From: a virus
Virus record (IMG/VR): IMGVR_UViG_3300009514_000075
Coordinates: 1 to 28,354 of that record
DNA length: 28,354 bases
Strand: one strand, 5' to 3'
Below, piece after piece: positions 1 through 28,354 of the stretch. How positions within the stretch are numbered: the stretch's first letter is position 1; each line of letters opens with the position of its first letter. Under the pieces are notes generated by a model. The model ran no database searches. It was not told the origin of the DNA and was given only the letters and a program-made list of their open reading frames with translations. A program made the position numbers and the translations under genes.

Positions 1-815
1 ATCGCACTCCCCGTAGAATCGGTCTTTTTAACACTGATTTTATAACCTCTGGCAACCGTTGCAGCCGACGGTAAATTAACAATAATGGCCCCTCCCGTGG
101 CATCGGCCAAAATCAACTTGTGTTCATCAGTTAAATCAAGCGTCTGCGTATTAGTAATAGCGCGTGTCGTTCCTCGAATCTGAGAAGCAATCACTTGATA
201 ATTAGAACCGTCACAATGAATTTTGACAAAATCATTAAAATCATACAGCGTTAAAGTGGTCATCGTATCCACTGTTTCTGAAGCCGCTGGATCAATAATG
301 ACCTTATTGGTTGTAATATCTATTTTTTTTATGGTCATTTCAAAACCATCAGACGCACTTGATGCGGCTAATAAGTTGACCGTGAGATCTCCACTGGTCG
401 CATCGGCCAAAATGGTTTTTCCACGATCGGTTAATACTACGTTATAGTCAGAAGTTTTATTTAAAGAGGTAGTCGTGGTGGAGTTTAAGTCCGCAATCGA
501 AGCCGTTAATCCCGTCCAATCACGGGGATCATACGCATTGATATTATCGACCGTATAGACAATCTGACCGCCTGTCGGTGGATCATCAGCGGTTGGAACC
601 GCGACCACCACTTTATAAGACCCATCCATCCAGATATCCGCTTGCCCTTGCGAATCCAACACAATCGGATTGGTATTCGTCGCGACTTTCCCTTGGTCTT
701 TCCAAGTGGTTTTTTTCGTGGATGTGCCGGCATCGTAAGTAAATACTAAATACCCCGCAGCCGCAATATCATCGATAATCAACTGAAAGCGTGGTGGAAT
801 TAATAATGTTGCCAT
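1..815 (-). CDS. Tail fibre protein, N-terminal part (runs off window)
   Basis: The frame is open from the ATG at 815 to the window edge, giving at least 271 residues. It follows a strong AGGAGGAA site. Residues about 1-85 look like the virion-attachment domain found at the N-terminus of many phage tail fibres: a Tyr-Asp-Ala-Gly-Thr-Ser motif near residue 27, then an Asn-Thr-Asn-Pro-Ile-Val-Leu-Asp motif and a Gly-Ser-Tyr-Lys-Val strand. After it come two copies of a beta-rich module of roughly 100 residues, each with a LILADAT/TILADAT-type strand followed by an IKK or VKK strand. The second copy is cut by the window edge. It starts 14 bases after the last ejection gene and is probably the distal gene of the late operon. 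The receptor-binding end is outside the window, so specificity cannot be judged. The attachment-domain call is a family inference; the repeat is visible directly. Confidence 0.8.
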   Translation of the reverse strand, partial: MATLLIPPRFQLIIDDIAAAGYLVFTYDAGTSTKKTTWKDQGKVATNTNPIVLDSQGQADIWMDGSYKVVVAVPTADDPPTGGQIVYTVDNINAYDPRDWTGLTASIADLNSTTTTSLNKTSDYNVVLTDRGKTILADATSGDLTVNLLAASSASDGFEMTIKKIDITTNKVIIDPAASETVDTMTTLTLYDFNDFVKIHCDGSNYQVIASQIRGTTRAITNTQTLDLTDEHKLILADATGGAIIVNLPSAATVARGYKISVKKTDSTGSA

Positions 816-829
816 GCGGGGTTCCTCCT

Positions 830-2827
830 CTAAATGATTCCTTGTAAGTTTTTAGCTTGGTGTGCGCCAATCGATGAGAAAATAATATCTAATGCCCGTT
901 TAGAAACATGTGCCATTTCTTTTTCACTGGCTGTTGCACCCACTCTTTCTACATGTTTCATCAATGATTGGCCCGCACGCGTTCCTAATAATCGCGATAC
1001 CCCAAATCCACTTCCTAATATAGGCAATAAAAGAGCAGGATGATAAATGGTTGACCCAATCATGCCGCCATACCATAAATGACGCATTGATCCCGCGGTG
1101 GGCTCATAGGATTGGTTACTAATTCCTCTAAAATATTTTTCTAAATAGTTAATGGTGCTTTGATATCCTTTTAATACTTTATGTTGTTCCGGTGTGAATA
1201 AAATCTTATTCACTTTTCCTAATCTCAAAGCATTATTGACAAATTTCTTACCATTTACCCCCGATCCTTCGGTAGTGGCTGATTGCATCGCATGATCCAA
1301 AATAGCCGCTCGAGCAGCATTCAGAGATTTCTTGTCGCCTTCGGGCAAAAAGTTAATGAGTTTTGAAGCACGCCACATTTTGTTAGGCGCTAAAAATTTA
1401 CCAATAACCTTATCCGTATCATATTGATTATCTAACATCCCTGTAAACGGCCCTCCCTTAAAAGGGAGAATTTTATCTTTATAGTCTTGTGATAATTGAT
1501 TATGCAATGCTCTAAGTTCAGGGCTTCCCGCATCCCGGGCAAAATCATCCATATCAGATTGTAAACTGCCATAGAGTTGCTTTTTAAGGCCTAATTCTTG
1601 GGAAACATTCACGCCACCAAACTTTTGTTTAGAGCCCAACGCGCCGACATCACTACCAATTTGTTTGGCTAATGTGTGAACTTCGGGATAGGAAAGACCT
1701 GAATGGAGAGAAGACTGATAAGGATTGGTAATACCAAATTGATGTGCTTCAGCTAACCGTTTGTTTGCCTCATTTAACAGTTCCGTATTTTGAAGCTCTG
1801 GACTTTTAGCGGATTCATCGGTAATAAATGATGAAAGTGCCTCTTTATAATGATTGAGAGGGCTAATTTTTCCTGTTTTCAACGCCAGCGGATAAAGTTC
1901 ATTCTGATAACGTTGCGATAATGCGCTATTATTTTTATTAAATGTTTTTTGAATCGCATCCCGAAGGACCGATCCCGATGTTTCTGAAGGATGGGCTTCT
2001 TCAAACTCCCCAATAATATCCTGCGCATATTTTTTAGCACCGTGGGTAAGATTCGCGCCGGTTTCTCTTAATCTTTTAGTAATCCCCGAACCCGGAATCA
2101 TTTCCGATAATTTTTTCTCCAACCCGGGATAGATTGGTATTTTTTGGCCTAACGTTTCACCTAAGGCGACCATTTCTCTTCCCACCGGAGACGCTGCTTT
2201 GGATAACAGCGCACCTGCCACCGGGATGCTTGCTCCCCCTAACGCGCCCCCCACTGCATTCTGAAGAATGTCTTTTCCGCCTGTCGGATCATACTGGGTA
2301 GCCCCAATTAGGCCACCTGTTGGAACTTGTGATGCCGCTTTTGCTAGAAGGGTGGGAGCGCCCGCTTTGGAAGCCAGTTCACCCAACCCCGATGCTATAT
2401 CTTCTTCTGGAACCGCTGCAAAAGGTGCCACCGATCCGAGTGTTTCTCCAATAGCTGTTGCATAGGGATGTTGTTCCTGTGATTGTTGATATTTTGCATC
2501 CGAAGCTAATTTTTTATTATAAGCTTTGGTAAAATCTGCCGCTGATTGATGGTTCATCGCTTTTGAAAGCTCTGGAAAATACTGCTGTTCGGCATCATTA
2601 ATTTTTAATAGATGCTGTTTTATACCGGCTAACGCATCTTCGACCCCAATTTTACCTCCTAACAAAAGCGATCCAATCATAGAAGTATGATTCGTCGTAT
2701 GATCACCATTTTCTGATAAGGTATCTGCCAATGCATTTACATCGACAGGTGACTGAGAAATATCTGAAGCATGAGTGGTTTGTTGTGCCAGTTGATCTGC
2801 TAATTTATCAACATCCAATGCTGCCAT
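830..2827 (-). CDS. P22 gp16-like DNA ejection (internal virion) protein
   Basis: A 665-residue protein last in the set of three ejection genes, the place gp16 holds in P22. Such proteins sit inside the capsid, leave with the DNA and help it across the cell envelope. The sequence has a polar N-terminus, then Ala/Gly-rich weakly hydrophobic stretches at about residues 125-210 that could insert in membrane. A long helical and polar centre follows, and a strongly hydrophobic segment near residues 590-620 (Tyr-His-Pro-Ala-Leu-Leu-Leu-Pro-Ile-Leu). No lytic transglycosylase motif is seen, unlike some podovirus internal proteins. The start overlaps the stop of the upstream gene by one base, so translation is probably coupled. 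Assignment rests on position, size and composition more than on sequence identity. Confidence 0.6.
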   Translation of the reverse strand: MAALDVDKLADQLAQQTTHASDISQSPVDVNALADTLSENGDHTTNHTSMIGSLLLGGKIGVEDALAGIKQHLLKINDAEQQYFPELSKAMNHQSAADFTKAYNKKLASDAKYQQSQEQHPYATAIGETLGSVAPFAAVPEEDIASGLGELASKAGAPTLLAKAASQVPTGGLIGATQYDPTGGKDILQNAVGGALGGASIPVAGALLSKAASPVGREMVALGETLGQKIPIYPGLEKKLSEMIPGSGITKRLRETGANLTHGAKKYAQDIIGEFEEAHPSETSGSVLRDAIQKTFNKNNSALSQRYQNELYPLALKTGKISPLNHYKEALSSFITDESAKSPELQNTELLNEANKRLAEAHQFGITNPYQSSLHSGLSYPEVHTLAKQIGSDVGALGSKQKFGGVNVSQELGLKKQLYGSLQSDMDDFARDAGSPELRALHNQLSQDYKDKILPFKGGPFTGMLDNQYDTDKVIGKFLAPNKMWRASKLINFLPEGDKKSLNAARAAILDHAMQSATTEGSGVNGKKFVNNALRLGKVNKILFTPEQHKVLKGYQSTINYLEKYFRGISNQSYEPTAGSMRHLWYGGMIGSTIYHPALLLPILGSGFGVSRLLGTRAGQSLMKHVERVGATASEKEMAHVSKRALDIIFSSIGAHQAKNLQGII

Positions 2828-4314
2828 TATAAACCTCGTTGCTTTCGATAAGTTTGACGGGTCAAATCAATGAGCTGACTCATTTTAACTTTTCCTTTAT
2901 GTTTCTTAACAGCTGCCATAAAAACTCCCAATTTCGTTCCTGTTCCAGGCACAATATAATTCATTTTTTGTTGGTCTTTTTGTTGAATATAAGGCGCTAA
3001 TTCATTTGTAATTTTATTAGCATCCACCGGTTGGCCTGTCATGGTCCGCATATCTTTTAGACTTTTAGCATGGGATGCCACATACGACGCCCAAGAATCA
3101 AGATTTCTATAATCTATCCCATTATCTTCAACATTAATCGCGGGGGCGTCTTTCATATAGCCATTCCATAATCTATCAATATCAGTGCGATCTGTAATAC
3201 CCTGATTATGTAAAAATCCTACCATTTCTTGTTTTTCAAGAACCCGATGCGTCGCGGCATTCATCATATCAATAAGATGCTGCGCCGCTTCTGGTTTTTG
3301 CCAATCTGAAGGTTTCATTCCCTTAATCACCCCCAAAATAGCTCTGCCAGCTTGACCTACATGCGATAAATTTTGGAATTTCTGCAAATAAAGTTTATTT
3401 AAGGCTGCTTTTAATTCTTGACCTTGTGCGGTCGTAAAATTAGTCATCGTGGGAGTGAGTCCCGTCATCGCCTTGTTTAAAGCACCCTGAACTTGCTGAA
3501 GATCTCCCATTAAATCCTGCGCTTTATCTGCATTCTGGTTAACCGTCGTTAAATAAGCTTCATTTTCTTTTGCTTCGGGGCCAAATTGTGCTTGTGCGGC
3601 TGGACTAAATTGTTGTTGATATATTTGCTGTTGTTGCGCGGCAATTTGTTGGGGAGACAATGTTGACATTGGCTGCGGCGTTGTGGGAAGGGATTCTTGT
3701 CCTCCTATAGACTGAGAGGGTGGGGTCTGTAAATCAGCAGCAGTCGCCGCTGAAGGAGCATTTGGATCTCTCGCAGATGACTGAACTGGCGACGTTGGAG
3801 TAGAAACCGGAGGTGCTCCAGTCGGAACTTGTGGCATCGAAGGGACGCCCTGTGACTGAGTTTGGGAAGCAGGCTGTGATAAAGCACCACCGGCCTGCAT
3901 GGCTTCAGTCGTTCCAGGGAGAGCAATATTATTTTTTATCAAAAAAGCGCCCACTATATTTTTTTGTTGGGGCGTTAATTTTCCAAACCAATCGGACTGC
4001 GTTTGTTGAGAATGCCAACCCGTTAATACTTCATATTGTTTTTGAACTATATTAGCATCTGCCTCAGCCGATTTAGTTCTAGGATCATTGGGACCATATT
4101 TCTGAAGATTATAGAAATAATTCTGATGCGCTCGTACTAAAGGCGATTGGCCGGACGCACCCCCTCCTAACGCCGCTTGCTGTTTAGCCGCAGCCAGGAT
4201 CCCTTGTGCTTGAGCAGTTTTTATTGTTTTGTAAGCATCAATCGCCGCGCCCACGGGATCACCCTGAGGCGCTTGCAATAAAAGTCCATAATTGGGTGTG
4301 GGTAATGCTGGCAT
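2827..4314 (-). CDS. P22 gp20-like DNA ejection protein (internal virion protein)
   Basis: A 495-residue protein in the middle of the ejection cluster. Residues about 140-245 form a low-complexity linker rich in Gln, Pro, Ser and Thr, which is common in ejection proteins that must unfold to pass through the portal and tail. The N-terminus is Ala/Gln-rich and helical. The C-terminal 200 residues are charged and helical and end in a basic tail. There is no enzymatic motif. It sits between the gp7-like gene (32-base gap) and the gp16-like gene (one-base overlap), matching the P22 order 7-20-16. No sequence signature is decisive; the call is by synteny and composition. Confidence 0.55.
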   Translation of the reverse strand: MPALPTPNYGLLLQAPQGDPVGAAIDAYKTIKTAQAQGILAAAKQQAALGGGASGQSPLVRAHQNYFYNLQKYGPNDPRTKSAEADANIVQKQYEVLTGWHSQQTQSDWFGKLTPQQKNIVGAFLIKNNIALPGTTEAMQAGGALSQPASQTQSQGVPSMPQVPTGAPPVSTPTSPVQSSARDPNAPSAATAADLQTPPSQSIGGQESLPTTPQPMSTLSPQQIAAQQQQIYQQQFSPAAQAQFGPEAKENEAYLTTVNQNADKAQDLMGDLQQVQGALNKAMTGLTPTMTNFTTAQGQELKAALNKLYLQKFQNLSHVGQAGRAILGVIKGMKPSDWQKPEAAQHLIDMMNAATHRVLEKQEMVGFLHNQGITDRTDIDRLWNGYMKDAPAINVEDNGIDYRNLDSWASYVASHAKSLKDMRTMTGQPVDANKITNELAPYIQQKDQQKMNYIVPGTGTKLGVFMAAVKKHKGKVKMSQLIDLTRQTYRKQRGL

Positions 4315-4346
4315 TTCAAATCTCCTTATTTATTAAGGCCTATTAA

Positions 4347-5039
4347 TCATTTGGCTGCAAATGCTCCTGCCGCTTCTCCAAGCATCTTTTCAAAAGCCGC
4401 TAATTTTTGTGCATCTGAAGCATAACCACCCATAATCGCATTCGCCGCTCCTTGGCCTAAGGCCCCATAAGCACCGCCAATATCACCGGCATATTGCGCA
4501 CCTAATCCGCCTAAATATTGTCCTGTTCCTAAAGCGCCTTGGAAAGCTTGTCCCGCCGCTTGTTGACCGCCCTGCGCTAATGCCCCCAATCGATTTTGAT
4601 ATTGACCATATTCTTGATTGGCCATTTGCTGTGCATAGTTTTGCATCTGCCTCGCAGTACCCGTAGACCCTAAAAGTCCGCGCGCTGCCGCATTCTGCTG
4701 AATCCCTTGTAATCCTTGCTGAAGTGCAAATTGATAACCGGGACTGGCTTGAAATTTATTCACTGCACTTTGCTGTGCTTCGCCAGCGCCTTGTGGCGCA
4801 CCCGCCACGCCAGGTTGTCCCCCTCCTAATCCCATCGAAGCGGCTAATTGATTTTCAGCCTGCGCACCCCGCTGCATATAAGGATTAAGAAAACCAAGTC
4901 CTTGCCCATACATTCCTAATACATCCCCGCGCCCTTGTTGCCAGAATTTCTGATAAGCATCAATTGCTTTCTGAATCTCATTACTATAAGCGCTTTGTGC
5001 TTGGCCTGCGGCTTCACTGCCGCCGTCGAAAAGTCCCAT
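4347..5039 (-). CDS. P22 gp7-like DNA transfer / ejection protein
   Basis: A 230-residue protein very rich in Ala, Gly and Gln. Its central block (Ser-Pro-Gly-Tyr-Gln-Phe-Ala-Leu-Gln-Gln-Gly around residue 100, then Ala-Ala-Arg-Gly-Leu-Leu-Gly-Ser at about 118-126, then a Tyr-Gln-Asn-Arg-Leu motif) is a pattern I recognise from podovirus DNA transfer proteins located just before the large ejection genes. The N-terminus begins Met-Gly-Leu-Phe-Asp with Gly/Ser, also typical of that group. It is a likely virion component delivered with the DNA. The start has a GGAG site just upstream. It is the best-supported member of the ejection cluster by sequence; identity to P22 gp7 itself would be low. 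Confidence 0.65.
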   Translation of the reverse strand: MGLFDGGSEAAGQAQSAYSNEIQKAIDAYQKFWQQGRGDVLGMYGQGLGFLNPYMQRGAQAENQLAASMGLGGGQPGVAGAPQGAGEAQQSAVNKFQASPGYQFALQQGLQGIQQNAAARGLLGSTGTARQMQNYAQQMANQEYGQYQNRLGALAQGGQQAAGQAFQGALGTGQYLGGLGAQYAGDIGGAYGALGQGAANAIMGGYASDAQKLAAFEKMLGEAAGAFAAK

Positions 5040-5050
5040 AGGGCATCTCC

Positions 5051-5857
5051 TTATGCTTTATACCATCGTATAATCATGGCTTCTTGTAGAATATCATTAT
5101 CGGCCGTTCCTTGGCCGGTAAAAAATAGTTCTAAATCCGTTGTGAGGTTTTCCGATACGGAAAAATTAATAGATTCGTCCAATACTAAAGGATCACTGGA
5201 TATTATTTCGACATTTCCTTTTTCTGTCGCACTTCCAGTACGAGCAATAATAGCTTTGACATGCCAACTACTATTTCTCGCTCTTATTGCTCCGGTATTA
5301 TACAACACAGTCGACCCGAATTTCAGCTTTAATGTCTTATTATTTGCGTTATTTGCAAAACTTCCCCACGCTTCTAATTCTAAATAAGTACCATTCGTAT
5401 TTAATGTATTTCCCAAAATGGTATCCGACGCTAAGGTAGTTTCGGCCGCTAAGGTGGTCCCATGTTGCGTAAAATCAACAAATAAGTTGCCGCCTAAATT
5501 CACCACATCTGAAGAAACACCCCCTGGCAGCGTGATGGCTGAATCGGATATCGTCACTCCATCAATCGTTCCACCCGTAATGGCGACATTATTGGCATTT
5601 TGAACCGACATCGTGCCTAAATCAGCACTATTCGCTTTTGCATTCAGTTGAGTCTGAACCGTCGTTGAGGTAGTAATCCCCACCATGGTATTGAGTTCAG
5701 CGACGGAGGCTTTTAATCCTCTTAAATTAACGACCGCCGGTAAAAGACCGCCGCTTCGTTTCCACATCGCATATTGAAAACGATAGACATGATCATTATC
5801 GTAATGCTCCGTCTTTGGCGGCTCTAATACCTCATTGTGAATATCGGGCGCAGCCAC
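5051..5857 (-). CDS. Trimeric tail needle- or short-fibre-like protein
   Basis: A 268-residue protein in the position of the P22 tail needle gp26, between the gp10-like hub and the gp7-like ejection gene. Residues about 45-75 are heptad-like and could form a trimeric coil (Leu-Arg-Gly-Leu-Lys-Ala-Ser-Val-Ala-Glu-Leu). Residues 80-110 contain the Ala-Ile-Thr-Gly-Gly-Thr-Ile-Asp-Gly motif seen in many fibre shafts. Residues about 150-268 are beta-rich with conserved Trp and resemble the globular tip domain of many phage fibres. A shaft plus knob would fit a plug that closes the portal channel, as in needle proteins with C-terminal knobs. Its start overlaps the gp10-like stop by one base. Needle against side fibre cannot be separated from sequence alone. 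Confidence 0.55.
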   Translation of the reverse strand: MAAPDIHNEVLEPPKTEHYDNDHVYRFQYAMWKRSGGLLPAVVNLRGLKASVAELNTMVGITTSTTVQTQLNAKANSADLGTMSVQNANNVAITGGTIDGVTISDSAITLPGGVSSDVVNLGGNLFVDFTQHGTTLAAETTLASDTILGNTLNTNGTYLELEAWGSFANNANNKTLKLKFGSTVLYNTGAIRARNSSWHVKAIIARTGSATEKGNVEIISSDPLVLDESINFSVSENLTTDLELFFTGQGTADNDILQEAMIIRWYKA

Positions 5858-7701
5858 TAAGCATTTCCTTCTTCCATGTCGGCCACCGCTCCTAAAATCG
5901 TGAGCGGAATCGGATCGGTACAGCGGAGTCTAAACGTAAAATCGCGTCCTTTTGAAAATCCCAGACGATTCCATCGCACGCGGCTGACGCGATCGCCTAC
6001 TTTGCCCCCTTTTCGCCACCGTTCATTTCCAAAATGGGTGCCCCCATCCCTCGACACTTGAAGCATTAATAAGGCATTTGCTCCTTGACCATTATCGGTA
6101 CCGACCCCTTCATCAATATCCACTTGTAGGGAATGCATAAACATTCGATTTAATGACGGCGGATTAATATGACGGGTGGTTCGTTCCCGTAAAATATAAT
6201 TGCCATTTTCAGTATAAGAATTATCCCGATTGTAGGGATCGACCATTTCGTAAATATTACCCGATTCAAAATCACCCACTAAATGCCGTCCTTCATAAAT
6301 CGCATAGCAGTTGGCACGCCATCGTCCTTGGCGCGTATCACTGGTGGAGGGATCGGTATTAGTTAACGTCGATCGTCGTTCATGCCACTCATTCGTGGTG
6401 ACATCATAAACCCACGTTCTATCTGCCGTTGGAAAAGTCAGGGTATAAAATAAATGACCATCTAACTGCATGGACCATCCAATCGCATCATCGACTTTTG
6501 AATAATTTCTTAACTCCGCATTTAAAGGTTCATTACTAATGACTTTAGGCTCATAGCCTTGAATCATAATCACGACGCGATCACCATCTCGACTGCGGCC
6601 GAGCCAAAACAGAAAATTATTATCTGAATTGGTGATCGAATAAGGCGCCAAACATCCCATATATAAAAGTAAACTTTGTCGTCGTTCAAACGGAAAGGAA
6701 TTAGTGGCCGAACCTCCTGTGTTATACCATACCTCCGTACTCATTTCTCCGATCAACCAAAGCTCTTCTCGAATCGAAACAGCTCCCACCAGATTATCTG
6801 GATAAGCGTAGGCAGTCGCCTTTAAAACATTAGGCGCACTCCCTGAATTTGCCAGACGCGTGAAATCATCTAATTGTGTGAGGGTAAATGTTTGGGAATT
6901 GATTTCCGGTAAGACACCATAAGTATCTTGATAAGCGGGCACCCTCGTTTTTGGATAATCCTTATCGACCGTTACACTAAAGGTCCATTTATCGTTTAAT
7001 TTATGTCCGGTTGCATTCGTAAAGGTAATCGAAATACCATTTCCTAGGTCAAAATCATAATTAGCCACAATCGGAACAAAAGTCGTATAAGTCGCACCGC
7101 CATTATCACTCCATTGAAACGTATCGGGATGATCATCATCGGTTGAAATACTGTCAATCTGAACAATATACCCTTTATTCGAAGAACCCGTATAGTTTCC
7201 TTGGGCGGTCATATCATTAAGATTTCCAGAACCACTAAAAACGGGGGTACTGATTGTCGCAATGGAAGCAATATTTTCAGAAAACGTACCGGCGGCTTGA
7301 TAAGTCGCCGTTCCTAGAGTACCGACACTTTTGACTTGATAGGTATAAGAGGTTTGACCATCTGTCAGAAACAGCTGAAAATCATTAGCAATAATCCTCA
7401 CTTGGCCTTTACTCGTCTTAAGTGTTCCTAATGTTTTTAATCGCGCACCGTTCCCACTTAAAAGAATAAAACTATCATCAATGACCGCATAAAGTTTACC
7501 ATTTAACGAATATAAAACGCGGACTTCTTTTTCATTTTCATTGGCAGCCGACCAGACGGCCAATGGGCGCACCGGCAATAATGCGGATTCATATTTTCCG
7601 GTTTGATCACGGGTAGGATATAAATTGATACAGGTTTGGGCATCTAAATCGACTGCGGGCATTTTGTAAGCCCCCCCGACAAACGGAATGGGAGTTTTCA
7701 T
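5857..7701 (-). CDS. P22 gp10-like tail hub / packaged-DNA stabilisation protein
   Basis: A 614-residue protein. The P22 gp10 family forms the hexameric ring under the gp4 ring and keeps packaged DNA in. The N-terminus (Pro-Phe-Val-Gly-Gly-Ala-Tyr, then Cys-Ile-Asn-Leu-Tyr-Pro near residue 24) and the repeated beta-propeller-like strands with Lys-Leu-Tyr motifs match this family. So do Glu-Val-Trp-Tyr-Asn-Thr-Gly near residue 323 and the C-terminal Phe-Arg-Leu-Arg strand. The P22 protein is about 470 residues. The extra length includes a block at about 150-250 that is rich in Asp, Gly and Thr and looks like an inserted beta-sandwich domain. The start overlaps the gp4-like stop by one base, consistent with stoichiometric coexpression of neighbouring rings. 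Confidence 0.75.
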   Translation of the reverse strand: MKTPIPFVGGAYKMPAVDLDAQTCINLYPTRDQTGKYESALLPVRPLAVWSAANENEKEVRVLYSLNGKLYAVIDDSFILLSGNGARLKTLGTLKTSKGQVRIIANDFQLFLTDGQTSYTYQVKSVGTLGTATYQAAGTFSENIASIATISTPVFSGSGNLNDMTAQGNYTGSSNKGYIVQIDSISTDDDHPDTFQWSDNGGATYTTFVPIVANYDFDLGNGISITFTNATGHKLNDKWTFSVTVDKDYPKTRVPAYQDTYGVLPEINSQTFTLTQLDDFTRLANSGSAPNVLKATAYAYPDNLVGAVSIREELWLIGEMSTEVWYNTGGSATNSFPFERRQSLLLYMGCLAPYSITNSDNNFLFWLGRSRDGDRVVIMIQGYEPKVISNEPLNAELRNYSKVDDAIGWSMQLDGHLFYTLTFPTADRTWVYDVTTNEWHERRSTLTNTDPSTSDTRQGRWRANCYAIYEGRHLVGDFESGNIYEMVDPYNRDNSYTENGNYILRERTTRHINPPSLNRMFMHSLQVDIDEGVGTDNGQGANALLMLQVSRDGGTHFGNERWRKGGKVGDRVSRVRWNRLGFSKGRDFTFRLRCTDPIPLTILGAVADMEEGNA

Positions 7702-8669
7702 CAGAAACCTCCTTCAATCGACGGTCGTAAATAAACCGATCCTTTTTCTGTGTCATAATCTAACATTAACTGCAGAGAACTTTCCGCTTCGGCTTTAATA
7801 GAGGCATATACATCGCCCTGATTTTTACCAAAATATTTTAATAGTCGATACGCGAGATTAATCGTGATCGCATCGAGCCATTCTTGGGGGAGATCAGGAT
7901 TATCATTAGAATTGTCAAAATCTTCAATTTTTCGCGTATAAGTAAAACGAATGAGATAATTAACATTATCGGGAATATACCACAGTCTCAAAATACTTTT
8001 ATCGCGCTCTTTAACAAAATTCCATGAAATAGGAATGCCTGTTTGTTCTTGATTCGTCAAACTAAAATATTCTTCATACGATAAATAATTCATATGAATA
8101 TCAATATTATTATCACGATTCGTTGAGACTTGAACGCGATTGGCCGAATGAATTTTAAGCGGTTGATTTAACTTTGTTGTATACGTATAAATAAACGCAC
8201 CTGAATTCACAGCATCATCGAAAGTACCGGTGATTCGTACCGATGTCGTACTCACGACCGTATCGATCTTACTCCATTGAAGCGAATTATCATCTAGCTG
8301 AATGCCGATATAATCGCCGCCCGTCATACCGGTACTCGAATTGACGGTTAAAGAATTTGCCCCTGAAATAGAAGCTTCTGTCGTATAGGTTTGAATATAA
8401 GCATCTGAATCGGTACTATTATCTCCGCCTGAATAAATTTCATAGGTTTTTTGATCTTTTTGTGGGAAAAGAATTCCTGTTTCTTGGGTCCAAAGATGAA
8501 TGCCTTGACCCTCCCAGGCTTTTACCATGCGATTAAGTTCCCGAGATCCCAAAAGAATATCCGATTCAGCCGCAATTTCATCATCGGCCAATGCATTAAT
8601 CATATATAATGCATCCGTAATAATTTCATTGCGTGTTTGAGTAAAATTTATAGAACCACTCGTAGCCAT
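7701..8669 (-). CDS. P22 gp4 / T7 gp11-like head-to-tail adaptor
   Basis: A 322-residue homologue of the adaptor that docks as a ring on the portal after packaging. The N-terminal helix pattern (Asp-Ala-Leu-Tyr-Met-Ile-Asn-Ala-Leu, residues 16-24) is the family signature. It is followed by Leu-Asn-Arg-Met-Val-Lys-Ala-Trp near residue 45. The C-terminal part has Pro-Asp-Leu-Pro-Gln-Glu-Trp-Leu-Asp-Ala-Ile near residue 260 and a helix with Ala-Tyr-Arg-Leu-Leu, also typical. A beta-rich block at about 85-165 is larger than in the minimal family members. It precedes the gp10-like gene with a one-base overlap, the P22 order. The P22 protein is about 166 residues and T7 gp11 about 196, so this is a long version. 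Confidence 0.8.
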   Translation of the reverse strand: MATSGSINFTQTRNEIITDALYMINALADDEIAAESDILLGSRELNRMVKAWEGQGIHLWTQETGILFPQKDQKTYEIYSGGDNSTDSDAYIQTYTTEASISGANSLTVNSSTGMTGGDYIGIQLDDNSLQWSKIDTVVSTTSVRITGTFDDAVNSGAFIYTYTTKLNQPLKIHSANRVQVSTNRDNNIDIHMNYLSYEEYFSLTNQEQTGIPISWNFVKERDKSILRLWYIPDNVNYLIRFTYTRKIEDFDNSNDNPDLPQEWLDAITINLAYRLLKYFGKNQGDVYASIKAEAESSLQLMLDYDTEKGSVYLRPSIEGGF

Positions 8670-8732
8670 CTTAAAATCCCTTTACTTAAGTCAATTTAAC
8701 TAAACAAAAAGTCCATTTTCTTTAGTTATTTA

Positions 8733-8993
8733 CTATAAAGATTCCGGCGTCACTTCATTGGTATCGACAAATACATCGGTTTGTCGTGGTCTGGCAATAG
8801 GTACTCGTTGGTGATCCGCCACTCCTCTTACATAATATTGCATATTCACGTGATCGAGACATCGCGGACACAAAAACAAATTTCTTTGGGTAGGATCTTC
8901 ACCCATTCTTCCTCGACTGCCATATTCCGCCCGATTACATTGCTGGCAGATAAATAAATAATCGCCATATTTGTAATGGTGTCTTAAAGCCAT
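8733..8993 (-). CDS. Small zinc-ribbon protein in the tail module
   Basis: An 86-residue protein with two CxxC knuckles, Cys16-Gln-Gln-Cys19 and Cys42-Pro-Arg-Cys45, 22 residues apart, the layout of a zinc ribbon. The N-terminus is basic and aromatic and the C-terminal 25 residues are acidic. It begins on a TAATG junction with the upstream gene (one-base overlap), which argues that it is really translated and coupled. Its role in a late operon is unknown: it could be a minor virion protein, a nucleic-acid-binding late regulator, or an assembly factor. Confidence 0.65.
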   Translation of the reverse strand: MALRHHYKYGDYLFICQQCNRAEYGSRGRMGEDPTQRNLFLCPRCLDHVNMQYYVRGVADHQRVPIARPRQTDVFVDTNEVTPESL

Positions 8994-9391
8994 TAATCAA
9001 ACCTCTTTTTAATGTAGAGAATAATTGTGATGCCATCCCCCGCGGCCATGGATTTAGTGGTAATCATAATGTTTTGATTAAGGCCCGTGCTAAACGGGGT
9101 ATCCACGATGCCCCCAAATCCCATTTCCCCACTATAAAAATTAAGATCATTTGAATCATTGTCAGGAATTTCTAAGAAGGTCTCATTAACATCCGCCCCC
9201 CATAAAAGAAAAGCCGACGCGCTTCTGGCAGTATAAATCACTCGTGCTATTTTAATCGAAGTCGGAGACCCCGCTAATGTAGAATAAGCTAATAAGGTTT
9301 CAACGGGACCATCGGTTCCCGTAATATTAAAATGAATGACAGAATCTCTTTCACCATCAAATAAGACAGTTTTATTAATCGTCAGTGCCAT
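8993..9391 (-). CDS. Conserved virion-associated protein of unknown function
   Basis: A 132-residue beta-rich protein with no catalytic motif. It has alternating hydrophobic strands throughout and a C-terminal strand (Ile-Thr-Ile-Ile-Leu-Tyr-Ile-Lys-Lys). Proteins of this size and pattern are common between coat and adaptor genes of podoviruses and are usually annotated as hypothetical structural proteins. An AAAGGAG site lies just upstream. It follows a strong hairpin that separates it from the large repetitive gene and is coupled by TAATG to the zinc-ribbon gene. A small decoration or neck component is possible; I have no specific evidence. Confidence 0.6.
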   Translation of the reverse strand: MALTINKTVLFDGERDSVIHFNITGTDGPVETLLAYSTLAGSPTSIKIARVIYTARSASAFLLWGADVNETFLEIPDNDSNDLNFYSGEMGFGGIVDTPFSTGLNQNIMITTKSMAAGDGITIILYIKKRFD

Positions 9392-9410
9392 ACAAACTCC
9401 TTTTTATACG

Positions 9411-9440
9411 AAAGGGGGGGACAATTTGTCTCCCCCTTTT
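9411..9440 (-). terminator. Strong hairpin after the 1081-residue gene (attenuator or weak terminator)
   Basis: A G-run/C-run inverted repeat with inner GACAA/TTGTC arms forms a stable stem of about 12 pairs between two late genes. In the direction of transcription it is followed by only three T residues, so it probably attenuates read-through or stabilises the upstream mRNA 3' end and does not stop transcription fully. Confidence 0.5.
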
Positions 9441-9448
9441 CAAGTGGA

Positions 9449-12400
9449 TTATAAGGCAGCGCCTGTTCCTGCCGCGACAGTCCCGGTTGCGTTCAATGGT
9501 TCCCACCAGCAATGGAAGACCAATGTACCGTCCGTTAAGGCAGCTCCATTGGTAATTTGATATCCAATGTCGGTACCATTCACCACTTGATCAAAAATGG
9601 CGGTACCAAACGCACCATACGTATCAGCCGGCGAAGTATCAAACCAGAATTCTCCCGCTTCAATCGTATTACCTCCTTGACCCGCAGCACCCGTTGCTCC
9701 AATCAATGCCGTTGTCGCACCTGAATACCCAAACTGAATCTGAGGTAAGTCAGCAACGTCGGTTAAGGTTTCAGTACACTCAATCAAGATACGAACGCGC
9801 ACAGCGCCTGTGACCGTAAATACCTCATGAGTCGCTTCTGTATTCCACGTCGCGCTCGACATATCCGCCGTCACGGCCAGATAGTTAACGGCATTATAAT
9901 TAATGGCCGACCCTTTGATTTCGTCGATAATCGATCGATTTGTTCCAGGTTCTGTGCCACCGGTTCCATTTCTCAATGCATCCCATGCATCTCGTAAGAC
10001 CGCGTATAAGGACACATCATTAGCCGGTGCGGCTGCAGAAGCTGCGGCTGCCGGACCCCCACCATTCAACAAATCGTACAATGAACGATCTGCCAATTCG
10101 GTATCGGTACCAAGCTTACCATGCAGACTTTCGGTCGTCGCAAAGTCAGAATCTCCCACCAACGCCGAAAATGTCGTCGCATTATCGCCCAATTTATCCG
10201 TCAATGTGGTTATCGTATCACCACTTGGATCGCCAATATTGGTATTAATGGTCGACAAGGTTGTGGCAGCGGCTTCCGTGTTGGTTACATTCTGTTTTGC
10301 GTAAGCCATCAAAGACTCTGTCGCACTCACGGCCCCGGCGGCGGCTGCGTCCGTCTTATTTCCGATCACATCGCGCATCTGATTATTATCGACAACATCC
10401 GCGGTGGGAACATCATGGAAACCATCAATGGTGGAGAGACTGGTGGCGGCAGCTTCGGTATTGGTGACGTTCTGCTTCGCATACGCCATCAAAGACTCCG
10501 TCGCTGTTACAGCGCCTGCGGCTGCGGCATCGGCTTTATTACCAATGACATCCCGCATCTGGCTGTTATCCCCGACATCCGCCGTCGGTACATCATGAAA
10601 TCCATCAATGGTCGACAAGCTTGTTGCAGCGGCTTCGGTATTAGTCACATTTTGCTTCGCATACGCCATCAATGACTCGGTTGCGCTGACAGCACCTGCT
10701 GCCGCCGCATCCGTTTTGTTACCAATGACATCACGCATTTGTGAATTTGTGACCGCATCCGCTCCTGGCACATCATGGAAACCATCAATGGTCGCAAGAT
10801 CGGCTGTGACAGTTGTTGCACCATCGCCTAATTTAGCGGTAATCGAGGTTAACGTATGGCCTGACGGATCACCGACATTGGTATTGAGAGTGTCTACGAC
10901 TGTCTGCGCATATTCTTGTCTTTCGATCAAAGAACCGTCAGCATTCGCTGCCACATTAGTGGATGCAAACGTGTTATTCGCATCATCACGCCCATGAATC
11001 ACAAGTGACTCATGTAAGCATAATAATGTATCCAACGCTTCCACATTCACTGAAAATGGGTCCGTAGTGAAAGTCCCCGTTGCTGAATCATAATCGGTAA
11101 TTTTACGAGTTTCTGTTTCAGGCGCAGTTCCGACCAAATTATCATTCTTAATGACCTGAATGTAGTACTTGTTATTGAATAAATCATCACCATAACCCGC
11201 TAGATCAGCACAGACTAAAGAAGTTGTACTGCCAACCATGCCTGCATCGCAAGCGCCTTTAAGATAAAGACCACTCACATCCAAACCAGTTGACTGAATA
11301 TACTCCAAGCGCTCCATGACTGAACCATCCGCATTGGAGGTAATGGCGGAAGAATCAAATCCCGTTCGAAGCATGTCATCTAAATTAGAATTAGCCGCAT
11401 CCGGGACACCGATCATATTTTCTAGATCAGTAAAGTTAGTTCTTGCTGAAGGATTGCCCACATCCGCTTGAATAGCCGATAAATCAGCTGTCACGGTGGT
11501 TGCGCCGTCCCCTAATTTGGCGACGACAGAGGTCAAGGTATCGCCCGAGGCATCCCCTAGATTTGTCTGAAGAACCTCCTCACGTTCCATAATGGAACCA
11601 TCCGCATTCCCACTAATCGCCGTCGAATCAAAGCCGGTTCTTAACATATCATCCAGATTTGAATTGGCTGCATCAGGAATACCGATCATATTTTCTAGAT
11701 CGGCAAAGTTTGTACGGGCCGAAGGATCACCAATATCGGTCTGAACCGCATCAATTTTTCCTTCAATACCACTTAAATGGGCCGTTCCAATAGGATCACC
11801 GGCACCGCCGTCGGTATTAAATCCTTCACAATCGTTTTCCCAGTTAAGAAGCGCCACACTGGTTGCATAAGTCGTGCCACTTGCCACACGTGTAATAACG
11901 TGTTTTGCCCAACCCGTTGAACTCGCATGCAATCCCAGACAAGCGATAGGACCCGCGTTTGTTGAACGAATATTGAGATCTAATAACTCAAGATCAAGCA
12001 TGGCACCCGCAACCATTTCGATAGGATTTGCGGCGAAATCACCACGAATGGTAATGCCTTTAAGGCTTACATTGGAAGCACCAGCGGTAAATTGAATATG
12101 CGACTGCTTTTGCGTGCCGCCTTCATCCCCTGGAAAGTATTTCCAGCCATTGATCGAAAGTCCATCCGCAGCCCCTGTGGCTACCAAACAGTCGGTCGTA
12201 TCAATACTCGTCCCATCATGCCATTCTACGTCGAGAAAGGTACAGTTAGCTCCGGTGACAGAAATAGGACCGGTGAGTGCATCAATACTGGCTGTGAATC
12301 GTGGACCGATTAAAGTGACATTATCTGCAGAGATGACCATGGAGGCCGCCACAGCTGTTCCAAAGTCGATGGTTGCTTTGTTTGAACCATCTCCTAAAAA

Positions 12401-12694
12401 TATGATCTCTATACCAGCCACATCCACTGTCACGCCGCCAGCCGCAATGACTGATTCGGTATGACCGGCTGCTACAAAGATTTTTGCACCTTTAGAAGCT
12501 GTACAACGACCAATCGCATAATCGATGGTTTTAAAAGGAAGGACATAAGTACCTTGGCCTGTAGCGTCTGCCGCACTTGCGTGACTGCTATCGACCCAAA
12601 AAATTTCACCTTCGCTCCCTTGTCTAATTTCGACGGGGATATTACGAATGGTGACGCCATTTTCAAATCCGTGTGGATAATTTGAAATTCCCAT
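9449..12694 (-). CDS. Large repetitive virion protein (beta-helix head or tail fibre)
   Basis: A 1081-residue protein with a modular layout. Residues about 30-300 look like a right-handed beta-helix of the pectate-lyase type (short repeated Ile/Val/Thr strands with Gly/Asn turns). Residues 321-466 hold a 91-residue repeat, one full copy and one partial. Residues about 475-580 are a separate beta domain with three of the few Cys. Residues 636-815 hold three tandem 60-residue repeats rich in Ala, Asn and Thr. Residues about 940-1081 are a beta-rich C-terminal cap with Phe-Trp-Phe and Cys-Trp-Trp. A motif Asn-Ala-Asp-Gly-Ser-(Ile/Val/Leu)-(Met/Ile)-Glu-Arg recurs three times. An AGGAG site sits 7 bases before the ATG. 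Placed just after the coat gene, it could be a capsid fibre, a decoration protein or an extra tail fibre; no enzyme residues are recognisable. Confidence 0.6.
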   Translation of the reverse strand: MGISNYPHGFENGVTIRNIPVEIRQGSEGEIFWVDSSHASAADATGQGTYVLPFKTIDYAIGRCTASKGAKIFVAAGHTESVIAAGGVTVDVAGIEIIFLGDGSNKATIDFGTAVAASMVISADNVTLIGPRFTASIDALTGPISVTGANCTFLDVEWHDGTSIDTTDCLVATGAADGLSINGWKYFPGDEGGTQKQSHIQFTAGASNVSLKGITIRGDFAANPIEMVAGAMLDLELLDLNIRSTNAGPIACLGLHASSTGWAKHVITRVASGTTYATSVALLNWENDCEGFNTDGGAGDPIGTAHLSGIEGKIDAVQTDIGDPSARTNFADLENMIGIPDAANSNLDDMLRTGFDSTAISGNADGSIMEREEVLQTNLGDASGDTLTSVVAKLGDGATTVTADLSAIQADVGNPSARTNFTDLENMIGVPDAANSNLDDMLRTGFDSSAITSNADGSVMERLEYIQSTGLDVSGLYLKGACDAGMVGSTTSLVCADLAGYGDDLFNNKYYIQVIKNDNLVGTAPETETRKITDYDSATGTFTTDPFSVNVEALDTLLCLHESLVIHGRDDANNTFASTNVAANADGSLIERQEYAQTVVDTLNTNVGDPSGHTLTSITAKLGDGATTVTADLATIDGFHDVPGADAVTNSQMRDVIGNKTDAAAAGAVSATESLMAYAKQNVTNTEAAATSLSTIDGFHDVPTADVGDNSQMRDVIGNKADAAAAGAVTATESLMAYAKQNVTNTEAAATSLSTIDGFHDVPTADVVDNNQMRDVIGNKTDAAAAGAVSATESLMAYAKQNVTNTEAAATTLSTINTNIGDPSGDTITTLTDKLGDNATTFSALVGDSDFATTESLHGKLGTDTELADRSLYDLLNGGGPAAAASAAAPANDVSLYAVLRDAWDALRNGTGGTEPGTNRSIIDEIKGSAINYNAVNYLAVTADMSSATWNTEATHEVFTVTGAVRVRILIECTETLTDVADLPQIQFGYSGATTALIGATGAAGQGGNTIEAGEFWFDTSPADTYGAFGTAIFDQVVNGTDIGYQITNGAALTDGTLVFHCWWEPLNATGTVAAGTGAAL
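10250..10789 (-). repeat. Three tandem 180-bp coding repeats
   Basis: Three units of exactly 180 bp encode residues 636-815 of the large repetitive protein, each starting with Ile-Asp-Gly-Phe-His-Asp-Val-Pro. The encoded 60-residue units are nearly identical (5 differences between units two and three). The DNA of those two units differs at about 44 of 180 positions by my hand count, mostly at third codon positions. Confidence 0.9.
11297..11734 (-). repeat. 273-bp coding repeat, one full and one partial copy
   Basis: Residues 321-411 and 412-466 of the large protein repeat the block Gly-(Asp/Asn)-Pro-Ser-Ala-Arg-Thr-Asn-Phe, then Asp-Leu-Glu-Asn-Met-Ile-Gly, then Leu-Arg-Thr-Gly-Phe-Asp-Ser. 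The period is 91 residues. The shared Thr-Leu-Thr-Ser and Lys-Leu-Gly-Asp-Gly-Ala-Thr segment returns again near residue 615, showing older duplication across the protein. Confidence 0.85.
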
Positions 12695-12750
12695 AATTTA
12701 ACTCCTGTATACGTGTATTACCGCCCTTTCGGGAGACATACAGTTCCGTG

Positions 12751-12893
12751 TTAATGTTTTCGTTCTTGTCTCACCGTGTAAGACAATTGTTCATAGGCTT
12801 GTGGATCGCCGGCGTATTTAGCCAGCAGTCCCACTAACGATAACCCTTTTTTGTTTTTTTTTTTGGCATTTTTGATTTTTTCTTTCCTTTCAT
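12751..12893 (-). CDS. Small basic protein, probably made by -1 frameshift
   Basis: Reading starts at the ATG at 12893-12891, seven bases after AGGAG, and overlaps the upstream stop as ATGA. The zero frame gives a Lys-rich N-terminus of 16 residues, then Gly-Tyr-Arg and a TAG at 12836-12834. Just before that stop lies the heptamer A-AAA-AAG (12852-12846) in exactly the phase used by dnaX-type slippage, after a run of 11 A. A -1 shift there continues into 31 more residues (Gly-Leu-Ser-Leu-Val-Gly-Leu-Leu-Ala-Lys-Tyr-Ala and on) to TAA at 12753-12751, giving 47 residues. The -1 frame has no ATG with a ribosome site of its own; a GTG near 12830 is a weak alternative. A sequencing or assembly error in the A-run would look the same. 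Function unknown: very basic head, then a short possibly amphipathic tail. Confidence 0.55.
12846..12852 (-). promoter_or_regulatory. Slippery heptamer A AAA AAG
   Basis: The zero-frame codons here are ACA AAA AAG GGT, so the heptamer fits X XXY YYZ. Downstream, GCTGGC and GCCGGC could pair as a six-bp stem with a 7-base loop, starting about 20 bases after the heptamer, farther than usual for a stimulator. The upstream A11 run could also allow RNA polymerase slippage. Confidence 0.55.
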
Positions 12894-12988
12894 GTCCATT
12901 CTCCTTTGTTAAGGATGGAGGCCTTCAAGGCATCCTGCCCACTATGAAGGAACTTCCGTGTTTCGAAGGCCTTCCCCATCCAACTCAT
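12890..12988 (-). CDS. 32-residue protein directly after the coat gene
   Basis: The ATG lies two bases after the coat stop and the reading frame of 32 residues (Met-Ser-Trp-Met-Gly-Lys-Ala-Phe and on) ends in TGA sharing ATGA with the next small gene. That tight stop-start packing is the main support. A weak AAGGTG site precedes the start. The sequence has Trp at both ends, is basic, and has no recognisable family. An inverted repeat lies inside the frame, so the segment could instead be a regulatory leader whose translation couples coat and downstream expression. Confidence 0.5.
   Translation of the reverse strand: MSWMGKAFETRKFLHSGQDALKASILNKGEWT
12913..12981 (-). repeat. Imperfect inverted repeat after the coat gene
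   Basis: Arms at 12913-12926 and 12965-12981 share GGATGG/CCATCC and AGGCCTTC/GAAGGCCT, with a three-base insertion in one arm and a 38-base loop. No T-run follows. It may limit read-through from the highly expressed coat gene or affect translation of the two tiny genes. Confidence 0.6.
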
Positions 12989-12990
12989 GA

Positions 12991-13902
12991 TTACGCACCT
13001 TGACTGCCGTAAAGGGCGCGCCAATCTGTCCAACCAAAACTGAATCGTGCATACGCTTTGAACTTAGCATTGAAGGTTTCAAAATCATTATCGCTGCTAA
13101 ATTCAGGTTCGGTTCTTGAGAAGTATTTCATACCTTTCATACAATCGGTACGAACAAACCATGCATCGGGATCACTCAGATAATGGTTAACCGCAAACCC
13201 TTCCGGAAATATATTCATCTGAAAGAGCGCATTGATATCACGTTCTGCCGTTGCCGGACGTAAGGGGTTCTTCAAGATTCGATCGACCTCAAATTGTAAC
13301 TGAACGGGCACAATGACTTTTTGGGGACGAATAGCAATACGATTACCGCGATTATCCTTAAAGTTAGCAATGGCTATCGCCGCTTGTTCTAAAGCTGCTT
13401 CCGATAAATCGACATCGGTATCTGGTTTATTGGATTGAACACCCGCTTCGGTCGGATGCGATGTATTTAATAAAGACACCCCATCACCGCCAGTGTAGGA
13501 ACCATTGAATGCTCGGTTATAAACATTCGCACCCACATTTTCACGTGCTTGATTCAAAGAACGTGCCAATGCAATCGTACGATCTTTACCAAATTCATCA
13601 TACAAGTTATCATCAATTTCTTGACGTGTAATGATGTATCCCAATGCGTACGCGACATGCGTATAACGGGTAACGAACACCTGTTTCATGGTATCATATG
13701 AAATTTGTGCGCCATCGGGGAGAACCGGTGCTAAACCTGTTCCCGATAAGGCGACATCTTCTTCATAATGTTTGTCAGATTGATGAATCTCAAATAACTC
13801 TTTCCATTCTTGAATGTATTCATTATAAGCAATTCCCCAAATCTGATTAAGACCGGGCCATAATAACTTCGGTGCTGAACCTGTTGATATAATTCCAGCC
13901 AT
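12991..13902 (-). CDS. Major capsid (coat) protein, HK97-fold type
   Basis: A 303-residue protein in the coat position, after scaffold and two small head genes. The pattern Leu-Leu-Asn-Thr-Ser-His-Pro (144-150), a Pro-Gln-Lys-Val-Ile-Val-Pro strand (193-199) and Asp-Pro-Asp-Ala-Trp-Phe-Val (244-250) near a C-terminal Phe-Gly-Trp-Thr-Asp-Trp-Arg match coat proteins of the Mu gpT-like branch of the HK97 fold. The N-terminus has no long cleavable delta domain, in keeping with a separate scaffold gene. It has a strong upstream AGGAG. It is expected to assemble into the shell with scaffold and to need chaperonin folding; a GroES-like gene is four genes upstream. Confidence 0.8.
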   Translation of the reverse strand: MAGIISTGSAPKLLWPGLNQIWGIAYNEYIQEWKELFEIHQSDKHYEEDVALSGTGLAPVLPDGAQISYDTMKQVFVTRYTHVAYALGYIITRQEIDDNLYDEFGKDRTIALARSLNQARENVGANVYNRAFNGSYTGGDGVSLLNTSHPTEAGVQSNKPDTDVDLSEAALEQAAIAIANFKDNRGNRIAIRPQKVIVPVQLQFEVDRILKNPLRPATAERDINALFQMNIFPEGFAVNHYLSDPDAWFVRTDCMKGMKYFSRTEPEFSSDNDFETFNAKFKAYARFSFGWTDWRALYGSQGA

Positions 13903-13929
13903 AGTATTTCTCCTATTCCTTTAGATTAA

Positions 13930-14505
13930 TTAAAAGCCAGTGACAGGTGGTTTATAGGCACTGTTATTTAACATACAAATTAATTTTGCATTTGCCCCGA
14001 CTTCATTGTCTGCCCGTGGAACCATCCCCACAATATTTAATGGGAGTGTATCCGTGGTGGCGACGGTTGTTTGATCCAGTTCCATCCCTGACAGTCCCGT
14101 CACGGTACTGCCCGCACCAACGGTAAAGTCAGCATTAGCGCCCACATTTCCAACCGCGAATGTCCCACTGGTCTGAATTTCAAATAAGGCATACGGATCG
14201 ACAATCACATCGACCAATCTTTCTGTACTGGCAGACCGATAGATTTGATTTTCATAATCTCGACTGGGTCGAACGGCTGACACAAACCCCACCGGGCGAT
14301 CAGACGCCGCACTTTGTGCAACGACGGGATATAAAGCACCATCGACTGACCATACTGCCGAGGTGCCTTGATGGGTGACAAAATCACCCATAAAAACAGC
14401 GGTATTATCAGTAGCTGGAATTAAAAAAGTACGGGTCTTCGGCTCGCCGCCGCCACCCAATGTGCCCAGATAACGAGCACCGAAAATGCTATCCACATTA
14501 GCCAT
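13930..14505 (-). CDS. Head decoration/stabilisation-like protein
   Basis: A 191-residue beta-rich protein just upstream of the coat gene, the common place for decoration or head-stabilising proteins. The N-terminus (Ser-Ile-Phe-Gly-Ala-Arg-Tyr-Leu-Gly-Thr-Leu-Gly-Gly-Gly-Gly) is Gly-rich and flexible. The remainder carries strands and a Gly-Phe-Val-Ser-Ala-Val-Arg-Pro motif near residue 74, like other phage proteins annotated as structural in this position. No enzyme motif. A capsid-surface role is inferred from place and composition. Confidence 0.55.
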   Translation of the reverse strand: MANVDSIFGARYLGTLGGGGEPKTRTFLIPATDNTAVFMGDFVTHQGTSAVWSVDGALYPVVAQSAASDRPVGFVSAVRPSRDYENQIYRSASTERLVDVIVDPYALFEIQTSGTFAVGNVGANADFTVGAGSTVTGLSGMELDQTTVATTDTLPLNIVGMVPRADNEVGANAKLICMLNNSAYKPPVTGF

Positions 14506-14540
14506 GGTTAACTCTCCTTGTTAAATGATATTGAAACCGG

Positions 14541-15059
14541 TTACGTTGTATGATCCCCAATTTCAATTTTTCCATAAAATTTATTTCTATCGCGCGGATT
14601 CGCTGATTCCAATGAGGCACTCTCGATCACTCTCATTCTTTCATCGATGTCAGCTTGTTTAGCCCGCTGATCCTCTTCCCATAATTCAAGGGGGATCTCC
14701 ATTAAGTAACCTATTTCACCATTTCCAAGATGAAACGTCACTTTTCCACCCGTCTCATCACGACTTGAGCCATATGATTGATAGTCGGGTTCGTCTTTTT
14801 TATAGACGAAGGTATAACCCGCTGTTTCAAATGCTCTTAGACGACCTGGGCGATCTGCCACAACGCGTCTTTTAAATCCTGCTTTTTGAGAGGCAAATAT
14901 TACATTTTGATCTTTAAGGGGTACGCGTTTGCGCATTTTTGATTTTCGTTCATTCAACCGATCGGTTGTAGATTTGAGTTTTTTAGGGCGCCCTGCTTTG
15001 ACGGGCGTTGATACGTCATTAACTGAATCCAGTTTATTCTCTAATTCCATCGTTGTCAC
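14541..15059 (-). CDS. Head-module protein of unknown function with basic N-terminus
   Basis: A 172-residue protein between scaffold and decoration genes. Residues 20-45 are strongly basic (Gly-Arg-Pro-Lys-Lys-Leu-Lys, an AT-hook-like core, then Arg-Lys-Ser-Lys-Met-Arg-Lys-Arg). Residues 60-130 are mixed and contain a Tyr-Leu-Met-Glu-Ile-Pro-Leu-Glu-Leu-Trp motif, and the tail is acidic and helical. Similar small proteins lie next to scaffold genes in many podoviruses without known role. A DNA-contacting internal head protein is possible; this is inference from the basic region. Confidence 0.55.
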   Translation of the reverse strand: MTTMELENKLDSVNDVSTPVKAGRPKKLKSTTDRLNERKSKMRKRVPLKDQNVIFASQKAGFKRRVVADRPGRLRAFETAGYTFVYKKDEPDYQSYGSSRDETGGKVTFHLGNGEIGYLMEIPLELWEEDQRAKQADIDERMRVIESASLESANPRDRNKFYGKIEIGDHTT

Positions 15060-15082
15060 CTCTTTTGTAAAAAATTGTTCCT

Positions 15083-16144
15083 TTAATCTTTCTTAAACTG
15101 CTTAAAATATTCTTCGGCATACTGATCCCCATCTAATTGAGGCATCCGACGTTTCAAATGATGGAAAACGGTCTTGGCCTCTTTCGGAAGGTCGGCAAAT
15201 CCTTGCGGAGTATGTACTTTGTTCTGAATGGGAGTACGGGAGACCGGTGATGGCGCCGCTCTCACGGGCGATACGCGGCCGCCCGTGCGCCCAATCGTGG
15301 GTCGATTAGAAAAATAGTCTGGAAAACGTGCGTGAACGGCGGCTTGAATGCTTTCTAATTGAGCCGGTAACGACATCGTATTCCCATATTTAGTCGCAAT
15401 TTCATTGGAATATTGTTGAGCAAACATGGTCATATCGTCATCTTTTTTATACCAATCACTATTATCTTGCTCAAACTTCTGGATGAGAGGATCCACTGAA
15501 TTTTCAGAGGGTTCTGGCATATATTGACGTTCATTTTTGTAATTGTCTTGAAATTGCCTAATCTGATGATCGAGTCGCTGAAACGTTGCTAAATCCCCAT
15601 TTTGAACCGCTTCTAAACGTTGCGCTTCTAAACTAGACAGATCCGTTTGATAGGATTTCTCTTGCTGTTTTTGAAAACTCTTCGTTAAAAACTCAATACT
15701 TTTTTCAAGGTTCTTGATCGTTTTATGAGACGCCGACAATTTATCGTATAATTTCTTACGTTCTAGGTAGGATTTAGCATCGATCCATTGATCCTCGTTT
15801 CCTATAAATTCTTCTTGAGGACGCCATCCTTTTTGATAGGCTTCTTGTTCGATCGCACTTAATTCTACTTCAGAATCGGGTATTTTTTCTTTTTTTACCC
15901 CTAACGCCCCTTCGGGTTCTTCTTCTTTGGCAGCCACAATCGCTGTTTCGGTTGGAATATCGGCATGTGGATCTTCGGCTGCTTGAAATTCTTCTGTCTC
16001 TTCGGGGTTTTCGACTTCCTGCGCCATGAGTGCTTGATCGTCATTTTTTCCAAGCTTTAAATTTTTCATACTTTCCTGAATGTCTGCTATTTTTTTAGCA
16101 CTCTCTTCACTTATCTTATTGTCGGGACTACGATTGGCCATCAT
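15083..16144 (-). CDS. Capsid scaffold protein
   Basis: A 353-residue protein, acidic and low-complexity in its first 100 residues (Glu/Asp/Ala/Pro). It then has the motif Tyr-Gln-Lys-Gly-Trp-Arg-Pro-Gln-Glu-Glu-Phe near 105-116, leading to Asp-Ala-Lys-Ser-Tyr-Leu-Glu-Arg, which is characteristic of podovirus scaffold proteins. Residues 130-215 are long charged helices, likely coiled coil, and the C-terminal 40 residues are basic, as in P22 scaffold where a basic helix-turn-helix binds coat. It lies between the GroES-like gene and the coat module. It directs procapsid assembly and portal incorporation and leaves before packaging; no protease motif is visible. Confidence 0.75.
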   Translation of the reverse strand: MMANRSPDNKISEESAKKIADIQESMKNLKLGKNDDQALMAQEVENPEETEEFQAAEDPHADIPTETAIVAAKEEEPEGALGVKKEKIPDSEVELSAIEQEAYQKGWRPQEEFIGNEDQWIDAKSYLERKKLYDKLSASHKTIKNLEKSIEFLTKSFQKQQEKSYQTDLSSLEAQRLEAVQNGDLATFQRLDHQIRQFQDNYKNERQYMPEPSENSVDPLIQKFEQDNSDWYKKDDDMTMFAQQYSNEIATKYGNTMSLPAQLESIQAAVHARFPDYFSNRPTIGRTGGRVSPVRAAPSPVSRTPIQNKVHTPQGFADLPKEAKTVFHHLKRRMPQLDGDQYAEEYFKQFKKD

Positions 16145-16153
16145 TTTATCTCC

Positions 16154-16513
16154 TTAATAGCATTCTTTATTTCCTTGCACGATGCCGATAATGTCTTCGT
16201 CGATAATGGCACGATAGACATCTTCTTCATCGGCTTCTACATCTAATAAAGCATCAGGCGTGATCAAACGCCCCGAGTATTTTGAGAAATAGACTTCATC
16301 ACCCACTTTGACCGGGATTTCTTTTCCGTCGGGATAAAAAGAAAAAGCGAGATCGCCCAGCGATATCACGGTGCCAGTTTGGTAATCACTCAAGTTTTTC
16401 TTAGAAAGTTCGTGCGGTTTAATTAAACAAGTTCCCTTAATTTTTTCTTCCTTTTTCTTCGTCAGTCTCACGAGAATAAAACAAGAAATCGGTGTAAATT
16501 TAGGCATCTCCAT
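16154..16513 (-). CDS. Phage GroES-like co-chaperonin (Cpn10)
   Basis: A 119-residue protein with the GroES beta-barrel pattern. Pro-Ile-Ser-Cys-Phe-Ile-Leu-Val-Arg lies near the start, followed by a Lys/Glu-rich stretch and Gly-Thr-Cys-Leu-Ile-Lys-Pro at the place of the mobile loop (about 24-40). Then come Gly-Thr-Val-Ile-Ser-Leu-Gly and Val-Lys-Val-Gly-Asp-Glu-Val-Tyr-Phe-Ser-Lys-Tyr-Ser-Gly, and last Ile-Ile-Asp-Glu-Asp-Ile-Ile-Gly-Ile-Val. It is expected to cap host GroEL and help fold the coat protein, as T4 gp31 does. It overlaps the preceding 95-residue gene by 14 bases and lies 9 bases before the scaffold gene, so it is part of the head operon. No GroEL gene is in the window. Confidence 0.8.
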   Translation of the reverse strand: MEMPKFTPISCFILVRLTKKKEEKIKGTCLIKPHELSKKNLSDYQTGTVISLGDLAFSFYPDGKEIPVKVGDEVYFSKYSGRLITPDALLDVEADEEDVYRAIIDEDIIGIVQGNKECY

Positions 16514-16787
16514 GAGGGTTCTCCTCTGTGGTTTCCTTTTTGGGGGCGTTATCCATCACGGTGTCATAATCGATATCAATTAAGGATTGAAGCATCGCGA
16601 TATTTGCCTGGAAAGCAGCGACCTGCTGTCGGGCCTTCGCATTGACTGTCGGATCCGTACTGCATAATGCATCTATATAAGAAAGACGCGCTTCCTGTAG
16701 GCGGCCGATTTGAATTTTAAGTCGTTCAAAAAATTTCAAGGTAACAGGATTTTCTAACCACTGTTGGAATTGATCGTTAGCTATCAT
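16500..16787 (-). CDS. Small helical protein between portal and co-chaperonin
   Basis: A 95-residue, mainly helical protein with an acidic, unstructured C-terminus. It has an N-terminal Phe-Gln-Gln-Trp-Leu-Glu-Asn-Pro motif and a heptad-like centre. Similar small genes directly downstream of portal genes are common in podoviruses, without known function. Its last codons overlap the GroES-like start by 14 bases. No motif points to a role; a head assembly factor is an inference from context. Confidence 0.6.
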   Translation of the reverse strand: MIANDQFQQWLENPVTLKFFERLKIQIGRLQEARLSYIDALCSTDPTVNAKARQQVAAFQANIAMLQSLIDIDYDTVMDNAPKKETTEENPHGDA

Positions 16788-16813
16788 ATTTTACTCCTTC
16801 ATAGTTTTTTAAA

Positions 16814-19081
16814 TTATCCCTCCGGTTCTTGTGGAGAGGCTTCCTCAGACTGAGGATTCATCATTATTGGACCTCCTTGGCCCGAACTGGTCGGGGCGCC
16901 CTCGATCGCGCCAGATAGGGATGCTCCAGCATTTTGAGGCGCCTGATTTAAAGAAGGTCCAATCCCGCTCTGAACGCCAAGTAGCGTCTCGGCTTCCTGA
17001 ATTCTTTGTTTGATATCAGAACCATACGGGTCGGCATAAATCTCAGATTCAGCTAATGACGAAATCTTCTCTTCTTGCTTTAGCGACTGATCGATGAGTT
17101 GTTGCTGACCCGTCAGTTCTAACTGAGCTAATGTATTCATTGAATTAATCTTGCTTGAAGCAATTTGACTCGCTGCTATTTCTGCTTCAATCTTCAAACG
17201 GCGCTCTTCCATATCTAATTGCAATGCATCCAGATCTTTTTGCATGATAATTTCATGCCCTTTCATCTGATTATGCGAAGTTTCAGATTTTATCTTATCA
17301 ATCTCTGCCATCGTCTTGAGAACCTCGGGGGGTGGTGGTGCATTGGGATCCGGCGGCGTCAAAACCTTATCAATATTAGGCACTTCTCTCACTTCTAAGA
17401 AACGTTTCACGACCTCATATTGATTAACGCCCGGGAGTTGCATTAAATTCATCAAAAGTTGAGATTGGGCAATCCGTTTTGCCTCACTTCCTAAATTAGG
17501 ATCCGCCACCGGAAAAATCGCAAAACTCTCCGCTTCTGGCATGCGATAATCATCTGGCATAATCTGACCACTGGCCACCGAGTTCTTAAAATATTGCGTT
17601 CCCGATAAATACTTCTTGTTCATCTCATAGAGCTTTTCAAACTCTTTTTTCATCGATTCATACACCCGCAATTGAATCGAATCAAAGACCTTCTGGCCTT
17701 GTTCTAACAAATTCTGAACGGTCGTCGCCGGCGTATTCGGTGCAGGTTGTTGGCCAATCATCGTATCGCTCACGGCCGAAATTTCTTGACCGCCCTGCAG
17801 TAATAATTCTAATAGCTGAAATAAAACCGGGGAGGGTGGACTCACAGGTAAAGGGACAATATTAGATTTTAAATCCATCCCATTCGTCTCCACGCGTTTC
17901 CATTCGCCCGGTTTAAAATCAAGTACCTCTTTCTGCATTCGCACACCGCGCCCAATAAAACCACCGGCGCCATTAGCCAATGTGCCGGCATCTAATAACT
18001 GATTGATGATCGTATTTACGGTTTCATTGAGGGGCATTAAAATGCGACCAAATCCTAAGCCGTAAAAATCACCATCGGGCGAAGGAATAAATCGATAGTG
18101 CGTAAAATGCTGAATCGGTTCAATTCTAATAAACTCCGGTTTGTCTTCATAAAATATAAAACTGCTTTCATCATAACGGGCGACAATCCTTAAAACTTTT
18201 TCAGTCGCTTTATGGACGGTAATAATATAAGGCTCTGAATAACCGTCTTCATCTAAATCAAGATAGGTGTGCTGTTCGTATAATACATGAATATTATTTT
18301 CTTCTTCCGATTCGTTCTCTTCCTCGGCATAAATAGTGTCTGGATTGATCGACAAATTATCGTCTTCGTCCGCGGGACTATCGCCCAATTCTTCTAACGG
18401 GATCTTGGTAAAAAATCCCATCCGCATTTTTTCGATCAGATCATTGCTCGAATAATAAAGCACATGGGTAATGCGACTGGCTTCATTTAAAGAGGGCGTC
18501 CGAATATTAATAATGACATCATCGGGCAGACAGAGCTCACTTTCGGGCATCTGATTTAAATCATCCCAATATGTTTTTTTAAACACACTGCCGGTCAACG
18601 GTAAAATCATGAGCAATTTATCGAGATCTTCTCGCCAATGATGGCTCATCTGGAGCAACTGAAAAGACATATGCGCCGCTTGACGTTTCGCTAATGCTTC
18701 AAGCTCACCGGTTGGATCGGGTTGCATGACATCTACAAAGACGGCTTGATCGCCCTTGATCATTTCAGGATTAGTACGCGCATTGTACTGAACACACGCC
18801 GTGAGCACTAACGGATATTTGACGGACGCGGCTTTGGGCCACGGATAATTTTTTACTTCTTTGAACTGCTTGGCAAGCTTCACCGCACTTTGCATTTGAC
18901 GGACCCATTCACGCCGACTGCCGTCATCATGGATAGTATTTTGGATCACTTGTGATCCGATATTAACAAGCTTTTCTGATTTAATTTGACTGCAAAGATT
19001 AGGGGAAGAAATGAAATCTCTAAGTTTTGAAGGAATACGGGCGTTGTTACCGGCGCTGTTAACTGTTGCCATCCTTGGCAC
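16814..19081 (-). CDS. Portal protein, P22 gp1-like
   Basis: A 755-residue protein downstream of the large terminase, about the size of P22 gp1 (725). It shows the alpha/beta clip-wing-stem order: an N-terminal helical region, a conserved Gly-Asp-Phe-Tyr-Gly-Leu-Gly-Phe-Gly-Arg motif near residue 340, and Leu-Asn-Glu-Thr-Val-Asn-Thr-Ile-Ile-Asn. Next come a Met-Ile-Gly-Gln-Gln-Pro region and a long C-terminal helix rich in Glu, Gln and Lys (about 580-680) that may form the barrel seen in P22. The last 50 residues are Gly/Ser/Pro-rich and disordered. It forms the dodecameric channel at one vertex and binds terminase and the gp4-like adaptor. Confidence 0.85.
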   Translation of the reverse strand: MPRMATVNSAGNNARIPSKLRDFISSPNLCSQIKSEKLVNIGSQVIQNTIHDDGSRREWVRQMQSAVKLAKQFKEVKNYPWPKAASVKYPLVLTACVQYNARTNPEMIKGDQAVFVDVMQPDPTGELEALAKRQAAHMSFQLLQMSHHWREDLDKLLMILPLTGSVFKKTYWDDLNQMPESELCLPDDVIINIRTPSLNEASRITHVLYYSSNDLIEKMRMGFFTKIPLEELGDSPADEDDNLSINPDTIYAEEENESEEENNIHVLYEQHTYLDLDEDGYSEPYIITVHKATEKVLRIVARYDESSFIFYEDKPEFIRIEPIQHFTHYRFIPSPDGDFYGLGFGRILMPLNETVNTIINQLLDAGTLANGAGGFIGRGVRMQKEVLDFKPGEWKRVETNGMDLKSNIVPLPVSPPSPVLFQLLELLLQGGQEISAVSDTMIGQQPAPNTPATTVQNLLEQGQKVFDSIQLRVYESMKKEFEKLYEMNKKYLSGTQYFKNSVASGQIMPDDYRMPEAESFAIFPVADPNLGSEAKRIAQSQLLMNLMQLPGVNQYEVVKRFLEVREVPNIDKVLTPPDPNAPPPPEVLKTMAEIDKIKSETSHNQMKGHEIIMQKDLDALQLDMEERRLKIEAEIAASQIASSKINSMNTLAQLELTGQQQLIDQSLKQEEKISSLAESEIYADPYGSDIKQRIQEAETLLGVQSGIGPSLNQAPQNAGASLSGAIEGAPTSSGQGGPIMMNPQSEEASPQEPEG

Positions 19082-19112
19082 TCCTTTTCAAAAAAAATAT
19101 CCTTAAATAACC

Positions 19113-21122
19113 TTAATACCCACCAATCTCACTGCGTCCCTCATCATTATCTATCCGACGAATGGTTTCGGGATGCGCCCGATCATAGACATAATTTCGG
19201 TAGTCCCATACCGCTGCTTCTAATGACTGCAGAAATCGTGCGTATTGATTATGAACGGGTTTCGGATTGGCTGACATCATGGAATGACTCCCAGGATTTT
19301 TATAACTGTACCCACCTCTAAACCCTTCTTGTATCTGAGGACATTGATTAGACACAATATTTAAAAGTGGTGTTCCTTTGTTCAGTTTTACCAGGAGCGA
19401 TTGTACATTATTTATCATAGATGACAAGTCAATGTTGGATAAATCACTATAATATTCCTCATATTGATCCATCGTCTCGGGCCAGTTTCTATGCGCATGA
19501 TCGGATCGAATATAAAAGTCCGGTAAAATCCCCGGGAAATAATCTTCTAAAAATGGCATCACAAAATGATCCATCAGATCGGTTAACGACGATGATTCTG
19601 AATGTTCGGCCAACACATACAACGAATCATAATCATTAATGCCGACAATGGAACACGTGAAAAAATTGTCAATATAAATGCCGACCCGGAGCGACACAAT
19701 AAACAGTCTGTCCCAATTTGTCACGGACTGCGCATGGATGAGATCATTATAATCGGGATAAACTTGGAGAACATTGGCGTATCTTTTAGTCAAATAATTA
19801 ATCGCCATCGAAAAAGAGTCCACATCATCATCATGCAGCCCATTGGGAAAAACCCTGAGGTTATCCAGGAAATCTTTTAGCCAAATCGATTTTTTTGGAA
19901 GAAAGACACGGCCGCTTACAATTGTATCCGTTGCTGCTGACGCACGGGAACCTTTATCCCTATCCACTTTAACCGGCACAATATTTAAACGACTATCAAG
20001 TTGTAATTCTTGAATGATGCTTTGACCCGACGCCTTATCTTCAATCAAGACCACCCCAGGATTGTATTGATAAGCGAGCTGCTGCACTTGAACTTTGAGC
20101 TTCGGGAAGATGAGTTTTCCTTTCCATCGATCCAGTAAATAAAAACCGTCGCGTCTCACCCCCCATGTCGTACAGACATTAAAGTCATTTTCTTCTTTTG
20201 TCTTAAAGGCCGTGTCCCAGGACTGAATAATCTGTTCAAATTCTCCCTCTACTTCTTCATAGTAGTTAAAATGATCAATCGGTATCACATTACCCTCCGG
20301 AGTGTATGGTCTTTGTTGATACAGTGCTTCAAACTCGCGTGGATTCGCTTTTTGATAGGCTTTTAAATAAGAGGCGGAATACCGTTCAGGCCATAGTGCC
20401 TCGCCTACGTCACGTCCTAAGGGGTCATTTTCCATGGCCAACGCGGGAAAATCAATCACACGCCAATTTTCATGAGCATGCCGTTCTAACAATCTACCCG
20501 CAAGGTCATCTTCGTGCCATTTTGTCATGATCAACACGATCGCACCGTTAGGTTCCAAGCGCGTATAGCAATCCGTTAAATACCAGTCCCATACCCGATC
20601 ACGGTAAACTTTACTATTGGCTTCTTCCGCACTTTTAACCGGATCATCAATTAAGATGAGATTACCGCCTTTGCCGGTGATCCCGGACCCTACCGATGCC
20701 GCGCGATAAATACCGCCCTCAATCGTCCCCCATTCCTGCGCCGATTGATTTTCTGGATCAAGATTAAGGCGTCTTCGGGCAATCGTGCGGCTCGCTCTTG
20801 AAAAAGAACTCGATAAATCTTTCCCATACGAGGCAATAATTAATGTCCAGGTGGGGTTATTTTCTAAACAATAGACTGGAAAGCGAATCGTCGTGAGCGC
20901 TGATTTCCCATGACGCGGCGGTTCAAAGATCATGAGCCGTTTGCATTTTCCTTCTAAGACATCTTGGAGCGCTTCTTGCGTGGCCTTTAAATGCGGTTTA
21001 TCCCATTCATAGGTGGGCGTCACTATTTTGAGCCAGTCATGAAAGGAAGGAACCTCACCCCGGATATCTTCTTCAAGATAATGCTTTTTTAAAAGCGCGA
21101 TCTTATCCTTTGATATCTTCAT
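19113..21122 (-). CDS. terL: Terminase large subunit with extra C-terminal nuclease-like domain
   Basis: A 669-residue packaging motor. The ATPase domain has Walker A Glu-Pro-Pro-Arg-His-Gly-Lys-Ser (67-74), Walker B Leu-Ile-Leu-Ile-Asp-Asp (155-160) and a Trp-His-Glu-Asp-Asp-Leu motif (202-207). The RNase H-like nuclease domain follows with Asp303 (Ser-Trp-Asp-Thr-Ala), Glu361/Asp362 and Asp431-433 (His-Asp-Asp-Asp-Val-Asp), and ends near residue 450, where most relatives of this type stop. About 200 residues remain. Residues 470-645 read like a second terminase nuclease domain of another lineage, with Pro-Leu-Leu, Cys-Pro and Gly-Phe-Arg-Gly-Gly-Tyr-Ser-Tyr-Lys near 585-608. Two of its three expected acidic residues are replaced. 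It lies 26 bases after the 137-residue gene and 31 bases before portal. Confidence 0.85.
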   Translation of the reverse strand: MKISKDKIALLKKHYLEEDIRGEVPSFHDWLKIVTPTYEWDKPHLKATQEALQDVLEGKCKRLMIFEPPRHGKSALTTIRFPVYCLENNPTWTLIIASYGKDLSSSFSRASRTIARRRLNLDPENQSAQEWGTIEGGIYRAASVGSGITGKGGNLILIDDPVKSAEEANSKVYRDRVWDWYLTDCYTRLEPNGAIVLIMTKWHEDDLAGRLLERHAHENWRVIDFPALAMENDPLGRDVGEALWPERYSASYLKAYQKANPREFEALYQQRPYTPEGNVIPIDHFNYYEEVEGEFEQIIQSWDTAFKTKEENDFNVCTTWGVRRDGFYLLDRWKGKLIFPKLKVQVQQLAYQYNPGVVLIEDKASGQSIIQELQLDSRLNIVPVKVDRDKGSRASAATDTIVSGRVFLPKKSIWLKDFLDNLRVFPNGLHDDDVDSFSMAINYLTKRYANVLQVYPDYNDLIHAQSVTNWDRLFIVSLRVGIYIDNFFTCSIVGINDYDSLYVLAEHSESSSLTDLMDHFVMPFLEDYFPGILPDFYIRSDHAHRNWPETMDQYEEYYSDLSNIDLSSMINNVQSLLVKLNKGTPLLNIVSNQCPQIQEGFRGGYSYKNPGSHSMMSANPKPVHNQYARFLQSLEAAVWDYRNYVYDRAHPETIRRIDNDEGRSEIGGY

Positions 21123-21148
21123 CTGATATTAACGGCTCCCTTCCTTTT

Positions 21149-21562
21149 TTATTCATCCTCGTCAATCATTATAATAAAATCTTCGTAATTATTGTAAGCG
21201 TCTGCCCTCTTTGCCTCTTCTATAATATTGTTCCAACGCTGATAATGTACGTAAGCCTCTTTTAATTCCTCAAATAATTCGTGTACTCGATAGGAGATAT
21301 ATTCTAGCCAATCGACTTTATGTTTACTATCGGACCAAACATCTTGGTCGACCGGCATGTCTCGCGGGGTAGAGACACACAGCATTAAGAGCTCTTCTTC
21401 CAAGCGTTTAATCGTTTCTGTATCAGATCTTAGTTCTGACTCACCGGCCCTTATTAAGATATTAATCACCCTTTTTTCGTCGAGATCATCGTCGTAACTT
21501 TTATAATCATCGTCACTTCCGTGCACCCAGTCTTTATAATGAACGGTGTAAGATTTTGTCAC
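21149..21562 (-). CDS. Acidic protein between the terminase genes
   Basis: A 137-residue, strongly acidic, mostly helical protein. The N-terminus is Asp/Tyr-rich (His-Gly-Ser-Asp-Asp-Asp-Tyr), the centre has helices with a Glu-Glu-Leu-Leu-Met-Leu motif, and the end is Asp/Glu-rich. I do not recognise a family. Its place between small and large terminase, in the same operon, suggests a role in packaging or in early late-phase functions. Acidic composition could mean DNA mimicry, which is only a guess. Confidence 0.55.
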   Translation of the reverse strand: MTKSYTVHYKDWVHGSDDDYKSYDDDLDEKRVINILIRAGESELRSDTETIKRLEEELLMLCVSTPRDMPVDQDVWSDSKHKVDWLEYISYRVHELFEELKEAYVHYQRWNNIIEEAKRADAYNNYEDFIIMIDEDE

Positions 21563-21572
21563 GGGGGTCTCC

Positions 21573-21995
21573 TTATTTTTTCTTTTCCAAATGATTAAAT
21601 GTTAAGCGCTCATAATTTTCCGCGGGATCTAAAAAGACAGTGAAGCGGTCCTTTTTATATTTTATCACTATTTTATCTTTCTTTTTTGGGCCTAACTCCA
21701 CGGGATATGCCAGAATAGAATAAAAAAAAGATCTCCCTAGATTAAAGAATAGTTTGATATCAAACGCTTCCACTTCTAATTCCCATCTATAAATGTTCTC
21801 AGGGAACTCAGAGGGCATCTTGTGAAACCCATCTAAAAACTCTAACAAGATCAATTGCATGGGGGTTAAATCTTTTAAATGAACGCCTGCAAAAGGAATG
21901 CCTAAGCGATTCATGGATTCATCAAGCTTATCCATCGCCACCGCCATAATGCCCGTGCGTCCTGTTAAAGGTATTTCAATGTGAAGTGTATTCAT
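21573..21995 (-). CDS. Unknown protein between the terminase genes
   Basis: A 140-residue protein of mixed helix and strand with aromatic residues (Phe-Phe-Asn-Leu-Gly-Arg-Ser-Phe-Phe-Tyr near 83-92) and a basic C-terminus. No motif I can name and no membrane segment. It starts 33 bases after the small terminase gene and ends 10 bases before the acidic gene. Two unknown genes inserted between small and large terminase are unusual for the P22 plan, so these may be lineage-specific additions. Confidence 0.55.
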   Translation of the reverse strand: MNTLHIEIPLTGRTGIMAVAMDKLDESMNRLGIPFAGVHLKDLTPMQLILLEFLDGFHKMPSEFPENIYRWELEVEAFDIKLFFNLGRSFFYSILAYPVELGPKKKDKIVIKYKKDRFTVFLDPAENYERLTFNHLEKKK

Positions 21996-22028
21996 ATTTT
22001 TCGTCGTCCTTCCCTATTTTAATCATCC

Positions 22029-22454
22029 CTATTTCTTACTATCTTTGTAAGCTTCCCACATCTCATTGACCATGGCTTCCATTTGACCGCTCTCTATTTT
22101 AGCGATTATCCCTAACTGCCTGATCACCCCGTCCGCTTCGCCCGGCGTCAATGCCCCTTTCACAACCTGATCAATCACCGATCTCGCCTGTTCGAGGACC
22201 GTTTCCCCCTCAAGCCTAAATTCGTCCGGCAATACCTCATGCTTAATCGGCGGCGCATACAATCGTTCGACAATGATATCCGCGGCCTTCATATCACCCC
22301 CCATCGCTGAATCATAGATAAGCCCTAGAAGATCCCTCGCCATCTCTTCGTTAATGACCTTCTTAATAAATGCTCTTGAATGCACAAAGTTCTTGTTCTT
22401 GGAGCCCACCGGTCTTCCCTTAGGATTGGCAATATCTCCTGTTTTAAACGTCAT
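22029..22454 (-). CDS. terS: Terminase small subunit (DUF5681-like)
   Basis: A 141-residue protein whose N-terminus has Asn-Pro-Lys-Gly-Arg-Pro-Val-Gly-Ser-Lys-Asn-Lys (10-21), the DNA-contacting signature of a common phage small terminase family. It is followed by helical segments (Phe-Ile-Lys-Lys-Val-Ile-Asn-Glu-Glu and Ala-Ala-Asp-Ile-Ile-Val-Glu-Arg-Leu) typical of the oligomerisation part. The small subunit recognises the packaging site and hands DNA to the large subunit. It is the first gene of the leftward late operon, about 90 bases from the TTGACT/TAGTAT promoter. A GGAG site precedes the ATG. Confidence 0.7.
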   Translation of the reverse strand: MTFKTGDIANPKGRPVGSKNKNFVHSRAFIKKVINEEMARDLLGLIYDSAMGGDMKAADIIVERLYAPPIKHEVLPDEFRLEGETVLEQARSVIDQVVKGALTPGEADGVIRQLGIIAKIESGQMEAMVNEMWEAYKDSKK

Positions 22455-22546
22455 ACCGACTCCTCTATTTCTGCCTATTACATTTAATATATGGTCAATA
22501 TTTATTCTTTAATTAAAGGTAAAAAATACGCTTCTATTTTCTACAA

Positions 22547-22575
22547 ATACTACAAACTGACTGATTAACAGTCAA
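22547..22575 (-). promoter_or_regulatory. Leftward sigma70-like promoter for the late operon
   Basis: On the minus strand TTGACT (22575-22570) is followed by a 17-base spacer and TAGTAT (22552-22547), a near-consensus pair. It points at the small terminase gene with a leader of roughly 85 bases. Confidence 0.65.
22558..22574. promoter_or_regulatory. Dyad over the leftward -35 box (operator candidate)
   Basis: TGACTG-ATTAA-CAGTCA is a perfect six-base inverted repeat with a five-base centre. It covers the -35 box of the leftward promoter, a place where a dimeric repressor would block transcription. No repressor gene for it is identified in the window. Confidence 0.45.
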
Positions 22576-22610
22576 CAATTATTATTTATTAAAATAATTT
22601 CTAATTTTTG

Positions 22611-22638
22611 TTGCTAATTATTAAAAGGGTGCTATACT
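22611..22638 (+). promoter_or_regulatory. Rightward sigma70-like promoter for the early genes
   Basis: TTGCTA (22611-22616), a 16-base spacer and TATACT (22633-22638) precede the first plus-strand gene, whose AGGAGGA ribosome site is at 22657-22663. The leader would be about 25 bases. The surrounding 150 bases are very AT-rich. Confidence 0.6.
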
Positions 22639-22670
22639 AAAAATGTGAAAACAAACAGGAGGAAGGAAAG

Positions 22671-22916
22671 ATGAATATACGATTACAAGACGACGGCCTA
22701 GCGGAGGCAAAAGCTTCCAAAGAATTTAAAATAATTGAAAAAGCGGCCTTCACAATGATCAAAAACCTATCACACTTTTTAGAATGGATGAAAGATTTAG
22801 AAATGAGTTGGAGGGATATACAAGACTACTTATCGATTGTGCATGCGTTTTGGATAAAAGATAAATCCGCTCAGATACTATTTAAATTATTAAAAAGTCA
22901 GGATTACATTAAATAA
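22671..22916 (+). CDS. Small helical early protein, first gene of the rightward operon
   Basis: An 81-residue, mostly helical protein with a strong AGGAGGA site 7 bases before ATG. It has a Trp-Met-Lys-Asp-Leu-Glu-Met-Ser-Trp segment at 39-47 and ends in Ile-Lys. It has no cysteine, no membrane segment and no recognised family. As the promoter-proximal gene of a cluster of tiny genes it is a candidate early host-takeover or regulatory protein. The next gene has a similar length and the same Tyr-Ile-Lys ending, but similarity elsewhere is too weak to call duplication. Confidence 0.65.
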   Translation: MNIRLQDDGLAEAKASKEFKIIEKAAFTMIKNLSHFLEWMKDLEMSWRDIQDYLSIVHAFWIKDKSAQILFKLLKSQDYIK

Positions 22917-22944
22917 TTTTGTAAGGAAAACAGGAGGAACGGAA

Positions 22945-23133
22945 ATGGAAAACGAAATGAAACTATTGAAGGTATTAAACTTATTCACAAGCCAATATAA
23001 GCATTTATTGCCCTATATTGAATCGAGTGAAGATGTGAAAAACTTTTTTGAAGAAATGGAAAACCGAGGGATTGATGAGGAAATATCAAATTCTGTATTT
23101 GAGATGCTTTATACTTATGGTTATATCAAATAG
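22945..23133 (+). CDS. Small early protein, unknown
   Basis: A 62-residue acidic helical protein behind an AGGAGG site. The segment Tyr-Ile-Glu-Ser-Ser-Glu-Asp-Val-Lys-Asn-Phe-Phe-Glu-Glu and the end Tyr-Gly-Tyr-Ile-Lys are its main features. It lies 28 bases after the first early gene. The fold could be a small three-helix bundle. Function cannot be told from sequence. Confidence 0.6.
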   Translation: MENEMKLLKVLNLFTSQYKHLLPYIESSEDVKNFFEEMENRGIDEEISNSVFEMLYTYGYIK

Positions 23134-23154
23134 GATAATTAAGGAGAACGTGAA

Positions 23155-23385
23155 ATGAAAAGCTTTTTATTATTATGGGGAATAATATTTATAAGCTGTG
23201 TTTTAATGGTATTTATTACAACACAATCCATCAAATTAGAACAACAGCATACGTGTTTAGTTGCAATGGAACACGAAGGTTGGTCGAAAGATTCGCTAAG
23301 GGACATTAACAAAATGGGATGGACGATATGCGAATTTAAGAAAAGTCATGATCAATTTAAAAAGGAGGCAAAAAAATGGAACTAG
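23155..23385 (+). CDS. Small membrane-anchored protein
   Basis: A 76-residue protein with one strong hydrophobic segment at about 4-24 (Phe-Leu-Leu-Leu-Trp-Gly-Ile-Ile-Phe) right after Met-Lys-Ser, followed by a charged soluble part with two Cys (34 and 59) and a Lys-rich end. It could be an N-terminal anchor with the body in the periplasm, as in inner-membrane spanins or superinfection-exclusion proteins; neither is proven. It has a GGAG site 7 bases before ATG and overlaps the next gene by 10 bases. Confidence 0.6.
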   Translation: MKSFLLLWGIIFISCVLMVFITTQSIKLEQQHTCLVAMEHEGWSKDSLRDINKMGWTICEFKKSHDQFKKEAKKWN

Positions 23386-23597
23386 CAACCGATTTTGAGA
23401 GAATACGTCACTGCTTTAAATACAAAGTAGCGGAAGTGAGAGATTATATTCGATCGTTACGAAATAAAGGGTTAGATCATGGGACCTATCACCGACAGCT
23501 CGATGAATATAAAAAGCTCATCGACTTTTATGGCATTCAAAAAATGTACCAAGATGAATTTAAACGTAAATGGAAAAAGGAGATCAAGAAATGTTAG
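23376..23597 (+). CDS. Small basic early protein
   Basis: A 73-residue basic helical protein with the strongest ribosome site of the cluster (AAAGGAGG, 23361-23368) before ATG. Clusters of Arg/Lys (Tyr-Ile-Arg-Ser-Leu-Arg-Asn-Lys) and a Lys-rich C-terminus suggest contact with nucleic acid or an acidic partner. The final Cys codon and stop overlap the next start as ATGTTAG. No family recognised. Confidence 0.6.
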   Translation: MELATDFERIRHCFKYKVAEVRDYIRSLRNKGLDHGTYHRQLDEYKKLIDFYGIQKMYQDEFKRKWKKEIKKC

Positions 23598-23791
23598 AAA
23601 TGAAATTAATCAAACCCATTTTCGAGCGTGCGGTCGACCTCCTTCGAGAATATAAAAAAAGCCTCGACAACAATCCGATGATTTCGCCAGATCAACATTA
23701 CTTTTTGATGGGACTGTATAAAAAAAGACTAGGATATCAGACAAAACGTACATTATTTTTACAAGCACTTGAAGAGGAGCAAAAACAATGA
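23591..23791 (+). CDS. Small early protein, unknown
   Basis: The ATG at 23591 is preferred because AAGGAGA lies 8 bases upstream; an ATG at 23570 in the same frame has no such site and sits deep in the previous gene. This gives 66 residues, helical, with Ile-Phe-Glu-Arg-Ala-Val-Asp-Leu-Leu-Arg and Leu-Tyr-Lys-Lys-Arg-Leu-Gly-Tyr segments. Its stop shares ATGA with the next gene, so translation is coupled on both sides. It resembles the preceding small protein in length, charge and helical make-up, but I see no firm alignment. Confidence 0.6.
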   Translation: MLEMKLIKPIFERAVDLLREYKKSLDNNPMISPDQHYFLMGLYKKRLGYQTKRTLFLQALEEEQKQ

Positions 23792-24114
23792 AAGATGAAG
23801 ATATAAAAACGATAGAGCACTATTTTTCGGATCTAACCAGCCACCACCGATGGAGCGAGGAGACTGACAAATATGTGAGAGAAAAAATCGAAGATGAAAT
23901 GAAAGAGGGAGAGGCAATCGCTTTCTCAAAAATAATAATAGCGATCCTGGAAGATAAAAACTTATCGGCTGTTGAAAAATCACTTTACCTCATCAGTGTC
24001 GCAGAAGTTCACCTTTTTCAAATATTGACAGAAAATCTTGCATCATTTATGAAATTTGGCGCGCCTTTCCTACACGAATCGCAAGAGGAGGGAAAAGATG
24101 AATTATATCATTGA
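23788..24114 (+). CDS. Acidic helical early protein, unknown
   Basis: A 108-residue acidic, almost wholly helical protein. It starts on an ATGA overlap and ends beyond the ATG of the next tiny gene (17-base overlap). The segment 50-80 (Ile-Ile-Ala-Ile-Leu-Glu-Asp then Leu-Ser-Ala-Val-Glu-Lys-Ser-Leu-Tyr-Leu-Ile) is hydrophobic but too charged for a membrane helix. It is the largest of the overlapping early genes. No recognised family or catalytic motif. Confidence 0.6.
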   Translation: MKDEDIKTIEHYFSDLTSHHRWSEETDKYVREKIEDEMKEGEAIAFSKIIIAILEDKNLSAVEKSLYLISVAEVHLFQILTENLASFMKFGAPFLHESQEEGKDELYH

Positions 24115-24223
24115 TGGGGTAGGGATATTAATTACCCTCTGGGTGGGATTTCAAACCGTTTTAGATTTATTAGAAGCATGGGAGGAAGATAATTATGAAT
24201 GTCGACGAATTCGAAAAATTTGA
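24098..24223 (+). CDS. 41-residue membrane peptide
   Basis: A short frame behind GAGGAGGG with a hydrophobic N-terminal segment of about 20 residues (Ile-Ile-Asp-Gly-Val-Gly-Ile-Leu-Ile-Thr-Leu-Trp-Val-Gly-Phe) followed by an acidic-then-basic tail. It overlaps the gene before and the gene after, the packing expected of a real member of this operon. It may be a small membrane effector; no function can be assigned. Confidence 0.5.
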   Translation: MNYIIDGVGILITLWVGFQTVLDLLEAWEEDNYECRRIRKI

Positions 24224-24356
24224 AGCTTTTTCTGACAATAAACGTCTAGATCTGGGTATCACAGAAGATGAATATGACCAATATTATGAAGATAACTGGC
24301 GTATGTCGATTGAGCAGGACGACCAGCAGCAATGGGAGGAAGATAGATATGAGTGA
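24195..24356 (+). CDS. 53-residue very acidic protein
   Basis: A short frame that begins after GGGAGGAAG and overlaps both neighbours. It is rich in Asp, Glu, Gln and Tyr with almost no basic residues, for example Glu-Asp-Glu-Tyr-Asp-Gln-Tyr-Tyr-Glu-Asp. Such small acidic phage proteins sometimes mimic DNA or inhibit host DNA-binding enzymes; here that is only a possibility. The ribosome site and start-stop overlap (ATGAGTGA) support translation. Confidence 0.5.
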   Translation: MNVDEFEKFEAFSDNKRLDLGITEDEYDQYYEDNWRMSIEQDDQQQWEEDRYE

Positions 24357-24519
24357 TAAAACTAATGAGGAAAGCGTCCCCACTAGCAACTGGGTAAAAA
24401 CCCAAGAGAAGATAACGGATATATTATTTAAAGACGGTCTTCGAGATGAGAAAAAAATAGAAGAAATGGAGAAAATATTGTTTGATGCTCATTTTAACGG
24501 CGGATGGTTTAGAAAATAA
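24349..24519 (+). CDS. Small early protein, unknown
   Basis: The chosen ATG at 24349 follows GGGAGGA by 8 bases and shares ATGAGTGA with the previous stop. A longer frame back to 24268 would run inside the previous gene without a ribosome site. The product has 56 residues: a polar start, then helices with Lys-Ile-Thr-Asp-Ile-Leu-Phe-Lys-Asp-Gly-Leu-Arg-Asp-Glu and an end Asn-Gly-Gly-Trp-Phe-Arg-Lys. No family recognised. Confidence 0.55.
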   Translation: MSDKTNEESVPTSNWVKTQEKITDILFKDGLRDEKKIEEMEKILFDAHFNGGWFRK

Positions 24520-24552
24520 CAAAACGATGACGACAACAAGAGGAGATAATTA

Positions 24553-24966
24553 ATGGGAACACGAGCAGATTTCTATATTGGAAGAGGGAAGCACGCTGAA
24601 TGGCTCGGCAGTATTGCATACGATGGTTACCCGGAGGGTATAGCTGAATCAGTTATAAACTCAGGTAATGAAAAAGAATGGCGCACTGCTCTCACCGTAT
24701 TTCTAGAAGGGCGTGAAGACGCTACCTTTCCCGAGGACGGCTGGCCGTGGCCTTGGGAGGATAGTCATACAACGGATTATGCGTATGCCTTTGATGGTGA
24801 AAGGGTGTGGATCTGTGGCTTGCAAAAAACATGGTTTCCTGTCAATGATAAAGAACCATTCGAAAGTGAGAAAATTGTGAATAAACAAGCTGCCATTTTT
24901 CCAGACATGACGTCCAAGCAGAAAGTGACGTTGGGTAAGCGATCGGGCTTACTCTTTCTCGCCTAA
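24553..24966 (+). CDS. Conserved phage protein of the Met-Gly-Thr-Arg-Ala-Asp-Phe family
   Basis: A 137-residue protein starting Met-Gly-Thr-Arg-Ala-Asp-Phe-Tyr-Ile-Gly-Arg-Gly. It continues with Glu-Trp-Leu-Gly-Ser-Ile-Ala-Tyr-Asp-Gly-Tyr-Pro and a Trp/Pro-rich centre (Gly-Trp-Pro-Trp-Pro-Trp-Glu-Asp-Ser). I recognise this as a conserved hypothetical family of phages and prophages of Proteobacteria, with no known activity that I can name. It has an AGGAG site 8 bases before the ATG. It closes the rightward cluster, 33 bases behind the last tiny gene, and is followed by repeats and a possible terminator. It is the only early gene here with clear relatives. Confidence 0.7.
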   Translation: MGTRADFYIGRGKHAEWLGSIAYDGYPEGIAESVINSGNEKEWRTALTVFLEGREDATFPEDGWPWPWEDSHTTDYAYAFDGERVWICGLQKTWFPVNDKEPFESEKIVNKQAAIFPDMTSKQKVTLGKRSGLLFLA

Positions 24967-24980
24967 AAAATAACAAAAGG

Positions 24981-25042
24981 TTTGTGATCAATAGGGTACA
25001 CGTTTTTTTTGTAATCAATATGTTACAAGTTTTTTTGTACCC
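24981..25042 (+). repeat. Two tandem 27-base imperfect repeats with weak stem-loops
   Basis: Two copies of a TTTGTrATCAATA...TACA...GTTTTTTT unit start at 24981 and 25008. The second contains TTGTAA/TTACAA arms followed by a run of seven T, and GGGTACA/TGTACCC arms span the pair. The site lies between converging genes, so it may be a weak terminator; a protein-binding iteron is the alternative. Confidence 0.4.
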
Positions 25043-25046
25043 TTTT

Positions 25047-25349
25047 CTATTTTTTTCTTTTTTTAGCCACGGTGCGACGCCCCGCTTTAAGCATTCCCAT
25101 GGCAAAGACGGCTTGCTTTTTAGCCTTCGGCCCATACTTCCCAGCCCGGGCACCGGCCATCTTTCCCGCGGGGATTTTCTGGCCTTGAGGGACGCCTAAA
25201 CTGGCATGTAATCCTCCTTTTTTGAAGGCCACCGCCTTTTTTCCCTTTTTCTTAATGACCTGGGTGCCCCCCACTTTGACACTCTTGCCACGCATCTTTT
25301 TGGCCCGCTTTGTACTCACATACGGACCGGGTTTTTTACGCTTGACCAT
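25047..25349 (-). CDS. Highly basic protein without acidic residues
   Basis: A 100-residue protein with 33 Lys/Arg and no Asp or Glu. The N-terminal 45 residues and the end are Lys/Arg-rich; between them lies an ordered-looking part with Gly-Gly-Leu-His-Ala-Ser-Leu-Gly-Val-Pro (45-54), Lys-Ile-Pro, and Gln-Ala-Val-Phe-Ala. I have seen this Leu-His-x-x-Leu-Gly-(Val/Ile) pattern in hypothetical phage and bacterial proteins, function unknown. Composition fits binding to DNA or RNA, for instance condensation of packaged or host DNA. It has AAGGAG before the ATG and is transcribed opposite to the early cluster. Confidence 0.65.
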   Translation of the reverse strand: MVKRKKPGPYVSTKRAKKMRGKSVKVGGTQVIKKKGKKAVAFKKGGLHASLGVPQGQKIPAGKMAGARAGKYGPKAKKQAVFAMGMLKAGRRTVAKKRKK

Positions 25350-25419
25350 GATCTCACTCCTTGAGTTCAGTGATTGCTAAATATCCTAATGAAGAAACCG
25401 ATTTGGTTTGAATTAATAA

Positions 25420-25483
25420 CAGAGGGAAAGCATCCCAAAGTTGGAAAAAGGGATCTATCAGGAGGACATGGCTTTTCCCTCTG
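25420..25483. other. Nested stem-loop between diverging genes
   Basis: CAGAGGGAAAGC (25420-25431) pairs with GCTTTTCCCTCTG (25471-25483) with a one-base bulge, and ATCCC (25432-25436) pairs with GGGAT (25450-25454) inside. The 25350-25538 gap otherwise holds a ribosome site for the basic gene and a promoter for the next plus gene. A 15-codon frame from 25468 has a GGAGG only two bases away, so I do not call it a gene. It could be a small RNA, a leader or a binding site. Confidence 0.5.
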
Positions 25484-25503
25484 TGCTTTCAATTATCGTT
25501 TTT

Positions 25504-25533
25504 TTGGTTAAATAAATCAATCTTTGTTACAAT
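25504..25533 (+). promoter_or_regulatory. Promoter placing the RNA start at the ATG
   Basis: TTGGTT (25504-25509), an 18-base spacer and TACAAT (25528-25533) lie directly before the ATG at 25539. Transcription would start at or within a base or two of that ATG, and there is no Shine-Dalgarno sequence in between, so a leaderless mRNA is expected. Confidence 0.5.
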
Positions 25534-25538
25534 AAATC

Positions 25539-25790
25539 ATGATTAAAAAGTCACTAGACGACAAAATTATTAAAATCCTGAATGCCCATTTTCGGGATTA
25601 TCCGGACGGAATGTCTATTAAAGAACTTCAGCACAAACTTGAAATGATCTATTTTAAACCCATCACCGAAACGTGCCTGCATGAGCATTGCACCGTGTTG
25701 ACCTATCAAAATCTCCTCTGCAAAGAATTTTGTTTAAAAGAAGAAAATAGCCAGGTCAAATGCCTGCGGTACAAAGTCATTAAAAAATAA
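25539..25790 (+). CDS. Small protein with winged-helix-like N-terminus, possibly leaderless
   Basis: An 83-residue protein. Residues 5-35 (Leu-Asp-Asp-Lys-Ile-Ile-Lys-Ile-Leu, then Tyr-Pro-Asp-Gly-Met-Ser-Ile-Lys-Glu-Leu-Gln-His-Lys-Leu) read like the first two helices of a winged helix. The second half has four Cys (46, 51, 61, 65 or nearby) and one His pair that might bind metal. There is no ribosome site, but a promoter ends 5 bases before the ATG. Leaderless mRNA is known for phage regulators such as lambda cI from PRM, so a regulator is a reasonable guess. It could act on the dyad in the 22.5-kb control region; no direct evidence. Confidence 0.55.
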   Translation: MIKKSLDDKIIKILNAHFRDYPDGMSIKELQHKLEMIYFKPITETCLHEHCTVLTYQNLLCKEFCLKEENSQVKCLRYKVIKK

Positions 25791-25801
25791 TTTTAAATCG
25801 A

Positions 25802-25990
25802 TTATTCACTCACACTTAGTTTTAGCTCTTCTATTAATTCTTCAATTGTACAATTATTCATCGTAATTTCTTTGTGGTGATTTTTACAAAGCGTATAACG
25901 CTTTCCGTCTTCTTCATGATGAAGTTCTGTATATTTATCGTAGCCACACACGTCACAAGGTTCGTAGTCTTGATTATGTCGCTTAAACAA
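25802..25990 (-). CDS. Mini HNH-like protein
   Basis: A 62-residue protein with Cys12-x-x-Cys15, Leu-His24-His25, Leu-Cys35 and Asn-His38-His39, the zinc-and-metal layout of HNH nucleases shortened to the bare beta-beta-alpha core. The only possible start is TTG at 25990, since an in-frame stop lies just upstream; GGGA nearby is a weak ribosome site. HNH proteins next to terminase help packaging in some phages, but here the gene is 3.5 kb away from terL. It could nick DNA, or be a zinc-binding regulator that has lost activity. It converges with the preceding gene with an 11-base gap. Confidence 0.65.
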   Translation of the reverse strand: MFKRHNQDYEPCDVCGYDKYTELHHEEDGKRYTLCKNHHKEITMNNCTIEELIEELKLSVSE

Positions 25991-26100
25991 GTTATCCCTA
26001 TGTTATCCAACGTTTAATTTATAAACAATATGACGTGAATCCTACACTATGAGTGATGAAGTTACATGAATAAAAAAGTTATCCCCATAAAATGCATTCC
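25991..26100. other. AT-rich stretch with DnaA-box-like motifs
   Basis: TTATCCCTA (25992), TTATCCAAC (26003) and TTATCCCCA (26079) lie in an AT-rich noncoding segment, and TTATCCTCA occurs at 26589. Against the box TTATCCACA they have one or two mismatches. No gene is visible here. This could be part of a replication origin, but the motif is short and may occur by chance. Confidence 0.35.
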
Positions 26101-26105
26101 CTTAA

Positions 26106-26208
26106 ATGCCCAATGGTGAGAGTTAGAAATGAGAATAGAGGAGATGCCTAGGTTTTATAAAAAAAATCTAGTTCCTCTCTATCTCATTAACGGATATGCC
26201 CAACGGAG
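26106..26208 (+). repeat. Direct repeats flanking a long hairpin
   Basis: ATGCCCAATGGTG at 26106 and ATGCCCAACGGAG at 26196 differ at two positions and bracket a hairpin at 26128-26188. The hairpin has arms AATGAG/CTCATT, ATAG/CTAT and AGGA/TCCT and an inner CTAG pair. Confidence 0.6.
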
Positions 26209-26224
26209 CCGAGTCGTCAACGAG

Positions 26225-26401
26225 ACCATTATTCAGGGATTGGATGATAATGGTTGTATGCTACTTAATAACAAATCCAATTTTGTTAGCGGGTAACGCT
26301 TCATACGTTCGAGTGCTTGGAGATGGCCCGCATGCCGTCCAGTATCTCCACTTATTATATCCGTCATCCTGTAGGCCCCGATGACAGGATTATTGGGCCT
26401 A
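26225..26401 (+). ncRNA. Candidate structured RNA with three consecutive pseudoknots
   Basis: Three overlapping stem pairs fold as H-type pseudoknots on the plus strand. First: ACCATTAT (26225)/ATAATGGT (26247), with loop ATTGGAT (26239) pairing to ATCCAAT (26275). Second: GCGGG (26289)/CCCGC (26327) crossing GGAGAT (26319)/ATCTCC (26344). Third: GTCATC (26363)/GATGAC (26380), with loop TAGGCCC (26372) pairing to GGGCCTA (26395). Loop lengths of the first and third (6-1-21 and 3-1-9 bases) are geometrically good. No gene is convincing here on either strand. A row of pseudoknots recalls tmRNA, but no T-arm or tag frame is seen. A plus-strand terminator follows at 26602. Promoter not identified; total extent unknown. 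Confidence 0.45.
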
Positions 26402-26601
26402 TAAATAACGCTGAGCGCCTCATTCGTCAAGGTAAAAAATAAAATTCATTCTTTGCGGTAAAATAAAAGTCAGAAAAATGATACAAAAAGGGGGCAATAC
26501 TTTTGTTAGTAAGTTACCGAGGAGTTGATTTGTTTGTAAGAATTTAACCTCAAGAGACTGGAACAAAAAAGACAAACATATCAATAGGTTATCCTCAGCT
26601 T

Positions 26602-26634
26602 GGTTGAGCGAAAAAATTCCGCTCAACTTTATTT
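26602..26634 (+). terminator. Rho-independent terminator
   Basis: GTTGAGCG (26603-26610) and CGCTCAAC (26620-26627) form a perfect eight-pair stem with a 9-base loop, followed by TTTATTT. On the minus strand no T-run follows, so it ends plus-strand transcription. No plus-strand gene precedes it within 800 bases, which suggests a noncoding transcript. Confidence 0.6.
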
Positions 26635-26744
26635 CATACCAAGGACGCGCCTTTTTTAGTGCCCGCTGATTTCCTTTTTCTGATGGTACAGAATAAGGGG
26701 CGGTTTGTTTGTGGATGATAGGTTTGATCAAAAATAATCCTGCT

Positions 26745-27119
26745 TTATTTTTTAACATTAATAATTGTTAATGTCAAATTTTCGTATTTCTTTTCAAAGA
26801 GTTTCTGTTTGATGCGAAACACTTCCGTTTTGACGCCTTTGACATCTTCCACCACTTGGTGGCCCGATTCTACCACCTCGTACATAAAATCGGCTTCATA
26901 AGTAATAGCACGATGCCACTGGTTGTTTTTCCTAAACTTCTCCTGTAACTCGAACCTTGGATGAACCTGTAAACGACGAATTTTCCATGCTTTTTTCATG
27001 ATCTTTAATTGAACATATCTCTCAAACTCAGCCTTCGAATCAAAGCGATACCCTTCGGCCTCTATTTTCTTGGCGTGATATTTACCCGAAGAACGCCCAA
27101 ATTTTAGCGGAGAGCTCAT
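26745..27119 (-). CDS. DUF1064-type predicted nuclease
   Basis: A 124-residue protein matching the phage DUF1064 pattern. It has Lys-Tyr-His-Ala-Lys-Lys (13-18), Phe-Asp-Ser-Lys-Ala-Glu-Phe-Glu-Arg-Tyr (26-35), Tyr-Glu-Ala-Asp-Phe (74-78), Val-Val-Glu-Asp-Val-Lys-Gly (89-95) and a following Arg-Ile-Lys-Gln-Lys-Leu-Phe. Glu31, Asp77, Asp92 and Lys94 fit a PD-(D/E)xK nuclease core. Members lie in early replication or recombination regions of phages and are thought to act as endonucleases or resolvase-like enzymes. The start shares ATGA with the upstream gene. The family call is strong; the catalytic role is inferred. Confidence 0.75.
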   Translation of the reverse strand: MSSPLKFGRSSGKYHAKKIEAEGYRFDSKAEFERYVQLKIMKKAWKIRRLQVHPRFELQEKFRKNNQWHRAITYEADFMYEVVESGHQVVEDVKGVKTEVFRIKQKLFEKKYENLTLTIINVKK

Positions 27120-27343
27120 GGCTTACCTTTCCCCATTCTCTCACCCCTTCTTGGAAGATCGTCGCGTGAGAGGCAAAAATCGTCGTTTTTAGAATTGATC
27201 ATCCCGTGATCATTTAAGAGGTCATTGAAATTTATTTTGACAGGCTTTGGAAATCGTTGATCAACTTTTAGTTTGAAAGAAAAGGACAGCGGCGAATAGA
27301 AAAAATCATCCACCCAATCATTGTACCATTCGTTAAAATCCAT
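27116..27343 (-). CDS. Small protein upstream of the DUF1064 gene
   Basis: A 75-residue protein with an aromatic, acidic N-terminus (Asp-Phe-Asn-Glu-Trp-Tyr-Asn-Asp-Trp) and a basic end. GAGGA lies 7 bases before the ATG, and the stop overlaps the next start as ATGA. It has no family I can name. Coupling to the nuclease gene suggests a shared pathway, possibly DNA replication or recombination. Confidence 0.55.
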   Translation of the reverse strand: MDFNEWYNDWVDDFFYSPLSFSFKLKVDQRFPKPVKINFNDLLNDHGMINSKNDDFCLSRDDLPRRGERMGKGKP

Positions 27344-27388
27344 TTAGCAATCCTCATTAGGGATTTGGGAAAAGCTACACCACCCTGA

Positions 27389-27420
27389 TTTTAATTATGG
27401 CGAAGTCGCCATAATTAAAA
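27389..27420. promoter_or_regulatory. Perfect 15-base palindrome upstream of the DUF1064 operon
   Basis: TTTTAATTATGGCGA and TCGCCATAATTAAAA flank a two-base centre. T-rich on the 5' arm and A-rich on the 3' arm, it does not look like a terminator in either direction. It lies about 45 bases before the start of the 75-residue gene and may be a regulator site or a replication-related dyad. Confidence 0.5.
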
Positions 27421-27443
27421 GTCGATACGGATATGTTGTAGGA

Positions 27444-27590
27444 TTATTCTTTATTATCCTCTGGCGATTTAAGTCGAGCAACAATTTTTTTATAGATCCT
27501 TATCACGGGGCCAATATAGAGGAACACCGCCGCCCAAAAAGCGATGCTCAAAAATATCATCGAAAGGGTATGAGAATCTAAAATAAGCAT
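27444..27590 (-). CDS. 48-residue single-span membrane protein
   Basis: A short frame with AGAGG before the ATG. Residues about 9-31 are strongly hydrophobic (Ser-Met-Ile-Phe-Leu-Ser-Ile-Ala-Phe-Trp-Ala-Ala-Val-Phe-Leu-Tyr-Ile), followed by a basic stretch (Arg-Ile-Tyr-Lys-Lys) and an acidic end, which places the C-terminus in the cytoplasm. Size and layout would allow a small holin-like or membrane-stress protein, but no lysis genes are next to it. It lies 26 bases after the 128-residue gene. Confidence 0.55.
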   Translation of the reverse strand: MLILDSHTLSMIFLSIAFWAAVFLYIGPVIRIYKKIVARLKSPEDNKE

Positions 27591-27616
27591 AAAATTACCT
27601 CTTATAAGTCATTTAT

Positions 27617-28003
27617 CTATTCTTCATTATTGAGTAGCTTGAGGAGTTTAACGTATAATTCCAATGAAAATAATCGGATAAATGAAAACGATTTTAATTT
27701 ATAAACCAAAAACCAAAATTCAGGAAGACGTTCTTTAAACAAAGGATCACCCATTAACAAAAACATCTGCGATTCACATATTTTTTCCTGGTCTTCCATC
27801 TCTTTTATTAATAACAAAACATGTTCTTTCAAATCGTTATTACTTTCTTCCTTATAATGATGTTTAGCAAAGTTCTTAAATTTATATAAGATATCATGGG
27901 GTAGAATTCTCGCGCTTGCTGATGAAGGACTTCCAAATTTTTCATTGATCAACTCCAGCCCTTCATTGACAAAATCACGATCGTTCATCTCTTCAATATC
28001 CAT
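27617..28003 (-). CDS. Unknown helical protein
   Basis: A 128-residue, mostly helical protein. It begins on a TAATG junction with the 30-residue gene, ends with aromatic and Leu-rich helices (Phe-Trp-Phe-Leu-Val-Tyr-Lys-Leu-Lys) and Asn-Asn-Glu-Glu. AAAGGA precedes the ATG. No motif or family recognised. Codon use is AT-rich like the neighbouring genes. It belongs to the leftward operon 28340-27444. Confidence 0.55.
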   Translation of the reverse strand: MDIEEMNDRDFVNEGLELINEKFGSPSSASARILPHDILYKFKNFAKHHYKEESNNDLKEHVLLLIKEMEDQEKICESQMFLLMGDPLFKERLPEFWFLVYKLKSFSFIRLFSLELYVKLLKLLNNEE

Positions 28004-28095
28004 TATTTATCCTTTTTAAATAATTGGTTGATACTTTCAAATGTACACGTACTTTTCTTTGATTTTATTTCAGTACGTTCTGCTTCTATTTTCAT
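28003..28095 (-). CDS. 30-residue basic peptide
   Basis: The ATG at 28095 overlaps the upstream TGA as ATGA and the TAA at 28003 overlaps the next ATG as TAATG. The product is 30 residues, charged (Met-Lys-Ile-Glu-Ala-Glu-Arg-Thr-Glu-Ile-Lys-Ser-Lys-Lys) with one Cys. Stop-start packing on both sides is the main support; there is no clear ribosome site of its own, so it would depend on coupling. Confidence 0.45.
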   Translation of the reverse strand: MKIEAERTEIKSKKSTCTFESINQLFKKDK

Positions 28096-28340
28096 ACGGT
28101 GCCGGAATTTAGGGCTAAAGAAACAAGTAATTTATCTATAATACTTTGGAGAGCCTCTCGTTGAGAATGAAAAATTTTTTCTTCATTTGCAATGATTAAC
28201 GGCGTGTGTTCATCTTCTTCACAATCATAAGTAGTATCGAAACCATATTTATTTAAAAATATATGATAGGAAGGATGCATAAAGTTATATATAATTTCTT
28301 CGCGTGTATTTAAATCCTCCCCAAAACTATAGATAGACAA
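28092..28340 (-). CDS. Unknown acidic protein, start near the window edge
   Basis: An 82-residue acidic protein with Asp/Glu/His-rich centre (Tyr-Asp-Cys-Glu-Glu-Asp-Glu-His-Thr-Pro). The first start seen is TTG at 28340 after AGGAAG; the frame stays open to the window edge, so it could begin further upstream. It couples by ATGA to the 30-residue gene. No family recognised. Confidence 0.5.
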   Translation of the reverse strand: MSIYSFGEDLNTREEIIYNFMHPSYHIFLNKYGFDTTYDCEEDEHTPLIIANEEKIFHSQREALQSIIDKLLVSLALNSGTV

Positions 28341-28354
28341 AATTCTTCCTTTAT

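What the first reader, a model, noticed from the sequence alone, without database searches (positions are those of the whole stretch)
19113..19740. Large terminase carries a second, degenerate nuclease-like domain
TerL has a complete ATPase and nuclease (Asp303, Glu361/Asp362, Asp431-433) ending near residue 450, then about 200 more residues. Residues 470-645 follow the layout of a terminase nuclease of another family: a Leu-Tyr-Val-Leu-Ala-Glu-His strand, a Pro-Phe-Leu-Glu-Asp-Tyr-Phe-Pro-Gly segment, Asp541, then Cys-Pro and Gly-Phe-Arg-Gly-Gly-Tyr-Ser-Tyr-Lys. At the end, Asn-Gln-Tyr-Ala-Arg-Phe-Leu-Gln-Ser-Leu-Glu lines up without gaps with the usual Asn-x-Tyr-Ser-His-x-His-Asp-Ala-Leu-Gln, replacing the catalytic Asp with Gln. 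The first Asp also seems replaced by Arg. A tandem active plus inactive nuclease would be a new architecture for a packaging motor, perhaps a DNA- or portal-binding clamp.
Basis: partly seen in the sequence, partly recalled or inferred. Interest (0 to 1): 0.72.

Follow-up and report, generated by a model that had tools for sequence, protein, structure and literature searches.

The report
Phage packaging motor with two nucleases
This phage's DNA-packaging motor protein is a fusion of a complete motor and nuclease from one terminase family with a worn-out second nuclease from another family, whose last residues carry the tag found on every intact terminase we saw beside this type of portal, so the second nuclease probably survives as the adapter that plugs the motor into the capsid.

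Summary
Confirmed, with one correction. TerL (window 19113-21122, - strand, 669 aa) has a complete phrog_38-type ATPase and nuclease (residues 1-450). Fused in frame at 454 is a whole second terminase nuclease of another family (454-669). Profiles (46.6 bits; in a comparable test 25.8 against at most 5.7 for shuffles), an AlphaFold model (pLDDT 77.8, built on homologues) and structural alignment (D6E TerL nuclease Z 14.2, P22 13.1) all say RNase H-like TerL nuclease. It is degenerate: the invariant Ser-His-x-x-Asp is Ala-Arg-x-x-Gln632.

New here: the tail ends in GRSEIGGY. All 30 intact TerLs from loci with closely related portals, from four mutually undetectable groups, end in GY, mostly R[SN]xx[TG]GY; only 2 of 153 TerLs without that portal end alike. 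The core's nearest kin lie beside no related portal; the tail's best matches have this portal type. Best reading: a terminase swap that kept the resident nuclease plus portal-docking tip as an adapter. Docking is inferred. Among 134 homologous TerLs only one other has a long C-terminal extension (unrelated). No report of a tandem-nuclease TerL was found.

The parts
19773..21122 (-). TerL residues 1-450: phrog_38-type ATPase plus first, complete nuclease (D303, E361, D431)
   Evidence: Pfam Terminase_6N and 6C; phrog_38 2.5e-103; catalytic residues invariant in A2
19743..19763 (-). Hinge motif VYPDYND (residues 454-460), the ATPase-nuclease hinge of the second terminase family; fusion point
   Evidence: Aligns to VYPQYND/VYPEYND at the same place in L239/L290/L356-type TerLs
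19140..19763 (-). Second, degenerate TerL nuclease domain (residues 454-661)
   Evidence: 46.6-bit profile match, AF2 pLDDT 77.8, VIA Z 14.2 to D6E TerL nuclease and 13.1 to P22
19668..19670 (-). D485, position of the first catalytic Asp, retained
   Evidence: 25/25 family members have Asp here
19500..19502 (-). D541, position of the second catalytic Asp, retained
   Evidence: 25/25 family members have Asp here
19227..19229 (-). Q632, in place of the third catalytic Asp, in a motif A628-R629-x-x-Q632 instead of S-H-x-x-D
   Evidence: Asp, Ser and His are each 25/25 in the family
19116..19139 (-). C-terminal peptide GRSEIGGY (662-669), proposed portal-docking tip
   Evidence: All 30 intact TerLs of the portal group end GY, 2/153 without that portal; L235 TerL ends identically
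16814..19081 (-). Portal protein, SU10_portal type, directly downstream of TerL; presumed partner of the C-terminal peptide
   Evidence: Pfam PF23899 5.2e-24, phrog_1216

Best explanation
The protein is a chimeric large terminase. Shown: residues 1-450 are a complete phrog_38-type ATPase-nuclease; residues 454-669 are a whole C-terminal nuclease domain of a different TerL family, from its hinge motif to its last residue, with the third metal-binding Asp and the Ser-His beside it lost. Inferred history: an ancestor with this SU10-like portal had a single-nuclease TerL; a foreign TerL was recombined in ahead of the hinge, lost its own C-terminal end, and the resident nuclease stayed as its tail. 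Inferred mechanism: the first nuclease cuts DNA; the second domain is held at the portal by the GRSEIGGY tip and works as a structural adapter that seats a foreign motor on the resident portal. With no second nuclease activity needed, the active site decayed while the fold and tip were kept.
For: Second domain is a TerL nuclease: tblastn, profiles, BLASTP to the L239 TerL starting at the hinge, 30% identity, 9e-13, loci scan E 2e-10, AF2 with homologues, VIA Z 14.2, BFVD top hits that carry a name are mostly TerLs. Degenerate: retains 19 of 44 conserved positions, while single family members keep 33 of 42 or more. Portal-specific tip: 30 of 33 TerL ORFs in loci with a portal of 300 bits or more end in GY, and the three others are fragments; 2 of 153 elsewhere; four TerL groups. 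The loci were retrieved by portal or TerL similarity, not by that ending. Discordant kin: the core tree places residues 1-450 outside the YY-ending TerLs and beside TerLs from loci with no related portal, while the top tail matches carry this portal type; L356 has homologous portal, decoration and capsid genes with the plain single-nuclease TerL. Portal contact by TerL C-termini is proposed for D6E and reported for T4 (PMC5727402).
Against: No contact between the peptide and the portal was tested. Other TerLs of the portal group carry the same ending on a short linker without a second nuclease, so the fold itself is not needed for docking. The exact donor subfamily of the tail is unsettled: without hinge and tip the profile scores tie (35.3 against 35.4 bits), and the tail is a very long branch. 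The AF2 model used homologous nucleases, and the single-sequence model failed (pLDDT 35). Only one genome has this architecture, so selection on the tail cannot be measured.
Confidence: 0.6

Rival explanations
1. The second nuclease is a passive scar: only the terminal peptide works, and the 200 residues before it are a tolerated spacer that decays slowly because frameshifts would remove the tip.
For: Very long branch and loss of most conserved positions; related TerLs dock with a short linker only.
Against: Retained positions are well above what an unrelated sequence would show and include glycines, the Cys, GGY and the hinge; a confident fold core is predicted with homologues.
Confidence: 0.22
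2. The second nuclease still handles DNA: with D485 and D541 retained it binds DNA, or cleaves weakly, as a clamp or brake at the portal.
For: Two of three catalytic acids kept; the nuclease-dead phi29 gp16 C-terminal domain still binds dsDNA and a pRNA mimic with about 3 uM affinity (PMC7672431); SPP1 uses His at the third position, so that site is not always Asp.
Against: The third position is Gln and the neighbouring Ser-His is gone; many conserved glycines and basic residues of the family are lost.
Confidence: 0.12
3. Artefact: a misassembled metagenomic contig joins two phages inside terL.
For: The window is a single IMG/VR record with no close relative found.
Against: The join keeps the frame and falls exactly at a domain hinge; tail codon usage matches the rest of the phage (0.097 against 0.106 for the portal; random synonymous -0.22); a normal TerL end from another phage would have its active site.
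Confidence: 0.04
4. Internal duplication of the core nuclease.
For: Both are RNase H-like TerL nucleases.
Against: The tail carries motifs of another family (VYPxYND hinge, CP, GGYxY, NxY) and scores best with that family; the core carries HDDxVD.
Confidence: 0.02

Closest known systems
Single-nuclease TerLs of the BcepC6B / vB_CsaP_Ss1 type (L239, L290, L356; phrog_10250, phrog_6672, phrog_2)
   Same: Hinge VYPxYND, nuclease motifs and a GY end; the closest loci carry the same portal type
   Different: They have one, intact nuclease behind their own ATPase; here only the nuclease is present, decayed, behind another TerL
phrog_38 TerL (Aaphi23, Staphylococcus phage Lacachita, CRP-810, HTVC027P)
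   Same: ATPase and first nuclease, about 34-42% identity
   Different: They end about 24 residues after the nuclease, with other C-termini (YY, GWGx); the window has a whole second domain
phi29 gp16 C-terminal domain, a vestigial nuclease (PMC7672431)
   Same: RNase H-like TerL domain without an active site, kept for another role
   Different: phi29 has only that one domain and attaches to the capsid through pRNA; here it stands beside a complete nuclease
D6E large terminase C-terminal arm (PMC5727402) and T4 gp17
   Same: C-terminal tip after the nuclease proposed to bind the portal; the D6E nuclease is the best structural match
   Different: Single nuclease; the arm is on the active nuclease

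Membership tests
TerL (phrog_38 type) | ATPase domain followed by RNase H-like nuclease | tested here: met
   Residues 1-450: Terminase_6N, 6C, phrog_38 2.5e-103
TerL (phrog_38 type) | Catalytic acids of the first nuclease (D303, E361, D431) | tested here: met
   Invariant in alignment A2
TerL (phrog_38 type) | Protein ends shortly after the nuclease | tested here: not met
   219 residues after the core; median 24 in 134 homologues
TerL nuclease domain, BcepC6B/phrog_10250/phrog_2 group (tail) | Sequence homology over hinge to C-terminus | tested here: met
   46.6 bits, BLASTP from the hinge, loci E 2e-10
TerL nuclease domain, BcepC6B/phrog_10250/phrog_2 group (tail) | RNase H-like fold | tested here: met
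   AF2 model from 26 rows, VIA Z 14.2 D6E, 13.1 P22; the model rests on the homologues' alignment
TerL nuclease domain, BcepC6B/phrog_10250/phrog_2 group (tail) | Three catalytic Asp | tested here: not met
   D485, D541 kept; third is Q632
TerL nuclease domain, BcepC6B/phrog_10250/phrog_2 group (tail) | Nuclease activity | not testable with these tools
   Needs purified protein
Portal-docking C-terminus shared by TerLs of this portal group | R[SN]xx[TG]GY-like end | tested here: met
   GRSEIGGY, as in L235
Portal-docking C-terminus shared by TerLs of this portal group | Physical contact with the portal | not testable with these tools
   Needs binding or cryo-EM data

The most novel reading that the evidence does not exclude
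Terminase motors are swapped between phages as modules, with a portal-specific C-terminal tip as the interchangeable plug; in this phage a foreign motor was fitted to the resident portal by keeping the whole resident nuclease, now catalytically dead, as a dedicated adapter domain, the first tandem-nuclease TerL.
Probability: 0.45. Interest if true: 0.75.

Novelty: new variant of a known kind. Interest (0 to 1): 0.64.

Why it matters
How a terminase recognises its own portal is a long-standing open point. A short C-terminal peptide that tracks the portal across unrelated TerL families gives a testable code for it, and this protein looks like a natural motor-swap experiment. It would also be, as far as I could find, the first TerL with an active and a degenerate nuclease in one chain, a parallel to the vestigial nuclease of phi29 gp16.

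Tried and rejected
Direct Pfam, PHROG and PDB sequence searches of the tail or protein: no useful hit for the tail. Close relatives of the whole protein or of the tail in viral contigs and genome contigs: none. Single-sequence AlphaFold of the tail: pLDDT 35, discarded. H35 (Pseudomonas phage KT1) and the Rhodococcus plasmid hit looked like chance. hhalign of the lone tail sequence against the Rhizobium-type nuclease: weak (probability 3.6), attributed to a profile-less query. A tree placing the tail within its family failed: branch length 6, position unusable. Foldseek alone against PDB gave no significant hit (best E 0.17; RB49 gp17 nuclease second), so the fold claim rests on VIA and BFVD plus sequence. 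Duplication of the core nuclease and contig misjoin were considered and are unlikely.

Full report
Observation. The large terminase is one continuous frame, 19113-21122 on the - strand, 669 aa. Residues 1-450 are a standard phrog_38 TerL: Terminase_6N 64-256, Terminase_6C 301-443, phrog_38 2.5e-103, with D303, E361 and D431 invariant among relatives. The remaining residues are unusual: of 134 TerLs aligned over the whole core, the median C-terminal extension is 24 residues, and only the window (219) and L094 (203) exceed 56. In 50,697 phage records and 72,556 plasmids no TerL match covers 80% of the protein.

What the tail is. Alone it has no Pfam hit and no informative PHROG hit. tblastn against phages gave as best hits the C-terminal nucleases of 450-aa Rhizobium phage TerLs, E 9e-3. 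A profile of that nuclease family scored the tail at 25.8 bits; the best of 2000 shuffles scored 5.7. Through portal relatives I then found closer kin, the TerL of L239: BLASTP 9e-13, aligned from VYPDYND/VYPQYND, the hinge between ATPase and nuclease in that family. A scan with this alignment gave loci at E 2e-10, and one in a Colwellia MAG contig, L356. A profile of that group scores 46.6 bits. Members are recognised by PHROGs as TerL (phrog_10250, phrog_6672, phrog_2), and L239 is related to the TerL of BcepC6B and Cronobacter phage Ss1. So the tail is a whole TerL nuclease, from hinge to last residue, of another family.

Fold. A single-sequence model failed (pLDDT 35). With 25 homologues the model has pLDDT 77.8 and pTM 0.76, in the order strand-strand-strand-helix-strand-helices-strand and a C-terminal helix. 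VIA-align gives D6E TerL Z 14.2 (157 residues, 3.3 A) and P22 13.1, and the top 31 rows are all terminases; named BFVD matches are mostly TerLs. Foldseek against PDB alone is not significant. The model depends on the homologues, so it supports the fold without being independent proof.

Degeneracy. Of 44 positions conserved in at least 88% of the family, the tail keeps 19; members keep 33 of 42 or more when left out in turn. D485 and D541 stand at the first and second catalytic Asp, just after strand 1 and just after strand 4. The third Asp, in the C-terminal helix, is Q632, and the preceding Ser-His is Ala-Arg. SPP1 has His at the third position (PMC7672431), so Gln makes activity improbable, not impossible.

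The C-terminal peptide. The window portal is of SU10_portal type. Among loci whose portal scores at least 300 bits against it, 30 of 33 TerL ORFs end in GY, typically GRSxxTGY; the three exceptions are fragments. Among 153 TerLs without such a portal two end in GY or GF, one of them a TerL at a contig end whose portal is out of view. The TerLs fall into four groups that do not detect one another. Phages with more distant portals of the clade have phrog_38 TerLs ending in YY (72 of 80). The Fisher p-value (7e-29) ignores relatedness and is not a true probability; the independent evidence is the four groups. The loci were found by portal or TerL similarity, never by this ending. The window's tail ends GRSEIGGY, identical to the TerL of L235.

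History. The core tree places residues 1-450 outside the YY group (a branch starred at 95), near TerLs from loci without a related portal. The best tail matches come from loci with the portal type, one of which (L356) has homologous portal (31%), decoration (30%) and capsid (43%) genes. The profile preference for this subgroup depends on the hinge: without hinge and tip the scores tie (35.3 and 35.4 bits), and the tree cannot place the tail. The simplest history is a terminase replacement upstream of the hinge of a resident TerL, which left the resident nuclease and tip in place. The foreign core has lost its own C-terminal end. This history is inference.

Mechanism. Shown: domain make-up, lost third Asp, portal-tracking tip. 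Inferred: the first nuclease cuts; the second domain is an adapter at the portal. TerL C-termini are proposed (D6E) or reported (T4) to meet the portal (PMC5727402), and phi29 gp16 shows a nuclease-dead domain kept for another role (PMC7672431). Whether the fold matters, or only the tip, is open.

Artefact check. Tail codon usage fits the phage (0.097; portal 0.106; core 0.074; random synonymous -0.22), and third-position GC is similar. The join is in frame at a domain hinge. A misassembly is unlikely but only reads could exclude it.

Literature. Seven full-text searches found no TerL with two nuclease domains; the library holds only open-licence papers.

Noticed in passing
L094:5908-7932 (+), residues 472-675: Another phrog_38 TerL with a 203-residue C-terminal extension that has no homologue in Pfam, PHROGs or phage records; by eye it has a strand-rich start and an ending (CPAVWSLALAY) that could be a second case of a decayed nuclease.
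   Followed up: partly
Loci L087, L101, L105, L109-L133, L241-L289: phrog_38 TerLs beside more distant portals of the same clade nearly all end in Tyr-Tyr, and Rhizobium-type TerLs end in GWT/AWT: the C-terminal peptide may be a general label of portal type.
   Followed up: partly
window 16154-16513 (-): Phage-encoded GroES-like co-chaperonin (Cpn10) between portal and scaffold-like genes; also annotated near this place in several portal relatives (L084, L085, L086, L087, L089).
   Followed up: no
window 22029-22454 (-): DUF5681 protein upstream of terL, a candidate small terminase.
   Followed up: no
L090 (Caulobacter phage GB2A) 2445-5248: Two ORFs annotated as large terminase with a methyltransferase gene between them, perhaps a split terL.
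   Followed up: no
L086 (MW202785) 4192-5824: TerL annotated as two adjacent ORFs, the second ending SRNRSTGY; a split or frameshifted gene.
   Followed up: no
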